Below, in pieces: positions 1 through 64,000 of a DNA stretch of 64,000 nucleotides. Numbering within the stretch: the first letter of the stretch is position 1; every line of letters starts with the position of its first letter. The position numbers and the translations under genes were made by a program. The notes under the pieces were generated by a model. That model searched no databases. It was not told the DNA's origin and saw nothing but the letters and a program-made list of their open reading frames with translations. The DNA is from Devosia sp. YIM 151766 (GTDB lineage Bacteria; Pseudomonadota; Alphaproteobacteria; Rhizobiales; Devosiaceae), in assembly GCF_030285925.1 (NCBI RefSeq), contig NZ_CP127251.1:2170001-2234000 (forward strand), given 5' to 3'.

Positions 1-1
1 C

Positions 2-385
2 AAGATCGGCGACACTGTCCGCCGCCTCGCCCTTGATGGGTCCAATCGTCAGCCCAAATTCATCATTCCCAGTGCTTTGGACCGCGCTAATGCTAACAAT
101 GCGTTAACCGGATTGGCCTTGGTGTCAGCCTTATGGTGCCGCTATTGTTTCGGCACCACCGAGAGCGGTGCCATCATCGGACCCAATGATCCGAACTGGG
201 ACCGCCTCACCGCCCAGGCAAGAAAAGCCCGAGAAAAACCCGCCGCCTGGCTCGATATGAGCGACATCTATGGCGACCTCGCCCAAGCGCCATCCTTCGC
301 ATCTTCCTTTACCAAGTCATTGAATTTCCTGTGGAAAGAAGGAACGGCAGCGACACTCGAAGCCTATCTGGCCGACCGTCTCTAG
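2..385 (+). CDS. Mannitol 2-dehydrogenase family protein, C-terminal fragment
   Basis: Open at the left edge; about 127 residues are visible and end in TAG. The segment DGSNRQPKFIIPS followed by ALVSALWCRYC is typical of the C-terminal helical domain of long-chain polyol-specific dehydrogenases, which interconvert mannitol, arabinitol or related polyols and ketoses with NAD. The N-terminal Rossmann domain lies outside the window, so substrate cannot be judged. A TTG at 77 could be mistaken for a start, but the family homology clearly runs upstream of it to base 2. The next gene, 55 bases downstream on the same strand, is a pentulose kinase, so the pair probably oxidises a polyol and phosphorylates the resulting ketose. 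Confidence 0.85.
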   Translation, partial: KIGDTVRRLALDGSNRQPKFIIPSALDRANANNALTGLALVSALWCRYCFGTTESGAIIGPNDPNWDRLTAQARKAREKPAAWLDMSDIYGDLAQAPSFASSFTKSLNFLWKEGTAATLEAYLADRL

Positions 386-440
386 TCCGCTCCCATCGCT
401 TCGGTTATGGTCCGGCCCGAAGCAAAAAGAGAGGGCGGGC

Positions 441-2027
441 GTGTCGCAAGACTTCCTGGTCGGCGTGGATGTAGGAACGGGCAGCGCCCGGGCCGGTATT
501 TTCACACGCGACGGTAAACTATTGGGGCGCCACGAAAATCCGATCCTGATGCGGCGCGAAGACGCCAATTTCGCCGAGCATGACAGCAGCCAGATCTGGT
601 CCGCCGTCTGTGCCGCCGTCCGCGGCGCCATGGCGGCCGCCGGGGCCGATCCCGCCGCCATTGCCGGCATCGCCTTCGACGCCACCTGCTCCCTCGTCGT
701 CCGCGATGGTGACGGCGAGCCCGTGACCGTCTCCCGCAACGGAGAAGATCGTTGGGATACAATAGTTTGGCTCGACCATCGGGCGCTGGACGAGGCCGAG
801 CAATGCACCCGCACCGGTCATGAAGTGCTCGATTATATCGGCGGCGTCATGTCGCCGGAAATGGAAGTGCCCAAGCTGATGTGGCTCAAGCGCCACCTGC
901 CGCAAAGCTGGCAGCGCGCCGGGATGATGTTCGACCTCGCCGACTTCCTCTCCTGGAAAGCCACCGGCTCCCTCGCCCGATCCCAATGCACTCTGGCCAC
1001 CAAATGGACCTATGCGGCGCACCAAGCCATTGGGTGGAAAGAAGATTTTCTGACACAGGTCGGCCTCGAGGACCTGGTCGCCAAGGCATCCCTGCCCGAA
1101 AAAGCCTCCCCGATAGGCGCCGATCTCGGCCCCCTGACCCCGATTGCCGCCGAACAACTGGGCCTCACCACCAGGTGCCGCGTCGGCGCCGGATTGATCG
1201 ATGCCTATGCCGGGACATTGGCAGAATTGGGTCCCCTCACCGCCCGTCCCGAGGAAATGGACCGGCACAGCGCCCTCATCGCCGGCACCTCCAGTTGCGT
1301 CATGTCCATGTCGCGGCAAAGCCTTGCCGTGAAAGGCATTTGGGGGCCGCATCTGGGCACTATCCTGGACGGATATTGGCAGTTGGAGGGCGGCCAATCC
1401 GCGTCCGGCGCCCTGCTCGACCACATCCTGCGCTGGCACGGCGCCGGCGGCGAGCCCAGCGCTCAACTGCACCAAGCCATCTGCGACCGCGTCATGGAAC
1501 TGCGCGCCGAGGCTGGCCCTGCCTTTGCCAGCCGCCTGCATGTCCTGCCCGATTTCCACGGCAACCGTTCGCCATTGGGCGATCCAAATGCCCTCGGCGT
1601 GATTTCCGGCCTGACGCTCGACAGCGATTTCGACAGCCTCTGCCGCCTCTATTGGCGCAGCTGTGTCGGCATCGCCTTGGGTATCCGCCATATCCTGGAA
1701 ACCATGAGCGGAGACCGCTCCCCCGTCGAATACCTGCATGTCATTGGTGGCCATACGAAAAATCCGTTGCTGATGGAGCTTTACGCTGACGCGACCGGCT
1801 GCATCGTCATCGAGCCCAATACGCCGGACGCCACCTTGCTCGGCATGGCCATGGTGGCCGCCAATGCCGCCGGCCTCTATCCCAGCCTCGACCGCGCCTG
1901 CCTCGCCATGCATCGGAGCAGCACGCAACGGCATCCCAATCCGGCGATGCGCCCGCAATTCGACCGCGATTACCGGATTTTCCTCGAAATGCTGAAACAG
2001 CGCCAGGCAATCGACGCGCTTGAATAA
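441..2027 (+). CDS. FGGY-family pentulose kinase (D-ribulokinase-like)
   Basis: 528 residues, the normal size for the FGGY pentulose kinase subfamily that includes D-ribulokinase. The N-terminal phosphate-binding motif VDVGTGSARAG lies at residues 9-19, and IAGTSSC in the second half fits the adenosine/phosphate region of the FGGY C-terminal domain. The predicted role is ATP-dependent phosphorylation of a ketopentose or similar sugar in the cytoplasm. GTG at 441 is chosen because a purine-rich GAGGGCG lies just upstream. It follows a polyol dehydrogenase fragment, which supports a polyol-to-ketose-phosphate route. The exact sugar (ribulose, xylulose or another) cannot be decided from the sequence. 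Confidence 0.85.
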   Translation: MSQDFLVGVDVGTGSARAGIFTRDGKLLGRHENPILMRREDANFAEHDSSQIWSAVCAAVRGAMAAAGADPAAIAGIAFDATCSLVVRDGDGEPVTVSRNGEDRWDTIVWLDHRALDEAEQCTRTGHEVLDYIGGVMSPEMEVPKLMWLKRHLPQSWQRAGMMFDLADFLSWKATGSLARSQCTLATKWTYAAHQAIGWKEDFLTQVGLEDLVAKASLPEKASPIGADLGPLTPIAAEQLGLTTRCRVGAGLIDAYAGTLAELGPLTARPEEMDRHSALIAGTSSCVMSMSRQSLAVKGIWGPHLGTILDGYWQLEGGQSASGALLDHILRWHGAGGEPSAQLHQAICDRVMELRAEAGPAFASRLHVLPDFHGNRSPLGDPNALGVISGLTLDSDFDSLCRLYWRSCVGIALGIRHILETMSGDRSPVEYLHVIGGHTKNPLLMELYADATGCIVIEPNTPDATLLGMAMVAANAAGLYPSLDRACLAMHRSSTQRHPNPAMRPQFDRDYRIFLEMLKQRQAIDALE

Positions 2028-2056
2028 GCGCGCCCGGGCGCATCGATGGCCGGCAG

Positions 2057-2081
2057 GGAACCAATATTCCCATCTTCCGTT
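2057..2081 (+). promoter_or_regulatory. EcfG-type stress promoter
   Basis: GGAAC at 2057-2061, 16 bases, then CGTT at 2078-2081. This matches the alphaproteobacterial EcfG consensus GGAAC-N16/17-CGTT exactly. It lies 39 bases before the ATG of the small membrane protein at 2121 and probably also serves the DUF3309 gene behind it. Confidence 0.8.
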
Positions 2082-2120
2082 CTTCTGTCACGCAGCCACT
2101 GGCCGTCGCAGGAGACCGAA

Positions 2121-2288
2121 ATGAACCAGTTTCAGATCAGAACGCTTGAAGATGCGGGTCGCACCACCGCCGTGTGGAATTCCGACAGCTTCGATCATCA
2201 GCCGCGCTATGCGGACGTCTTCATCGCGCTGCTCCCGGCTTCGCTGATCCTGCTGGCCACCGCCGTGCTGCTCGTTGCGCTGCTTTAA
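2121..2288 (+). CDS. Small single-span membrane protein, unknown function
   Basis: 55 residues. A polar N-terminal half (MNQFQIRTLEDAGRTTAVWN) is followed by one hydrophobic span, about residues 33-55, that runs to the C-terminus. I do not recognise a named family. ATG 2121 is preferred over the longer reading frame from 2046 because GCAGGAG sits about 8 bases upstream and because the promoter at 2057-2081 would otherwise lie inside the gene. The exact EcfG promoter upstream and the DUF3309 gene 47 bases downstream suggest a stress-induced envelope peptide. The function is unknown. Confidence 0.65.
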   Translation: MNQFQIRTLEDAGRTTAVWNSDSFDHQPRYADVFIALLPASLILLATAVLLVALL

Positions 2289-2335
2289 GGGTCGCTCCGC
2301 AATATCGGAATTCGCACCAAATTCAGGAGGGCCAT

Positions 2336-2494
2336 ATGACGCTTGGCACAATTCTTCTCATCATCCTCATCCTCTTGCTTATCGGCGCCTTGCCGACCTG
2401 GGGATATTCGCGCGGTTTCGGCTATTTCCCCTCAGGCATCCTGGGCGTCGTGCTCATCGTGGTGCTGATCCTGGTGTTGATGGGACGCCTGTAG
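2336..2494 (+). CDS. DUF3309 family small membrane protein
   Basis: 52 residues, very hydrophobic, with the DUF3309 pattern: an isoleucine/leucine-rich start (MTLGTILLIILILLLIGALP), then TWGYSRGFGYFPSG, then a second hydrophobic span ending GRL. Members are short two-span membrane proteins of unknown function, common in alphaproteobacteria. An AGGAGG-like site precedes the ATG. No separate EcfG promoter is visible, so it is probably cotranscribed with the small gene at 2121 from the promoter at 2057. Confidence 0.8.
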   Translation: MTLGTILLIILILLLIGALPTWGYSRGFGYFPSGILGVVLIVVLILVLMGRL

Positions 2495-2626
2495 GCCACC
2501 GGCAAAACGGGCACGTTCCGGTCTTTCGGAAACGCACCCATAGCCCATGGATAATCGCCCCCGATCCATGCGCAACCTTCGTCCCGACGAGCGAGAGCTT
2601 GTTGGGACGGCTTTCGGGCGGGCATT

Positions 2627-2652
2627 GGAACCGGCAATTGAGCCGATGCGTT
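2627..2652 (+). promoter_or_regulatory. EcfG-type stress promoter
   Basis: GGAAC at 2627-2631, 17 bases, CGTT at 2649-2652. This is consensus with the 17-base spacer variant. It lies 30 bases before the DUF883 gene at 2683, with an AGGAG-type ribosome site between. Confidence 0.75.
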
Positions 2653-2682
2653 TTCTCTACGATTTAAAAATAGGAGCGTCTT

Positions 2683-3057
2683 ATGGCAACTACGAGTGAC
2701 ATGGCCCCGGGCCGCAAGGGCGGCGCCAGCAAAAATACCACGCCGCAACGCAATACCGATCCGCAGGGCAAGGAGCGTGACCTGGAGGCCCAGGTTGCTC
2801 AATTGCAGGACGACCTCAAATCCATCACCGAAACTCTCGGCAAGCTCACCGGCGACAAGGTGGACGAGGCCCGCTCGGTCGCCGCCACCGAATTGCGCGA
2901 GCTCAAGCGCAAGGGCCAGCATATGCTGGACGAAGCCCAGGATCAGGCCGAAGCGGTTGAAAAGCAGCTCAAGGATACCATTCGCGAGAAGCCGCTGACG
3001 GCGGTGGCAACCGCTCTCGGCGTCGGCTTCGTTCTCGCCCTACTTACCCGGCATTGA
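2683..3057 (+). CDS. DUF883 (ElaB/YqjD-like) membrane-anchored protein
   Basis: 124 residues. A charged, heptad-rich helical region (about 30-100, with LEAQVAQLQDDLKSITETL) is followed by a C-terminal hydrophobic anchor (about 103-120, ending LALLTRH). This is the layout of the DUF883/ElaB/YqjD family. E. coli YqjD binds ribosomes and sits in the inner membrane in stationary phase; whether this homologue does the same is unknown. TAGGAG precedes the ATG. It overlaps or abuts the following membrane gene, as yqjD is followed by yqjE in enterobacteria, and it has its own EcfG promoter. Confidence 0.85.
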   Translation: MATTSDMAPGRKGGASKNTTPQRNTDPQGKERDLEAQVAQLQDDLKSITETLGKLTGDKVDEARSVAATELRELKRKGQHMLDEAQDQAEAVEKQLKDTIREKPLTAVATALGVGFVLALLTRH

Positions 3058-3059
3058 CC

Positions 3060-3491
3060 ATGGGCTTGCTCGGGCCTTTGACGGCGCTGTTCGGGCTGGA
3101 ATTGAAAAGCGTTGCGGCCCGGGCTCGGGCCGCCGCCATCCTTTATGGATTGATGGCGCTTTTCCTGCTGGCCGCTGCCATTTTTCTCGTCCTCGCCGCC
3201 TATCTGGCTCTGGCAGACCTTTTCAGCCCGATCATTGCCGCTCTTATCCTGAGCGGCGCGTTCTTGCTTCTGACCCTGGCCATCTATGCTGGCACCCTGA
3301 TCGGCCGGGGCCGGCACCGGCAGGAAGTGGCGGAACAACGTCGCGCCAGCGAATCCGGCGCCTTCGTCACCACGGCAGCCCTCACCGCTCTGCCTATGCT
3401 CCTGCGCTCGCCGGCAATAATTCGTTTCGGCTTGCCGGCCGCGGCCGTCGTCGCCTTCGCGCTTCTGCGCGATCGTTCCGACAAGAGCTAG
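3060..3491 (+). CDS. YqjE/phage-holin-superfamily-like membrane protein
   Basis: About 143 residues with two strong hydrophobic spans near 25-50 and 57-80, and a third weaker one near the C-terminus. It sits directly behind the DUF883 gene; a TTG at 3054 would overlap that stop, while the ATG at 3060 is a better start. The DUF883 plus holin-like pairing resembles yqjD-yqjE. Despite the family name there is no prophage around it. The likely role is a stress-induced inner membrane protein transcribed from the promoter at 2627. Confidence 0.7.
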   Translation: MGLLGPLTALFGLELKSVAARARAAAILYGLMALFLLAAAIFLVLAAYLALADLFSPIIAALILSGAFLLLTLAIYAGTLIGRGRHRQEVAEQRRASESGAFVTTAALTALPMLLRSPAIIRFGLPAAAVVAFALLRDRSDKS

Positions 3492-3499
3492 ATGATTGC

Positions 3500-4414
3500 C
3501 TATTCCGTCCCGGCAATCTCGCCGGGCCGGACCACCGGCATGGCCCGCGGATGCATCTTGAGTGTCACGCTGGCGTCAAGCGCGATCAATTCGCCATCGA
3601 TAACAGCGTGATTGCCGCGCCTGCGCTTGGGGAAGCGAAGCACCAGTTCTGGCACCTCCGCTTCGCTGACCAGCGCATTGTCCCGCCATCTGCCGGTAAA
3701 CACGTCAAGCGCCAGCGCAAGCAGGTCCCGGCCCGTCGTGCCGGCGGCGACATAGACGCCCAATAGCCCGCTATCGAGCCGCGCCGCCACCGGGATCGGA
3801 CCATCGTCCAAGGGGTTGTTGGATATGGCGACGCCCGAAACCGTCTGGGTTCTCGCGCCATCCGGGCCAATCAATTCAACCAGAAAGCGCGGAGGATTGA
3901 CGGCGGTTGCGACAATCGCCCGCAGGCTCGCCATCATCTTGCCGACGCGATCTCGATACACCATGCCATTGCGGATGCGGACCAGTCTTGCATGGATGCC
4001 CACGCCAAACTGATGCACGAACGGACGTCCATTGGCGGTGGCGATGTCGATATGGTCGATCCGGCCGCGGGCAATGGCGGCCAGCGCCAAATCCAGATCC
4101 ATGGGCATATCGAGCGCCCGGGCAAAAAGGTTCATCGTGCCGGCCGGCAGCACGGCGAGCGGCTTGCCACTGGCATAGGCCGCTGCCGCCGCTGCCGATA
4201 TCGTGCCGTCGCCGCCACCCGCCAGCATGACATCCACTGCGGCGTCGCCGGTGGCCTCGGCCAAAGCCGCCTCCACTTCGTCGCCGCCGATCACGCGGCA
4301 TTCCAGGTCATGGCCTTGCCGCGAAAACACCTCTTCTGCCCGCCGACAAAAATCAGCAAGATCCATGGTACGGAGCGTCCCGCCGTCCCGGTTCAGAATG
4401 GCTCTGAAACGCAT
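3500..4414 (-). CDS. Diacylglycerol kinase catalytic-domain protein (YegS/LCB5 type)
   Basis: 304 residues. The nucleotide-binding loop GGGDGT is at residues 66-71, and LPAGTMNLFA follows at about 89-98, the two hallmark motifs of the DAGK_cat fold. Family members phosphorylate diacylglycerol, sphingoid bases or other lipids with ATP. The C-terminal half (VIDGELI) fits the second domain of YegS-like enzymes. It is convergent with the stress membrane operon, only 8 bases apart. No EcfG promoter is visible upstream of 4414. The lipid substrate is not deducible. Confidence 0.85.
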   Translation of the reverse strand: MRFRAILNRDGGTLRTMDLADFCRRAEEVFSRQGHDLECRVIGGDEVEAALAEATGDAAVDVMLAGGGDGTISAAAAAAYASGKPLAVLPAGTMNLFARALDMPMDLDLALAAIARGRIDHIDIATANGRPFVHQFGVGIHARLVRIRNGMVYRDRVGKMMASLRAIVATAVNPPRFLVELIGPDGARTQTVSGVAISNNPLDDGPIPVAARLDSGLLGVYVAAGTTGRDLLALALDVFTGRWRDNALVSEAEVPELVLRFPKRRRGNHAVIDGELIALDASVTLKMHPRAMPVVRPGEIAGTE

Positions 4415-4548
4415 TCTAAATCTCCAACGCGGCTGCCATGGGTCGCCCGAGCTCGGCCAGATGAGCAGACTAGCCTATCGGCGACAGGTTAGTGCTTCAG
4501 TCGAATTTCAATCCGTTTCACTCCTAGGTCGACCAGGAGCACGCCCTG

Positions 4549-5031
4549 ATGCAGAAGCGAGGGAGACAGGCGGCGCGTTCCGGCGCCACCCCGGCGGCCG
4601 AGGCTCAACAGATGGTCAACCAGCATTCGTTCCTCCTGCGCCGCCATGACCTGTTGGCGGGACGAACCGTTCTTATCGTCGAGACCGAAATTATCATCGC
4701 CCTCAACATGCGGGCAATACTGCAAAATCTTGGAGCGGGCCCGGTCGTGATGATGACCAGTCCGCAGGAATTCCACCGCCGCCGCACATCATGGGACGAC
4801 GTGGTTCTGGCCATCCTGGAGATGGATTCCCGGCGACCCGATCAGTTGCACCTGGTCCGGGAGGCGCTCGGATCGAGTGTCCCGGTATTGGGCCTGACCG
4901 CCGACAGCCAATTGCAGAGCGCCATGCCGGAATTTTCCGGCATGGCGATATTGGTCAAGCCCGTACCCGACGATGCTCTGGCGGTGGCCGTGCTGCATCT
5001 GCTGCATGGCCCCGGCGATCAGAACGAGTGA
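4549..5031 (+). CDS. Degenerate receiver-domain protein beside the stress sigma locus
   Basis: 160 residues: an extension of about 38 residues, then a receiver-like fold. The first strand TVLIVETEIIIAL keeps E45 and E47 but has T46 between them. The strand that should carry the phosphoacceptor reads VVLAILEMDS, with E91 where Asp is expected. T117 and K137 (ILVKP) are retained. The Asp-to-Glu change suggests a non-phosphorylated, possibly constitutively active-like or purely docking receiver. AGGAG about 10 bases before ATG 4549 supports the long start. It is convergent with ecfG, and the two genes overlap by 13 bases, which hints at a link to the general stress response. Confidence 0.75.
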   Translation: MQKRGRQAARSGATPAAEAQQMVNQHSFLLRRHDLLAGRTVLIVETEIIIALNMRAILQNLGAGPVVMMTSPQEFHRRRTSWDDVVLAILEMDSRRPDQLHLVREALGSSVPVLGLTADSQLQSAMPEFSGMAILVKPVPDDALAVAVLHLLHGPGDQNE

Positions 5032-5573
5032 TTGCCCGAGGTCACCTGCGAGGAAACCGCATCCGGACCATAATCGGCTTCGCCGCTGATCTGCAGCAAT
5101 TCAGTCAGGCGCGACCGTGCCCGGCTGACCCGGCTTTTCATCGTGCCGATGGCGCAATCGCAGATCGCCGCCGCTTCCTCATAGGAAAAACCGGAGGCGC
5201 CGATCAGGATGATCGCCTCGCGCTGGTCATCAGGCAATTGCGCCAGAGCCTTCTTGAAATCCTCAAGGTCCATGGCGCCATATTGCGATGGATGCACGGA
5301 GAGGCGTTCGGTGAAAATACCGTCGCTGTCCTGCACTTCCCGGCCGCGCTTGCGCATCTGGCTGTAGAATTCGTTACGCAGGATCGTGAATAGCCAGGCC
5401 TTGATATTGGTGCCCATCTGAAAGCTGGTCTGCTTGGCCCAGGCCTTCATCACCGTATCCTGCACCAGATCGTCGGCCTTGTCGTGCTTGCCGGTCAAGG
5501 ACACGGCAAAGGCGCGCAGACTGGGCAGCGTGGCGAGCATCTCGCGTTTGAACGAGGTTCCTTCGGCACTCAT
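5019..5573 (-). CDS. ecfG: EcfG general stress sigma factor
   Basis: 184 residues starting at MSAEGTSFKREMLATLP. Region 2 (LRAFAVSLTGKHDKADDLVQ ... FTILRNEFYS) and region 4 (QLPDDQREAIILIGASGFSYEEAA, then GTMKSRVSRAR) match the EcfG/sigma-EcfG (ECF15) family. EcfG directs RNA polymerase to general stress promoters and is held by the anti-sigma factor NepR until PhyR is phosphorylated. The longer frame up to 5768 reads through nepR in another frame and is rejected. It starts 4 bases after the nepR stop, so the two are one operon. Matching promoters are present in this window. Confidence 0.93.
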   Translation of the reverse strand: MSAEGTSFKREMLATLPSLRAFAVSLTGKHDKADDLVQDTVMKAWAKQTSFQMGTNIKAWLFTILRNEFYSQMRKRGREVQDSDGIFTERLSVHPSQYGAMDLEDFKKALAQLPDDQREAIILIGASGFSYEEAAAICDCAIGTMKSRVSRARSRLTELLQISGEADYGPDAVSSQVTSGNHSF

Positions 5574-5577
5574 GCCG

Positions 5578-5799
5578 TTACTCCCCGTTCCGTTTGTTAG
5601 TCCCGGCCTGCTGCGCCTTTTCGGCATTGTCCAATCTTTCGAGCAGGTCGAGCAATTGATCAGGAACGCCTTCTTCCTGTACTGCCCCATAAAGCGCCCG
5701 CAGGCGCGATCCGATGTCCGAATTCGGCCCAAGGCCGTCATCAGCCTGCCCCGGCTGCGTTCGCGCACGTCGCTGGGTCACCCATATATCCTTTGTCAT
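5578..5799 (-). CDS. nepR: NepR anti-sigma factor
   Basis: 73 residues. The core IGSRLRALYGAVQEEGVPDQ and the following LLDLLERLD (about 29-57) are the conserved NepR helices that wrap around EcfG or, alternatively, the sigma-like domain of PhyR. Variable tails on both sides are normal. It is first in the nepR-ecfG operon and divergent from phyR, the classic alphaproteobacterial arrangement. A near-consensus EcfG promoter lies 46 bases upstream, giving autoregulation. Confidence 0.93.
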   Translation of the reverse strand: MTKDIWVTQRRARTQPGQADDGLGPNSDIGSRLRALYGAVQEEGVPDQLLDLLERLDNAEKAQQAGTNKRNGE

Positions 5800-5844
5800 A
5801 CTTAATTCGACCGATCAGTCTTTTTGCCATCCCTGGAGCCTAAG

Positions 5845-5869
5845 AATGTCCCGCAGGCAAAAAAGTTCC
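5845..5869 (-). promoter_or_regulatory. Probable EcfG-type promoter for nepR-ecfG
   Basis: Read on the minus strand: GGAAC (5869-5865), 16 bases, CATT (5848-5845). The -35 element is perfect; the -10 differs at one base from CGTT. It faces nepR and lies back to back with the perfect phyR promoter, the two GGAAC boxes being 10 bases apart. Confidence 0.55.
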
Positions 5870-5879
5870 ATCCCTTTGA

Positions 5880-5904
5880 GGAACTTTTCTCTTGCCGAGC
5901 CGTT
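5880..5904 (+). promoter_or_regulatory. EcfG-type promoter of phyR
   Basis: GGAAC at 5880-5884, 16 bases, CGTT at 5901-5904, an exact consensus match. It lies 50 bases before the phyR ATG and implies positive feedback of the stress response on its own activator. Confidence 0.85.
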
Positions 5905-5954
5905 TCAGGCTGCTGTGAGATCACATCACAAGCGTCATCTGGGAGATCGCGTCT

Positions 5955-6749
5955 ATGTCTTTGTCCACGCGGATTGCACCGCACCTGCCCTATCTGCGTC
6001 GTTTTTCCCGGGCGGTCACCGGGTCGCAGACCTCGGGCGACGCCTATGTGGCAGCCACGCTCGAAACCCTGATCGCCGACATTTCTCTGTTCCCCGAAGC
6101 CTCTAGCGACCGCATCGCCCTGTATAAGCTGTTCTCGGCGCTGTTCTCGTCGTCGGCGGTTTCGGTGCCCGAGCCGGCTTCCAGCTTCGTTTGGGAGCAG
6201 CGCGCCGCCGCCAATCTCGCCAATCTGGCGCCGCGGCCCCGCCAGGCATTCCTGCTGGTGGCGGTGGAGGGCTTCACCCACGATCAGGCTGCCGAAATCC
6301 TCTCCGTGCCGGACGAGGAATTCGCCTCGCTCCTGGACGCCGCCTCCAACGAGATTTCGCGCCAGGTGGCTACCGAAATCATGATTATCGAGGACGAACC
6401 GCTCATTGCCATGGACATCGAGCAGATGGTGGAGAGCCTGGGGCACAAGGTGGTCAGCATCGCCCGCACCCACAAGGAAGCCGTGGCGCTGTTCGATCAG
6501 ACCCGCCCGCGCATGATCCTCGCGGATATCCAACTGGCCGACGGCAGCTCCGGCATCGATGCGGTCAACGACATTCTCAACACCCATTCGGTGCCGGTGA
6601 TTTTCATCACTGCCTTCCCCGAGCGGTTGCTGACCGGTGAACGCCCCGAGCCGACCTTCCTGGTCACCAAGCCGTTCAACCCGGAAATGGTGAAAGCATT
6701 GATCAGCCAGGCCCTGTTCTTCGAGGACGGATCGCGCGCCGCGGCGTGA
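5955..6749 (+). CDS. phyR: PhyR general stress response regulator
   Basis: 264 residues. The N-terminal part (about 1-135) is an EcfG-like sigma mimic (FLLVAVEGFTHDQAAEIL at 99-116), and the C-terminal part is a receiver with acidic E146/D147, phosphoacceptor D191 (MILADIQLADG), T219 and K239 (VTKPF). When phosphorylated, the sigma-like domain binds NepR and frees EcfG. ATG 5955 has GGGAG upstream. It is divergent from nepR-ecfG and has its own EcfG promoter. No PhyK/HWE-type histidine kinase is in the window, so the input kinase is encoded elsewhere. Confidence 0.95.
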   Translation: MSLSTRIAPHLPYLRRFSRAVTGSQTSGDAYVAATLETLIADISLFPEASSDRIALYKLFSALFSSSAVSVPEPASSFVWEQRAAANLANLAPRPRQAFLLVAVEGFTHDQAAEILSVPDEEFASLLDAASNEISRQVATEIMIIEDEPLIAMDIEQMVESLGHKVVSIARTHKEAVALFDQTRPRMILADIQLADGSSGIDAVNDILNTHSVPVIFITAFPERLLTGERPEPTFLVTKPFNPEMVKALISQALFFEDGSRAAA

Positions 6750-6792
6750 TCCGGTCAACAACATAAAGGCAGTGCCGCATTGTTCAGTGCGG

Positions 6793-6817
6793 GAACTCTT
6801 GTCTTCGCCCATCGTTT
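6793..6817 (+). promoter_or_regulatory. EcfG-type promoter of the DUF1328 gene
   Basis: GGAAC at 6793-6797, 16 bases, CGTT at 6814-6817, an exact consensus match placed 18 bases before the ATG of the DUF1328 gene (30 bases before the alternative ATG at 6848). It separates that gene's transcription from phyR upstream. Confidence 0.8.
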
Positions 6818-6835
6818 ATCCGGCAGGACTAAATC

Positions 6836-7012
6836 ATGGAGCTTCCCATGCTGTATTACGCTCTCGTATTTCTGGTGATCGCCCTGATCGCCGGCGTTCT
6901 GGGTTTCGGCGGCATTGCCGGTGCCTCGGCTGGCATCGCGCAAATCCTGTTCTTCCTGTTCCTGGCCTTCCTGGTGATTTCGCTGGTGATCGGCTTGTTC
7001 CGCAGGACCTGA
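6836..7012 (+). CDS. DUF1328 family small membrane protein
   Basis: 58 residues, nearly all hydrophobic. [20 protein letters not shown] and [18 protein letters not shown] are characteristic of DUF1328 (YtjA-like), two-span membrane proteins of unknown function that are frequently stress-induced. ATG 6836 has AGGA seven bases upstream; the internal ATG at 6848 would give the 54-residue size more usual for the family. It has its own consensus EcfG promoter and ends in a strong terminator. Confidence 0.88.
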
Positions 7013-7028
7013 TTTCTGCAACCAAGAC

Positions 7029-7060
7029 AAAAAAGCGGCGCTTCGAAGCGCCGCTTTTTT
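7029..7060. terminator. Bidirectional intrinsic terminator
   Basis: A GC-rich stem (AAGCGGCGCTT paired with AAGCGCCGCTT around a minimal loop) is flanked by an A-run on the left and a T-run on the right. It therefore can stop transcription of the DUF1328 gene on the plus strand and ydcF on the minus strand. Confidence 0.9.
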
Positions 7061-7064
7061 GCAT

Positions 7065-7853
7065 TCAAGGGCCAGGAAACCATTCCCCGATCCGCCCGGT
7101 GGCGCGATAGGCGACCAGGCCGATCCACTCCCTGATGGCGATTGTTGCCGTCTCCACATTCTGGTTGGGATTGGCTAGGTCGAGCCCGAATTCCTCTATG
7201 CCGCTGCTGCGGTAATCGGTCGGCCAAGGCACCACCGCAATGTCGTCGGCCCGATAAAGGCCCACCGAGCGCGGCATATGGAATGCCGAAGTCACCAGAA
7301 CGACCTCTCCCTCGATATTGCCGAGCGCTTCACCGGTAAAGGCCGCATTCTCCGCCGTATTTCTGGATTCGGCTTCGAGAACGATGCGCGCTTCGGCGAC
7401 ACCCAGGCCGACGAGAAACCGGCGCATGGTCTCGGCTTCGCTCTCCGTTTCGTCGAACAGGCTGCTTCCCCCGCTCAGCACGATGCGCGCCTCCGGATAG
7501 CGCCGCGCCAGCCAGAGCGTAGTCGTCAGCCGGTCGCCGGCCTGATTGAGCTCGGCAATCTGCCGCGCGGTGCTGGGACGCCCCATGGTCGCCCCACCCA
7601 GCATGACGATAGCGCCCACCTCCGCCGGCGGCGGGGCCGGAACGCTGAACCGGTCCTCAAGCGGCTGGATCAGCAGATAACCCAGGCTGGTAAAGCCGAG
7701 CAGCCCGTGGATGAGTGCCGCAAGACTGAGCGCCACGATGGCGCTCTTGCGCCGACGCCAAATCAGCAGCGTCAATCCCGCCAGCACCAGCAGCAATACC
7801 AGGCTGATCGGCTGCGCTAATAGCCAGAACGCTTTCGACGCCACGAAAAACAT
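7065..7853 (-). CDS. YdcF/ElyC family (DUF218) membrane protein
   Basis: 262 residues. Two N-terminal membrane spans (about 8-31 and 38-60) are followed by a DUF218 domain from about residue 79. It has the family landmarks GAIVMLGG, ARIVLSGG, SRNTAENA and VTSAFHMPRS. ElyC of E. coli affects undecaprenyl-phosphate use and envelope integrity; SanA and YdcF are related. The role here is inferred to be envelope-related, but no substrate is known. It is monocistronic on the minus strand, and its 3' end abuts the shared terminator at 7029-7060. Confidence 0.82.
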   Translation of the reverse strand: MFFVASKAFWLLAQPISLVLLLVLAGLTLLIWRRRKSAIVALSLAALIHGLLGFTSLGYLLIQPLEDRFSVPAPPPAEVGAIVMLGGATMGRPSTARQIAELNQAGDRLTTTLWLARRYPEARIVLSGGSSLFDETESEAETMRRFLVGLGVAEARIVLEAESRNTAENAAFTGEALGNIEGEVVLVTSAFHMPRSVGLYRADDIAVVPWPTDYRSSGIEEFGLDLANPNQNVETATIAIREWIGLVAYRATGRIGEWFPGP

Positions 7854-8000
7854 TAGCCAACATCTCCAACCGATCAGGGATAAACTGCTTTTTTGCTTGC
7901 TATCTCACTGGCATCTGGTTTTCTACCAGATGGTCAAGATTGCCAGGTTCATAAGGCAGTCGCCAATCAGGAAGGCGCCCGTTTCGGGCTCAGGGTGAGC

Positions 8001-8798
8001 ATGAAGCAAGCTGAACCCGCCGTTGCGGGGGCATTGCCAGTTGTTGAACTGCGCGATCTGCATAAATCTTTTGGCGCACTCGAAGTCCTTAAGGGCATTT
8101 CCTTCGTCGCACATGAAGGGCAGGTCGTTTCGCTTATCGGCTCATCCGGTTCGGGTAAATCGACCTTGCTGCGTTGCATCAACATGCTCGAAATTCCCGA
8201 TCGGGGCGAGGTGCTGATCGACGGCGAGGCCATTGCCCTCAATGGTGAGGGCGCACGACGCCAGATCGGCGACGAGGGCCAGATCCGGCGCATCCGCTCG
8301 GAACTGGGCATGGTGTTCCAGTCCTTCAATCTCTGGGCGCATATGACCATTCTGGAAAATGTCATGGAAGCGCCGCTGATCGTCCAGAGACGCCAGCGCT
8401 CCGAGGTCGAGGAAGAGGCGCGCGCCATGCTCGACAAGGTGGGGATCGGCGCCAAGGTCGACGCCTATCCGGCCCAATTGTCCGGCGGCCAGCAGCAGCG
8501 CGCCGCCATTGCCCGCGCCCTCTGCATCAATCCGCGCGTCATGCTGTTCGACGAGCCGACCTCGGCGCTCGATCCCGAACTGGAGGTCGAAGTCCTGCGC
8601 GTCATCAAGCTCCTTGCCGATGAGGGACGGACCATGGTGCTGGTCACCCATGACATGGAGTTCGCCCGCTCTGTTTCCGACCGCGTGATTTTCCTGCATC
8701 AGGGATTGATCGAGGAGGAAGGAACGCCGGCCGAAGTCTTCGGCGCTACCAGATCGGCTCGCCTCAAGCAATTCCTCAATGCCGCCAGCCATGCTTGA
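8001..8798 (+). CDS. Polar amino acid ABC transporter, ATP-binding protein (HisP/GlnQ type)
   Basis: 265 residues from ATG 8001, which has AGGGTGAG before it; the frame extends upstream but without homology. Walker A GSSGSGKS is at 47-54, the signature [15 protein letters not shown] lies in the middle, and Walker [14 protein letters not shown] follows. The insert [21 protein letters not shown] is typical of the polar amino acid (PAAT/HAAT) family. It is first in a cluster with its binding protein, two permeases and an amidohydrolase, all on the plus strand. Confidence 0.92.
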
Positions 8799-8864
8799 TT
8801 GCATTGGGAACCGACCCGGAAAACCGGGCGCACAACGACAAAAACCACAGAACGGAGAACAATC

Positions 8865-9617
8865 ATGAAGAAAATGCTGCTGGCGGCCACCGCCGTCCTG
8901 GCACTTGGCGCCCCCGCTTTCGCTCAGGAAACATTGCGCATCGCCACCGAAGGCGCCTATGCGCCGTGGAACTTCCTCAATGACAATGGTGAGCCGGCGG
9001 GCTTCGAAATCGACCTCGGCAACGCCATCTGCGAGACTGCGGGTCTTACCTGCGAGTGGATTCTCAACGACTGGGATTCGATCATTCCCAACTTGCTCGC
9101 CGGCAATTACGATCTGATCATGGCCGGCATGTCGATCACCGACGAACGCCTCGCCACCATCGACTTCTCGCAGAATTATTTCCCGCCCGATCCGTCCAGG
9201 TTCGTGGCCGCGCCCGGCTCCGATCTCGACTTTTCGGCACTGTCCGGCGCCCGTATCGGCGTTCAGAGCGGCACCATGCAGGCCGGCTATGCCGAAGCCA
9301 ATCTGGCTGAGGGCAACACTATCGTCAGTTTCTCCACCGCTGACCAGAACATGGCTGACCTGATGGCCGGCAATATCGACACCATCCTGGCCGACGGCGC
9401 TTACCTGGACCCGGTGGTCAACGCCTCCAACGGCGCCATTGAATATTATGGCGAAGACGTGCTGATCGGCGACGGCGTCGCTGCCGGCATGCGCAAGAAC
9501 GAAGCCGAGCTTAAGGCTCAGATCGATGCGGCCCTGGATATGCTCAAGGCCGACGGCACTGTCGATGCCCTGATCGCCCAGTGGTTCGACGGCATGGGGC
9601 CGTTCTTCACCGAATAA
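8865..9617 (+). CDS. Periplasmic binding protein of the amino acid ABC transporter
   Basis: 250 residues. A clear Sec signal peptide (MKKMLLAATAVLALGAPAFA, cut before QETLRIA) starts an SBP family 3 protein; RIATEGAYAPWNFLNDNGEP and GFEIDLGNAI are classic type II-fold binding motifs that contact the alpha-amino and carboxyl groups of an amino acid. GGAGA precedes the ATG at 8865. It lies 66 bases after the ATPase gene. The ligand is probably a basic or modified amino acid, judging from the HisJ/ArtJ-like pattern, but this is not certain. Confidence 0.9.
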   Translation: MKKMLLAATAVLALGAPAFAQETLRIATEGAYAPWNFLNDNGEPAGFEIDLGNAICETAGLTCEWILNDWDSIIPNLLAGNYDLIMAGMSITDERLATIDFSQNYFPPDPSRFVAAPGSDLDFSALSGARIGVQSGTMQAGYAEANLAEGNTIVSFSTADQNMADLMAGNIDTILADGAYLDPVVNASNGAIEYYGEDVLIGDGVAAGMRKNEAELKAQIDAALDMLKADGTVDALIAQWFDGMGPFFTE

Positions 9618-9676
9618 GCCTAGCCGGCTTTGTTTCAGCTCCCTCCGATTTCTCGGGGGGAGCATCCAACCACGAG

Positions 9677-10498
9677 ATGAGCGGCATGTTCGACGACATC
9701 GCCTTCTGGGTCGGCTACCTTACCAATGGTAAGCACCTGACCTGGTATGCCAGCTTCCAGTTCACCATTTTCGCAGCTTTGCTCGGCGGTGCGCTGGCGG
9801 TGGTCTTCGGCCTGACCGGCGCGACCCTCAAGAATTCGCGCTTCTGGCCGCTGCGTCTTGTCGGCTCGTTCTATTCCGCCATCGTGCGCGGCGTGCCCGA
9901 CGTGCTGTTTTTCCTGTTCTTTCCGCTCGCCTTCGAGCAGGGCGTGGAATGGCTCATCGCCAGCCAGGTCTGCACGCCCGAATCAATCGCCGCCCAGACC
10001 TCCGCCTGGCCGCCCTGCCGCGAGGCGAACTGGTTCCTGGGCACCACTGAATACCTGCTCCTGGCCAGCGTCTCGCTCGGCCTCGTCTATGGCGCCTTCG
10101 CCACCAATGTCATCCATGGCGCCATGCGCGCCGTGCCCCATGGCCAGCTCGAAGCCGCGCGCGCCTACGGGATGTCGGCGAACCAGGTGCTCTGGCGGGT
10201 CCATATAAGGCAGATGTGGGTCTATGCCCTGCCGGGCCTTTCCAATGTCTGGATGCTGATCATCAAGGCCACGTCGCTGCTCTCGCTGTTGCAGATTGCC
10301 GATATCGTTCTATGGGCCGACCGGCTCGGCGCGCCCAATTTCCTGCCCGCCGTGGGGCTCGTGCATGATGACTGGCGCTGGCGCTATTACCTGGTGCTCT
10401 TCGTCTTCTACATCCTCGTCACCTGGCTGTCCGAGCGCGCTTTCAACGCCATCATGAGCCGGGTCGGACGCGGCATACTCAGCGAGGCCCATGGCTGA
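9677..10498 (+). CDS. Amino acid ABC transporter permease (HisQ type)
   Basis: 273 residues from ATG 9677 (ATG 9686 is an alternative). The inner-membrane ABC loop GAMRAVPHGQLEAARAYGMS is the EAA motif that docks onto the ATPase. There are about five spans. An insert of about 35 residues with two cysteines (CTPESIAAQTSAWPPCRE) sits between early spans, probably as a periplasmic loop. A short inverted repeat in the 59-base gap after the binding protein gene may tune expression. It overlaps the next permease by one base, so translation is coupled. Confidence 0.88.
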   Translation: MSGMFDDIAFWVGYLTNGKHLTWYASFQFTIFAALLGGALAVVFGLTGATLKNSRFWPLRLVGSFYSAIVRGVPDVLFFLFFPLAFEQGVEWLIASQVCTPESIAAQTSAWPPCREANWFLGTTEYLLLASVSLGLVYGAFATNVIHGAMRAVPHGQLEAARAYGMSANQVLWRVHIRQMWVYALPGLSNVWMLIIKATSLLSLLQIADIVLWADRLGAPNFLPAVGLVHDDWRWRYYLVLFVFYILVTWLSERAFNAIMSRVGRGILSEAHG

Positions 10499-11232
10499 TG
10501 CAGGGATTTTTCGACGATCTGGCCATCATGGCCCCGGCGGTTCTGTTCAACATCTATTTCGCCGCCGCCTCCATCCCCATCGGCTTTGTGCTGGCGGTGT
10601 TCCTGGCGCTCGGCAAGGCCTCGCCCAATCCGCTCATCAACCGGCTGTCGCGCGGCTATATCTATGCCTTTCGCGGCTCGCCGCTCTTCATCCAATTCTT
10701 CATGTTCTATTCGTTGGCGCTGTCGCTCAACATGACATTATGGCGCCCGCTCGGCATATCCGGCTTCGTGCTGCATCCGCTGTTCATGGGACCGCTGGTA
10801 CTGGTGCTCAACACCGCCGCCTATACCGCCGAGATTTTCTACGGCGCGCTGCGCGCCGTGCCCCGCAATGCGGTCGAGGCCGCCCGCGCCTATGGCATGA
10901 GCCGCTCGCAGCAATTCCGCCGCGTCGTCTGGCCCAATCTCATCCGCCTGGCCTGGCCAGCCTATACCAATGAAGTGGTGTTCCTGTTCCACGCCACGGC
11001 CATCGTCTATTTCGCTCTGCCGGTGGTCGGCGCGCAGAAGGACCTGATGATCACCGCCAAGGACCTGTTCGAACGCGACTTCAATGCCTTCCTGCATTTC
11101 TCCATTGCCGCACTTTACTTCCTGCTCGTGTCGCTGGTGATATTCTTCTTCTTCGACCTCATCTACCAACGCCTGATGCGCCACCTGCCGACGCAACCGG
11201 GCCTGCGCTTCGCTCCCAAATGGCTTCGCTAG
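10498..11232 (+). CDS. Amino acid ABC transporter permease (HisM type)
   Basis: 244 residues, about five membrane spans. The EAA loop reads GALRAVPRNAVEAARAYGMS. Its ATG shares the final A of the preceding gene's TGA. With the HisQ-type protein it forms the heterodimeric channel of the importer. Confidence 0.9.
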   Translation: MQGFFDDLAIMAPAVLFNIYFAAASIPIGFVLAVFLALGKASPNPLINRLSRGYIYAFRGSPLFIQFFMFYSLALSLNMTLWRPLGISGFVLHPLFMGPLVLVLNTAAYTAEIFYGALRAVPRNAVEAARAYGMSRSQQFRRVVWPNLIRLAWPAYTNEVVFLFHATAIVYFALPVVGAQKDLMITAKDLFERDFNAFLHFSIAALYFLLVSLVIFFFFDLIYQRLMRHLPTQPGLRFAPKWLR

Positions 11233-11236
11233 TTCA

Positions 11237-12376
11237 ATGACCTTCCAGCAACACACCGCCACCCTGCCCGGCGACGCGCCCGGCCAGTCCACCATGCTTT
11301 ACTGGTATAGCATCGGGCCGACGGATGCCGCGACCAAGATACACTTGCAGGCGGCCCTGCATGCCGACGAGCAACCCGGCACCATGGTCTTGCACCACCT
11401 CCTGCCCATGTTGCGCCAGGCCGATGCGGCGGGACAATTGAACGGCCGCTTCGTCATCTTTCCCTCGGTCAATCCGCTGGGGCTCGCCACCCGCGTCCTG
11501 CGCCGCCATATCGGCCGTTACGACCTTGAAACCGGCGTCAATTTCAATCGCCGCTGGCCGGACCTCTATCCGCTTGTCGCCGAGGCTTTGGCCGGGAAAC
11601 TCTCTGCCGATCCCGCCGCCAATATCAGCGCGATCCGCCAGGCGGTCGGCGATTGGCTCGACGGCCAGCAACCGGAGACCGCCGCTCAGAAACTTCGCCT
11701 GACCGTACTGAAATCGGCCCACGACGCCGATATCGTCCTCGATCTGCATTGTGACGATGAAAGCCTGATCCACATCTTCACCTCGCCCGAACTCATGCCC
11801 GGCCTGCAGGACCTGGCGGACCGGATGGGCTCCGCCGCCACGCTTACCGCCGAGGACAGCGGCGGCGGCTCTTTCGACGAGATGCTGCCCAGCCTGTATC
11901 GCCAGGCGCAGCGCTCTCATCCCGAACTGCCCATTCCCATGGCGGTCGAGGCCGCCACCTTGGAATATCGCGGCCAGGCCGACACTCACGACGCCTTGGG
12001 CAGCCAGGACGCCAGGGGCCTGTTCGACTTCTTCGCCGGCCGCGGTCTGATCCGGGCGTCCACCAGCCCCGCCGATCCGGCGCCGACGCCCACCCCGTTC
12101 GAGGCGACGGAAGTGTTGCGCGCCGACCGGCCCGGGATGCTCGCCTATCGTGTCGGGCTGGGGGACAGGGTGAAGAAGGGCGATATCGTGGCCGACCTCA
12201 TCGCCATGGACGGCCCCGAAGCTTTCCTGCTCCGCACACCGCTTCGCGCCGGAACCGACGGTTTCATCCTCTCCCGGGCCAGCGCCAAATATGCCGTTAC
12301 CGGCTCATCGGTCGCCAAGATCGTCGGCACCGACATTCTGCCGGCCAGAGCCGGTGGCTATCTGCTGGAGGATTAG
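11237..12376 (+). CDS. Succinylglutamate desuccinylase/aspartoacylase-family zinc amidohydrolase
   Basis: 379 residues of the AstE/AspA (M14-like) family. The metal ligands are visible as H42 and E45 in LHADEQPG and H171 in DLHCDDES. NFNR at 102-105 and TLEYRGQ with E243 fit substrate-binding and catalytic positions. The C-terminal 100 residues form the small beta-rich domain seen in AstE-like proteins. Enzymes of this family remove an acyl group from N-acyl amino acids. It starts 4 bases after the HisM-type gene, so the importer most likely brings in an N-acylated amino acid or similar amide that this enzyme cleaves. The exact substrate is unknown. Confidence 0.85.
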   Translation: MTFQQHTATLPGDAPGQSTMLYWYSIGPTDAATKIHLQAALHADEQPGTMVLHHLLPMLRQADAAGQLNGRFVIFPSVNPLGLATRVLRRHIGRYDLETGVNFNRRWPDLYPLVAEALAGKLSADPAANISAIRQAVGDWLDGQQPETAAQKLRLTVLKSAHDADIVLDLHCDDESLIHIFTSPELMPGLQDLADRMGSAATLTAEDSGGGSFDEMLPSLYRQAQRSHPELPIPMAVEAATLEYRGQADTHDALGSQDARGLFDFFAGRGLIRASTSPADPAPTPTPFEATEVLRADRPGMLAYRVGLGDRVKKGDIVADLIAMDGPEAFLLRTPLRAGTDGFILSRASAKYAVTGSSVAKIVGTDILPARAGGYLLED

Positions 12377-12421
12377 AGAGACAGCCCTGGCATTTGGCTT
12401 CGGTCGCCTCGGCCTGCTGCT

Positions 12422-13642
12422 CTAATCCTGCGCCAATCCCAAATCCGCATGCTCCAGCGCCGTCATCACGCCACGCAATTCGGCCAGCCCCTTCATGCGG
12501 CCGATCGTGGGATAGCCGGGCTGGGAGCGGCGTCCCAGATCGTCCAGGATGTCCTGGCCATGATCGGGGCGCATCGGGATTTCCCAATCCTTCCGCCCCT
12601 CGGCCTTGCGGCGGCGCTCTTCACGGATAATCGCGGCGATGACCGCCACCATGTCCGTATCGCCGCCCAGATGCTCGGCTTCGTAGAACGATCCGGCAAT
12701 GTCGCTATTATCCCGCTTGACGTTGCGCAGATGCAGGAAATGTATCTTGGGTCCGAGGCGCTCGACCATGCCCGGCAAATCGTTGTCGGGCCGTGCCCCA
12801 AGCGATCCGGTGCAGAAGGTCATGCCGCTGGCCGGACTGTCGACGGCATCGAGAATATATCTGTAATCGTCTTCGGTCGACATGATGCGCGGCAGGCCGA
12901 GCAGGGCGAATGGCGGATCGTCGGGATGGCAGCACAGCCGCAGGCCCAGATCCTCGGCGGTGGGCACCACCTGTTCGAGAAAATCGATGAAATGCGCCCG
13001 CAATTGCTCGCGGTTGATGGCGCCATATTCGTCCAGATGCGCCTGCACGTCCTCCAGCGTCATCGACTCGGTCGAGCCCGGCAGGCCCATGGTGACATTG
13101 CGCGCCAATTGCTTTTTGTCGTCGTCGTCCATCGCCTCGAACCGCCGGCCGGCCTCATCGGCAATGGCATTGGTGAAGTCGGTGGCCGCGCCGGGGCGCT
13201 TGAGGATATGGATGTCGAAAGCGGCGAAATCGTTGATATCGAAGCGCATGCAGGAGCCGCCATGGGCAACGGACCAGCGCAGATCGGTCCGGGTCCAGTC
13301 GAGCACCGGCATGAAATTGTAGCAGATGGTCTCGATGCCGCTTTCGGCGAGGTGCTTCATCGAGATTTTGTAATTCTCGACATGCTCGCGCCAATTGCCC
13401 CGCTGCTTCTTGATGTCTTCGCTGACCGGCAGGCTTTCGACCACATCCCAGGTGAGACCCGATTCGGACCCATCCAGGCGCATCGCGATCTCACGATGGC
13501 GTTTGGCAATTTCGTCCGGCGTCCAGACCGCGCCATTGGGCACGTGATGCAGGGCACTGACCACGCCCGCCGCGCCTGCCTGGGTGATATCATCGATGCT
13601 GGTGAGGTCCTTGGGGCCGAACCACCGCCACGTCTGTCGCAC
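12422..13642 (-). CDS. uxuA: Mannonate dehydratase
   Basis: 406 residues, the usual length. The N-terminus RQTWRWFGPKDLTSIDDITQ and segments such as HHVPNGAVW, LRLCCHPDDPPF and HLRNV are hallmarks of UxuA, which dehydrates D-mannonate to 2-keto-3-deoxygluconate in glucuronate catabolism. H and C in CCHPDDPP sit where the metal ligands are expected. The start is GTG at 13642, with GGAATGGAG just upstream. It is convergent with the amidohydrolase gene. No other glucuronate genes are adjacent. Confidence 0.94.
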   Translation of the reverse strand: MRQTWRWFGPKDLTSIDDITQAGAAGVVSALHHVPNGAVWTPDEIAKRHREIAMRLDGSESGLTWDVVESLPVSEDIKKQRGNWREHVENYKISMKHLAESGIETICYNFMPVLDWTRTDLRWSVAHGGSCMRFDINDFAAFDIHILKRPGAATDFTNAIADEAGRRFEAMDDDDKKQLARNVTMGLPGSTESMTLEDVQAHLDEYGAINREQLRAHFIDFLEQVVPTAEDLGLRLCCHPDDPPFALLGLPRIMSTEDDYRYILDAVDSPASGMTFCTGSLGARPDNDLPGMVERLGPKIHFLHLRNVKRDNSDIAGSFYEAEHLGGDTDMVAVIAAIIREERRRKAEGRKDWEIPMRPDHGQDILDDLGRRSQPGYPTIGRMKGLAELRGVMTALEHADLGLAQD

Positions 13643-13665
13643 TTAGAACTCCATTCCGGTAATAA

Positions 13666-14034
13666 TCATTTCATCTCGCCGGCTTTGCCATCATTGGCAA
13701 GCGCCAGCAGCGTGTCCACATGGCAAGGCGTGCCTTCGCGGCACCAGCAGGCCAGATTCTTGCCGGCCAGTGCCTCGCGGACAGCCTGCCGCGTCGGGCG
13801 CGGTCTATCCGCCGCGATTTCTCCACGCATCCACCGACTATGCCGGGCCACCGCTTCCGCCTGCGCCGCTGACTTGTCCAGTCCGGTTTCCGTCATCACC
13901 GCCTCGATGGTGAAAGGATTGCCCCACGGGCTGGGCCGCGCCACCGACCGCGCCGGCAACCCGTTGATCGCCTGCGAGATAGCTTGCAGATCAAAGCCCG
14001 CCTGTCGCGACAGTACGATGCGCACCGGCCTCAT
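13666..14034 (-). CDS. DUF4326 domain protein
   Basis: 122 residues. RPSPWGNPFTI, then LAGKNLACWCREGTPCHVDTLLALAN, is the DUF4326 pattern, with a C-x-C...C-H cluster that may bind metal. The function is not established. Its ATG overlaps the stop of the preceding yicG-like gene by 4 bases, so the two are translationally coupled. Confidence 0.8.
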   Translation of the reverse strand: MRPVRIVLSRQAGFDLQAISQAINGLPARSVARPSPWGNPFTIEAVMTETGLDKSAAQAEAVARHSRWMRGEIAADRPRPTRQAVREALAGKNLACWCREGTPCHVDTLLALANDGKAGEMK

Positions 14035-14666
14035 TTGCGCATTTCCCGATCATAGACGAACCGGGGCATTTCCCATTTGAACACCAGGGCCAGGACGCGC
14101 AGGGTGAAGCCGATGGCGATGGACCCGATGACCAGCAAATCCACCGGCAGGCCCCAACCCAGGCCGAGGAAATAGACCGCACCCGTTATTATCGAGACGG
14201 TGGCGTAGAGTTCGCCCTGAAAAACCAGCGGAATGTCGTTGCAGAGCACGTCCCGTAAAATACCGCCGGCAATCCCGGTTATCATGCCGGCCACGATGCT
14301 GATCATCGGATGCGCCCCGGCTTCGATCCCGATATTGCAGCCGATGACCGTAAACACGACCAGTCCCAGCGCATCGAGCAGCAGGAAGGGCCATTTCAAC
14401 CGGTCCACCAGCCGCGCCAGCGGAATGGTCAGCATTGCCGCTCCGCAGACCAGCAGCAGCAGATAGGGATTTTCCACCCATACCAGCGGATAATGATCGA
14501 GCAGGATATCCCGTATCGTCCCGCCGCCCAGCGCCGTGACGCAGGCCAGCAGGCAAACGCCGAACCAATCCATCTTGCGGCGTCCCGCCGCCAATGCCGC
14601 GGTCATCGCCTCGGCCGTTATGGCGATATAAAAGGCTATGGTCAGCACGGCGATGTCCTCCCGCAT
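14031..14666 (-). CDS. YicG/UPF0126 (TRIC-like) membrane protein
   Basis: 211 residues, seven predicted membrane spans in two tandem halves. Each half carries the glycine-rich family motif: TALGGGTIRDILL in the first and GIAGGILRDVLCNDIP in the second. The UPF0126 fold resembles TRIC cation channels, and YicG-type members have been linked to glycine transport. Which applies here cannot be said. First gene of a two-gene unit with the DUF4326 gene. Confidence 0.85.
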   Translation of the reverse strand: MREDIAVLTIAFYIAITAEAMTAALAAGRRKMDWFGVCLLACVTALGGGTIRDILLDHYPLVWVENPYLLLLVCGAAMLTIPLARLVDRLKWPFLLLDALGLVVFTVIGCNIGIEAGAHPMISIVAGMITGIAGGILRDVLCNDIPLVFQGELYATVSIITGAVYFLGLGWGLPVDLLVIGSIAIGFTLRVLALVFKWEMPRFVYDREMRK

Positions 14667-14776
14667 TGGCCAGACCGGGTGGTGCCGGTCGCATTATGCC
14701 ACCAGCATGTGCCTTCCGCCGCCAAGGGCACGATAAAGGCCGCGGCCCGGACCGACAATCTCGGTCCGGACGCGCG

Positions 14777-16186
14777 CTAGATGTGGATAGCTCCGTCGCC
14801 CAGGGCCAGCGCCGCCTCGCGGATGGCCTCCGACAGCGTCGGATGCGCATGGGTGGTGCGGGCCAGATCTTCGGCCGCGCCGGAAAATTCCATCAGCGTC
14901 ACCAGTTCATGGATCATCTCGCCGGCATTCTTGCCCACGATATGGGCGCCCAGCACCCGGTCGGTCTCGACATCGGCCAGGATCTTCACGAAGCCCTGGG
15001 TGGCCAGCATGGCCTTGGCGCGGCCATTGGCCGTAAAGGGAAATTTGCCGATCTTGTAGTCCACGCCTTCGGCCTTGAGTTCGTCCTCGGTCTTGCCGAC
15101 GGCGGCGACTTCCGGATTGGTATAAACCACTGACGGAATGGCGCCATAATTCACGTGCCCGGCCTGGCCGGCGAGAATTTCGGCCACGGCGATGCCTTCA
15201 TCCTCAGCCTTATGGGCCAGCATCGGGCCGGCAATGACGTCGCCAATGGCATAGATGCCGTCGACCGAGCTCTTGTAATGGGAATCGACCCGGACCCGGC
15301 CGCGTTCGTCCATGGCCACCCCGGCAATATCGAGGCCCAGCCCTTCGGTGAAGGGCTGGCGGCCGATCGCGACGAGAGCGACGTCGGCATCCAGTTCCTC
15401 GGCCTCGCCGCCCTTGGCCGGCTCCATCCTGATCTTGAGCGAACCATCGTCCTGCTTGTCGACGCCGGCAACCTTGCTGGAAAGCTTGAATTCCATGCCC
15501 TGCTTTTGCAGCATGCGCTGGAACTGGCGGGCGACTTCGCTGTCCATGCCGGGCAGGATGCGATCGAGATATTCCACCACGGTCACCTGCGCCCCCAGCC
15601 GCATCCAGACCGAACCCAGCTCAAGCCCGATGACCCCGGCGCCGATGACGACGAGATGGCGCGGAACGCTCTCCAGCGTCAGGCCGCCAGTCGAGGTCAC
15701 GACGCTCTTTTCGTCGATCTCGATGCCCGGCAGATTGGCCGATACCGAGCCGGTGGCGATGACGATGTTCTTGGTGGCGATTTCGGTCTGTGCCCCGCTT
15801 TGCGGCGTCACCAGCACCTTGCCGGCCGAGGGGATCGAACCGATGCCGCGGAAAACGGTGATCTTGTTCTTCTTGAACAGATAATCCACGCCGCCGACAT
15901 TGGAGGCCACGGTCTCGGCCTTGTGGTTCAGCATCTGCTTGAGATTAAGCTGCGGTGCGGGGATATCGATGCCTAAGGCCTTGAATCCATGGCCCGCTTC
16001 CTCGAACAGTTCGGACGTATGCAGCAGCGCCTTGGAGGGGATGCAGCCGACATTGAGGCAGGTGCCGCCCAGCGTCGCCCATTTCTCAACCACGGCAACC
16101 TTCATGCCCAATTGCGCCGCGCGGATGGCGCAGACATAGCCGCCGGGGCCGGAGCCGATGATGGTGAGGTCGAATTGATCTGCCAT
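14777..16186 (-). CDS. lpdA: Dihydrolipoyl dehydrogenase (E3)
   Basis: 469 residues from ATG 16186. The FAD motif GSGPGG is at 11-16, the redox disulfide GTCLNVGC uses C43 and C48, and the C-terminal active-site segment HAHPTLSE is at about 446-453. The enzyme reoxidises the lipoyl arm of the 2-oxoglutarate dehydrogenase E2 and passes electrons to NAD. It lies downstream of sucAB on the same strand with two small genes between, so it is the likely E3 of that complex. The frame continues upstream to 16414 without homology and overlaps the MAPEG gene, so the shorter start is right. Confidence 0.95.
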
Positions 16187-16275
16187 GTGGGTGCCCCAAA
16201 CTGTCATTGTGCGGTGCGGCCATGGCCTGGCCGCTCTGTCTTCACTTAGGATGCCCGGCGGGAAAAATCCACAGG

Positions 16276-16668
16276 CTAAAAGGCGACGCCGATGAACAAC
16301 AGCACGAGGCCGAGCATGGACAAGGCCCAGATGCCGGACCGCAGATATCTCACCTCGGTGAAATAGGCCGGGATATAGGCCCAGCGCGCCCAGAACCAGA
16401 TATGCGCGCCCCATTGGGTGAGGGAGTCGGAGCGGCCAGTCAGTTCCACCGCCACCGCTAAGGCGATGAAAATGCTGTATGTTTCAAGGAAATTGCGCAG
16501 GGCGCGCTGACCGCGTCCGGCCCATTTGCCCGCCGGGGGCTCGCCGTCGCGCTGGCTGCTGGCATAGTCCGGGCCGTAATCCCGCAGAGCGGCCAAGGAC
16601 TGCACCGCCACATAGGCCAGGGCAAGAACGGCGCTCCAGATCAGCAAGGTCAGCTCGATGGTCATCAT
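16276..16668 (-). CDS. MAPEG family membrane protein
   Basis: 130 residues with four membrane spans. [22 protein letters not shown] and [14 protein letters not shown] are typical of bacterial MAPEG proteins, which are related to microsomal glutathione S-transferases. Substrate and function are unknown. The start could be the ATG at 16668 or the next one at 16665. It lies between the sucAB pair and lpdA on the same strand, as an insertion into the usual suc-lpd order. Confidence 0.82.
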
Positions 16669-16714
16669 GGCTCCGCGCGAGGTAAGTCTTTGATTTTATG
16701 TAGCTAACAAAAAT

Positions 16715-17164
16715 TCACGACGCCGATATATCCTGGGCGCGCTTGAGGATTTCGGGCAATTGCTTGTCGATATCGAGCGTGCCGCTTTCGACCTGTTCGA
16801 GGAAAGTGCGGCAGAAGGCGTTCTTGTCGGCCGCCTGATTATAGGCGCTCATGATCTGGCTGCCACCATAATTCTCGGCGGCCTCAAGCTCTGCCTCCGA
16901 CCCGCCGCCCAGGCGGTTGATGACCCGGTCGGCCAGGTCCAAGTAACTGATATTCCTCAGATACCAGTTCGCCGCCGCTTCCTTGTAAGCATTGTCCAGG
17001 CCGGTGGTTTCATAGCAATGGGTGCTCATGGCCTCGACGATGGCCTTGGAGCCATGGAAGGCCATCAGCTCGCCGACCAGGGCGGTGTCGACAGCCTCGT
17101 CCTGACCCTGGACGGGCAGGACGATAGCCAAAAGGGCAGCGGCGACAATCAGAATCCGACGCAA
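16715..17164 (-). CDS. Secreted protein of unknown function
   Basis: 149 residues. A signal peptide (about 1-20, RRILIVAAALLAIVLPVQG) is followed by a helical, acidic protein with two cysteines (CYETTG and AFCRTF) that could form a periplasmic disulfide. I do not recognise a family with confidence. It is a single gene between sucB and the MAPEG gene. The sucB terminator at 17278-17302 lies upstream of it, so it is probably transcribed separately. Confidence 0.6.
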   Translation of the reverse strand: MRRILIVAAALLAIVLPVQGQDEAVDTALVGELMAFHGSKAIVEAMSTHCYETTGLDNAYKEAAANWYLRNISYLDLADRVINRLGGGSEAELEAAENYGGSQIMSAYNQAADKNAFCRTFLEQVESGTLDIDKQLPEILKRAQDISAS

Positions 17165-17277
17165 TACAAACCTCTCCGATCAGCGCTGTGACGATGCGCC
17201 ATTCCTTCGCATAATGACGCAATTCGCTAACAGATTGTTACCCGATGCCGGCTCCCCACACACCATTTGGTGAACAT

Positions 17278-17302
17278 AAAGGGCCCGCCGAAGCGGGCCC
17301 TT
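17278..17302 (-). terminator. Intrinsic terminator after sucB
   Basis: The stem AAGGGCCCGC / GCGGGCCCTT with a 4-base loop lies 52 bases after the sucB stop. In the minus-strand reading direction it is followed by TTTATG. It probably ends the mdh-suc transcript before the small secreted protein gene. Confidence 0.75.
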
Positions 17303-17353
17303 CTAAATTGCGAAAATGGCGATTGCCGGGCCGCGATCCGGCCCGCTTGGGTT

Positions 17354-18610
17354 CTAGAGATCGAGCACCAGGCGCTCGGGCGCTTCGAGGCTTTCCTTGA
17401 CGCGGACCAGGAAGGTCACCGCTTCCTTGCCGTCGACGATCCGGTGATCGTAGCTGAGTGCCAGATACATCATCGGCCGGATGACAATCTGACCGTCGAC
17501 CACGACCGGGCGCTCCTGGATCTTGTGCATGCCCAGAATGCCCGATTGTGGCGCATTGAGGATGGGCGTGGACATCAGCGAGCCATAGACGCCGCCATTG
17601 GAGATGGTGAAGGTGCCGCCCTGCATGTCGGCCATCGACAATTGGCCGTCGCGGGCCTTCCGGCCCAAATTGCCGATTTCCTGCTCGATTTCGGCGATCG
17701 ACATGCGGTCGACATCGCGCACCACCGGAACCACGAGGCCCTTGTCGGTGCCAACGGCCACGCCGATATGGGCGTAATTCTTGTAGATCAGATCGTCGCC
17801 GTCGATTTCGGCGTTGACCGCCGGGATTTCCTTGAGGGCATGCACCACCGCCTTGGCGAAGAAGCCCATGAAACCCAGCTTGACGCCATGCTTCTTCTCG
17901 AACAGCTCGCGGTATTGCTTGCGCAGGTTCATCACCGGCTGCATGTCCACCTCATTGAAGGTGGTGAGCATGGCCGCCGTGTTCTGCGCCTCCTTGAGGC
18001 GCCGCGCAATGGTCTGGCGCAGGCGGGTCATCCGCACCCGCTCTTCGCGCGAGGCATCGTCGGCGGCGACCGGGGCGCGCGGCGCGGCGGCGGGAGCCGG
18101 CGCCGGGGCAGCCGGGGCGGCGGCGGGCTTGGCCAGCGAAGCCAGCACGTCTTCCTTGAGCACCTGGCCAGCCTTGCCCGAACCGGCAATGTCATCGGCC
18201 TTGAGGTCGTTCTCATTGATGAGCTTTTGCGCCGAGGGGGCGGGCGCGCGGTCGGTCGCGGTCACCGGCTTGGCAGCCGGTTCCGGCTTGATCGCCTCGG
18301 GGCCCGCAGCATTATTGGCCGGCGCGTCCGCCTTGGCTTCGGCTTCGGGCGCAGCGGCGGCAGCGCCAGCAGCGGCGGTGCCGATAGCGCCGAGCAATGC
18401 GCCCACATCCACGGTTTCACCCGACTGCGCGGCAATGGCTTCGAGCACGCCGGCGGCCGGCGCGGGGACTTCGATGGTCACCTTGTCGGTTTCGAGTTCG
18501 ACCAAAGGCTCGTCGGCGGCGACGGCATCGCCCACCTGCTTGTACCATTGGCCGATCGTGGCCTCGGTAACGCTTTCCCCAAGGGTCGGCACCCGGATTT
18601 CTGTCGACAT
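17354..18610 (-). CDS. sucB: 2-oxoglutarate dehydrogenase E2 (dihydrolipoyl succinyltransferase)
   Basis: 418 residues. The lipoyl domain is at 1-77 with the lipoylated K43 in ELETDKVT. An Ala/Pro-rich linker follows, then the peripheral subunit-binding domain ([20 protein letters not shown]), a second Ala/Pro linker and the catalytic domain with HRIVDG (about 389-394). It transfers the succinyl group from lipoate to CoA. It lies 79 bases after sucA and is last in the mdh-sucCDAB run. Confidence 0.96.
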
Positions 18611-18689
18611 GAAGTTAGTCCTTATTTTGCGGGCCAGAGCGCCACGTCCTGGAAAAGAATGTGACGCTCTTTATGTCTTGTCACAAGGC

Positions 18690-21600
18690 CTAGGTGCCCA
18701 GCGCGTCGTCGAGGAATGCCTGCAGCTGTTCCAGATGCACGCTCATGCGCCCGGTGGCGGGCGAGGCGGCGGCGGGACGGCCGATATACCGCACACGCTG
18801 ATTGCCGCGGCCCATCTGGTCGAACACCCATTCCACATAAGGCTGGATGAAGGCCCAGGCGCCCATATTGCGCGGCTCTTCCTGGCACCAGATCACTTCC
18901 GCGTTGGGGAAGCGGCTCAGCTCGTCCAGCAGCGCCTTGGCCGGGAACGGATAGAGCTGCTCGATGCGCAGGAGATAGACATCGTCGATGCCCTTCTTCT
19001 CGCGGTCTTCGAGCAGGTCGTAATAGACCTTGCCGGTGCACAGCAGGACGCGGCGGATCTTCTCGTCGCCGGTGAGCCTGATCGTGGTCTTGGGCAGGCC
19101 GGGCGCCTCGGCATCGTCCCAGAGCAGGCGATGGAACACGCTGTCCGGCCCCAGCTCCGCCAGACCCGAGACGGCACGTTTGTGGCGCAACAGGCTCTTG
19201 GGGGTCATCAGGATCAGCGGCTTGCGGAAATCACGCTTCAACTGCCGCCGCAGGATGTGGAAATAATTGGCGGGCGTGGTGCAATTGGCCACCTGCATAT
19301 TGTCTTCGGCGCAAAGCTGCAGGAAGCGCTCGGGGCGCGCGGACGAGTGTTCCGGCCCCTGCCCTTCATAGCCATGCGGCAACAGCATCACCAGACCCGA
19401 CATGCGGAACCACTTGCGTTCGCCCGACGAGATGAACTGGTCGATGACCACCTGCGCCCCGTTGACGAAATCGCCGAACTGGGCTTCCCACAAGGTCAGC
19501 GCCTTGGGCTCGGAGAGCGAATAGCCATATTCGAAGCCCAGCACCGCTTCTTCCGACAGCATCGAATTGATGACTTCGTAGCGCGACTGGCCGGGATCGA
19601 GATGGTTGAGCGGCGTATAGGTCTTGTTGTCGACCTTCTGGTCGTTGAGCACCGAATGGCGCTGGCTGAACGTGCCGCGCTCCACGTCCTGCCCGGACAG
19701 GCGCACCGGATATCCTTCGGTGACCAGCGTGCCGAAGGCCAGCGCCTCGGCGGTGGCCCAGTCGATGCCCTCGCCGCTTTCGATGGCGGCCAGCCGGTTG
19801 TCCATGAAACGCTTCACCGTACGGTGGACGTTGAACTCCGCCGGCACCTGGGTGAGCTTGGTGCCGATTTCCACCAACCGGTCGATGGCGACGCCGGTTT
19901 CGCCACGGCGCGGGCCTTCATCATGAGCGGGCTTGAAGCTCTTCCATTGCCCGTCGAGCCAGTCGGCCTTGTTGGGGCGATAATCCTGGCCGGCCTCGAA
20001 TTCGGCCTCCAGCCTGGCCCGCCAATCGGCCTTGAGCGCATCGATCTCGGCCTGGCTCAGCAGGCCTTCGGCGATGAGCTTTTCCGAATAGAGTTCCAGC
20101 GTGGTCTTGTGCGACCGGATCCTGGAATACATCAGCGGCTGGGTGAAGCTGGGCTCGTCGCCTTCATTGTGACCGAAGCGGCGATAGCAGAACATGTCGA
20201 TGACGACCGGCTTGCCGAACTTCTGGCGGAACTCCACCGCGACCTTGGCCGCGAATACCACCGCTTCCGGATCGTCGCCGTTCACATGCAGAACCGGCGC
20301 CTCGATCATCTTGGCGACATCGGTGGGATAGGGCGAGGAGCGGGAATGGATCGGCGAGGTGGTGAAGCCGATCTGATTGTTGATGACGAAATGGATCGAA
20401 CCGCCGGTCCGATGGCCCTTGAGGCCGGACAGGCCCAGGCATTCGGCCACGACGCCCTGGCCGGCAAAGGCCGCATCGCCATGGATCAGCAGCGGCAGCA
20501 CCATGGAGCGGTCGGGCCGGCCCTCCTGCTCGATATTGACCAGCTTGCCATCGGGCGAGATATGCTGGTCCTGCTTGGCGCGGGCCTTGCCCAGCACCAC
20601 CGGATCGACGATTTCGAGGTGCGAGGGATTGGCCGTCAGTGACAGGTGCACCTTGTTGCTGTCGAATTCGCGGTCCGAGGACGCGCCGAGGTGATATTTC
20701 ACGTCGCCCGAACCCTCGACATCGTCGGGGTAGAAGGCGCCGCCCTTGAATTCGTGGAACAGCGCGCGGTGCGGCTTGCCCAGCACCTGGGTCAAGACGT
20801 TGAGGCGGCCGCGATGGGCCATGCCCAGCACGATATCCTTGATCCCCAGCGCGCCGCCGCGCTTGATGATCTGTTCCAGCGCCGGAATGGTGGCTTCGCC
20901 GCCATCGAGGCCGAAACGCTTGGTGCCGGTATATTTGACGTCGAGGAACTTCTCGAAGCCCTCGGCCTCGATCAGCTTGTTGAGGATCGCCTTCTTGCCT
21001 TCGGGGGTGAAGGAGATTTCCTTGTCCGGACCTTCGATACGTTCCTGAATCCAGTGCTTGGCCTCCGGATCGGAGATATGCATGAATTCGATGCCGAGCG
21101 TACCGCAATAGGTGCGTTGCAGGATGGCCTGCATCTCGGGAATGGTGGCGTATTCGAGGCCCAGATAATTGTCGATGAAAATCTTGCGATCGTAATCGGC
21201 CTCGGTGAAACCGTAATTCTTCGGATCGAGCTCGGACGCCTGGTCGGCGGATTTGAGCTTGAGCGGATCGAGATCGGCATGCAGATGCCCGCGCATGCGA
21301 TAGGCGCGGATCATCATGATGGCGTGGATGGAATCGCGGGTGGCTTGCAGCACCTCGTCGGCGCTGGGGGCGGGTCTGCCCGCTTCCTTCGCCTGCCGGG
21401 CCGTGGCTTGCTCGGTCTTTACGGCGAGTTCGCCCCAATTGCCGTCCAGGGCATTGACCAGGTCGCCGCTTTCGGCCGGCGGCCAGTCCCGGCGGCTCCA
21501 GCTCGGGCCGTCGGCATTCTTCCGCGCCGCGTCCGGGCTGTCGTCGAGCCGGGAGAAAAAGCTGGCCCAGCTCTCGTCGACGCTGGAAGGATCGCTTTTG

Positions 21601-21692
21601 AACCTGGAATAGAGTTGTTCGATGTAGTCGGCGTTCCCACCATAGAGGAACGAGGTCAGCAAGAACGTGTCGTTCTTTTCCTGTCGTGTCAT
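18690..21692 (-). CDS. sucA: 2-oxoglutarate dehydrogenase E1
   Basis: 1000 residues, full length. The N-terminus FLLTSFLYGGNADYIEQLY is the E2-binding region. The thiamine diphosphate domain shows GMAHRGRLNVL, HGDAAFAGQG and FCYRRFGHNEGDEP. The transketolase-like C-terminal part has LPHGYEGQGPEHSSARPERF. It decarboxylates 2-oxoglutarate and passes the succinyl group to the SucB lipoate. The gap to sucD upstream is 337 bases, contains REP-like repeats and a strong inverted repeat, and may hold its own promoter. Confidence 0.96.
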   Translation of the reverse strand: MTRQEKNDTFLLTSFLYGGNADYIEQLYSRFKSDPSSVDESWASFFSRLDDSPDAARKNADGPSWSRRDWPPAESGDLVNALDGNWGELAVKTEQATARQAKEAGRPAPSADEVLQATRDSIHAIMMIRAYRMRGHLHADLDPLKLKSADQASELDPKNYGFTEADYDRKIFIDNYLGLEYATIPEMQAILQRTYCGTLGIEFMHISDPEAKHWIQERIEGPDKEISFTPEGKKAILNKLIEAEGFEKFLDVKYTGTKRFGLDGGEATIPALEQIIKRGGALGIKDIVLGMAHRGRLNVLTQVLGKPHRALFHEFKGGAFYPDDVEGSGDVKYHLGASSDREFDSNKVHLSLTANPSHLEIVDPVVLGKARAKQDQHISPDGKLVNIEQEGRPDRSMVLPLLIHGDAAFAGQGVVAECLGLSGLKGHRTGGSIHFVINNQIGFTTSPIHSRSSPYPTDVAKMIEAPVLHVNGDDPEAVVFAAKVAVEFRQKFGKPVVIDMFCYRRFGHNEGDEPSFTQPLMYSRIRSHKTTLELYSEKLIAEGLLSQAEIDALKADWRARLEAEFEAGQDYRPNKADWLDGQWKSFKPAHDEGPRRGETGVAIDRLVEIGTKLTQVPAEFNVHRTVKRFMDNRLAAIESGEGIDWATAEALAFGTLVTEGYPVRLSGQDVERGTFSQRHSVLNDQKVDNKTYTPLNHLDPGQSRYEVINSMLSEEAVLGFEYGYSLSEPKALTLWEAQFGDFVNGAQVVIDQFISSGERKWFRMSGLVMLLPHGYEGQGPEHSSARPERFLQLCAEDNMQVANCTTPANYFHILRRQLKRDFRKPLILMTPKSLLRHKRAVSGLAELGPDSVFHRLLWDDAEAPGLPKTTIRLTGDEKIRRVLLCTGKVYYDLLEDREKKGIDDVYLLRIEQLYPFPAKALLDELSRFPNAEVIWCQEEPRNMGAWAFIQPYVEWVFDQMGRGNQRVRYIGRPAAASPATGRMSVHLEQLQAFLDDALGT

Positions 21693-21758
21693 CGCGTGTG
21701 TCGCAGGACCTCTCGCCCTGCCATCCTTCTCAACGAACCGGCGGCGCCGATTGCAAAT

Positions 21759-21790
21759 GCGGTCATTAAAAGCGAGGCAATAATGACCGC
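21759..21790. repeat. Strong inverted repeat in the sucD-sucA gap
   Basis: GCGGTCATTA (21759-21768) and TAATGACCGC (21781-21790) are perfect 10-base arms around a 12-base loop, 67 bases upstream of the sucA start. On the plus strand it is followed by TTTTCC. It could be a leader hairpin, an operator or a weak terminator; it is unlike the REP families of the window. Confidence 0.6.
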
Positions 21791-21924
21791 TTTTCCTTTG
21801 TATCTTGTTAAGACTTGCAGCGCCTTCAAGAGGCGGTGCGGCTCACTCGATCGTCCAGGTCATGACTTAGCACCAAACCATGACCGAAGCGCGACCGACA
21901 TTGGTCGCATGGCCTCTCGTAGCC

Positions 21925-22028
21925 CTCATCCTGATCCTTCGGCAAGCGCAGGATGCCGCAGGAGGCGGTTGGCAGCTCGGTGGCCGCGACCCCATGGTTC
22001 GACAAGCTCACCATGAGGTCTATGAGAG
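21925..22028. repeat. REP-like elements (GACAAGCTCA type), two copies
   Basis: A degenerate copy (CTCATCCTGATCCTTCGGCA..., 21925-21963) and a fuller copy (GGTTCGACAAGCTCACCATG followed by AGGTCTATGAGAG, to 22028) lie in the sucD-sucA gap. The same core recurs at 32247-32285 and 46337-46374, and in inverse at 46288-46324. The rest of the 337-base gap holds the inverted repeat at 21759 and no gene that I can support. Confidence 0.7.
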
Positions 22029-22029
22029 C

Positions 22030-22938
22030 CTATCCCCTCAGCACTTCGGCCAGCGTGGCGCCGATGCGGGCCGGGGACTTGGAGACGCGAATGCCGGCCG
22101 CTTCCATGGCGGCGATCTTGTCTTCGGCGCCGCCCTTGCCGCCGGAAATCACCGCGCCGGCATGGCCCATCGTGCGGCCGGGAGGGGCGGTGAGGCCGGC
22201 GATGAAACCGGCCATCGGCTTCTTGCGGCCCTTCCGGGCCTCGTCGATCAGGAACTGGGCGGCCTCTTCCTCGGCCGAGCCGCCGATCTCGCCGATCATG
22301 ATGATCGACTGGGTGGCTTCGTCGGCGAGGAACATTTCAAGGACGTCGATGAACTCGGTGCCCTTGACCGGATCGCCGCCAATGCCGACCGCCGTGGTCT
22401 GGCCCAGGCCCTCATTGGTGGTCTGGAACACCGCTTCATAGGTAAGCGTGCCGGAGCGCGAGACGATGCCCACCGAGCCCTTGGAGAAGATCGAGCCCGG
22501 CATGATGCCGATCTTGCATTCTTCCGGAGTGAGGACGCCGGGGCAATTGGGGCCGATCAGGCGCGAACTGGACTTTTCCAGCCTGGCCTTGACGCGGACC
22601 ATGTCGAGCACCGGCACGCCTTCGGTGATGCAGACGATGAGCGGGATTTCCGCGTCGATCGCTTCCTCGATGGCGGCGGCGGCACCCGCCGGCGGCACAT
22701 AGATGACCGAGGCATTGGCGCCGGTCTTTTCCTTGCCTTCGGCAACGCTGGCATAGACCGGCAGCGTGGCGGAGGCATCGAGCCCGGAGGTCCAGGTTTC
22801 CCCGGCCTTTCTGGGGTTCACGCCGCCCACCATCTTGGTGCCGAAATAGGCCAGGGCCTGTTCGGTGTGAAAGGTGCCGGTCTTGCCGGTCAGGCCCTGC
22901 ACGAGAACCTTGGTGTCTTTGTTGACGAGAATCGACAT
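22030..22938 (-). CDS. sucD: Succinyl-CoA ligase, alpha subunit
   Basis: 302 residues. The N-terminal CoA-binding part has [17 protein letters not shown], and the phosphohistidine loop [16 protein letters not shown] places the active His at about residue 259. With SucC it makes succinate and ATP or GTP from succinyl-CoA. It lies 27 bases after sucC and clearly shares its transcript. Confidence 0.96.
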
Positions 22939-22965
22939 GGGTTACTTCTCTCTTGCAGGTGGGGC

Positions 22966-24165
22966 TCAGGCGGCCTTGCCGACGGCGGCGACGATCTTTT
23001 GCGCAGCGTCGTCAAGATCGTCGGCGGAGATGACGTCGAGACCCGAATTGTCGAGGATTTCCTTGCCTTCCTTGACGCGGGTGCCTTCGAGGCGAACCAC
23101 CAGCGGCACTTCGAGGCCGACTTCCTTGACCGCCGCGATGACGCCCTCGGCAATGACATCGCAGCGCATGATGCCGCCGAAGATGTTGACGAGAATGCCC
23201 TTCACGGCCGGATCGGCGGTGATGATCTTGAAGGCCGCGGTGACCTTCTCCTTGGACGCGCCGCCGCCCACATCGAGGAAATTGGCCGGCTCGGCGCCAT
23301 AGAGCTTGATGATGTCCATGGTGGACATGGCCAGGCCCGCGCCATTGACCATGCAGCCGATATTGCCGTCCAGCGCCACATAGGCGAGGTCGAACTTGGA
23401 GGCTTCGATTTCCTTGGCGTCTTCCTCGCTGAGATCGCGCAGGGGCTTGAGTTCCTCATGGCGGAACGCGGCATTGCCGTCGAAGCTGACCTTGGCGTCG
23501 AGGACGCGCAGGCGGCCGTCCTGCATGACGATCAGCGGGTTCACCTCGAGCAGGCTCATGTCCTTTTCGGTGAACGCCTTGTAGAGGATCGGGAACAGAC
23601 TCTTGCCATCCTCGGCGGCGGCGCCGTCAAGCTCGAGGGCCGTGTTGATCCTGGCGATATCGGCATCGGTGACGCCCGTGTCGGGATCGATGGCGACGGT
23701 GATGATCTTTTCAGGCGTCGCCTCGGCCACCGCCTCGATATCCATGCCGCCTTCGGTGGAGACCACGAAGGAGACGCGGCTCGACGCGCGGTCGACCAGA
23801 AGCGAGCAATAAAGCTCGCGGGCAATGTCGGCGCCGTCCTCGATATAAAGGCGGTTGACCTGCTTGCCGGCCTCGCCGGTCTGCTTGGTCACCAGCGTAT
23901 TGCCCAGCATTTCGCGGGCATTGGCCACCACCTCATCGACCGATTTGGCCAGCCGCACCCCACCCTTGGAATCGGGACCCAATTCCTTGAACTTGCCCTT
24001 GCCGCGACCGCCGGCATGGATCTGGCTCTTGACCACATAAAGCGGTCCGGGCAGCGATTTCGCCGCCGCCTCCGCCTCGTCGGCGGCGAAGATGGCCACG
24101 CCGGCAGCGACGGGCGCGCCGTAGGATTTCAGCAGCTCTTTGGCCTGATGTTCATGGATGTTCAT
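22966..24165 (-). CDS. sucC: Succinyl-CoA ligase (ADP/GDP-forming), beta subunit
   Basis: 399 residues. [16 protein letters not shown] starts the ATP-grasp domain, with [12 protein letters not shown] for nucleotide binding. LEVNPLIV and [12 protein letters not shown] mark the metal-binding and C-terminal ligase domains. It is the nucleotide-binding partner of SucD. The gap to mdh (139 bases) holds an inverted REP pair. Confidence 0.96.
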
Positions 24166-24220
24166 GTCTGTTTCCCCTGGATGGGTATCTCGTCGCGATC
24201 ACCGGGCCTCAACCCCCACC

Positions 24221-24293
24221 GCGTCATTCCCGCGCCAGCGGAAATCTCACTTCGGCGCTCCACACGGAAATCCCGCTGGCGCGGGGATGACGC
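24221..24293. repeat. Inverted REP pair (GTCATTCCCGC type) between mdh and sucC
   Basis: GCGTCATTCCCGCGCCAGCG and a reverse-oriented copy ending GCGCGGGGATGACGC face each other about 20 bases apart. Related copies lie at 26733-26810, 27961-27985, 32161-32228, 59208-59235 and 60221-60252. The pair lies within what should be one transcript. Confidence 0.85.
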
Positions 24294-24304
24294 CGTGTTT
24301 GTGG

Positions 24305-25273
<969 letters not shown>

Positions 25274-25400
25274 TCATCCCGACTGCGTTGAATTGGCGCA
25301 GTTCTTAACCCCAGCGGCATGGCCCGGCAAGTGAACCGTTCGTCGTAAGGCGGAAATGGGCCATGCTCATGGGCGAAGGGGGTATGCTTTTTGGGCAAAG

Positions 25401-25606
25401 AGCCCCTCACCCGTCTCGCCCTGCGGGCGATCCACCCTCTCCCCGAGGGGGAGAGGAATAAGAGATCCGCAGCGATCTGTTCTTCTCCCCCTCGGAGAGC
25501 AGGTGGCGCGAATTTGCCTATGGCTCGGCCCCGCCATTCGAGCGTAGCTCTCATGGCCTTCTCACCTAAATTCGCTCCACCGGAGCGAATTTGCCTATGG
25601 CTCGGC
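25401..25606. repeat. REP-like element (CCCCTCACCCGTCTCG type) plus a 21-base direct repeat
   Basis: The gap between zapE and mdh is 327 bases. It holds CCCCTCACCCGTCTCGCCCT with a following GAGGGGGAGAGG palindromic part (25402-25455) and a partial second copy (25481-25510). A second unit, GCGAATTTGCCTATGGCTCG plus G, occurs at about 25508 and again at about 25585, where it overlaps the last codons of zapE. The same REP family recurs inside epmB. No gene is supported in the gap. Confidence 0.7.
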
Positions 25607-26716
25607 TCGAAGACCCTTGGCCAGATAGTCTTCCGACTGCATCTCGGCGAGGCGGGACAGGGTGCGCTGGAATTCGAAGGCGGTCTTGTCGTCGGCGCCC
25701 AATTGCTCCAGCGGCACGGCGAAGCTGGCAGCGAGCTTGACGCCCCGGTCGTAAAGCGAATCGATGAGCAGGATGAAGCGCTTGGCCGCGTCGGATTTCG
25801 TCCGGTCCATCTGCGGGACATTGTCGATGACCAGCGAGTCGAATTGATGGGCGATGCGCACGAAGTCGCGGGTGCCCAGCGGCGTCTCGCAGAGATCGGC
25901 AAAGTCGAACCGCGCCGCCCCCATGGCCATGAGGGGCACGAGAATCTGGCGGCCGATGCTCTCGACCGCCCCCGGAGTCCCCTGCTCTCCCCCGGTGATG
26001 CGCAGCCACATACGGTCCATCGCCGCCTCGACCTCCGGGCCGCTGCCAAAGGCATAGACCTGTTGGCCGGCAAATTTCAGCCGCCGGTAATCCTGCTCGG
26101 AGGGCAGCGAGGCCACCACAGTTTTTTCCTGCAACAGGGCGATGAAGGGCAGGAAGAGCTGGCGGTTGAGACCGTCCTTGTAGAGCCCGTCCGGCGCCAT
26201 GTTGGAGGTGGCGACCAGCGTTACCCCACCAGCGAAGAGCTTGCCGAACAGCCGGTCGAGCAACATCGCATTGGCGATGTCGTGAACGTGGAATTCATCG
26301 AGGCAGAGCAGGCGCAGGCCGGATTTGAGGATGGGCTTCACCACCGCCTCGATCGGATCGGCATTGTCGTCCTTGCCCCTGGCCGATTGGCGGAAGGCGG
26401 CAATGCCATTATGGACCTCATCCATGAATTCATGGAAATGCAGCCGCCGCTTTTCCCTGAACGGAACCGCAGCAAAGAACAGGTCCATCAGCATGGTCTT
26501 GCCGCGGCCGACCTCGCCATGAAGGTAGAGGCCACGGACCGCGCGGTTTTTCTCGAACAGTCCGAACAGGCGCTTCGGCTTTGCGGCAAGCAGATCCTGG
26601 AGCACACGGTCGAGCTCGCCCGCCGCATCGCGCTGCGCCGGATCGGCGGTCAGCGCCGCCCGGGCGACCAGATCGTCATAGGCGGCGCGGACGGCAGCGG
26701 AGGGAGAAGAAGACAT
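25595..26716 (-). CDS. zapE: ZapE/AFG1-family ATPase
   Basis: 373 residues from ATG 26716. Walker A GEVGRGKT is at 67-74, Walker B LRLLCLDEFHVHD at 134-146, and FATSN-like sensor LVATSN follows. ZapE/AFG1 proteins are AAA-type ATPases associated with cell division in bacteria and protein quality control in mitochondria. The reading frame continues upstream to 26875, but that part is translated REP sequence (VTPAKAGASV...SRFRGNDP), so the shorter start is used. The zapE-mdh-suc order is common in this bacterial order. Confidence 0.92.
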   Translation of the reverse strand: MSSSPSAAVRAAYDDLVARAALTADPAQRDAAGELDRVLQDLLAAKPKRLFGLFEKNRAVRGLYLHGEVGRGKTMLMDLFFAAVPFREKRRLHFHEFMDEVHNGIAAFRQSARGKDDNADPIEAVVKPILKSGLRLLCLDEFHVHDIANAMLLDRLFGKLFAGGVTLVATSNMAPDGLYKDGLNRQLFLPFIALLQEKTVVASLPSEQDYRRLKFAGQQVYAFGSGPEVEAAMDRMWLRITGGEQGTPGAVESIGRQILVPLMAMGAARFDFADLCETPLGTRDFVRIAHQFDSLVIDNVPQMDRTKSDAAKRFILLIDSLYDRGVKLAASFAVPLEQLGADDKTAFEFQRTLSRLAEMQSEDYLAKGLRAEP

Positions 26717-26732
26717 GAAAGAAATTACCACC

Positions 26733-26810
26733 GGGTCATTCCCGCGAAAGCGGGAATCCTGCTGATCGACATGCAAAACAGAGGCCCCCGCTTTCGCGGG
26801 GGTGACACCG
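26733..26810. repeat. Inverted REP pair (GTCATTCCCGC type) upstream of zapE
   Basis: GTCATTCCCGCGAAAGCGGG and its reverse-oriented partner CCCCCGCTTTCGCGGGGGTG are separated by about 34 bases. They lie just before the zapE start and would form stable hairpins in RNA of either strand. Confidence 0.9.
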
Positions 26811-26893
26811 TGCTTGCATAGAGCGCAGCGCGTTAAGGGGTCAAGCCTGGAGGGGAGCGATCGAGCGGAGAACAAGACCGGTCCTGCCAGATC

Positions 26894-26925
26894 GCAAGAA
26901 CCCTCGCGTCAGGCGCGAGGGTGCC
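26894..26925. repeat. REP-like hairpin (CCCTCGCG type) after the lipoprotein gene
   Basis: GCAAGAACCCTCGCGTCAGG followed by CGCGAGGGTGCC is a single unit of the family found as pairs at 32043, 46395 and 63261 and as a terminator-like copy at 49439. It may help end the lipoprotein transcript, together with the smaller stem GCCCC...GGGGC at about 26937-26954. Confidence 0.75.
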
Positions 26926-26961
26926 GATTGGTGGCGGCCCCAAAGAAATGGGGCATCCGGC

Positions 26962-27552
26962 TTATCGCGACATCGAGACGGCCTGACCGCCGCCCATCGT
27001 GCCGATATAGCGGCCGCCGGAGGGGGCGAGGAAGGCGGCGATATTGCCGTTGTCATCATAGAGCTGGAGCTGGCTGCCCACCTGCTGCCAGCCGGTGACC
27101 GAGGCGATCTGCGGCACGGTGCAGCCGGGGGCCGAGGCCCGGTAATAATTGGTGCCGGTCTTGGCGGTGAGCGGCAGGTTGAGCCGGCAGGACTGGCCGG
27201 CGGCGGCCACGTCCCAGGCCCCTTCGGGGCCGACGGAAATGCCGGTGGACATCGGCTGGTCGAGCGAGACGATGGAGCCGGCGCCCGTGCCGGCCACCTG
27301 GGTTCCGCCGGCAATCTGCCCGCCCAGGACCGGCTGCCCGGAAAGACCCGGCGCCGGAGTGCCGGTGGCGCCGATCGGCGGCAGACTGTTCTGCTGCACG
27401 TTCGAAGGCTGCACCGGCTGAAGCTGTTGCGGCTGGCCAACCACATTGAGGTTGGCGGTATTGGTCCGGCTGCTCGGCGAACACGCCGCCAGCACAAGGG
27501 CAATGGCCGCCAGTCCCGCCACGGATGTAAAGCTGTGCTTCCAATCCTGCAT
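26962..27552 (-). CDS. Outer membrane lipoprotein, Omp19/protease-inhibitor Inh family
   Basis: 196 residues. A signal peptide with lipobox LAAC (C24) makes this a lipoprotein. A Pro/Gln/Gly-rich linker (about 30-110) leads to a C-terminal domain (about 115-196) with W, a CxL-type pair of cysteines (SCRL and GCTVP) and GWQQVGSQLQLYDDNG, as in AprI/Inh-type protease inhibitors and Brucella Omp19. It probably guards the envelope against proteases. Monocistronic. Confidence 0.85.
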   Translation of the reverse strand: MQDWKHSFTSVAGLAAIALVLAACSPSSRTNTANLNVVGQPQQLQPVQPSNVQQNSLPPIGATGTPAPGLSGQPVLGGQIAGGTQVAGTGAGSIVSLDQPMSTGISVGPEGAWDVAAAGQSCRLNLPLTAKTGTNYYRASAPGCTVPQIASVTGWQQVGSQLQLYDDNGNIAAFLAPSGGRYIGTMGGGQAVSMSR

Positions 27553-27675
27553 CGATCACTCCTGCCGCAAAGGCTTAATGCATTTTAACACTTGTGGCGG
27601 CTTATATCTCAAAGCGGCCATTCGGTTCAATCGCCCAACCCGCATCGTCCCCGGTCTCACACTATTATGGCCGAT

Positions 27676-27909
27676 TTACGGGGCGGGCTGGCCCATATCC
27701 TTAAGCAATTCGGCCGCAAGCAGCGCGGCGTCTTCCGCCTCGTCTTCCGGCACTTCCAGTATAAACCCGTCAGCGCCGATAAGGTTCGGCACCCCCGGCA
27801 ATCCGCCCTCGCGCGGTTCGAGCGGATGAAAGCCATGGGCGCGCAGGGCGACCAGCAGGACGCGGGCCTGCGACTGGCCTTTCACCTGGGCGATGGGGGT
27901 GAAGCGCAT
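27676..27909 (-). CDS. DUF2007-like small protein
   Basis: 77 residues from ATG 27909. VLLVALRAHGFHPLEPRE, IGADGFILEVPEDEAEDA and AAELLKDMG resemble the short DUF2007 fold (putative signal-transducing proteins that bind small ligands). The frame runs upstream to 28167 through a REP element, which is not coding. It is divergent from yejB. Confidence 0.6.
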   Translation of the reverse strand: MRFTPIAQVKGQSQARVLLVALRAHGFHPLEPREGGLPGVPNLIGADGFILEVPEDEAEDAALLAAELLKDMGQPAP

Positions 27910-27960
27910 GAAATTGCCTTTTGTTCGGACCGGCGGGAAGGCGATCTTACCCGCGCCTGC

Positions 27961-27985
27961 ATTGCGGCGAAAGCGGGAATGACCC
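27961..27985. repeat. Single REP unit (GTCATTCCCGC type)
   Basis: GCGGCGAAAGCGGGAATGAC lies in the 257-base divergent gap between the DUF2007-like gene and yejB. Only one arm of the usual pair is present. Confidence 0.65.
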
Positions 27986-28166
27986 GCCGGGCTCGCGTTT
28001 CGTCCCGGGCGCCGGATGCCGTCCAAGCCCCTGAAGCCACAAGGCGATTGCCAAGCCGTCATCGAAATGGTGCATTGGCGCCGAGATTTCACCGCAGGGT
28101 GATTTGCCTGCCGCGCTGGCGGCGGCACAATGAGGACCACAACCCGCTGGATCGGCCGGAGCAGCA

Positions 28167-29264
28167 ATGGGCGCCTACATTATCCGCCGTCTCTTGCTGA
28201 TGATCCCGACCGTGTTCGGCATCATGGCGATCTCCTTCCTGATCACCCAATTCGCTCCGGGCGGGCCGGTGGAGCAGGCCCTGGCCAACCTGTCCGGGCA
28301 GAATGTCGGCATTGCCGAACGCATTACCGGCAGCGAGGCGGGCGATTTCGCCGGCCAGCCCGGACAGGGCGGCACGACATCGGGCTATCGCGGCAGCCAG
28401 GGCCTGTCGCCGGAACTGGTGGCGCGGATCGAAAAGCAGTTCGGCTTCGACAAGCCGCCGCTGGAACGCTTCTTCGCCATGATCGGCAATTACCTGCGCT
28501 TCGATTTCGGCCAGAGCTATTACCGCGACATTTCGGTGATCGACCTGGTGCTGGAAAAGATGCCGGTCTCGATCTCGCTGGGCCTGTGGATGACGCTGAT
28601 CGCCTATGGCGTTTCCATCCCGCTGGGCATCGCCAAGGCCATGCGCGACGGCTCGCGCTTCGACGTCTGGACCTCGACCGTCATCATCGTCGGCTATGCC
28701 GTGCCCGGCTTCCTCATCGCCATCGCGCTGGTGGTGCTGTTCGCCGGCGGCTCGTTCTGGTCGATCTTCCCGCTGCGAGGCCTGACCTCGCCGGGCTTCG
28801 ACGGCTTTCCCTGGTATCGGCAGGTGCTCGATTATGCCTGGCATCTGGTACTGCCGGTCATCGCCATGGGCCTGGGCGCCTTCGCCACCGCCACCCTGTT
28901 GACCAAGAATTCCTTTCTCGACGAGATCGGCAAGCAATATGTGACCACGGCCCGCGCCAAGGGGCTGACCGAGCGCCAGGTGCTTTACGGCCATGTGTTC
29001 CGCAATGCGATGATGCTGATCATCGCCGGATTTCCCGGCGCCTTTATCGGCGTGTTCTTCGGCGGCTCGCTGCTGATCGAGACCATTTTCTCGCTCGACG
29101 GGCTCGGCCTGCTGGGCTTCCAATCGGTGGTCACCCGCGACTATCCGGTGGTCTTTGCCACGCTCTATATCTTCTCGCTGCTCGGACTGGTCATCGGGCT
29201 GGTCTCGGACCTGGCCTATATGTGGGTCGATCCGCGGCTCGACTTCGAAAGCCGCGACGTATGA
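28167..29264 (+). CDS. yejB: Peptide/microcin C ABC transporter permease YejB
   Basis: 365 residues, about six membrane spans. MGAYIIRRLLLMIPTVFGIM opens the family, and GSEAGDF...GQGG is the long periplasmic insert of YejB. The permease loop YVTTARAKGLTERQVLYGHV contacts the ATPase. Its TGA overlaps the yejE ATG. In enterobacteria YejABEF takes up microcin C and peptides; in Brucella it supports resistance to host peptides. Confidence 0.92.
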   Translation: MGAYIIRRLLLMIPTVFGIMAISFLITQFAPGGPVEQALANLSGQNVGIAERITGSEAGDFAGQPGQGGTTSGYRGSQGLSPELVARIEKQFGFDKPPLERFFAMIGNYLRFDFGQSYYRDISVIDLVLEKMPVSISLGLWMTLIAYGVSIPLGIAKAMRDGSRFDVWTSTVIIVGYAVPGFLIAIALVVLFAGGSFWSIFPLRGLTSPGFDGFPWYRQVLDYAWHLVLPVIAMGLGAFATATLLTKNSFLDEIGKQYVTTARAKGLTERQVLYGHVFRNAMMLIIAGFPGAFIGVFFGGSLLIETIFSLDGLGLLGFQSVVTRDYPVVFATLYIFSLLGLVIGLVSDLAYMWVDPRLDFESRDV

Positions 29265-30379
29265 GCGAGGTCATGGCCCCAGCGGCGCGGCTCTCGCCGC
29301 TCAACCAGCGGCGGCTGGCCAATTTCAAGGCCAATCGCCGCGGCTGGTGGAGCTTCTGGATCTTCCTCGTCCTGTTCATCCTGACGCTGGGCGCCGAATT
29401 TATCGCCAATGACCGCCCGATCCTGGTCTCCTACAAGGGCGAATTGCTGCTGCCGGCTTTGGTGGATTATCCCGAATCCAGGTTCGGCGGCTTCTTCGCC
29501 ACCACCAATTTCCGCGACCCCTTCATCGCCGAGGAAATCGAGGCCCATGGCTGGATGCTCTGGCCGCCGGTGCGCTTCTCCTATGGCACGGTGGATACCT
29601 ATATCGCCTTTCCCGGCGCCAATCCGCCCAGCTGGTTGCTGACCCGCGAGCAATTGTGCCAGCGCTACCCGCTGGGGATGGAGGATTCCAATTGCGTGCC
29701 GGGCAATTTCCATGTCCTGGGCACCGACGATCGTGGCCGCGACGTGCTGGCGCGGCTGATCTATGGCTTCCGCATCTCCATCCTGTTCGGGCTGATGCTG
29801 ACCCTGGCCTCCTCGGTCATCGGCGTGGCGGCCGGGGCGATGCAGGGCTATTTCGGCGGCTGGCTCGACCTCATCGCCCAGCGCCTCATCGAAATCTGGA
29901 CCTCGGTGCCCTCGCTCTACCTGCTCCTGATCATCTCCTCGGTCATCGCCCCAAGCTTCTGGGTCCTGCTCGGCATATTGCTGCTGTTTTCCTGGGTGAC
30001 GCTGGTGGGCATCGTGCGCGCCGAATTCCTGCGGGCCCGCAATTTCGAATATGTCAACGCCGCCCGGGCGCTCGGCGTCGCCAACGGCACCATCATGTGG
30101 CGGCACCTCTTGCCCAATGCCATGGTGGCGACGCTGACCTTCATGCCCTTCATCCTGTCCGGCTCGGTGGCCACCCTCACCTCGCTGGATTTTCTCGGCT
30201 TCGGCCTGCCGCCGGGCTCGCCCTCGCTTGGCGAATTGCTGGCCCAGGGCAAGAACAATTTGCAGGCGCCGTGGCTGGGGCTGACCGGCTTCTTCACCAT
30301 CGCCCTGCTGATGACGCTGCTGGTCTTTGTCGGCGAAGCGGTGCGCGATGCCTTCGACCCGCGAAAGACCTTCCGATGA
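29261..30379 (+). CDS. yejE: Peptide/microcin C ABC transporter permease YejE
   Basis: 372 residues, start ATG 29261 overlapping yejB by 4 bases. NQRRLANFKANRRGWWSFWI is the typical YejE start. A large periplasmic segment follows (about 55-145, with the LGTDDRGRDVLARLIYGFR motif of the OppC family), then the ATPase-docking loop YVNAARALGVANGTIMWRH. It pairs with YejB. Confidence 0.92.
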   Translation: MSEVMAPAARLSPLNQRRLANFKANRRGWWSFWIFLVLFILTLGAEFIANDRPILVSYKGELLLPALVDYPESRFGGFFATTNFRDPFIAEEIEAHGWMLWPPVRFSYGTVDTYIAFPGANPPSWLLTREQLCQRYPLGMEDSNCVPGNFHVLGTDDRGRDVLARLIYGFRISILFGLMLTLASSVIGVAAGAMQGYFGGWLDLIAQRLIEIWTSVPSLYLLLIISSVIAPSFWVLLGILLLFSWVTLVGIVRAEFLRARNFEYVNAARALGVANGTIMWRHLLPNAMVATLTFMPFILSGSVATLTSLDFLGFGLPPGSPSLGELLAQGKNNLQAPWLGLTGFFTIALLMTLLVFVGEAVRDAFDPRKTFR

Positions 30380-31971
30380 GCGCCCTGCTCGCCGTCCGCG
30401 ACCTCGATATCCGTTTCGGCGCCTTCGCGGCGGCCAGCAAGGTGGCGTTCGACATCGCCCCGGGCGAAACGCTGGCGCTGGTGGGCGAAAGCGGCTCGGG
30501 CAAGTCGGTGACGGCGCTTTCGGTGCTCAAGCTGCTGCCGCCCTCCGCCAGCCTTTCCGGCTCCATTCGCTTCGCCGGGCAGGAACTGGTCGGCGCCTCC
30601 GACGCCGCCCTGCGTGCCGTGCGCGGCAATCAGGTCGGCATGATCTTCCAGGAGCCGATGTCGTCGCTCAATCCGGTGCAGACGATCGGCCGGCAAGTGG
30701 CCGAAATCCTGGCGGTGCATCAGGGCATGCGGGCCAATGCGGCGCGCCGCCGCGTCGTGGAATTGCTCGCGGCTGTCGGCCTGCCCGACCCGCAGAACCG
30801 GCTCGAGGATTATCCGCACCAGCTGTCCGGCGGGCAGCGCCAGCGGGTGATGATCGCCATGGCCCTGGCCAACGATCCGAAACTGCTGATCGCCGACGAG
30901 CCGACCACGGCGCTCGACGTGACGGTGCAGGCCCAGATTCTCGCCCTGCTCAAGAAGCTGCAACGACAGAACGGCATGGCCATGCTGTTCATCACCCATG
31001 ATCTCTCCATCGTCCGGCGCATTGCCGACCGCGTCTGCGTGATGAATGGCGGCGAAATCGTCGAGACCGGGCCGGTGGCCGACATTTTCGCCAATCCGCA
31101 GCACGCCTATACCAGGCACCTGCTGGCCACCGAGCCGCGCGGCGAGCCGCTGGCCCCTGCCCCCGGCGCCGCCAATGTCGTGGAAGCCAGCGACCTCAAA
31201 GTGTGGTTCCCGATCAAGCGCGGCCTGTTCCGCCGCACCGTCGGGCATATCCGCGCCGTCGATGGCGTCGACCTGGCCATAGCAAGGGGCGAGACGCTGG
31301 GCGTGGTGGGCGAAAGCGGCTCGGGCAAGTCCTCGCTGGGCTATGCGCTATTGCGGCTGATCCCCTCGCGAGGGCGCATAATCGTGCTCGGACAATCGGT
31401 CGACAGAAGCTCCTGGCGGGCGCTGCGGCCGCTGCGCAAGCATATGCAGATCGTGTTCCAGGACCCGTTCGGCTCGCTCAGCCCGCGCCTGTCGGTGAAC
31501 CAGATCGTCGAGGAAGGGCTGCTGGTCCACATGCCGCGCCTCGGCGCCGCCGAGCGCGCCGCCAAGGTGGCGGCGGCCCTGCGCGAAGTCGGCCTCGATC
31601 CGGCCCATGCCAGCCGCTATCCGCACGAATTTTCCGGCGGCCAGCGCCAGCGCATCGCCATTGCCCGCGCGCTGGTGCTGGAACCCGATCTCGTGGTGTT
31701 GGACGAACCGACCTCGGCGCTGGATGTCTCCATTCAGGCCCAGGTCATCGACCTGCTGCGCGATGTGCAGCACAGGCGCAATCTGAGCTATCTGTTTATC
31801 AGCCACGATCTCAAGGTCGTGCGCGCCCTCGCCCATCGCCTGATCGTCATGCGTGATGGCAAAGTGGTGGAACAGGGACTTGCCGCCGACATCTTCGCCG
31901 CGCCGCGCGAGGATTATACCCGCCAATTGCTGGCCGCTGCTTTCGACCTGGCCGCCCCGGGAAGCGGCTGA
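30376..31971 (+). CDS. yejF: Dual ATPase of the YejABEF peptide importer
   Basis: 531 residues: two fused ABC ATPase domains. The first Walker A GESGSGKS is at 37-44, with signature [15 protein letters not shown]. The second GESGSGKS is at about 312-319, with signature [15 protein letters not shown]. Both have the OppD/OppF-type C-terminal extensions. ATG 30376 overlaps the yejE stop by 4 bases. Confidence 0.94.
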
Positions 31972-32358
31972 AGCGGCGGCGCCACAGGGCTTGGAAGGTG
32001 CCCGATTTTCTCGCAGACGCCGGCGCTCCCCCAATCCCGGATCGTCACCCTCGTGCTCGACACGAGGGCTCTTGCGGTGCCGGTAACGCGCTCGCGTCAA
32101 GCGCGAGGGTGACGCGCGGGAGGGAAGCCCATTTCGCGCGCTACTGTCATCTTTTTCTCGGTGTCACCCCCGCGAAAGCGGGGGCCTCACTTGGGCAACG
32201 GGGGACCCCGCTTTCGCGGGGATGACGCGATGGTAAGAGCCGCGACCCATGGTTCGACGAGCTCATCAAGAGGTCTATGGGGAGGAGCGAACATCACCGC
32301 TTCCGTGACCAGCTGAAAGGCTCTAACCTCTACCCGACCAAAGAAGCGGAACCGCGAC
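31972..32358. repeat. REP-rich gap between yejF and yejA
   Basis: The 387-base gap has no supported gene but three repeat types. A CCCTCGCG-type inverted pair lies at 32043-32114 and a GTCATTCCCGC-type inverted pair at 32161-32228. One GTTCGACGAGCTCATC-type unit lies at 32247-32285. The sequence before the second pair (CCATTTCGCGC...TTTTTCTCGGTGTCACCCCC) also precedes the unit at 60221, so that repeat is longer than its palindrome. The yejA ribosome site follows. Confidence 0.8.
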
Positions 32359-34227
32359 ATGACGCTCTCGACCAAGCTGACATCCCTGACCCTGGCCGGC
32401 CTCGCCGCCGTCTTCATGGCCGCTCCGGCCATGGCGCAAACCCCGACCGGACAATGGAGCAATTCCTTCACGCTGGAGGGCGAGGCGAAATATGGGCTGG
32501 ATTACAGCCATTTCGACTATGTCAATGTCGACGCGCCCAAGGGCGGCACGGTGCGGCTGGGGGATCTGGGCGGCTTCGACACCTTCAATCCCATTCTGCC
32601 CAAGGGCGAAACGGCGGGCGGCATCGGCCTCGTCTATGAAACGCTGCTGACGCCATCGGCGGACGAACTCAACACCTATTACGGGCTTGTGGCCGAGGCG
32701 CTGCAGATCGCGCCCGATTTCAGCGCGGTGACCTTCCGCATCGATCCCGATGCCCGCTGGCACGATGGCGAGCCGGTGACGGCCGAGGATGTGGTGTGGA
32801 GCTTCAACAAGCTCATCGAGGTCAATCCCGACCGCACCCAATATTACGCCAATATCACCTCAGCCGAGGTGACGGCGCCAGGCGAGGTGACCTTCGGTTT
32901 CGATCAGACCGACAACCGCGAATTGCCGCTGATCCTGGGGCAATTGCATGTGCTGCCGCAGCATTGGTGGGAAGGCGAGGACGCCAATGGCAAGCCGCGC
33001 AATATCGCCGAATCGACGCTGGAGCCGCCCATGGGCTCGGGGCCTTATCATCTCGCCAGCTTCGATCCCGGCCGCACCATCACCTATGAACGGGTCGAGG
33101 ATTATTGGGGCGAAGACCACCCCACCAATGTGGGCCAGAACAATTTCGACACCTACAAAATCGAATATTTCCTCGACCTGACGGTGATGTTCGAGGCCTT
33201 CAAGGGCGACCAGTTCGACTGGTGGAGCGAGAACCAGGCCAGCCGCTGGGCCACCGCCTACGATTTCCCGGCGGTAACGGATGGCCGCATCATCAAGGAA
33301 TTGTTCCCCCAGGATTATGCCAGTTCCGGGCTGATGGTCGGCTTCATCATGAACCTGCGGCGCGACAAGTTCGCCGATCCGCTGGTGCGCGAGGCGCTCA
33401 ATTATGCCTTCGATTTCGAGGAATTGAGCAATACCATGTTCTATGGGCAATATGAGCGCATCGACAGCTTCTTCTTCGGCCTGCCGTTCAAGTCTTCCGG
33501 CCTGCCCGAGGGCGAGGAGCTGGAGGTGCTCGAAAGCGTCCGCGACCTGGTGCCGGAAACGGTATTCACCACGCCCTATGTCAATCCGGTCAGCGGCGAT
33601 CCCGCCGCGCTCCGCGCCAATCTGCGCACCGCGCTCGACCTCTTCACCCAGGCCGGCTACCGGCTGGAGGGCAATCGCCTGCTCGGCGCCGACGGAACGC
33701 CGTTCACCCTCGAAATCCTGCTCAACGGCCCCACTATCGAGCCGGTGGCGCAGAACCTGGTCACCAATCTCGCCCAGATCGGCGTGGTGGCGAATATCCG
33801 CACCGTCGACAGCCCGCAATTCATCAACCGCGCCCGCAGCTTCGATTACGACATGATCTATAATGGCTGGGTGCAATCCTATTCGCCGGGCAATGAGCAG
33901 CGCTTCTTCTTCGGCTCCTCCACCGCCGAGCAGCAGGGCGCGCAGAATTATGCCGGCCTGGCCGATCCGGGTGTCGATGCGCTGATCGAGAAACTGATCG
34001 TCGCCGATGACCGGGAAACGCAGGAAGCGGTGACCAAGGCGCTGGACCGGGTGGTGCTGGCCCACCATTTCGTCATCCCCAGCTATACCCTGCGCATGCT
34101 CCGCGCCGCCCGCTGGGACCGTTTCAGCCGGCCCGAGGAATTGCCGGAATTCTCGTCCGGCTTCCCGGCGCTGTGGTGGTGGGACCCGGACAAGGCGGCG
34201 CGCACCGGGGGAGCGACGGGACAATAG
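32359..34227 (+). CDS. yejA: Periplasmic binding protein YejA
   Basis: 622 residues. A signal peptide ends in APAMA-Q (cut after about 26). The rest is an SBP family 5 (DppA/OppA) protein with VDAPKGGTVRLGDLGGFDTF, typical of YejA. It delivers oligopeptides or microcin-like molecules to YejBE. It lies after yejBEF, not before, across the repeat-rich gap, so it may have its own promoter. Confidence 0.92.
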   Translation: MTLSTKLTSLTLAGLAAVFMAAPAMAQTPTGQWSNSFTLEGEAKYGLDYSHFDYVNVDAPKGGTVRLGDLGGFDTFNPILPKGETAGGIGLVYETLLTPSADELNTYYGLVAEALQIAPDFSAVTFRIDPDARWHDGEPVTAEDVVWSFNKLIEVNPDRTQYYANITSAEVTAPGEVTFGFDQTDNRELPLILGQLHVLPQHWWEGEDANGKPRNIAESTLEPPMGSGPYHLASFDPGRTITYERVEDYWGEDHPTNVGQNNFDTYKIEYFLDLTVMFEAFKGDQFDWWSENQASRWATAYDFPAVTDGRIIKELFPQDYASSGLMVGFIMNLRRDKFADPLVREALNYAFDFEELSNTMFYGQYERIDSFFFGLPFKSSGLPEGEELEVLESVRDLVPETVFTTPYVNPVSGDPAALRANLRTALDLFTQAGYRLEGNRLLGADGTPFTLEILLNGPTIEPVAQNLVTNLAQIGVVANIRTVDSPQFINRARSFDYDMIYNGWVQSYSPGNEQRFFFGSSTAEQQGAQNYAGLADPGVDALIEKLIVADDRETQEAVTKALDRVVLAHHFVIPSYTLRMLRAARWDRFSRPEELPEFSSGFPALWWWDPDKAARTGGATGQ

Positions 34228-34237
34228 GGCGTTTCCA

Positions 34238-34260
34238 GCAAAAGTGGCTGTCGCTTTTGC
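34238..34260. terminator. Hairpin between convergent yejA and macB
   Basis: GCAAAAG (34238-34244) and CTTTTGC (34254-34260) form a 7-base stem between two converging genes. The T-run is inside the stem rather than after it, so termination is likely but not certain; it may also be a small REP-like unit. Confidence 0.4.
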
Positions 34261-34293
34261 GGGACAAGCTCCACCGGCGAGAGAACGAGCCCC

Positions 34294-36294
34294 CTATTCC
34301 CGCGCCAGCGCCTCGACCGGATCGAGCCGCGCCGCCGAGCGGGCCGGCATGAAGCCGAAGACCACGCCGATCAGGCTGGCCGAGAAAATGGCCAGGACGA
34401 TCGATTCGGTCGAATAGGCCAGCCGCGCCCCCGGCACGATGGCGGTGAGCCCGTAGCCCAGGGCGAAGCTCAGCGCCACGCCTGCCGCCCCGCCGGCAAA
34501 GCACACCAGCACCGCCTCGATGAGGAATTGCCGCATGATGTCGCTGCGCCGCGCGCCCACCGCCATGCGGATGCCGATCTCCTTGGTGCGCTCGCTGACC
34601 GAGACCAGCATGATATTCATCACCCCGATGCCGCCCACCACCAGCGAGATGATGGCGATGGTGGAAATCAGCACGGCCAGCGTCGCCGAGGTGGATTGAA
34701 TGGTCTCGCGGATCGTATCGGTGTTCTGCAGGAAGAAATCCTGGGTGCCGCCATGCAATTGCACCATCAGCGCGGTGATCGCCGCTTCCGCCTCGCTGGT
34801 ATCGTAATCGTCGGCGATGCGCACGGTGATCTGGCTGAGATAGGACTGGCCCAGAACCCGGCTCATCGCCGAAGTATAGGGCATATAGACATTGGCATTG
34901 TTGCCGCCCGGCCCGAAACCGCTGCTGGTCGCCACCACGCCGATGACCCGGACCGGCACATTGCTCAGCATGATCACCTCGCCGATCGGGTCCTGCCCGT
35001 CGGTGAAGATGGCATCGACCGCGTTCTGGTCGATGACCGCTTCCTGCGCCTGGGCGTCGATGCTCTCCGGGGTGAAGCCGGAGCCGGCGGTGAAGCTGCG
35101 GCCATTGACCTGGAAATAGTCGACGCCGACGCCGGTGATCGAGGCATTGGAGGCGGTATTGCGATAGCGCGCCGTGGCACTGGCGGAGACCTGCGGGGTG
35201 ACGCTGTCGGCATAGGGCTCCTCGGCCAGCGCCTCGGCGTCGGACGGCTTGAGGGTGCGGACCCGGCCCGAGCGCATATCGCCGAAGCCGGAGCCGGGAT
35301 AGACGTTGATCGTATTGGTGCCGATGGAGGAAATATTCTCCAGCACCGCCTGCTGGCTGCCCTGCCCCAAAGCCACCACCGCCACCACCGAGGCAATGCC
35401 GATAATGATGCCCAGCATGGTCAGGAAGGTGCGCAGCTTGTGGGCGCCCATGGCGCGCAGGGCCATGTTCAGCGCTTCGCCCATGCGGTCGAAGCCGCGG
35501 CGCCATGAGGCGGCCTGCTTGACGCTGACCGGGGCCTTCACCGCTTGGGTGGATTCGGTATTCATCCGGTCGGCGATGATTTCGCCATCGGAAATCTCGA
35601 TGACGCGCTCCGCCTGCGCGGCGATCAGCGGGTCATGGGTCACGAGGATGATGGTGTGGCCATCGGCGTGCAGCTCGCGCAGCAGCGCCATCAATTCCTT
35701 GCCGGAGCGCGAATCCAGCGCCCCGGTCGGCTCGTCCGCCAGAATGACCTCGCCGCCATTCATCAGCGCCCGCGCCACGCTGACCCGCTGCTGCTGGCCG
35801 CCTGACAGGGCATTGGGGCGATGGTCGAGCCGGTCGCCCAGCCCTAGCCGGGTCAAGAGCGCAATCGCCCGCTCCCGCCGCGCCGCCGGCACCACGCCGG
35901 CATAGACGGCGGGCACTTCGACATTCTCGACCGCATCGAGATCGGGCAGCAATTGATAGCGCTGGAAGATGAAGCCGAAATGCTCGCGCCGCAAAGCCGC
36001 CAGCTCGTCGGCGTCGAGCGTGCCGACATCCTTGCCGGCAAATTCGTACACTCCCTCGCTGGCCCGGTCGAGGCATCCCAGGATGTTCATCAGGGTCGAT
36101 TTGCCCGAGCCCGACTGGCCGATAATGGCCACCATCTCGCCGCGATGGATATCGAGATCCACCGCCTTGAGGATGTCGACGCTCTCCCCGCCGGCCTGGA
36201 ACCGCCGCACCAGCCCGCGAATGGCAATGATCGGCGCGCTGGCCGGCCGGGCCGGCGCGGCACTGTCGGAGCGGATCGGTGCGGCCTGGTTCAT
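34294..36294 (-). CDS. macB: MacB-type efflux ABC transporter
   Basis: 666 residues. The N-terminal ATPase has Walker A GQSGSGKS (59-66) and signature [15 protein letters not shown]. The first membrane span follows near residue 290, then a large periplasmic domain (about 310-530), then three C-terminal spans ending in the FtsX fold. MacB works with MacA and a TolC-like channel to push out macrolides, peptides or siderophores. Start overlaps the macA stop by 4 bases. Confidence 0.93.
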   Translation of the reverse strand: MNQAAPIRSDSAAPARPASAPIIAIRGLVRRFQAGGESVDILKAVDLDIHRGEMVAIIGQSGSGKSTLMNILGCLDRASEGVYEFAGKDVGTLDADELAALRREHFGFIFQRYQLLPDLDAVENVEVPAVYAGVVPAARRERAIALLTRLGLGDRLDHRPNALSGGQQQRVSVARALMNGGEVILADEPTGALDSRSGKELMALLRELHADGHTIILVTHDPLIAAQAERVIEISDGEIIADRMNTESTQAVKAPVSVKQAASWRRGFDRMGEALNMALRAMGAHKLRTFLTMLGIIIGIASVVAVVALGQGSQQAVLENISSIGTNTINVYPGSGFGDMRSGRVRTLKPSDAEALAEEPYADSVTPQVSASATARYRNTASNASITGVGVDYFQVNGRSFTAGSGFTPESIDAQAQEAVIDQNAVDAIFTDGQDPIGEVIMLSNVPVRVIGVVATSSGFGPGGNNANVYMPYTSAMSRVLGQSYLSQITVRIADDYDTSEAEAAITALMVQLHGGTQDFFLQNTDTIRETIQSTSATLAVLISTIAIISLVVGGIGVMNIMLVSVSERTKEIGIRMAVGARRSDIMRQFLIEAVLVCFAGGAAGVALSFALGYGLTAIVPGARLAYSTESIVLAIFSASLIGVVFGFMPARSAARLDPVEALARE

Positions 36295-37505
36295 CCGCCC
36301 ATTCCGCGCATCATCATGCCGCCGCCACCGCGTCCCCCGCCGAAACCGCCGCCGCCGGGAGCGCCCGGGCCGCCGGTCAATTGCGCCCCGGTGCTGTTGA
36401 CCACCAGGTCGCCCTCGCTGAGGCCGGATTTGATTTCGGCGGAAATATTGTTGTTGAGGCCGATCTCGACCCGCGCCTGGCGCATTTCCTCGGTCTGTTC
36501 GTCATAGACCATGACCATGGCGCCACCATCCGGCCCGCGCCGCGACACCAGCGCCGATGGCAGGGTCAGCACATTGCGCGCTTCATCGAGCACGATGGTC
36601 ACCGAGGCGGTCATGGAAATGCGCAGCCTGTGTTCGGGATTGGGCACGTCGAACAGGCCGTTATAATAGACGGCATTGCCCGAGGCGGCGGTGTCGCTGG
36701 CGATCGAGGTCGGCGCCGGCTCGACCTCGCGCAGCGTCGCCTCGATCTGGTTGTTCGGTTCGCCCAGAATGGTGAAATAGACCCGCTGGCCCGGCGAGAC
36801 CTTGACCACATCGGCCTCGGAGATTTCGGCGCGGATCACCATGGTGTCGAGATTGGCGATCTTGGCGACGGTGGGCGTCGCCGAATTGGCGTTCAGCGTC
36901 TGGCCTTCATCGACCAGCAAAGCCACCACGGTGCCATCGGTGGGCGCCACGATCTGCGTACGCGAGAGATTGAGCCGCGCCGATTCGACCGTCAGCTCGG
37001 CCTGGGCGATCTGCGCGTCGAGCTGATCGATCTGCGCCTGTGCCTGCTCGACGGCCAATTGCGCCGCTTCCAGGTCGGTCTGCGAGATCAGGCTATTGGC
37101 GCTCAATTGCTGCTGTCGCGACAGGGTGGATTGCGCCTTGGCCAGATTGGCTTCCTGATTGCGCTTCTGGGCCTGGATGCCGGCCAAAGCCGCTTCGGCG
37201 GATTTGACGGCATTCACCTGATTGAGGCTGTCGATTTCCACCAGCAGGTCGCCCCGCTTGACGTCGTCGCCCAGCGCCACATGCACCCCATTGATGGTGC
37301 CGGACACTTCGGCGCCGACGCTGACCAGCGCGCTGGCCTCCAATACGCCCGAGGCCAGCACGGTGGTTTCGATATCCCCCAGGCCTACCGACACCGTATT
37401 GGGCACGGTCCTGGCCTGGGTCTGGCCATAGAAATACCACCAGCCGGCAGCCGCGCCGGCGCCCAGCACCGCCAGGATAATCAGAAATCTGCCAAATCGC
37501 TTCAC
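36291..37505 (-). CDS. macA: MacA-type periplasmic adaptor
   Basis: 404 residues. An N-terminal membrane anchor (about 5-25) precedes the HlyD-family domains: lipoyl-like halves, an alpha-hairpin (about 100-170, rich in Gln/Ala heptads) and beta-barrel parts. The tail is unusually rich in glycine (GGPGAPGGGGFGGGRGGGG) and ends in MMMRGMGG, perhaps flexible. First gene of the macAB pair. Confidence 0.92.
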   Translation of the reverse strand: MKRFGRFLIILAVLGAGAAAGWWYFYGQTQARTVPNTVSVGLGDIETTVLASGVLEASALVSVGAEVSGTINGVHVALGDDVKRGDLLVEIDSLNQVNAVKSAEAALAGIQAQKRNQEANLAKAQSTLSRQQQLSANSLISQTDLEAAQLAVEQAQAQIDQLDAQIAQAELTVESARLNLSRTQIVAPTDGTVVALLVDEGQTLNANSATPTVAKIANLDTMVIRAEISEADVVKVSPGQRVYFTILGEPNNQIEATLREVEPAPTSIASDTAASGNAVYYNGLFDVPNPEHRLRISMTASVTIVLDEARNVLTLPSALVSRRGPDGGAMVMVYDEQTEEMRQARVEIGLNNNISAEIKSGLSEGDLVVNSTGAQLTGGPGAPGGGGFGGGRGGGGMMMRGMGG

Positions 37506-37665
37506 AAACCTACCTCGAACGGAATTCCACGGCCAAACTACTCCCTTGGCCCCCGAAATTCACGTTAGCTGTCGTTAGGGCGGATTAAACTTTGGAAAGG
37601 TTGACGGAAGCGAAGCCAGCGGTCCACCCTGTTCTCACTCTTATGATCACCCCGCAGGACCTATC

Positions 37666-38442
37666 ATGTACCAGCTGCTCGATCCCAGCCGCTTCATCGT
37701 CTTCATCACCGGCGCCACGTCCGGGTTCGGCGCCGCCGCCGCGCGCCGCTATGTCGCCGCCGGCGGCAAGGTGATCGCGACGGGTCGCCGCGAGGATCGC
37801 CTGCTGGAGCTGCGCGACGAGCTGGGCCACGACAATTGCCATGTCATTCCGCTCGATGTGCGCGACCGCGCCGCCATGCAGGCGGCCATCGCCGCCATCC
37901 CCGCGCCCTTCGACGCCATCAATATCGTGCTCGCCAATGCCGGGCTGGCGCTGGGCCTGCAACCGGCGGCCGAGACCGATCTCGACGATTGGCAGACCAT
38001 GATCGACACCAATGTTTCGGGCCTGGTCTATACGGTGCGCCTGCTATTGCCCGGCATGATCGCCCGCGGCGGCGGCCATGTGGTGACCCTAGGCTCGGTG
38101 GCCGGCGAATTCGCCTATCCCGGCGGCTCGGTCTATGCCGCCACCAAGGCTTTCGTGAAGCATTTCGCCCTCGCCATCCGCTCCGACCTGCAAGGCAAGA
38201 AGGTGCGCGTCACCAATATCGAGCCGGGCCTGACCGAAACCGAATTCTCGCTGGTCCGCTTCAAGGGCGACGAGGGCAAGGCCGGTAATGTCTATGCCGA
38301 TGCCAAGGCGATGACTGCCGAGGATATCGCCGAATCCATCTTCTGGGCGACCACGCTGCCCGAACATGTGAACGTCAACAAGATCCAGTTGATGGCGACG
38401 ACCCAGGCCATCGGTCCCTTCGACATCTATCGCGGCGAATAG
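37666..38442 (+). CDS. Short-chain dehydrogenase (YdfG-like)
   Basis: 258 residues. The cofactor motif TGATSGFG is at 15-22, with NAG at 92-94. The catalytic triad is S145, Y158 and K162 (SVYAATKAF). The pattern and the ending resemble YdfG, an NADP-dependent 3-hydroxy acid/malonic semialdehyde reductase; the substrate here is not proven. It stands alone 160 bases after the divergent macA start. Confidence 0.85.
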   Translation: MYQLLDPSRFIVFITGATSGFGAAAARRYVAAGGKVIATGRREDRLLELRDELGHDNCHVIPLDVRDRAAMQAAIAAIPAPFDAINIVLANAGLALGLQPAAETDLDDWQTMIDTNVSGLVYTVRLLLPGMIARGGGHVVTLGSVAGEFAYPGGSVYAATKAFVKHFALAIRSDLQGKKVRVTNIEPGLTETEFSLVRFKGDEGKAGNVYADAKAMTAEDIAESIFWATTLPEHVNVNKIQLMATTQAIGPFDIYRGE

Positions 38443-38543
38443 GCCCGAACCGCTATCGGTCCGGCGGGTAAAAGCGCACGCGGCGGCTGGAACTTGCCGG
38501 CCAATGCCGCTATTGGCTTCTCTCAAGTCGAGGAGAAAATCCC

Positions 38544-39713
38544 ATGATTATCGAGCCCAAGATTCGCGGCTTCATTTGCACCACCGCCCATCCCACTGGC
38601 TGCGCCACCAATGTGCAGCGCCAGATCGATCATGTGGCGATCAAGGGGCCCATTGCTTCGGAGAGGAAGCGGGTCCTGGTGCTTGGCTGCTCGACCGGCT
38701 ATGGCCTCGCCTCGCGCATCGTCACCACTTTCGGCAGCGATGCGGACACGATCGGGGTCTCCTTCGAGCGCGAGCCGGGCGAGACCAAGCCCGCCTCGGC
38801 CGGCTGGTACAATAACCGCGCCTTCGAAAACCGCGCTCGCGCCGCCGGCCGCAAGGCCGTCACCATCGAGGGCGACGCGTTCTCCGACGCGGTCAAGGCC
38901 GAGACGATTGCCGCCATCAAGGCCGAGCTCGGCCAGGTCGATCTCGTGGTCTATTCGCTGGCCTCCCCGGTCCGCACCGATCCCAAGGACGGCGTCACCT
39001 ATCGCTCGGCGATCAAGCCCTATGGCAGCCAGGTGACCTCCAAGACGCTCAATACCGCGACCGGCGAAGTCTCTGAAATCACCGTCGAACCGGCGACCGA
39101 AGAAGAAGCCGCCGCCACCGTCAAGGTGATGGGCGGCGAGGATTGGGAACTCTGGATCAAGGCCCTGGCCGATGCCGGCGTGCTGGCCGACGGCTTCCAG
39201 ACGCTCAATTACACCTATCTGGGCAGCGAATTGACCTGGCCCATCTATCACAAGGGCACGCTGGGCAAGGCCAAGGCCGATCTCGACCGCGCCGCCGCCG
39301 CCATCCGCGCCGCCCATGGCGATCACGCCGCCCATGTCGTGGCGCTCAAGGCCGTGGTGACCCAGGCCAGCTCCGCCATCCCCGTCGTGCCGCTCTATGG
39401 CACGCTGCTGATCAAGGTCGAGGACGAAATGGGCCTTGGCGAAGGCCCCATCCACCAGATCGACCGCCTGTTCCGCGACAAACTCCAGGGCGAGCTCAAG
39501 CTCGATGCGGAAAACCGCATCCGCGTCGACGATTGGGAATTGTCCGCGCCGATGCAGGCCGAGCTGACCCGACGCTGGGGCGAACTCACCACCGAAACCC
39601 TGCCCGCGCTGGCCGACCTGCCGAAATATCGCGAGGAATTCCTGAAGCTCTTCGGCTTCGGGGTCGGCGGCGTCGATTACGGCAAGGATGTGGACCCGAG
39701 AGTGGTCGAATAG
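38544..39713 (+). CDS. fabV: Trans-2-enoyl-ACP/CoA reductase FabV
   Basis: 389 residues. KIRGFICTTAHPTGC is the FabV start. The NADH motif GCSTGYG is at 48-54, and the extended catalytic motif Y-x8-K is Y235/K244 in WPIYHKGTLGKAK. FabV makes the last reduction in fatty acid elongation and is naturally resistant to triclosan. Whether it is the only enoyl reductase of the organism cannot be seen here. Confidence 0.95.
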   Translation: MIIEPKIRGFICTTAHPTGCATNVQRQIDHVAIKGPIASERKRVLVLGCSTGYGLASRIVTTFGSDADTIGVSFEREPGETKPASAGWYNNRAFENRARAAGRKAVTIEGDAFSDAVKAETIAAIKAELGQVDLVVYSLASPVRTDPKDGVTYRSAIKPYGSQVTSKTLNTATGEVSEITVEPATEEEAAATVKVMGGEDWELWIKALADAGVLADGFQTLNYTYLGSELTWPIYHKGTLGKAKADLDRAAAAIRAAHGDHAAHVVALKAVVTQASSAIPVVPLYGTLLIKVEDEMGLGEGPIHQIDRLFRDKLQGELKLDAENRIRVDDWELSAPMQAELTRRWGELTTETLPALADLPKYREEFLKLFGFGVGGVDYGKDVDPRVVE

Positions 39714-39966
39714 TCCATTCGTCCTGCGGGCAGCGTCCCGCACGGGAGAATAGGTAGAGGCAAATCCGTTGCCCATCCGCCACGATCCGCCCGCCAAATC
39801 GGAACAAATTTGGCTTCAAGGGTAGTGCTGCCGGCCTGTCGGCCCTAAACTCGCCACGAAATCTTCGCCATTTGGGCGGATGCAGGTGGGGCCGGGGAAG
39901 GCTTAACGGAATCTTTCCGCCCATGCGGCAATGATCGGCTTCGGCCCTATATTGGTTGAAGCGTAA

Positions 39967-41898
39967 ATGGGCGGGAATAGACCACTGCAAAGTGCGCGTC
40001 TGGTAACGAGTTTTGGCGCCTTGTGCATCGCGATGGCGAGTTTTGCCCTCGCGCCGCCGCTGCATGCCTTCGAACTCTTCGGCATCAAATTCTTCGAGGA
40101 TCAGGCTGACCGCGACGCGGAAGCGGTGATCGTCGACCCTCAGCCCTATAATGTCACCTTCACCGCCAGCGAAGGCGGTTCGGTGGAAACGGCCCTGCGC
40201 AATGCTTCGGCATTGCTCGCCGATCAGGACGAGCCCGCATCGGGGGCCGCCGGGCTGATCGCCAAGGCCAGGGGCGATTATCGCCGCCTGCTCGCCGCGC
40301 TCTATGGCGAAGGCCATTATGGCGGCTCGATCAGCATCCGCATCGGTGGGGTCGAAGCGGCCAATCTGCCGCCCGATACCAACCTGCCCGATCCGGTGGA
40401 CGTCACTATCGCCGTCACCGCCGGGCCGCTGTTCCGCTTCGCAAATGTCAATATCGTCAACCAGGCGCCGCCGACCTCCGATCGTGGCGATCAGGTCGAC
40501 CTGCCGGTGATGCGCGGTTTCGGAGCCGGGGAAATTGCCCGCTCGGCGGTGATCGCCAGGGCCGAGCAATTGGCGCTCGAAGCCTGGCGGCAACTGGGCT
40601 ATGCCAAGGCTGAAATCGTCTCGCGCGATGTCATCGCCGACCATGCCACCAACAGCGTCGATGCGACCATCGTGGTCAATCCCGGCCGCCATGCGGCCTT
40701 CGGGCCGGTGACGGTCTCAGGCACGCGGGACATGAATCCGGAATTCGTCGCCCAGCAGACCGGCCTGGTCGTGGGCCAGGAATATGACCCCGACGATGTT
40801 CGCCGCGCCCAGAAGCGGCTGGACCGGCTGGAAGTGTTCCGTTCGGCCCGGTTCGAGGCGGCCCAGTCCATCGGCGCCGATGGCCTCCTGCCCTATGAAT
40901 TGCTGGTCGAGGAATTGCCCGGCCGCCGCTTCGGCCTCGGCGCCACCTATTCCACGATCGACGGGCTGGGCCTCGAAGGCTATCATTTGTGGCGCAACCT
41001 GTTCGGGCAGGCCGAACGGCTGCGGCTCGATGCGCGCATTGCCAGCATTGCCTGGCCGATCGACACGGCGCAGTTCGACTATTTTGCCGGCGGCACCTTC
41101 ACCAAGCCGGGCTTCTATCATCCCGACGTCGACCTGGTGGCTGCCGTTTCGGCCGAGCGCACCATCTATCCGACCTATACCGAAACCTCGGCTGCCGGCC
41201 GCCTCGGCCTCTCCTGGTTCTTCTCGGACGAAGTGACCTTCGAGGGCGGCGCGACCTTCAAGCGCGCCCGGTTCGATGACGATTTCGGCACCCGCGACTT
41301 CGCCACGGCCGGCATCTATGCCGGGGTGATCTTCGACGGGCGCGACAGCTCGGTCGATCCCACCGAGGGCTGGTACGCGGCCGCCAATGTCGAGCCCTAT
41401 TACGATTTCATCTATGGCAATACCGGCCTGCGCGTCGAGGCCGAGGGGCGCACCTATTTCGGCTTCGGCGAGGACGATCCCTTCGTGCTGGCCGGCCGGC
41501 TCAAGGCCGGCGCCCTGCTCGGGCCGGAACTCAGCGAAATTCCGCCCGACAAGCTGTTCTTTGCCGGTGGCGGCGGCTCGGTGCGCGGCTATGCTTTCAA
41601 GTCCATCGGCGTCGATGACGGCTCGGGCACTGTAACCGGCGGGCGCTATCTGCTCGAAGCCTCGCTGGAGGCGCGGGCCAAGGTCACCGAAGATATCGGC
41701 GTCGTCGGCTTCGTCGATGGCGGCTATGTGGCCGCCGACGTCTTCCCCGGCCTCGAGGACCTGCGCCTCGGCGCCGGCCTCGGCATTCGCTATTATACGG
41801 GCTTCGGCCCGCTGCGGCTGGATGTGGCCGTGCCGCTCAACAAGCGGCCGGGCGATGCGGATTATGCCATCTATGCCGGTATCGGACAGGCTTTCTGA
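39967..41898 (+). CDS. tamA: TamA outer membrane Omp85-family protein
   Basis: 643 residues. A signal peptide or anchor (to about 35, ending LHAFEL) is followed by POTRA repeats (about 50-300, with VNPGRHAAFGPVTVSGTRDM) and a C-terminal 16-strand barrel (about 315-643) containing VRGY of the conserved Omp85 loop (GGGGSVRGYAF). TamA with TamB inserts proteins and moves phospholipids at the outer membrane. It ends one base into tamB. Confidence 0.92.
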   Translation: MGGNRPLQSARLVTSFGALCIAMASFALAPPLHAFELFGIKFFEDQADRDAEAVIVDPQPYNVTFTASEGGSVETALRNASALLADQDEPASGAAGLIAKARGDYRRLLAALYGEGHYGGSISIRIGGVEAANLPPDTNLPDPVDVTIAVTAGPLFRFANVNIVNQAPPTSDRGDQVDLPVMRGFGAGEIARSAVIARAEQLALEAWRQLGYAKAEIVSRDVIADHATNSVDATIVVNPGRHAAFGPVTVSGTRDMNPEFVAQQTGLVVGQEYDPDDVRRAQKRLDRLEVFRSARFEAAQSIGADGLLPYELLVEELPGRRFGLGATYSTIDGLGLEGYHLWRNLFGQAERLRLDARIASIAWPIDTAQFDYFAGGTFTKPGFYHPDVDLVAAVSAERTIYPTYTETSAAGRLGLSWFFSDEVTFEGGATFKRARFDDDFGTRDFATAGIYAGVIFDGRDSSVDPTEGWYAAANVEPYYDFIYGNTGLRVEAEGRTYFGFGEDDPFVLAGRLKAGALLGPELSEIPPDKLFFAGGGGSVRGYAFKSIGVDDGSGTVTGGRYLLEASLEARAKVTEDIGVVGFVDGGYVAADVFPGLEDLRLGAGLGIRYYTGFGPLRLDVAVPLNKRPGDADYAIYAGIGQAF

Positions 41899-44800
41899 TG
41901 CGTCGCCCTTCCCGCAAGACCCTGTTGCTCGCCGCCCTCCTGCTGGTCCCCGCCGCCGTGCCGGTGGCGCTGGTGGCGCAGGACCTGAACAATGAAGAGC
42001 AGAAGGACTGGCTGACCAGTTTCGTCGAAGGCCAGTTGTCGACGCCCGAGCGGCAGATTCGCCTCTCCAATATCGACGGCATTCTCGGCTCGGACGTTTC
42101 CATCCGCGAAATCACCATTTCCGATGCCGAGGGCGTGTGGCTGCGCGTCAGCAATGCCAGCCTCAACTGGAACCAGGCCGCCCTGTTCACCGGGCGGCTG
42201 GACGTGCGCTCGCTCACCGCCGAATCCGTGGATTATATCCGCAATGCCGTGCCCGTCGAAGGCGCGGTGGACCTGCCGCCGCCCGAAGCCGGCGCGTTCG
42301 AAATCCCCGAATTTCCCGTCGCCATCCAGCTGGGCGAATTGTCGGTGCCCAGCGTCACCTTCGGCGAAAGCGTGTTCGGCCTGGGCTCGGAAATCTCGCT
42401 TTCCGGCTCGATGTCGCTGGAAGGCGGCAATCTCGATGCGGTGCTCGATATCGAGCGTCTCGACGGTCCGGGCGGCAATCTGGACCTCGACGTCTCCTAT
42501 CGGCGCGAGGGCAATGCTATCGATCTGAGCCTGGCGCTGGTCGAGCCGCCCAATGGCGTGATGGCCAATCTGCTCAATATCGACGGCCGCCCGGCCATGA
42601 CCCTGACGCTGGAAGGCGCGGGGCCGGTGGCCGACCTGACGGCGGAGATGCGCCTGCTCGCCGATGAGCGCGAGGCCCTGGCCGGCACGGCCCGGATCGC
42701 CCAGCAGCCGGACGGCTTTGCCATTGCCGCCGATCTGGGCGGGCCGCTGTCGACGCTGATGGCCGCGCCCTATCGTCCCTTTTTCGGCGCCGACACCCGG
42801 CTGACCGCCAATGCGCTGCTGCGCGATGGCGGCGGCATCGAGATTTCCAATCTCACGCTCAGCGGCGGGCAATTGGCGCTCTCGGCCAATGCCACGACCA
42901 CGGCGGACAATTTCCTCTCGCGGCTCGAGCTTTCCGCCCAGATCGCCGATCCAGCGGGCGGCCTGGTCACCCTGCCGGTGGCCGGCAGCGCCACGCGCCT
43001 GCAAGCGGCGCAGCTTACGGTGCAGTTCGGCGCCGGGGCGAGCGAGGAATGGCATGCCGGGCTCGATATCGACGGCTTCACCACCGCTGGCTTTGCGGCG
43101 CAGAGCTTCGGCCTCGCCATCGGCGGGGTGGCCAGCAATCTCGACGATCCGGCCAACCGCATGGTCACCTTCAATGGCGATGGGACCCTCTCCGGCATCA
43201 GCGCCGATCCGGGCATCGAGGCTGCCCTGGGCGATAGCGTCGGGCTGGGCCTGGCCGGGCTGTGGAATGCGGGCGAGCCCATCCAGCTTGCCGAATTCCG
43301 CGTCGTCGGCGAGGCGCTGACCGCCGGCCTGTCGGGCCTCATCGACGGCACCGATTTCGATGGCCGCATCGGAATCGAAACCGGCAATATCGCGCCGTTT
43401 TCCGCTCTGGCGGGCCGCTCGCTCGCCGGGGCGCTGACCCTGGCCGCCAATGGCCGCATCATGCCGGTCAGCGGCGGCTTCGACCTGGTTTTCGATGGCA
43501 TCGGCACCGATCTCAGCGTCGATGATCCGACCGTCGACGCGCTGCTCGAGGGCGATGTCACCCTGTCCGGCCGCCTGGCGCGGACGACGGCCGGCATCAC
43601 CGCCGATGACTTCTCCATCGCCAATGAACAGGTGCAGTTCCGGGCCGATGGCAGCTATGCCAGCGCGGTTTCGGATTTCAACATCGCGCTCGATCTCCGC
43701 GATCTCGGCCTGCTTTCGGACGAGGCGAGCGGAGCCCTGACCGTACGCGGCTCAGCCCGCTCCGAGGCCGCCGAAGCGCCGCTCATGCTGTTGCTCGACG
43801 CCGAGGTGCCCAGCGGCACGCTGAGCGGTCGCGATCTGCGGGACGCCAAGGTCGGCGTCGCCGCCAGCCTGCTCGACGGCAGCATTGCCGGCGATGTCAC
43901 CGGCCTCGCCATGCTCGACGGATATCGGGCGACGCTCAACACGCATTTTACAGCCGACGACGCGCAACAGGCGCTGTCCGGCATCGGTCTCGAAATCGCC
44001 GGGACCCGCATTTCCGGCGAGGTGACGCGCGCGGTGGAAACCGGCCTGCTGCAAGGCCGGCTGGATGTCGCTGCCCCCGATATATCGCTGGCGGCGGCGC
44101 TGCTGCTGGCCGATGCCTCCGGCACGCTCAATGCCGCCGTCGAGCTCACGCCGCAAAATGGCCGGCAGGGCGCCGGCATCACTGCCAATGCGGCCAATCT
44201 CGTCATCAACGATATCAGCGTCGGCCGCGCCGATATTTCCGCCGGGCTTGCCGATCTTTTCGGCGTTCCCGTAATCGATGGTACGGCCACGGCCAGCAAT
44301 GTGCTGGCCGGCGGCGTCAGCGTCACCAGCCTCGCGGCCCGCGCCAGCCAGAACGGCAATGTGACCAGCTTTGATGCGCAGGCCTCGCTGGCCACCGGCA
44401 CGGATGTCGACATTGCCGGCTCGCTGAGCCCGGTGGAAAATGGCTATCGGCTGGCGCTCGACCGGGCCGATCTGGTGCAGGGCGATCTCTCGGCGCGCCT
44501 CGCCAGCCCCACCGCGCTCGCCGTCAGCGGCGATAGCGTGGCGCTCGACGCCGTCCGCTTCAATGTCGGCTCAGGCAGCATCACCGCCAGCGGCACGGCG
44601 GGCAATGTCCTCGACATGGTGGTCGATATTTCCGAGCTGCCATTATCCATCGCCAATGCCATTGCGCCCGATCTGGGGCTGTCGGGCATCGTCAATGGAC
44701 GCGCCACGCTGTCCGGCGCCGCCGCCGATCCGCAGGTGCGCTTCGAGGCGCGGGCCAGCGGCATCGGCGCCAGCGCCATCGCGCCGTTCGGCATTGCGCC

Positions 44801-46226
44801 GCTCGCCGTTGCGGCCAGCGGCTCCTATGCGGGCGGGGCCGTTACCCTCGATACGCTGACGGCCAATGGCAATGGCGGCCTGTCCGTCACCGGCTCGGGC
44901 CGCGTGCCGCTCGATGGGCCGGGCCTGGCGCTGTCGCTCAATGGCTCGGCGCCGCTGGCGCTGGCCAATCAATTCGTGGCCGAGCGCGGCGCGCAGCTTT
45001 CGGGCACGGTGAGTTTCGACGCCAATATCGGCGGCGCCCTGTCCAACCCGCAATTTTCCGGCACCGTCTCGACCAGCGGCGCCGGCTATATCGACCCCGA
45101 GCTCAATCTGCGCCTGACCGATATTGCCGGCCGCGTGGCGCTGAGCGGCACCAATGCCAATGTTGAAAGCCTGTCGGCCAATCTGGCGACCGGCGGCAGC
45201 CTCTCGGCCTCCGGCACGATCGGCCTCGGCGACGGCTTCCCCGCCAATCTGTCGCTCAGCATCAATTCGGCGCGCTATGCCGATGGCGATATTTTCGTCG
45301 CCACCCTGTCCGGCGGGCTGACGCTGACCGGCAATCTGACCGGCTCGCCATTGCTGGCAGGCAATGTGCTGGTCGAGCAGGCCAATATCACCGTGCCGGA
45401 AAGCCTGGGCGGCGGCGCCCAGCTCATCGATGTACAGCATGCCCGCACGCCGGCCCCGGTACAGCAGACGCTCGACCGTGCCCGCATCAATGAGCGTACC
45501 GGCATGTCGACCGGCGGCAGCGGTCCCAACCTCCTGCTCGACATCAATGTCGATGCCCCCAACCAGATCTTCATCCGGGGCCGTGGGCTCGATGCGGAAG
45601 TGGGCGGTTCGGTGCGGCTGACCGGACCGGTCAGCGCCGTCCAGCCGGTCGGCGCCTTCTCGCTGACGCGGGGCCGGCTGGCCATTCTCGGCCAGCGCGT
45701 CATCTTCGAATCCGGCACCGTGACCCTGACCGGCGATCTCGACCCGCAGCTCAATTTCGTCGCCCGCACCGAGGGCGACGGCATCACCGTCTTCGTCATC
45801 GTCTCGGGCCGCGCCTCGGCGCCCGACATAACCTTCAGCTCCAATCCGAGCCTGCCGCAGGACGAGGTGCTGAGCCGGCTGATCTTCAACCGCTCCATGG
45901 GCGAACTCTCGCCGCTGCAATTGGCCCAGCTCGCCGCCGCGGCGGCCGAACTGGTCGGCGGCGGTGGCGGCGGCGGCCTGGTCGACAGCCTGCGCGGCGC
46001 GGCGGGCCTCGCCGATCTCGACATCGTCACCGACGATGAAGGCAATGTCGGCGTCCAGGCCGGCACCTATATCCAGGACAATGTCTATCTCGGCGTCACC
46101 GCCGGCGCCAATGGCCAGTCCCGGGTGACGATCAATCTCGACGTCACCGACGATCTGACCATCAAGGGCGCCGCCGGCCAGGACGGCAATTCCAGCATCG
46201 GCGTGTTCTACGAACGCGATTATTGA
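41898..46226 (+). CDS. tamB: TamB inner membrane/periplasmic bridge protein
   Basis: 1442 residues. A single N-terminal membrane anchor (about 8-30) is followed by a very long beta-rich, AsmA/Vps13-like groove and a C-terminal DUF490 domain (about 1070-1442) with SRLIFNRSMGELSPLQ and ending SIGVFYERDY. It bridges inner and outer membranes with TamA. Start ATG 41898 shares its A with the tamA TGA. Confidence 0.94.
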   Translation: MRRPSRKTLLLAALLLVPAAVPVALVAQDLNNEEQKDWLTSFVEGQLSTPERQIRLSNIDGILGSDVSIREITISDAEGVWLRVSNASLNWNQAALFTGRLDVRSLTAESVDYIRNAVPVEGAVDLPPPEAGAFEIPEFPVAIQLGELSVPSVTFGESVFGLGSEISLSGSMSLEGGNLDAVLDIERLDGPGGNLDLDVSYRREGNAIDLSLALVEPPNGVMANLLNIDGRPAMTLTLEGAGPVADLTAEMRLLADEREALAGTARIAQQPDGFAIAADLGGPLSTLMAAPYRPFFGADTRLTANALLRDGGGIEISNLTLSGGQLALSANATTTADNFLSRLELSAQIADPAGGLVTLPVAGSATRLQAAQLTVQFGAGASEEWHAGLDIDGFTTAGFAAQSFGLAIGGVASNLDDPANRMVTFNGDGTLSGISADPGIEAALGDSVGLGLAGLWNAGEPIQLAEFRVVGEALTAGLSGLIDGTDFDGRIGIETGNIAPFSALAGRSLAGALTLAANGRIMPVSGGFDLVFDGIGTDLSVDDPTVDALLEGDVTLSGRLARTTAGITADDFSIANEQVQFRADGSYASAVSDFNIALDLRDLGLLSDEASGALTVRGSARSEAAEAPLMLLLDAEVPSGTLSGRDLRDAKVGVAASLLDGSIAGDVTGLAMLDGYRATLNTHFTADDAQQALSGIGLEIAGTRISGEVTRAVETGLLQGRLDVAAPDISLAAALLLADASGTLNAAVELTPQNGRQGAGITANAANLVINDISVGRADISAGLADLFGVPVIDGTATASNVLAGGVSVTSLAARASQNGNVTSFDAQASLATGTDVDIAGSLSPVENGYRLALDRADLVQGDLSARLASPTALAVSGDSVALDAVRFNVGSGSITASGTAGNVLDMVVDISELPLSIANAIAPDLGLSGIVNGRATLSGAAADPQVRFEARASGIGASAIAPFGIAPLAVAASGSYAGGAVTLDTLTANGNGGLSVTGSGRVPLDGPGLALSLNGSAPLALANQFVAERGAQLSGTVSFDANIGGALSNPQFSGTVSTSGAGYIDPELNLRLTDIAGRVALSGTNANVESLSANLATGGSLSASGTIGLGDGFPANLSLSINSARYADGDIFVATLSGGLTLTGNLTGSPLLAGNVLVEQANITVPESLGGGAQLIDVQHARTPAPVQQTLDRARINERTGMSTGGSGPNLLLDINVDAPNQIFIRGRGLDAEVGGSVRLTGPVSAVQPVGAFSLTRGRLAILGQRVIFESGTVTLTGDLDPQLNFVARTEGDGITVFVIVSGRASAPDITFSSNPSLPQDEVLSRLIFNRSMGELSPLQLAQLAAAAAELVGGGGGGGLVDSLRGAAGLADLDIVTDDEGNVGVQAGTYIQDNVYLGVTAGANGQSRVTINLDVTDDLTIKGAAGQDGNSSIGVFYERDY

Positions 46227-46287
46227 GGCGGCAGGCTGAGGAGCTTTTCACGGCTCCTTGCTCCTCTCCTCCCGACACCCCTTGGAG

Positions 46288-46476
46288 CTCATGTGAGCCG
46301 GCTGAGCATGTCGAAGGCGGCCACTGGGTCTCCGACCTCGTCCTTCGACAAGCTCAGGATGAGGTCTATGAGAGATGGCCTCCACCCATATCCGCTCGTC
46401 ACCCTCGCGCTTGACGCAAGGGGGCTGTGTTGTGGGCGCTACCGCAAGAGCCCCCGCGTCGAGCGCGCGGGTAACG
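46288..46476. repeat. REP cluster between tamB and epmB
   Basis: The 264-base gap holds an inverted GTCGAA/TTCGAC-type pair (46288-46324 and 46337-46374, the latter CCTTCGACAAGCTCAGGATG plus AGGTCTATGAGAG). It also holds an imperfect CCCTCGCG-type pair (46395-46422 and 46444-46476). tamB (+) and epmB (-) converge here, so the hairpins may also stop transcription. No gene is supported. Confidence 0.75.
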
Positions 46477-46490
46477 ATCCGAGAGGGTGT

Positions 46491-47639
46491 CTACGAATAC
46501 CCCGGCGGATACAGATGCTCGCCGCCCTGCCAGTCGCGGATGGTGAAGCAGCCATCGGTGCCGGCAATCGTGGCGGCGCCGATATCGGCCTTGCCGTGGC
46601 CGCCGGGAATATCGAGCACATAGGTGGGCTGGCACAGCCCGGACAGACGGCCGCGCAGCGCCGCCACCAATTGCTGGCCTTCCTCGATACCGAGGCGGAA
46701 ATGGCCGGTGCCGGGCGCCAGGTCGGGATGGTGCAGATAATAGGGCTTGATGCGGTTTTCGACGAAGCCGCGCATCAGCGCCGCCAAGGTCTCGACATCG
46801 TCATTGACGCCCTTGAGCAGCACGCTCTGGCTGACCAGCGCCACGCCGCCATCGATCATTCGCGCAAAGGCCAGCTTCGCCGCCGGGGTAAGCTCGCGCG
46901 GATGGTTGGCATGGACGGCCAGATAGGTCACCTTGCCGCTGGCTGTCAGCGCCGCGACCATCTCGGCATCGATCCGCTCCGGCTCCACCACCGGCACCCG
47001 GGTGTGAAAGCGCACGATTTTGACATGGCCGATCCCGGCCAGCCTCTCCATGATCGCCCGCAGCCGGCGCGGCGACAGCACCAGCGGATCGCCGCCGGTG
47101 AGGATGACTTCCCAGATTTGCTCATGCGCCGCGATATAGGCGATGGCCGCCTCCAGCTCGGCCGGCGTCAGCGTACCCAGGCCCTGCGGCCCCACCATTT
47201 CCCGGCGGAAACAGAAACGGCAATAAACCGGACAGACATGCACCGCCTTGAGCAGCGCCCGGTCGGGATAGCGATGCACGATCCCTTCCACCGGCGAATG
47301 GGCCAGATCGCCGATCGGGTCGGCGCGTTCGTCGGGCGTGGTCGCCAATTCCTCGGGGGATGGCACGAATTGGCGGGCAATGGGGTCGTCGGGATCGCTG
47401 GCATCGATCAGCTCGAGCATGGCCGGCGTGATGCCGATGGCGTATTTTTTCGCAACGGCATCGAGAGCGGACTCTGAATCCGACCGCACCAAGCCGGCAG
47501 AGACAAGGCCATGGACTGACTTGACGGACCGCTCCCCCTCATCCGCCCTTCGGGCACCTTCTCCAGCGCCCCTCTCCCCTTGTGGGAGAGACTGGATCGG
47601 TTGCAGGCCGAGACGGGTGAGGGGTTTGGACACGCTCAT
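46491..47639 (-). CDS. epmB: EF-P (R)-beta-lysine pathway: lysine 2,3-aminomutase-like radical SAM enzyme
   Basis: 382 residues from ATG 47639, which overlaps the epmA stop by 4 bases. The radical SAM cluster motif CPVYCRFC uses C136, C140 and C143. GGDPLVLSPRRL and KPYYLHHPDLAPGTGHFR fit the KamA/EpmB family, which converts L-alpha-lysine to (R)-beta-lysine. Residues about 3-34 (KPLTRLGLQPIQSLPQGERG...) are encoded by an in-frame REP-like element, so the true family homology starts only after about residue 40. An alternative start further in cannot be excluded. Confidence 0.9.
   Translation of the reverse strand: MSVSKPLTRLGLQPIQSLPQGERGAGEGARRADEGERSVKSVHGLVSAGLVRSDSESALDAVAKKYAIGITPAMLELIDASDPDDPIARQFVPSPEELATTPDERADPIGDLAHSPVEGIVHRYPDRALLKAVHVCPVYCRFCFRREMVGPQGLGTLTPAELEAAIAYIAAHEQIWEVILTGGDPLVLSPRRLRAIMERLAGIGHVKIVRFHTRVPVVEPERIDAEMVAALTASGKVTYLAVHANHPRELTPAAKLAFARMIDGGVALVSQSVLLKGVNDDVETLAALMRGFVENRIKPYYLHHPDLAPGTGHFRLGIEEGQQLVAALRGRLSGLCQPTYVLDIPGGHGKADIGAATIAGTDGCFTIRDWQGGEHLYPPGYS
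47538..47632. repeat. REP-like element inside the epmB 5' coding region
   Basis: On the minus strand it reads CCCCTCACCCGTCTCGGCCT..., then CTCTCCCACAAGGGGAGAGG and GGCGGATGAGGG. This is the same family as the intergenic copy at 25402-25510. It lies within the first codons of epmB, and the frame stays open through it. Confidence 0.75.
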
Positions 47640-48685
47640 TCGGCCACCGGCGCCCACAGCACCGCCTCGATCCGCTGGGCGCCGGTCGCCAGCATGACCA
47701 GCCGGTCGAAGCCCAGGGCCACCCCGCTCGCTTCCGGCATGAAGGCCAGTGCCGCCAGGAAATCCTCGTCTATCGGATAGCGCTCGCCATAAAGGCGCTG
47801 CTTCTCGGCCATTTCTGCCTCGAACCGCTGGCGCTGCTCCGCCGCATCGGTCAATTCGCCGAAGCCATTGGCCAGCTCCACGCCGGCGGCATAGATTTCG
47901 AAGCGCTCCGCCACCCGCCTGTCGCCCGGCACCCGCCGCGCCAAAGCCGCCTCGCAGGCCGGATAGCGGTCCAGCACCGTCACCCGCCCATTGCCCAATT
48001 GCGGCTCCACCCTGTCGACCAGGATCTGGGTGAACAGATAGCTCCAGCTCCGATCCTCTGGCACCGCCATGCCGGCCGCCTGCATCTGTGCCGCCAGAGC
48101 CTCGCCATCCGGCACCCCGTTATCGTCCATGCTCGCCAGCAGATCGATCCCGGCATGGGCCATGAAGGCCTCGGCGACGCTGATGCGCTCGGTTTCGGCG
48201 CGCGGATCGCATTCGCGGCCGCGGAAATGGAAGTTTTCGATGCCGGTAATTTCGGCCGCCAGCCGGATCAGCGCCAGGCTGTCGGCGATGACCGCCTCAT
48301 AGGGCTCGTCGGCCCGGTAGAATTCGAGCATGGTGAATTCGGGATGGTGCAATGCGCTGCGCTCGCGATTGCGCCATACATGCTGCAGGCTGGCAATGCA
48401 TTTTTCCCCCGCCGCCAGTAGTTTCTTCATGGTGAATTCCGGCGAGGTGTGCAGATACATGTCCTGCCCCCGCCCGTCATTGCCGATCATGCTGGTGCCG
48501 AAGGCATGCAGATGCGTCTCGTTGCCCGGCGAGCGCTGCAGGGCCGGCGGGTCGATGACGAGGAAGTCCCGCTCGGCCAGCCAATGGCGCGTGGCGGCGT
48601 CGATGCGCGCGCGCGCCAGCAGCGCCGGCCGGCGGTCGGCATGGCGTTCGGGATGCCAGAAGGGCGAGGTTGCGGATGCCGTCAT
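47636..48685 (-). CDS. epmA: EF-P--(R)-beta-lysine ligase
   Basis: 349 residues of the PoxA/GenX family, the catalytic domain of class II lysyl-tRNA synthetase without an anticodon-binding part. [15 protein letters not shown], then [18 protein letters not shown], and [16 protein letters not shown] match class II motifs 2 and 3. It attaches beta-lysine to EF-P. It is divergent from efp (129 bases apart) and coupled to epmB. Confidence 0.94.
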
Positions 48686-48814
48686 GACGGGTTTCTTGCC
48701 GTGTGGTCTGGCGAAAAGGCACAGAATGGTTTATCGGGCGCTCGACAGGACATAGTGCGGCGCGCGGATGGCCTTGCCTCTAAACCGCGCCATCGATACG
48801 GACAAGGAAGAATT

Positions 48815-49384
48815 ATGGTCAAGGTCATCGCCTCTTCGCTGCGGAAAGGCAATGTCGTCGAGCAGGACGGCAATCTGCACGTCATCCTCACCGCCGAAAA
48901 CGTGCATCCCGGCAAGGGCAATTCGGTGACCAACGTCACCATGCGCCGCATTTCCGATGGCGTGAAGGTGGTCGGCCGCTGGCGCACCGTCGAAATGGTC
49001 GAAAAGGCCGATGTGGACGACCGCGAATATGATTATCTCTATTCCGACGGCGAAGGCCACCACTTCATGGAGCCGGAAACCTATGAGCAGCTCGTCGTCT
49101 CCGACGAGATCGTCGGCGACCAGAAGGCCTATCTGACCGATGGCATGAAGGTGCACCTGATGACCCATGAGGGCATCGCGCTTTCCATGGAATTGCCGCA
49201 GCGCCTGACCTTCGAGATCGTCGAGACCGAGCCGGTGGTCAAGGGTCAGACCGCCTCCTCGTCCTACAAGCCCGCCGTGCTCAATAACGGCCTGCGCGTC
49301 ATGGTGCCTCCCCATATCGACACCGGCACCCGCATCGTCATCCTCACCGAAGACAATTCCTACGTCGAACGCGCCAAGGACTGA
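48815..49384 (+). CDS. efp: Elongation factor P
   Basis: 189 residues from ATG 48815, with AAGGAAG upstream. The modification loop HPGKGNSV puts K34 at the position that is beta-lysylated by EpmA. EF-P relieves ribosome stalling at polyproline stretches. Together with epmA and epmB the core modification set is complete; EpmC (hydroxylase) is not in the window. Confidence 0.96.
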
Positions 49385-49438
49385 ATTGCGCTCGCGCTTC
49401 GCGCGGTCCGGCGCGATCAGTCCAAACCACGCTCGTCA

Positions 49439-49467
49439 CCCTCGCGCTCGACGCGAGGGTTCTTTTT
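49439..49467 (+). terminator. Terminator after efp, made from a REP-like hairpin
   Basis: CCCTCGCG (49439-49446), a 5-base loop, CGCGAGGG (49452-49459), then TTCTTTTTT. The stem is a unit of the CCCTCGCG REP family; the T-run turns it into an intrinsic terminator 55 bases after the efp stop. Confidence 0.8.
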
Positions 49468-49492
49468 TCTGAATCCGTCGCAAGCTCCGGCC

Positions 49493-49981
49493 TCATGCGG
49501 CCTGCAAGTTCACCGAGCTCTTGGCCAGCATGGTCAGTTTCTCGTCCGTCGCTTCCTCTTCCTTGAGCGTGGTGAGGAACAGGTCGAGCGCTTCCTTGTG
49601 GCCCAGTTGCTTGGCCCAGGTCGCCAGCGTTCCGTAACGGGCGATCTCGTAATGCTCGACCGCCTGGGCGGCGGAAATCAGGCCCGCATCGAGCGCCGAA
49701 GTGCCCTTGAAATCGTCCATGATTTCCTTGCCCTCGTCGAGAATGCCGAGGATGGCGTCGCAAGTCTTGCCGCGCGGGGCCTTGCCCAGCAGTTCGAACA
49801 CCTGTTCCAGCCGCTCCACATGTATTTCGGTCTCGGCGCGATGCTGCTCGAAGCCGGCGCGCAGCTCTTCGGAACTGGCCGCCTTGGCCATTTTGGGCAG
49901 GGCTTTGAGAATCTGCCGCTCGGCGTAATAGATGTCCTTGAGCGTATCGAGGAAAAGATCGTCCAATTGCTTGTCAGCCAT
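49493..49981 (-). CDS. DUF892 ferritin-like protein (YciE/YciF type)
   Basis: 162 residues, all helical. LFLDTLKDIYYAERQILKAL, the ExxH-like TEIHVERLEQVFELLG, and EHYEIARYGTLATWAKQLG give the four-helix ferritin-like fold with Glu/His positions suited to a di-iron site. Family members are stress-linked. A perfect EcfG promoter lies 44 bases upstream, so it belongs to the general stress regulon. Confidence 0.9.
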   Translation of the reverse strand: MADKQLDDLFLDTLKDIYYAERQILKALPKMAKAASSEELRAGFEQHRAETEIHVERLEQVFELLGKAPRGKTCDAILGILDEGKEIMDDFKGTSALDAGLISAAQAVEHYEIARYGTLATWAKQLGHKEALDLFLTTLKEEEATDEKLTMLAKSSVNLQAA

Positions 49982-50024
49982 TTGTCTTCAGCTCCGATTG
50001 CATGAGTGATGACGCTGGACCTGC

Positions 50025-50049
50025 AACGGACGGCCGAAAGCGAAGTTCC
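50025..50049 (-). promoter_or_regulatory. EcfG-type promoter of the DUF892 gene
   Basis: On the minus strand: GGAAC (50049-50045), 16 bases, CGTT (50028-50025). An exact consensus match, more than 43 kb away from the ecfG locus, placed 44 bases before the ATG. Confidence 0.82.
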
Positions 50050-50071
50050 CGCACCGATAAAATAGCCCCGC

Positions 50072-50500
50072 TTATTGAACCTGAAACAGGCTGCGGTGAT
50101 AGGCCAATGCCGATCGGTCGGGCCAGAGCGCCGGATCGGCCGGCAGGCGGAGCTTTCGCGGCGGCGGCGGCACATTGCCGGGCGGATCGAGCAATTCGGG
50201 CCGCGCGATATAGGCTTCATAATCGTCATTGATCATAAGCACGCCCCGGCGCAGCAGGTCGGCGGCCCCTATTTCCACCACCAGAGCATTGCCCGGAACC
50301 AGCAGGCCGCGATGCGACAGGGGCTGAAACAGCATGACGTCCAGATCGGGATGCGGCAATATATCGGCCGGGGCGAATGCGCGCCCGGTGACGGCGCAGC
50401 GATGGCCGTATAGCCCGAGCAGCGAAGTGGCGAACACCACATGCTCATCCGCCGCTATCGGGCGCCCGAACCTCTCATCGAATCCGCCATTATCCGTCAT
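50072..50500 (-). CDS. HNH-nuclease-like protein, degenerate
   Basis: 142 residues from ATG 50500. LLGLYGHRCAVTGRAF, PLSHRG, GNALVVE and RRGVLMINDDYEAYI follow the HNH_2 order: a CxxTG-type opening, His, Asn, then the closing segment. Where the second histidine of the HNH motif is expected, the sequence reads IGAADLL, so nuclease activity is doubtful. The preceding frame up to 50629 has no homology. It is placed between the gntR gene and the DUF892 gene. Confidence 0.6.
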   Translation of the reverse strand: MTDNGGFDERFGRPIAADEHVVFATSLLGLYGHRCAVTGRAFAPADILPHPDLDVMLFQPLSHRGLLVPGNALVVEIGAADLLRRGVLMINDDYEAYIARPELLDPPGNVPPPPRKLRLPADPALWPDRSALAYHRSLFQVQ

Positions 50501-50564
50501 GGCGCCTCCCGTCCATACGGAAAGCATCCTACGGATAGCCACGAAGTTCAACGTCGAACCGGAC

Positions 50565-51293
50565 TCAATAAACCTGCCGCCGATCCAGAAGCCTGCAGGT
50601 TTCGAACAGCGCCACGGACGCCTCGACATCGCCCGCTTCGACAGCGGCGGTGACCTCCGCGAACAGGCCCGCCGATTGCGCGCGGTAAGCGGCGCCGGAC
50701 AGCGCGCCGTCCCGGGTCAGCGCCAGGGCCAGCGTCAGTTCCACCACCCCGATCACCGAACGCAGCAGCATGTCCTGGGCGCTGTCGGCGATGATGCCAT
50801 GCACTTCCAGGCAGGCCAGGCCGAACTGCTCGATGCTGTCGCCGGCCGTTTCCATCTGGTGGCACCAATATTTGAGCAGGCGCACATGCTCGGCCGTGCG
50901 GTGCCGCGCCGCCAGCGCGATCATCGGCTCTTCCAGCACGGCGCGGGCGCGGAACAGGCTTTCATAGAAGGCCGGATCGGGCGCCGCCTCGAAATGCCAG
51001 GCCAGCACCTGCGGATCGAAGAAGTTCCAGCGGCTGCGCGGGGAAACCCGAGTGCCCACTTTGGGGCGGGCTTCCACCAGCCCCTTGGCCTCGAGCGTCT
51101 TCAGCGCCTCGCGCAGAACCGTGCGCGAGACGCCATAGCGCTCCATCATCACCGCGTCGCTCGCCAGCACCGACCCGATGGGAAACTGGCCTGTGACGAT
51201 TGCCTGGCCGATTTCGTTGATGACGAAGGTGTGGAAGTTTCGTGCAGCGCGTCGCCCGGACAACGAGCGGATAAGGCTGCCTGTTTCGATCAT
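50565..51293 (-). CDS. GntR-family (FadR subfamily) transcriptional regulator
   Basis: 242 residues. A winged helix at about 22-92 (VLASDAVMMERYGVSRTVLREALKTLEAKG is split over the recognition helix) is followed by an FCD ligand-binding domain (about 105-230). It starts one base after the yjfF stop, so it is the last gene of the ytfQRT-yjfF operon and probably controls it in response to the sugar or a breakdown product. The palindrome at 55904-55926 is a candidate operator. Confidence 0.88.
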   Translation of the reverse strand: MIETGSLIRSLSGRRAARNFHTFVINEIGQAIVTGQFPIGSVLASDAVMMERYGVSRTVLREALKTLEAKGLVEARPKVGTRVSPRSRWNFFDPQVLAWHFEAAPDPAFYESLFRARAVLEEPMIALAARHRTAEHVRLLKYWCHQMETAGDSIEQFGLACLEVHGIIADSAQDMLLRSVIGVVELTLALALTRDGALSGAAYRAQSAGLFAEVTAAVEAGDVEASVALFETCRLLDRRQVY

Positions 51294-51294
51294 G

Positions 51295-52272
51295 CTAGCT
51301 CTTCTCGGTCACCTTTTCTCCCGGTGCCGAGGCCGCAAAGATCAACCGCTGCAACACGATGAACAGGAACAGCAGCACACCGATGACGATTTTGGTCCAC
51401 CAGCTGGACAATGTCCCGTCAAAAATAATGTAGGTCTGCACCAATCCGAGCAACATGACCCCGATAAAGGTGCCGAGCACGAAGCCATAACCGCCGGTGA
51501 GCAGCGTTCCCCCGATGACGACCGCGCTGATCGCGTCGAGCTCGACGCCCAGCGCCGCCAGCGGATAGCCGGCCGAAGTATAAAGCGAAAAGACGATTCC
51601 CGCCAAGGCGGCCAGCACGCTGGACAGCATATAGACGCTGATCGTGGTGCGGGCCACCGGCACCCCCATCAGCGACGCCGAGACCGGATTGCCGCCCAGC
51701 GCATAGACATAGGAGCCGAATTTGGTGCGGTGCGCCAAAAGCGCCCCGACGATGAAGACGGCGACCATGCTCAACCCGATGAAACTCAGCCGCCCGCCGC
51801 CCGGCAGGCGGATCATGACGCTGGAAATCCAGCTGTAGAATTCATGATTGATGGGCACCGAATCCTGGGTGATGACCGAGGCGCCGCCCCGCGCCAGGAA
51901 CATGCCGGCCAGGGTGACGATGAAGGACGGCACTTGCAGGAAATGCACCGCCATCCCCATGACGCCGCCGAAAATGGCCGCCACCAGCAGCGCGACGGCG
52001 AAGGCCGACAGGGGATGAAAACCGGCCCACGAGATCAGCACCGCGACGAGCACGCCGGTGAACCCGATCACCGCCCCGACCGAGAGATCGATGCCCCCCG
52101 ACAGGATCACGAAGGTCATGCCGACGGCGGCGATGCCCAGAAACGCATTGTCGGTGAGGAAATTGCCCAATACCCGCGTCGAGAACATGCCGGGAAACTG
52201 CATGACGCTCAGCGAATAGGCGATGATGAAGATCACCGCCGTGGCCAAAAGGGGGCGCAGGGAACGGCTCAT
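51295..52272 (-). CDS. yjfF: Sugar ABC transporter permease YjfF
   Basis: 325 residues, about nine membrane spans, BPD_transp_2 family. GGIDLSVGAVIGFTGVL and GVPVARTTISVYMLSS, and GGTLLTGGYGFVLGT near the end, match the YjfF/RbsC group. Start overlaps the ytfT stop by 4 bases. With the YtfT-like permease it forms the channel. Confidence 0.87.
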   Translation of the reverse strand: MSRSLRPLLATAVIFIIAYSLSVMQFPGMFSTRVLGNFLTDNAFLGIAAVGMTFVILSGGIDLSVGAVIGFTGVLVAVLISWAGFHPLSAFAVALLVAAIFGGVMGMAVHFLQVPSFIVTLAGMFLARGGASVITQDSVPINHEFYSWISSVMIRLPGGGRLSFIGLSMVAVFIVGALLAHRTKFGSYVYALGGNPVSASLMGVPVARTTISVYMLSSVLAALAGIVFSLYTSAGYPLAALGVELDAISAVVIGGTLLTGGYGFVLGTFIGVMLLGLVQTYIIFDGTLSSWWTKIVIGVLLFLFIVLQRLIFAASAPGEKVTEKS

Positions 52273-53273
52273 TTGTCAGCCTCCTGGACCACGGGGCGCA
52301 ACCGGGCCGGGAACAGCTTCCCCGCCAGCGGCGATTGGATGATCAGGACGAGGAAAATCAGCCCCGCCTTGACGATGAGGTTGAATTCCGGCCGGAAGCC
52401 CGAGACCAGGATGCCGGTATTCATCGCCTGGATGATGATGGCGCCGATCACCGCCAGCGGCACCGAGAAGCGCCCGCCCAGCAGCGAAGTGCCGCCGATG
52501 ACCACCGCGAGAATGGCGTCGAGCTCCAGCCACAGCCCGGCATTATTGGCGTCGGCGCCGCGGATGTCCCCGGCGACGATGATGCCCGCCACCGCCGCGC
52601 AGAGACCGGACAGTCCATAGACCAGCATCAGCAGCATGCGACTGCTGATGCCGGCAAGGCTCGCCGCCGCCCGATTGACGCCCACCGCCTCGATGAACAG
52701 CCCGATGGCCGTTCGCCGCACCAGCAGCGTCACCAGGATCAACAGCGCGATGGCGATCACCACCGCCATGGGCAGGCCGAGAAACGACCCCGTGCCAATG
52801 AAGATCAGCACCGGATCGTTGAAGGTGACGATGAAACCCTGGGTGATGAGCTGGGCAATGCCGCGTCCCGCCACCATCAGCACCAGCGTGGCGACGATTG
52901 GCTGGATATCGAGTACTGCCACCAGGAAGCCGTTCCACAAGCCGCAGAGCAGGCCCACACTGAGAGCGGCGGCGACGGCGACCGGCGCCGGGTAGCCGGC
53001 CACCACCATGGTCGCCGCCACCGCCCCGGCCATGGCCATGACAGCGCCGACCGACAGGTCCACCCCCTTGGTGGCGATGACCCCGACCATGCCGATGGCC
53101 AGGATCGCCACCGGCGCCCCGCGATTGAGCACGTCGATCAGGCTGCCGAACAGGCGACCGTCCTGGATGGTGATGCGGAAGAAATTGGGAAACAATATCC
53201 AGTTGATCAACAGCACGCCGGCCAGCGCCAGCAATTGCGGATTGGCCAGCCGGGTCAGAATGCGCCGCGTCAT
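52269..53273 (-). CDS. ytfT: Sugar ABC transporter permease YtfT
   Basis: 334 residues, membrane protein of the same family. GVDLSVGAVMAMAGAVAAT and GGTSLLGGRFSVPLAVIGA are the paired permease signatures. Overlaps neighbours at both ends by 4 bases, so the four transporter genes are tightly coupled. Confidence 0.87.
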   Translation of the reverse strand: MTRRILTRLANPQLLALAGVLLINWILFPNFFRITIQDGRLFGSLIDVLNRGAPVAILAIGMVGVIATKGVDLSVGAVMAMAGAVAATMVVAGYPAPVAVAAALSVGLLCGLWNGFLVAVLDIQPIVATLVLMVAGRGIAQLITQGFIVTFNDPVLIFIGTGSFLGLPMAVVIAIALLILVTLLVRRTAIGLFIEAVGVNRAAASLAGISSRMLLMLVYGLSGLCAAVAGIIVAGDIRGADANNAGLWLELDAILAVVIGGTSLLGGRFSVPLAVIGAIIIQAMNTGILVSGFRPEFNLIVKAGLIFLVLIIQSPLAGKLFPARLRPVVQEADK

Positions 53274-54784
53274 GAAGCGGGACCCTCGTGATGATTGGCG
53301 ATCGCCTGCACGATGACGCCGGGATTGATATCCTTGCCGGAAAGCTCGGCGACCAATTCGCGGTCGCGCATCACCACGATGCGCGAGGAATAGGCGACGA
53401 CTTCATCGAGTTCGGAGGAAATGACCACCAGCGCCAGCCCCTCGTCGCGCAGGCGATTGATGGTGCGCACGATTTCGGCATGCGCGCCCACATCGATGCC
53501 GCGCGTCGGCTCGTCGAGAATGAGGAAGATCGGGTCCGTCGCCAGCCAGCGCGACAGGATCACCTTCTGCTGGTTGCCGCCGGACAGCAGCTTGACCGGC
53601 ATGTCGAGCGAGGCGGCGCGGATATCCATGGCCTCGCCGAACCGGCCGGCAATGTCCATCTGCTCGTCGCGATTGAGGGCGCTGAACCAGCCCAGCTTGC
53701 CCTGCAAGGCGATGATGATGTTCTCGCGCACGGACAGATCGCCGAGAATTCCCTCGGCCTTACGGTCCTCCGGGCAGAAGCCGAAGCCGCGGGAAATGGC
53801 GTCGCCGGGCCGGGCCAGGGCGATGGGCCGCCCATCCATATGCACCTCGCCCTCATCGGCGGCGTCGGCGCCGAACATGATGCGGGCCATTTCGGTGCGG
53901 CCCGAGCCGAGCAGCCCGGCCACGCCGACCACCTCGCCCTTGTGGATGGTCAGGTCGAACGGATGCACGCTGCGCTTGCGGCCATAGGATTTGAAGTCCA
54001 GCAGCACCTCGCCCACCGGCCGCGCGTCCTGAAGCCCCGTCGCGCCGGAAAAGGCCACGTCCTTGCCCAGCATCAGCCGCACCACATCGGTGCGGGTCAT
54101 GTCGTCCAGCGCCCGCGTCTCCACCAGCTTGCCATTGCGCAGGATGGTCACGCGGTCGGCCAGCGCGAAGACCTGTTCGAGGAAATGGGTGATGAAGATG
54201 ATGGCGAGGCCTTTGGCCCTGAGATCGCGGATGATCTCGAACAGGCGCTCGACCTCGTTGCGGTCGAGGCTGGCCGTCGGCTCGTCGAGAATGAGCACCT
54301 TGCCCGACAATTCCACCGCCCGGGCAATGGCGATGATCTGCTGCACCGCCACCGAATGGGCCCCCAATTCGCTGGCCGGATCGATGGCGAGCCCGTAGCG
54401 CTGAAGGACATCGCGCGATTCCCGCTCCATCCGGCGCCGGTCGACCAGCCCGAATCTTGTCGGCTGGTGGCCGAGAAACAGGTTCTCCGCCACCGACCTG
54501 TTGGGCACCAGGTTCACTTCCTGATAGACGGTGCCGATGCCGTGCTTCTGCGCCTGTTGCGGATTGTCGAGGCTGACCGGCGCGCCACCGGCCAGCACCG
54601 TGCCGCCATCGGGCTGATAGGCCCCGGTGAGAATCTTGATCAGGGTGGACTTGCCGGCGCCGTTCTCGCCGAGCAGGGCATGGATTTCTCCGGCCCGCAG
54701 ACCGAAATTGATATTGTCGAGCGCCACATGATTGCCGAAGACCTTGATGATCCCGCGCGCTTCCAGCGCATAATCTGCGCCCAT
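53270..54784 (-). CDS. ytfR: Sugar ABC transporter ATPase YtfR
   Basis: 504 residues, two ABC domains. The first has Walker A GENGAGKS (39-46); the second has the degenerate loop VAGLLGSGRTEMA and signature LSGGNQQKVILSRWL usual for sugar importers of the RbsA/MglA class. In E. coli the related system takes up galactofuranose; the sugar here is not proven. Confidence 0.9.
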   Translation of the reverse strand: MGADYALEARGIIKVFGNHVALDNINFGLRAGEIHALLGENGAGKSTLIKILTGAYQPDGGTVLAGGAPVSLDNPQQAQKHGIGTVYQEVNLVPNRSVAENLFLGHQPTRFGLVDRRRMERESRDVLQRYGLAIDPASELGAHSVAVQQIIAIARAVELSGKVLILDEPTASLDRNEVERLFEIIRDLRAKGLAIIFITHFLEQVFALADRVTILRNGKLVETRALDDMTRTDVVRLMLGKDVAFSGATGLQDARPVGEVLLDFKSYGRKRSVHPFDLTIHKGEVVGVAGLLGSGRTEMARIMFGADAADEGEVHMDGRPIALARPGDAISRGFGFCPEDRKAEGILGDLSVRENIIIALQGKLGWFSALNRDEQMDIAGRFGEAMDIRAASLDMPVKLLSGGNQQKVILSRWLATDPIFLILDEPTRGIDVGAHAEIVRTINRLRDEGLALVVISSELDEVVAYSSRIVVMRDRELVAELSGKDINPGVIVQAIANHHEGPAS

Positions 54785-54825
54785 TATCCCTCCCTGCCGG
54801 TTCGCACCGGTCTATCGCCTGGCAT

Positions 54826-54850
54826 TCCCTCCCCCTCAAGGGGGAGGGAG
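54826..54850. repeat. REP-like palindrome (CCCTCAAGGGGGAGG type)
   Basis: CTCCCCCTCAAGGGGGAGGG lies in the ytfQ-ytfR gap. The family recurs as a pair at 58203-58340 and singly at 63194-63217. Within the operon it may lower the amount of downstream message relative to the binding protein. Confidence 0.7.
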
Positions 54851-54875
54851 GCCATTCACTTGCATGGCGATCTTA

Positions 54876-55847
54876 TCAATATCCGAGGCCCTTGCGGCGC
54901 TCATATTCGCCGGACGGATCGTCGGCTGCAGTATAGAGCTTGGACTCGGTGATGATGAACTTCTCGGGCTCGGTGCCATCGGCCCAATAGGCGGCCAGGG
55001 CGTCGAAGGCCGGGCCGGCCATGTTCGGCGTCAATTCCACCGTGGCATTGGCCTCGCCGGCCGCGATGGCGGTGAAGATGTCCGGCACGGCGTCGATGGA
55101 GAGCACGAGGATATCGGTGCCCGGCTTGAGGCCGGCATCGCGGATCGCCTGAATGGCGCCCACCGCCATATCGTCATTATGCGCATAGACCGCGCAGAGA
55201 TCGGCACCGCCATTTTCCGCCTTGAGGAAGCCCTCCATGACTTCCTTGCCCTTGGAGCGGGTGAAGTCGCCGGTCTGGCTGCGCACGATGGAGATATTGT
55301 CGGCGCCGGCAATGGCTTCTTCGAAGCCCTTCTTGCGGTTGATGGCCGGGCTGGAGCCGACCGTGCCCTGCAATTCGACCACTTTGCACTCATCCGCGCC
55401 GACATTGTTCACCAGCCATTCGCCGGCTGCCCGGCCTTCCAGCACCTGGTCCGACATCACGGCGGTCATATAGAGGTCTTCCGGCGCCTCGATGCCGCGG
55501 TCGAGCAGCAGCACCGGAATTTCCGCTTCCTTGGCCTCGCCGAGCACTTCGTCCCAGCCGGTCTCGACCACCGGGGCGATGAGAATGGCGTCGACACCCT
55601 GGGCGATGAAGCCGCGAATGGCCTTGATCTGGTTTTCCTGCTTCTGCTGAGCGTCGGCGAATTTGAGGTCGACGCCGCGCGCTTCGGCTTCCTGGCGGGT
55701 CACCGAGGTTTCGGCGGCGCGCCAGCCCGATTCCGAGCCGATCTGCGAAAAACCCACCACCTTGCCGGAAATATCCTGGGCCAGGGCGGCGGAAGACAAG
55801 GCAGTAGCGAGGCTCGCCGCGAGGGCGAGCTTGGTCATGATGCTCAC
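54876..55847 (-). CDS. ytfQ: Periplasmic sugar-binding protein YtfQ
   Basis: 323 residues from GTG 55847, six bases after GGAGGA; an ATG three codons later is the alternative. A signal peptide ends in AALAQ. VVGFSQIGSESGWRAAET, then DAQQKQENQIKAIRGFIAQG and LLLDRGI, are YtfQ-type SBP family motifs for furanose sugars. First gene of the ytfQRT-yjfF-gntR operon. Confidence 0.9.
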   Translation of the reverse strand: MSIMTKLALAASLATALSSAALAQDISGKVVGFSQIGSESGWRAAETSVTRQEAEARGVDLKFADAQQKQENQIKAIRGFIAQGVDAILIAPVVETGWDEVLGEAKEAEIPVLLLDRGIEAPEDLYMTAVMSDQVLEGRAAGEWLVNNVGADECKVVELQGTVGSSPAINRKKGFEEAIAGADNISIVRSQTGDFTRSKGKEVMEGFLKAENGGADLCAVYAHNDDMAVGAIQAIRDAGLKPGTDILVLSIDAVPDIFTAIAAGEANATVELTPNMAGPAFDALAAYWADGTEPEKFIITESKLYTAADDPSGEYERRKGLGY

Positions 55848-55903
55848 GATGGATCCTCCCAAAAGCCGTCCGGCGTTTCTCGCCTCGGACGGTCAGAGGA
55901 CGC

Positions 55904-55926
55904 TACATAAAGTACTATTATATGTA
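55904..55926. promoter_or_regulatory. Candidate operator upstream of ytfQ
   Basis: TACATA (55904-55909) and TATGTA (55921-55926) are inverted around 11 bases. Overlapping it, CATAAAG (55906-55912) and CTTTATG (55933-55939) form a second inverted pair. The AT-rich palindromes stand out in GC-rich sequence and lie 57 bases before ytfQ, a fitting place for the GntR protein of the operon. Confidence 0.5.
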
Positions 55927-55945
55927 AAGTGGCTTTATGCGCACG

Positions 55946-55982
55946 AAAAACGGCATCGTCCCGCCCGGAACAATGCCGTTAA
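55946..55982 (-). terminator. Terminator after the nucleoside hydrolase gene
   Basis: AACGGCAT and ATGCCGTT form an 8-base stem. In minus-strand direction it ends in TTTTTC. It separates the nucleoside hydrolase transcript from the ytfQ operon promoter region. Confidence 0.8.
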
Positions 55983-56022
55983 TCCTCAATGGCTTGGACC
56001 AGGCCCGCCGCGTCTGCTGCGC

Positions 56023-56976
56023 TCAGTTCCGTCCCACCGTCCGCCGGTAATGCTCCAGCACCCTGGCGCTGTCGACGCCGGTGCAGATCGTCTGGCTCGG
56101 CCGTCCGGCCCAGAGGGGATGGCCGCCCTTGCGGCTTTCCGGCATCTGCGCCGTCTGCCCCACGGCCAGGCCCTCGCGAATGACCACCACCGGCCCGCGC
56201 CGCGTTTCGAACCATTCGGGATGCAGCGCATAGGTCACCGCCAGCAGATCGTGCCCGACCACGCCGGACAGGCCCATGACCTCATTGTAGAACCTGGCAT
56301 AATGCCCGCACATCTGGCGCAGCAATTCGCCATTGGCGCCGGCCTCGTCGGCGAGGACCGCAAGATATTCTGTGTCGAGGATGATATCGTGGGTCACGTC
56401 CAGCCCCACCGCCACGACCGGCCATTCCGCCGCGAATATCTCGTCCGCCGCCACCGGATCGCCATGGATATTGGCCTCGGCCAGCGGGGTGACATTGCCA
56501 CTGCGCCCCTGATAGCCGAAGGCGCCGCCCATGATGACGACCTGCTTGGCCAGCCCGGCCACGTCCGGAGCCTCGCGCAGCGCCAGCGCCAGATTGGTCA
56601 TGCGTCCCACCGCGATGATGGTCACCTCGCCCGGATGCGCCCTGAGCGTGTCGATGATGAAGCGGCTGGCCGCGCCCGGCTGCAAACCGGTTTCATCCAC
56701 GGCCGGAATGACGATATCGCCCAGCCCGTTATGACCATGCACGATCGCCGGCTCGGCCTTGACGACGCCATCCAGCGTCTGCCCCGCCCCGGCTATAACC
56801 GGCGCGGTGAGGCCGAATTGCTGGCGCAGGAACAGCGCATTGCGCGTCACCGCGGCGATATCGGCATTGCCCACCACGCTGGTAATGCCCAGCAGTTCGA
56901 TTTCCGGCAGCTTGCTGAGATAGAGCAGCGCCATGGCATCGTCGATGCCGGGATCGGTGTCAAAAATGACTTTCAT
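56023..56976 (-). CDS. Inosine/uridine-preferring nucleoside hydrolase family protein
   Basis: 317 residues. The calcium site motif FDTDPGIDDAMALL gives D6, D8, D12 and D13; the C-terminal VGLDVTHDII also matches. These enzymes cut the N-glycosidic bond of nucleosides to give ribose and base. It lies upstream of the ytf operon on the same strand but is separated by a terminator, and it is divergent from fgd. A link to uptake of ribose-like furanose sugars is possible. Confidence 0.9.
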   Translation of the reverse strand: MKVIFDTDPGIDDAMALLYLSKLPEIELLGITSVVGNADIAAVTRNALFLRQQFGLTAPVIAGAGQTLDGVVKAEPAIVHGHNGLGDIVIPAVDETGLQPGAASRFIIDTLRAHPGEVTIIAVGRMTNLALALREAPDVAGLAKQVVIMGGAFGYQGRSGNVTPLAEANIHGDPVAADEIFAAEWPVVAVGLDVTHDIILDTEYLAVLADEAGANGELLRQMCGHYARFYNEVMGLSGVVGHDLLAVTYALHPEWFETRRGPVVVIREGLAVGQTAQMPESRKGGHPLWAGRPSQTICTGVDSARVLEHYRRTVGRN

Positions 56977-57069
56977 GCAATTGGCCCGTTGATCGTCAGG
57001 GGATAATCTCTATCCGCTTATGGTCTTGTCATGCTGCCCCTCTAACATGAAGCCGCTTGACTATCGATG

Positions 57070-57093
57070 TTTTTTGACCAAACGATCAAAAAA
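57070..57093. promoter_or_regulatory. Palindromic operator upstream of fgd
   Basis: TTTGACCAAACGATCAAA (57073-57090) lies in longer TTTTTTGA...TCAAAAAA arms (57070-57093). The reverse complement differs from the site at 62104-62121 at only two central bases. It ends 33 bases before the fgd ATG. The form suits a TetR-type dimer; no such regulator is in the window. Confidence 0.7.
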
Positions 57094-57123
57094 ATAAACC
57101 GTCGACGCTCGGGAGGGAAAACC

Positions 57124-58125
57124 ATGCGGTTCGGCTATAAGGCATCGTCAGAGCAATTCGGCCCCAACGACCTCCTGCGCTTCGCGGTTGAGGCCGAACA
57201 GGCCGGCTTCGATTCCGTTTTCGTCTCCGACCATTTCCAGCCCTGGAAGCACACCGACGGCCACGCGCCTTTCGCGCCGGGCTGGATGTCGGCGGTCCTG
57301 GCCCGCACCGAAAAGATCGTCCTCGGCACTTCGGTGCTGACGCCGACCTTCCGCCTGCATCCCACCGTGACCGCCCACGCCTTCGGCACCATGGGCGCCA
57401 TGTTTCCCGGCCGCGTCATCCTCGGCGTCGGCACCGGCGAATCGCTCAACGAAGTGCCCGCCACCGGCATGGCCTGGCCCGAGCTCAAGGAGCGCTCCGC
57501 CCGCCTGCGCGAAGCGGTCAAGCTCATCCGCCAGCTCTGGCGCGAGGATCGTGTCTCCTTCGAGGGTGAATATTACCGGACCGTCAACGCCACCATCTAC
57601 GACAAGCCCGCCGAGCCCGTGCCGATCTACATCGCCGCCGGCGGCCCGCTCAATGCCAGATATGCCGGCCGCGCCGGCGATGGCTTCATCTGCACCTCCG
57701 GCAAGGGCGCCGAACTCTATACCGAGCAATTGCTGCCCAATGTCGAAGCCGGGCGCGCCGAAAGCGAACTGGCCGGCAAGCCTTTCGAGCGCATGATCGA
57801 GGTGAAGGTCTCCTTCGACACCGATCCCGACCGCGCCCTAGAGGACACCCGCAACTGGGCCGCCCTCTCCCTTTCCGCCGAGGAAAAGCATTCGGTGCAG
57901 GACCCCGAGGAAATGGAACGCCTCGCCGAGGCCCTGCCCATCGAGCGCGTCGCCAAGCGCTGGATCGTCTCCTCCGACCCCGACGAGCATGTCGCGGCCA
58001 TCCAGACCTATATCGACTATGGCTTCGACCACCTGGTCTTCCACGCCCCCGGAACCGATCAGAGCCGGTTTATCGGGCTTTACGCCAAGGAGATCTTGCC
58101 ACGGCTGAAGAAATCGGTGGGGTGA
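57124..58125 (+). CDS. fgd: F420-dependent glucose-6-phosphate dehydrogenase
   Basis: 333 residues, clearly the mycobacterial Fgd1 type. [45 protein letters not shown] and LVFHAPG follow that enzyme closely. The residues reported as catalytic in M. tuberculosis Fgd1 (E13, H40, W44, E109) correspond to E10, H37, W41 and E106. The lysines and arginine reported to bind the phosphate lie in conserved segments TSGKG, EEKHS and AKRWI. It oxidises glucose-6-phosphate and reduces F420. ATG 57124 has GGGAGG upstream. First of a six-gene F420 cassette. Confidence 0.93.
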
Positions 58126-58202
58126 AAATGCACAAACATCCTCCCTTGCAAACGAATGCATATTTCGCGCATTCCAAGGCTGGCTTTAAGCGGCACGACA
58201 GG

Positions 58203-58340
58203 CTCCTTCGCCCCCTCCCCCTTGAGGGGAGGGCCGGGGTGGGGGTGCTGCGGTTTCTACATAATCGGCAGTTTCGCCGTTGCTCCGACACCCCCATTCT
58301 CGATCCCTCCCCTCAAGGGGGAGGGAGGCGCAGGAGCCTC
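58203..58340. repeat. Inverted REP pair (CCCTCAAGGGGGAGG type) between fgd and cofE
   Basis: CCCCTCCCCCTTGAGGGGAG with GGGGTGGGGGTGCTG faces a reversed copy ending CCTCCCCTCAAGGGGGAGGG. Between them are about 40 unique bases. It fills most of the 220-base gap. The cofE ribosome site (AGGAG) directly follows the second copy. Confidence 0.8.
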
Positions 58341-58345
58341 CAGCC

Positions 58346-59158
58346 ATGATTCCCCGTCTCGCCGTCTGGGGCATTCCCGGCCTGCCCGAAATCGCTGCCG
58401 GTGACGATCTCGTCGCCCTGATTGCTACCGCCATCCAGGCGCAGGCCGCCGCCGATCCCGACCTTACCCTCCGATCCGGCGACATCCTCGTCATCACCTC
58501 CAAGATCGTCAGCAAATCCGAGGGCATGCAGGTGCCCGCCGCCGAGCGCGAACAGGCCATCGCCGCCGATACGGTGCGCGTCGTCGCCGAACGCGTGCAT
58601 CCCGGCGGCACCTTCCGTATCGTCGAGACCCGCCAGGGCCTGGTCATGGCCGCCGCCGGCATCGACATGTCCAATGTCCCCGAAGGCATGGCCCTGCGCC
58701 TGCCCGCCGATCCCGACGCCTCGGCCCGTGCCCTCTGCGCCGGCCTGCGGGACAAGCTCGGCGTCGATATCGGCCTCATCATCACCGACACGATCGGCCG
58801 GGCCTGGCGCGTCGGCCAGACCGACATGGCCATCGGCGCCGCCGGCCTGCAATTGACCGACGATCTGCGCGGCGCCGACGACGCCAATGGCCGGCCCCTG
58901 CACGTCACCCAGGCGGTGATCGCCGACGAGATCGCCGGCGCCGCCGATCTGGTCAAGGGCAAGACCACCGGCATTCCCGTCGCCGTGGTGCGCGGCCTCG
59001 CCCGCTTCGTCCGCGATCTCGACGCTCCCGGCGCCCGCAGCCTCACCCGCACCGGCGACGACGACATGTTCCGCTTCGGCAGCGCCGAGGCCTATCGCCT
59101 CGGCTACGAAGCGGCGCTGGCGGAGATGAAGAACAAGACCAGGCAGCGTCAGGAATGA
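58346..59158 (+). CDS. cofE: Coenzyme F420-0:L-glutamate ligase
   Basis: 270 residues. [16 protein letters not shown] (45-60), GIDMSNV (105-111), [18 protein letters not shown] (147-164) and [16 protein letters not shown] are the CofE/FbiB-N hallmarks. The enzyme adds glutamates to F420-0 with GTP and metal ions. The nitroreductase-like C-terminal domain of mycobacterial FbiB is absent, so this is the stand-alone form. It is the only F420 biosynthesis gene seen; cofC, cofD and fbiC are not in the window. Confidence 0.93.
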
Positions 59159-59207
59159 TGATGCGCGCACCAAGATGGTTACCAACCGCATTTGCCCAGA
59201 GAAACGG

Positions 59208-59235
59208 AGGTTCCCGCTTTCGCGGCAATGACACC
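59208..59235. repeat. Single REP unit (GTCATTCCCGC type) before the binding protein gene
   Basis: GGTTCCCGCTTTCGCGGCAA with TGACACC lies directly before the ATG at 59236. It is translated in the longer frame from 59155 (NGGSRFRGNDT), which shows that frame start is not genuine. Confidence 0.7.
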
Positions 59236-60162
59236 ATGCGCATGGCCATGTTGGGCGCGCTTCTGGCGCTCGCTCTCCCCGCCCAGGCCGCCACCACCTA
59301 TCCCCTGACGCTCGACAATTGCGGCGTCGCCGTCACCTTTCCCGCCGCCCCCCGGCGCGTCGTCACCATCAAATCCACCGCCACCGAATTGCTGCTCTCG
59401 CTCGGCCTGGGCGATAATATCGTCGGTGTGGGTTTCCAGGATGGCCCCCTGCCCGAGCACCTCGCTACCGACCTGCCAGTGCTTTCCGAAAAGCTGCCCA
59501 GCCAGGAAGTCGCGCTCGAAGCCGAGCCCGATTTCATCTATGGCGGCTGGGAGAGCAATTTCGCCGCCGATGGCGCGGGCGAGCGCTCCACGCTGGCGCG
59601 TTTGGGCGTCGCCACCTATGTCGCCCCCCCCGCCTGCCGCAGCGTCCAGCCGCCCAGGCTGACCTTCGAGGCCCTGTTCGCCGAGATCGCCGAAATGGGC
59701 CGGATTTTCGACATCGAGGACACCGCCAATGCCCTCATCGCCGAACAGCAGGCCGTGCTCGACGACATCGACGCCGACCGGCGCGGCCTCACCGCCCTCT
59801 GGTATTCCTCCGGCATCAAGACGCCCTATGTCGGCGCCGGCAACAATGCCCCCGCCATGATCATGCAGGCTTTGGGCCTCGCCAATATCTATGCCGATGT
59901 CGACGATGGCTGGACCTCGGCCAGTTGGGAGGCCATTGTCGACGCCAATCCCGACATCATCGTGCTGGTCGACGCCGTCTGGAATTCGGCCGAACAGAAA
60001 AAGCTTCTGCTGGCCGAAAATCCCATCACCAGCCAATTGGACGCGGTGATCCACCAGCGCTACCTGATCATTCCGTTCCCGGCCGCCGAAGCCGGCATAC
60101 GCAACGTCCCGGCCACTGCCGACATGGCGGCGCAATTGGCGAGGCTGGATTTCGCGGAATGA
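59236..60162 (+). CDS. Putative F420-0 ABC transporter, binding protein
   Basis: 308 residues with a signal peptide (LGALLALALPAQA, cut near residue 18) and no lipobox cysteine. It is a FecB/BtuF-type helical-backbone binding protein (TIKSTATELLLSLGLGDNIV, ALEAEPDFIYGG). Its place between cofE and a FecCD permease and ATPase matches the three-gene cassette described in Actinobacteria that have cofE but lack the rest of F420 synthesis, for which uptake of F420-0 was proposed. An ordinary siderophore or cobamide importer cannot be fully excluded. ATG 59155 overlaps cofE but gives a REP-coded extension. Confidence 0.82.
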   Translation: MRMAMLGALLALALPAQAATTYPLTLDNCGVAVTFPAAPRRVVTIKSTATELLLSLGLGDNIVGVGFQDGPLPEHLATDLPVLSEKLPSQEVALEAEPDFIYGGWESNFAADGAGERSTLARLGVATYVAPPACRSVQPPRLTFEALFAEIAEMGRIFDIEDTANALIAEQQAVLDDIDADRRGLTALWYSSGIKTPYVGAGNNAPAMIMQALGLANIYADVDDGWTSASWEAIVDANPDIIVLVDAVWNSAEQKKLLLAENPITSQLDAVIHQRYLIIPFPAAEAGIRNVPATADMAAQLARLDFAE

Positions 60163-60220
60163 GCGGGCCCGCCCAATGAGCTTTGTCCATTTCGCGCCCG
60201 CTGCTGCCGTATTTTTTCTC

Positions 60221-60252
60221 GGTGTCACCCCCGCGCAAGCGGGAATGACGCC
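60221..60252. repeat. Single REP unit (GTCATTCCCGC type) before the permease gene
   Basis: GGTGTCACCCCCGCGCAAGC with GGGAATGACGCC. The preceding CCATTTCGCGC...TTTTTTCTC is shared with the copy at 32161. It lies in the 114-base gap between binding protein and permease. Confidence 0.7.
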
Positions 60253-60276
60253 GCGGCCAAGTCTGGCAACCTCGCC

Positions 60277-61278
60277 TTGAGCCGCCTCTCCCTCCCCGCC
60301 CTCGTCGTCCTGCTCGTCGTCAGCGCCACCGCCGCTGTCGCCTTCGGCCCGGCCGACATCACCCCGCAGGAGGTCTGGTCGGTCATTCTCCACCATCTTG
60401 GCCTCATTCCCGAAAGCCCGGTCTCCCGCCTGCGCGACGCCATTGTCTGGGAATTGCGCCTGCCCCGCGTCCTCACCGCCCTCGGCGTCGGCGCCGGCCT
60501 GGCTCTCGCCGGCACCATCATGCAGGCCCTGACCCGCAATCCCCTGGCCGATCCCTATCTGCTCGGCCTCTCCTCCGGCGCCGCGCTCGGCGCTGTGCTC
60601 TTTCTTCTCGGCGGCTTCGCCCTGCTCATGCCGCTCGGCGCCTTTCTCGGCAGCCTCGGCGCGCTGGCCCTGGCCCTGCTCATCGCCGGCCTGCTTGGCG
60701 GCGCCACGCCCTCCCGCGCCATTCTCGCTGGCATCTGCATTTCCGCCCTCGCCTCGGCCGCCACCTCCTATCTGATCTTCTGGTCGGCCACCGGCGATTC
60801 CTATCGCGAAATCCTCTCCTGGCTGATGGGCTCGCTCTCCGGCGCGGTCTGGTCCGATGCCGGCCTCGTCCTCGCCGCCCTGGCGCTCTGCGCCCCCGTC
60901 ATCCTCCTGTCCGGCCGGGCGCTCGACGCCTTCGCCTTCGGCGACAATGCCGCCGTCGCCCTCGGCATCGACGTGCCGCGGCTGCGCTGGACCCTGCTCG
61001 GCGCCACGGCTTTGCTCACCGGCATCATGGTGGCCATTGGCGGCGCCATCGGCTTTGTCGGCTTGGTCGTGCCCCATGCGGTGCGCCTCGCCACCGGCTC
61101 GCGCCACCGCCGATTGCTGCCCCATGCCATGCTGGTTGGCGCCATCTTCATGCTATGGACCGACACCGCTGCCCGCACCCTGTTCGATCCGCGCGAATTG
61201 CCCGTCGGCATCATCACCGCCCTGATCGGCGCGCCGGTCTTCCTCTTCGTCCTCCTGCGCTATCGGCGGATCACATGA
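60277..61278 (+). CDS. Putative F420-0 ABC transporter, permease (FecCD family)
   Basis: 333 residues, about nine or ten membrane spans. LRLPRVLTALGVGAGLALAG and MQALTRNPLADPYLLGLSSG are FecCD signatures; FVGLVVPHAVRLATG is the ATPase-docking stretch. The start is TTG 60277 and has only a weak ribosome site. Its stop overlaps the ATPase start by 4 bases. Confidence 0.85.
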   Translation: MSRLSLPALVVLLVVSATAAVAFGPADITPQEVWSVILHHLGLIPESPVSRLRDAIVWELRLPRVLTALGVGAGLALAGTIMQALTRNPLADPYLLGLSSGAALGAVLFLLGGFALLMPLGAFLGSLGALALALLIAGLLGGATPSRAILAGICISALASAATSYLIFWSATGDSYREILSWLMGSLSGAVWSDAGLVLAALALCAPVILLSGRALDAFAFGDNAAVALGIDVPRLRWTLLGATALLTGIMVAIGGAIGFVGLVVPHAVRLATGSRHRRLLPHAMLVGAIFMLWTDTAARTLFDPRELPVGIITALIGAPVFLFVLLRYRRIT

Positions 61279-62078
61279 GCCTCGATATCGACGATCTTTC
61301 CGTCGCCCGGGGCGGCAAAGCCATCCTCTCGGCCATTTCCTTCACCGCCCCGTCCGGTGCCGTGACCGGACTTATCGGCCCCAATGGCGCGGGAAAATCC
61401 ACCCTGCTGACCGCCCTGCTCGGGCTCGTCCTCTCGTCGGGCACGGCGCGCTTTGCCGGCGCCGACCTGCCCGGGATGAAGCGCCGCGACCGGGCGCGCC
61501 TGCTCGCCTATGTCGAGCAATCCGCCAATACCGAGGAACGCCTCACCGTCCGGGACGTGGTCGCCCTGGGCCGCATCCCGTTCCAATCGGCTTTTGCCAC
61601 AGCCGGCGCGCCGGAAGACCGGGCCATCATCGCCGCAGCGCTCGAGGATACCGGCATGGCGGCCTTTGCCCATCGCCGTTTCGACACCCTTTCCGGCGGC
61701 GAGCAGCAGCGGGTGCATATCGCCCGCGCCCTGGCCCAGCAGCCGCGCCTGCTCCTGCTCGACGAGCCCACCAGCCATCTCGACATCAGCGCCCAATTGC
61801 AATTGCTGGCCCTGCTGCGCCGCAAGGCCGCCGCCGGCACTATTGTGCTGCTGGCCCTGCACGACCTCAATCTCGCCGCCCGCTATTGCGATCATCTGCT
61901 GGTCCTGCATGCTGGCAGGCTCGCCGCCGCAGGCCCGCCCGCCGAAGTGCTGACGCCCGCCCTGCTGCGCCAGGTCTATGGCGTCCGCGCCCGCCTGCTG
62001 CCCGATCCCGCCTCCGGCCGCCCCCTGATCGTCTATGACGACGCCGCTGCCGCAACGTCTCCATACAATCCCGATTGA
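61275..62078 (+). CDS. Putative F420-0 ABC transporter, ATPase
   Basis: 267 residues. Walker A GPNGAGKS is at 35-42, signature LSGGEQQRVHIARAL and Walker B LLLLDEPTSHLDIS follow, as in the FecE/BtuD group. Coupled to the permease. Together with the binding protein it completes the importer placed between cofE and an F420-dependent oxidoreductase. Confidence 0.88.
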   Translation: MSLDIDDLSVARGGKAILSAISFTAPSGAVTGLIGPNGAGKSTLLTALLGLVLSSGTARFAGADLPGMKRRDRARLLAYVEQSANTEERLTVRDVVALGRIPFQSAFATAGAPEDRAIIAAALEDTGMAAFAHRRFDTLSGGEQQRVHIARALAQQPRLLLLDEPTSHLDISAQLQLLALLRRKAAAGTIVLLALHDLNLAARYCDHLLVLHAGRLAAAGPPAEVLTPALLRQVYGVRARLLPDPASGRPLIVYDDAAAATSPYNPD

Positions 62079-62100
62079 CAATCCAGCGCCAGCCGCCCAA

Positions 62101-62124
62101 AAATTTGATCGACTGGTCAAATTT
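62101..62124. promoter_or_regulatory. Palindromic operator upstream of the F420 oxidoreductase
   Basis: TTTGATCGACTGGTCAAA (62104-62121) in AAATTTGA...TCAAATTT arms. Sixteen of 18 positions match the reverse complement of the fgd site, and it ends 31 bases before the ATG, almost the same distance as at fgd. Confidence 0.7.
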
Positions 62125-62152
62125 CAGACCGACAAGGGAGCTTAGGGACATC

Positions 62153-63154
62153 ATGGAATTCGGGATCACCTTCAAGGGCTTCGTCGAAGCCGAGCGGGCG
62201 CGCTATCTGGTGCGCGCCGCCGAATATGCGGGCTTTTCCTATTGCTGGTTCTATGACAGCCACATTCTCTGGCGCGATTGCTACGCCGCCATCGCCATGT
62301 GCATGGAACACACCACCGATATGCGCTTCGGCCCGCTGGTGACCAATCCCGATGTGCGCGACTGGTCGGTCGCCGCCTCCATTTTCGGCTCGCTCTCCAA
62401 GCAGTCGGGCGGCCGCTTCGATCTCGCCGTGGGGCGCGGCGACAGTTCCATGCGCGTCATGGGCAAGAAGCCGGCCACCCTCAAGCGCGTCGCCGAATTC
62501 ATCGACAAGACCAAGGCCATGGTGCGCGGCGAGGAAGTCAGCTATGGCGACATCCCCGCCGCGGTGAAATTCCCCTGGGCCATCGGCCACGACATGCCCA
62601 GCTGGATCGCCGCCTATGGCCCGCTGGCGCTCAAGACCGCCGGCGAACACGCCGATGGCGTCGTCTTGCAGATCGCCGATCCGGGCCTGTGCAAATGGTT
62701 CACCGACCAATGTATCGAAGCCGGCAAGGCGGCGGGCAAGGACATGGCCAATTTCCGCTCCATGGCCGCCGCCCCCGCCTATTTCGGCGACAAGAAGCGC
62801 GCCATCGAACATGTGAAATGGTTCCCGGCCATGGTCGGCAACCACGTCGCCGACATCGTCGAGAAATACGGCGCCGACAGCGACAAGGTGCCCGCCAGCC
62901 TCACCTCCTATATCGAAAAGCGCCGCGGCTACGACTATTCCAAGCACGGCCAGGCCGATAATCCCTATCTCGACTTCATCACCGACGATGTGGTGGAAAG
63001 CTTCTGCGTGCTGGGCGAGCCCGACGAGCACATCGCCAAGGTCCGCGATCTCGAAGCCGCCGGCATCACCCAGTTCAACATCTATCTCGACTCGGGCGAC
63101 GAGGAAGAAGTCATCGCCAATTACGGCCGCCACGTGATCCCGGCATTTCGCTGA
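62153..63154 (+). CDS. F420-dependent oxidoreductase, CPS_4043 type
   Basis: 333 residues of the luciferase-like (Mer-related) superfamily. MEFGITFKGFVEAERARYLV, FYDSHILWRDCYAAIAMC, AVGRGDSSMRVMGKKPATLK and LGEPDEHIAKV fit the CPS_4043 group of predicted F420-dependent enzymes. Its substrate is unknown. Its own operator and a ribosome site (AGGGA) lie between it and the ATPase gene, so it can be regulated apart from the importer. It would use F420H2 made by Fgd. Confidence 0.8.
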   Translation: MEFGITFKGFVEAERARYLVRAAEYAGFSYCWFYDSHILWRDCYAAIAMCMEHTTDMRFGPLVTNPDVRDWSVAASIFGSLSKQSGGRFDLAVGRGDSSMRVMGKKPATLKRVAEFIDKTKAMVRGEEVSYGDIPAAVKFPWAIGHDMPSWIAAYGPLALKTAGEHADGVVLQIADPGLCKWFTDQCIEAGKAAGKDMANFRSMAAAPAYFGDKKRAIEHVKWFPAMVGNHVADIVEKYGADSDKVPASLTSYIEKRRGYDYSKHGQADNPYLDFITDDVVESFCVLGEPDEHIAKVRDLEAAGITQFNIYLDSGDEEEVIANYGRHVIPAFR

Positions 63155-63193
63155 GCACGGCCCGTCCCACCGGCAAAGCATCGGCTCCTGCAT

Positions 63194-63345
63194 TCCCCTC
63201 CCCCTTGAGGGGAGGGCATCGCATATGGACCGAGCGGCCATGAGCTTGGCCCGATCATCGCTCGTCACCCTCGCGCTCGACGCGAAGGTCCTTGTTTATG
63301 GAAGCTGCCGCAAGAGCCCTCGCGTCGAGCGCGAGGGTGACGAGC
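63194..63345. repeat. REP elements after the F420 cassette
   Basis: A CCCTCCCCCTTGAGGGGAGG-type unit (63194-63217) is followed by a CCCTCGCG-type inverted pair (63261-63291 and 63308-63345, ending GCGCGAGGGTGACGAGCC). The 219-base gap lies between convergent genes and shows no other gene. Confidence 0.8.
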
Positions 63346-63373
63346 CATAGACGATAGCCCTGGTCTTGAGGAC

Positions 63374-64000
63374 CTACCCCAGCTCCACCACAAACCGGAA
63401 CACCGCGCTCCCCTCCCACCACATGGGGAAATTGGTGCCCCATTTATTATTGTAGAGGTTGAACCTCAGCCCCGCCCCGAAATCGGGGATTTCCGGCTGG
63501 AACGGCATGAACGGCGCTGCCGCCGGCATCGCCAGGGCGCTGTCCAGCGGCGTCATGGTCACCTGCCCGTTCCGCACCGCCTCGACCGCCTGCAATTGCC
63601 CGCCGCCGCGGCGCACCACGTTGTCGCCCCGGTTCCACAGGCCCAGCTTGCGCAATTCCCAGCCCTCGCCGCCCGCCGGCGTCAGGTTCAGGAACCCCGC
63701 TTCCGGCATGCGATTGGCCGGCTTGTCGCGCAGCACCAGCATCAGTTCGAGCCGGTTTTCATCCAGGCCGCGAATGGCGATATCGACGCGGCGCGGCGCG
63801 CCCAATTGCGCTTGCGCTTCTTCCGGCATCTGGCCCGACGCCACCCGCCCGGAGCCATCCACCCCCAGATGCAGCGGCGCGAAACATGCAGTCCGCGCCG
63901 TCTTCGCCGTGGCCAGTCCCGGCTTGTCATGGTCGAGAACCGCCCATTCCTGCCGGTGTTGCAGATAGGTGTCGAGGTGGCGCTGCAATTCGGCCCAGTC
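63374..64000 (-). CDS. DUF5054-type protein, C-terminal fragment
   Basis: 208 residues are visible, and the 5' end lies beyond the right edge. FGAGLRFNLYNNKWGTNFPM with WWEGSAVFRFVVELG is characteristic of the C-terminus of DUF5054 proteins, which resemble family 38 glycoside hydrolases (alpha-mannosidase-like). The catalytic part is outside the window. An apparent start at 63988 is internal to the gene. Confidence 0.75.
   Translation of the reverse strand, partial: DWAELQRHLDTYLQHRQEWAVLDHDKPGLATAKTARTACFAPLHLGVDGSGRVASGQMPEEAQAQLGAPRRVDIAIRGLDENRLELMLVLRDKPANRMPEAGFLNLTPAGGEGWELRKLGLWNRGDNVVRRGGGQLQAVEAVRNGQVTMTPLDSALAMPAAAPFMPFQPEIPDFGAGLRFNLYNNKWGTNFPMWWEGSAVFRFVVELG

Follow-up and report, generated by a model that had tools for sequence, protein, structure and literature searches.

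A six-gene F420 cassette

We analysed a 64,000-nucleotide stretch of the Devosia sp. YIM 151766 genome (hereafter the window), in which all six plus-strand genes described by a first-pass annotation were found in place. The features of the cassette and its flank are as follows.

56023..56976, minus strand: nucleoside hydrolase (IU_nuc_hydro; PF01156, 269 bits)
57073..57090, no strand: 18-bp palindrome TTTGACCAAACGATCAAA resembling an operator; it lies in the 147 nt that separate fgd from the divergent nucleoside hydrolase gene
57124..58125, plus strand: fgd (TIGR03554, 503 bits)
58346..59158, plus strand: cofE, F420-0:L-glutamate ligase (TIGR01916, single Pfam domain)
59236..60162, plus strand: periplasmic binding protein of a putative F420-0 importer (TIGR03868)
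60277..61278, plus strand: FecCD-type permease (TIGR03869; TTG start, uncertain)
61275..62078, plus strand: importer ATPase (TIGR03873 best match)
62104..62121, no strand: second such palindrome, TTTGATCGACTGGTCAAA, which overlaps the end of a promoter-like match at 62075-62104
62153..63154, plus strand: luciferase-like oxidoreductase (TIGR03842), for which we propose F420H2-dependent reduction of pyrimidines

Likely start codons were chosen by inspection for fgd (57124), cofE (58346), the binding protein (59236) and the oxidoreductase (62153). In the window and in each of the 16 main cassettes read, cofE, binding protein, permease and ATPase form an uninterrupted block, and the flanks of the cassettes compared are mostly unlike one another. 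The divergent nucleoside hydrolase gene has its promoter gap in common with fgd and is possibly a member of the same regulon; similar neighbours stand beside two other cassettes, L067 (70%) and L080 (80%).

Fgd exceeds the NCBIfam cut-off of its family (503 against 420 bits) and scored 474 bits against the solved structure 5LXE. The phosphate-pocket residues named for the Rhodococcus enzyme in the accessible text of PMC5352752, Lys197, Lys258 and Arg282, correspond to Lys194, Lys255 and Arg279 here, and Asp36, His37, Trp41, Ser70-Val71 and Glu106 are retained as well. CofE scored 222 bits against TIGR01916 (cut-off 180.65), but only 56 against the folate-type model TIGR04132 (cut-off 350). Its one Pfam domain is F420_ligase, without the C-terminal domain of FbiB, and the AGID-SN, IITDT-GR and ADE stretches known from the archaeal enzyme are conserved in it. 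The earlier statements that Fgd and CofE preserve their characteristic residues and motifs were thus borne out, and we predict from its sequence that Fgd would act on glucose-6-phosphate. In a CofE tree built after removal of near-duplicate and short rows, 48 Devosia-type rows formed one side of an (unrooted) branch with an SH-aLRT of 96; a permease tree contained a paralogue and was left out of account.

The importer fits its models less evenly. The binding protein lies above the TIGR03868 cut-off (410.6 against 392.4) and the permease barely above that of TIGR03869 (438.5 against 437.35), whereas the ATPase falls below the TIGR03873 cut-off (338.5 against 372.4) even though this is its best match. 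With two of three subunits above cut-off, the set appears importer-like by place and homology rather than a full member of the modelled F420-0 importer. An AlphaFold2 model of the binding protein (mean pLDDT 91.3) had as its best match 4MLZ from Jonesia denitrificans (TM 0.91, rmsd 1.4, 49% identity). In public records, binding proteins from Devosia are already labelled as putative F420-0 transporter proteins, and among the matches listed no publication dealt with an F420-0 transporter or with the use of F420 by Devosia.

Search for synthesis genes and the distribution of the cassette

The first-pass annotation had read the cassette as a means of F420 salvage and had named, in advance, a full set of synthesis genes elsewhere in the genome as evidence against this. 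Models for cofC, cofD, cofG and cofH, each of which matched control genomes, gave no matches in the one-contig 3.29-Mb genome (99.46% complete). We also searched 121 genomes of the family. CofD was found in none, and CofE exceeded its cut-off in 58. The binding protein was present in the same 58 (57 above cut-off, and G022 with 387.5 against 392.4), as was TIGR03842, which was found in none of the 63 genomes that lack CofE; Fgd exceeded its cut-off in 51 and F420H2_quin_red, a further F420H2-reductase family, occurred in 26, all inside the CofE-bearing 58, these counts taking no account of shared ancestry. The F420H2_quin_red association is weaker within genus group g1 (p 0.0012, versus 1e-10 overall), and the gene adjoins fgd in only two of the 26 genomes (G083 and G097), lying away from the cassette in the remainder. 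Because F420H2_quin_red had no match in the window's genome, the TIGR03842 enzyme would be the sole consumer of F420H2 beside the cassette.

Given the absence of CofD and the co-occurrence of CofE, the binding protein, TIGR03842 and F420H2_quin_red, F420 is probably used in the Devosia-type carriers and obtained from outside, and the salvage reading is supported; we put the probability that the cassette serves to salvage and use F420 at about 75%. We infer the ligand, the direction of transport and the enzyme activities as follows. F420-0 (or a slightly longer form of F420) set free by other microbes would reach the periplasm, probably through a porin, and would there be bound by the TIGR03868 protein and brought inside by the FecBCD-type importer. 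CofE would attach glutamates and thereby trap the F420, Fgd would use glucose-6-phosphate to reduce it, and the resulting F420H2 would be consumed by the TIGR03842 enzyme. The outer membrane, raised at the outset as a barrier for which a Gram-negative cell needs a route, is a smaller problem than was stated: F420-0 has a mass of 515 Da, and general porins have a limit of roughly 600 Da. We rejected a TonB-dependent F420 receptor, since the sole such receptor found in the genome belongs to the haem family.

The last gene and its operator-like palindrome

The product of the last gene scored 488.6 bits against TIGR03842 (cut-off 295.45). Its structure model (mean pLDDT 82.8) best matched F420-dependent Mer enzymes, and the first 13 structural matches were all F420-dependent. 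Nevertheless, a methylene-tetrahydropterin reductase of the Mer type was rejected, since Thr6 replaces the Glu6 described as catalytic in the accessible text of PMC11094777, and the Mer model NF002619 gave 131 bits against 276.

Relatives of this enzyme are found in two settings. On plasmids of Leisingera and Paracoccus, proteins 69 to 71% identical to that of the window close complete F420 operons (cofGHDCE-npdG-TIGR03842), where they stand beside cofE; these operons encode F420 synthesis and, with npdG, an NADPH-dependent F420 reductase, whereas the window's genome has Fgd and seems to import F420. Among 80 actinobacterial importer loci, 34 hold TIGR03842, and in all 34 it adjoins dihydropyrimidinase; one locus that we examined further also carries an amidase and an aminotransferase. 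Reductive pyrimidine degradation proceeds by dihydropyrimidine dehydrogenase, dihydropyrimidinase and ureidopropionase, and an F420H2-dependent enzyme would here replace the usual NADPH-dependent first enzyme. These neighbourhoods suggest that the last gene encodes an F420H2-dependent pyrimidine reductase. That the enzyme instead depends on FMN, or that its role has nothing to do with pyrimidines, we consider unlikely, though by no means negligible: relatives with 70 to 72% identity occur in Vibrio, Pseudomonas and Reinekea, the TIGR03842 model is graded only as a hypoth_equivalog, and the Devosia-type cassettes searched had no pyrimidine gene next to them. As tblastn queries, the dihydropyrimidinase, carbamoylase, NCS1, aminotransferase and RutR-like proteins of Leisingera had no match in the window, which stops ~850 bases past the cassette, or in the Devosia-type loci searched. 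Against this alternative stand the F420 operons, the strict association with CofE, the F420-dependent structural matches and the dihydropyrimidinase neighbours.

The same 18-bp palindrome, written as TTTGAYCRNNYGRTCAAA, precedes both fgd and the last gene. With up to two mismatches it has two matches in the 64-kb window, each of them exact and located at the cassette, against an expectation of 0.40; 4 of 100 shuffles gave at least two. We inspected operators in 38 of the 58 cassette genomes (18 contexts and 20 held-out). Among the contexts, the palindrome lies before fgd in all 12 fgd-first cassettes and before the last gene in all 18, in each case with one copy carrying a single mismatch. In the held-out cassettes it was present in 15/15 that begin with fgd and in 0/5 that begin with the oxidoreductase. 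No copy with up to three mismatches was found at 23 F420H2_quin_red loci (L168 to L171, L178 to L196; from 23 of the 26 genomes), the relocated fgd of G023 (L197) has a 3-mismatch place only, and of two second cassettes L062 has none and L064 a single 2-mismatch place distant from the genes. At up to two mismatches it was also missing from the start of the Leisingera and Paracoccus F420 operons, although a 3-mismatch place lies 87 bases ahead of cofG in Paracoccus, and from 1.5 Mb of actinobacterial loci.

RutR, which senses uracil and thymine, has the site TTGACCA-NN-TGGTCAA, and the cassette operator resembles it. In E. coli, the sequence upstream of carA differs from the cassette operator by two mismatches and that between rutA and rutR by three, a likeness equalled at 11 places in the 1.5 Mb of actinobacterial DNA. 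In contrast to the E. coli regulon, the operator here would govern F420 salvage and an F420-type enzyme, not the Rut oxygenase. In the loci searched, tblastn revealed no RutR homologue. FNR/HcpR was rejected as the operator's reader, as the HcpR motif has a spacer between half-sites two bases shorter in the accessible text of PMC545781. The palindrome before fgd and the last gene, with its apparent likeness to E. coli car and rut promoter sequences, is new. We offer only tentatively, at somewhat under even odds, the proposal that the last enzyme acts as a reductase of uracil or thymine and is controlled by a RutR-like regulator. Slightly more tentative still is the full model, in which TIGR03842 proteins would be F420H2-dependent uracil/thymine reductases replacing dihydropyrimidine dehydrogenase, the Devosia-type bacteria would import a foreign cofactor for them, and import, activation, reduction and use would all answer to a RutR-like pyrimidine sensor.

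Importer cargo and biological meaning

The actinobacterial TIGR03868/TIGR03869/TIGR03873 loci share with the window the binding protein family (51 to 62% identity by tblastn), the permease and the ATPase. Within up to 10 kb, cofE is present in 51 of the 80 loci and fgd in 22, on the opposite strand, whereas in the window, which comes from a Gram-negative, the genes of the set stand close together on the plus strand. A cofD homologue lies inside 54 of the 80 (one that was scored gave 336 against a TIGR01819 cut-off of 257), in contrast to the family sample, so the cargo there could be FO; this fit weakens the F420-0 label of the importer family, while the Devosia-type cargo should be F420-0 or longer. 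FO has also been found in culture supernatants of one producer, according to the accessible text of PMC11104420. Import of FO in Devosia would call for enzymes that convert it to F420-0 and are not homologous to those recognised, and we regard it as improbable, given that cofD is absent throughout the family sample and cofC from the window's genome. CofC and CofD add the phospholactyl group that CofE requires.

We think it slightly less probable again that the importer serves another ligand, such as a siderophore, haem or a cobamide, with F420 entering otherwise. The fold of the binding protein is common to haem, siderophore and related binding proteins, and the genome encodes a second FecBCD-type importer, whose binding protein is 36% identical to that of the cassette, behind a cobalamin riboswitch. 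This second importer probably means that B12 is served by a system of its own, which makes it a less likely cassette cargo; an Rfam scan of the window gave no match. The importer and CofE moreover occur in the same 58 genomes and are contiguous in L062 as in the main cassettes, and in L064, the second set of G060, they are separated by ~3 kb. The importer family description has cofE present and earlier F420 synthesis genes absent, which is the state of the window's genome. Finally, a decaying relic is very improbable: in a relative with a 2.0-Mb genome (G094), cofE, binding protein and oxidoreductase are all reduced to fragments, but the window has six intact frames, all under purifying selection (dN/dS 0.04 to 0.27 against three relatives), and conserved operators.

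The accessible text of a 2021 F420 review (PMC8498797) has no words on uptake, salvage, auxotrophy or uracil; its single ABC transporter passage concerns possible export, and it reports Fgd in predicted alphaproteobacterial F420 producers. If the salvage reading is true, a Gram-negative apparently unable to make F420 would carry compact genes to take it up, finish it and use it, perhaps for pyrimidine breakdown. F420 salvage would become testable in ordinary laboratory bacteria, the large orphan enzyme family TIGR03842 would gain a likely job, and a clean operator would be at hand for finding the regulator. F420 would then be a traded vitamin like B12, for which roughly one in two of the family's sampled genomes would rely on neighbours.

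The cassette and its genome

The first-pass annotation had claimed six gathered plus-strand genes for F420 salvage and use, and gene calling recovers all of them:

57124-63154, plus strand: six-gene cassette in the order fgd, cofE, binding protein, permease, ATPase, oxidoreductase

Five of the six proteins pass the NCBIfam cut-off of their named family in profile scoring; the ATPase has the F420-0 importer family as its top model, with a score below cut-off. The genome is a single contig of 3,292,759 bases (99.46% complete; the window is G000:C1:2170001-2234000), and among named homologues, those nearest to the binding protein come from Devosia and Pelagibacterium. A dispersed palindromic repeat with 38-base arms lies 3' of the cassette (63257-63348; related copies at 46393-46480 and 49430-49471), and a shorter inverted repeat pair (58305-58338 and 63183-63216) flanks part of it. 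By inspection, ABC importer genes at 51295-55862 (two permeases, an ATPase and a binding protein), which may serve sugar or nucleoside uptake, adjoin a nucleoside hydrolase gene.

The salvage idea had been made to depend on the lack of F420 synthesis genes elsewhere, and models for cofD (PF01933), cofH (TIGR03551), cofC (TIGR03552) and cofG (TIGR03550) indeed gave no match in the whole genome at E 0.001; each of these models had matches in 9 to 11 of the 14 genomes used as controls. The cofC, cofG and cofH searches covered this genome, and the cofD profile search, which also found nothing in 121 family genomes, covered an even draw from a larger group. On the symbiosis plasmid pSymA of Sinorhizobium meliloti, npdG and cofE are annotated, and cofD-, cofG- and cofH-like stretches are found by tblastn.

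Co-occurrence across the family

CofE is above cut-off in 58 of the 121 family genomes. The binding protein occurs in the same 58 (57 above cut-off, G022 just below), as does TIGR03842, the family of the last enzyme, by set comparison. Fgd is above cut-off in 51, all among these 58, and the Ddn-like reductase family F420H2_quin_red in 26, again all CofE-bearing, with no match in the Devosia genome itself. Because the genomes are related by shared ancestry, Fisher values for this co-occurrence overstate the evidence. At 1e-90, TIGR03868, the binding protein model, matched only this genome among 385 sampled from the class.

The seven remaining CofE genomes all belong to genus group g16, where the best Fgd-model match (208 to 223 bits) lies directly before cofE. 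The one such gene scored on NCBIfam encodes a TIGR03557 protein (285 vs a cut-off of 210), and three aligned g16 proteins are missing the first lysine of three phosphate-pocket residues. At three g16 loci (L068, L069 and L070) another F420-type oxidoreductase takes the place of fgd and the operator-like site described below is kept at two mismatches. In the 2.0 Mb genome G094, cofE, binding protein and oxidoreductase survive just as fragments within ~475 bases (L066), a decayed cassette. Two genomes, G101 (L062) and G060 (L064), carry second, divergent cofE-importer sets that fgd does not adjoin; L064 includes a stretch resembling npdG (42%) along with a Mer-like oxidoreductase, and G101 a further fgd ~10 kb from its second set.

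Cargo of the importer

By sequence and by fold, the closest relative of the binding protein is 4MLZ from Jonesia denitrificans, one of the organisms that figured in the original proposal of F420-0 uptake. The same genome has a second, BtuFCD-like importer (G000:C1:2546520-2547377; L061:8368-11197), whose binding protein scores no more than 264 bits to TIGR03868; it lies downstream of a cobalamin riboswitch (L061:7424-7631, 126 bits) and is probably a B12 importer. Rfam had no match in the window at gathering score.

Among 80 actinobacterial TIGR03868 importer loci, 54 hold a cofD homologue up to 10 kb away (the one scored is above cut-off), a point against the F420-0 name of the family, and FO could be the cargo there. 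In the Devosia-type family, which lacks cofD, FO would be useless to CofE, so the cargo is more likely F420-0 or a longer form. The domain search found CofE without the FbiB C-terminal domain, to which the reduction of dehydro-F420-0 is ascribed (PMC7253369); the imported cargo should therefore be a reduced, mature form. From their formulae, F420-0 and F420-1 have masses of 515 Da and 644 Da.

An operator-like palindrome and the last enzyme

When upstream regions were compared, four genomes shared a run of identical bases before fgd, part of the wider pattern TTTGAYCRNNYGRTCAAA. This palindrome is perfect twice in the window, 51 to 34 bases ahead of fgd and 49 to 32 ahead of the oxidoreductase, with no third place at up to two mismatches. 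The nucleoside hydrolase gene adjoins the cassette divergently from fgd, with the operator between. Across the contexts inspected, the palindrome lies before fgd in 12/12 fgd-first cassettes and the oxidoreductase in 18/18 (one with one mismatch in each set), and the first gene in four g16 contexts at two mismatches. Where the oxidoreductase has moved ahead of fgd (L076 and L077), the single remaining copy precedes the oxidoreductase. Seventeen contexts held 28 matches, vs a mean of 0.075 and a maximum of 2 for 40 scrambled palindromes. In 20 further genomes, many closely related to those that yielded the pattern, a perfect copy lies 38 to 64 bases before fgd in all 15 fgd-first cassettes and before fgd in none of five oxidoreductase-first ones. 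No copy was found at genes of the divergent second cassettes, nor, at up to two mismatches, in 1.5 Mb of actinobacterial loci (11 places at three).

The RutR consensus is TTGACCA-NN-TGGTCAA. Upstream of E. coli carA lies TTTGACCATTTGGTCCAC, two mismatches from the operator, and between rutA and rutR lies GTGGACTAAACGGTCAAA, three mismatches away; the car and rut promoters are RutR targets.

In Leisingera aquaemixtae and Paracoccus alcaliphilus, a TIGR03842 relative is the final gene of a complete, plasmid-borne F420 operon (cofG-cofH-cofD-cofC-cofE-npdG). In Leisingera a RutR-family regulator lies 3' of this gene (PF08362, 147 bits; TIGR03613, 198, below its cut-off of 368), and the opposite strand upstream of the F420 operon carries, at most 15 kb from the TIGR03842 gene, genes for a nucleobase symporter, for a dihydropyrimidinase (TIGR02033, 614 vs 393), for a carbamoylase-type hydrolase and for an omega-aminotransferase. 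The annotation shows no dihydropyrimidinase within 15 kb in Paracoccus. A TIGR03842-type gene occurs in 34 of the 80 actinobacterial loci, with a dihydropyrimidinase at most 400 bases away in 34/34. Compostimonas (L092) has a run of amidase (TIGR03381, 245, below 410), dihydropyrimidinase (568, above 393), TIGR03842 (595, above 295) and aminotransferase, with importer, cofD and cofE alongside. What such a set lacks is a step that reduces uracil or thymine. It counts against a pyrimidine reading that neither pyrimidine-pathway genes nor a RutR gene turned up in the Devosia-type loci searched; the TIGR03842 relatives in Vibrio and Pseudomonas may count against it too. The predicted structure of the window's oxidoreductase best matches F420-dependent Mer; the catalytic glutamate of Mer is missing.

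The importer-cofE set is already known as a kind, named by annotation models. What is new, in our view, is the arrangement of six genes in one compact unit with a putative operator of its own, and a possible link to pyrimidines. On genomic grounds, the proposed salvage of ready-made F420 by a Gram-negative lineage is well supported.
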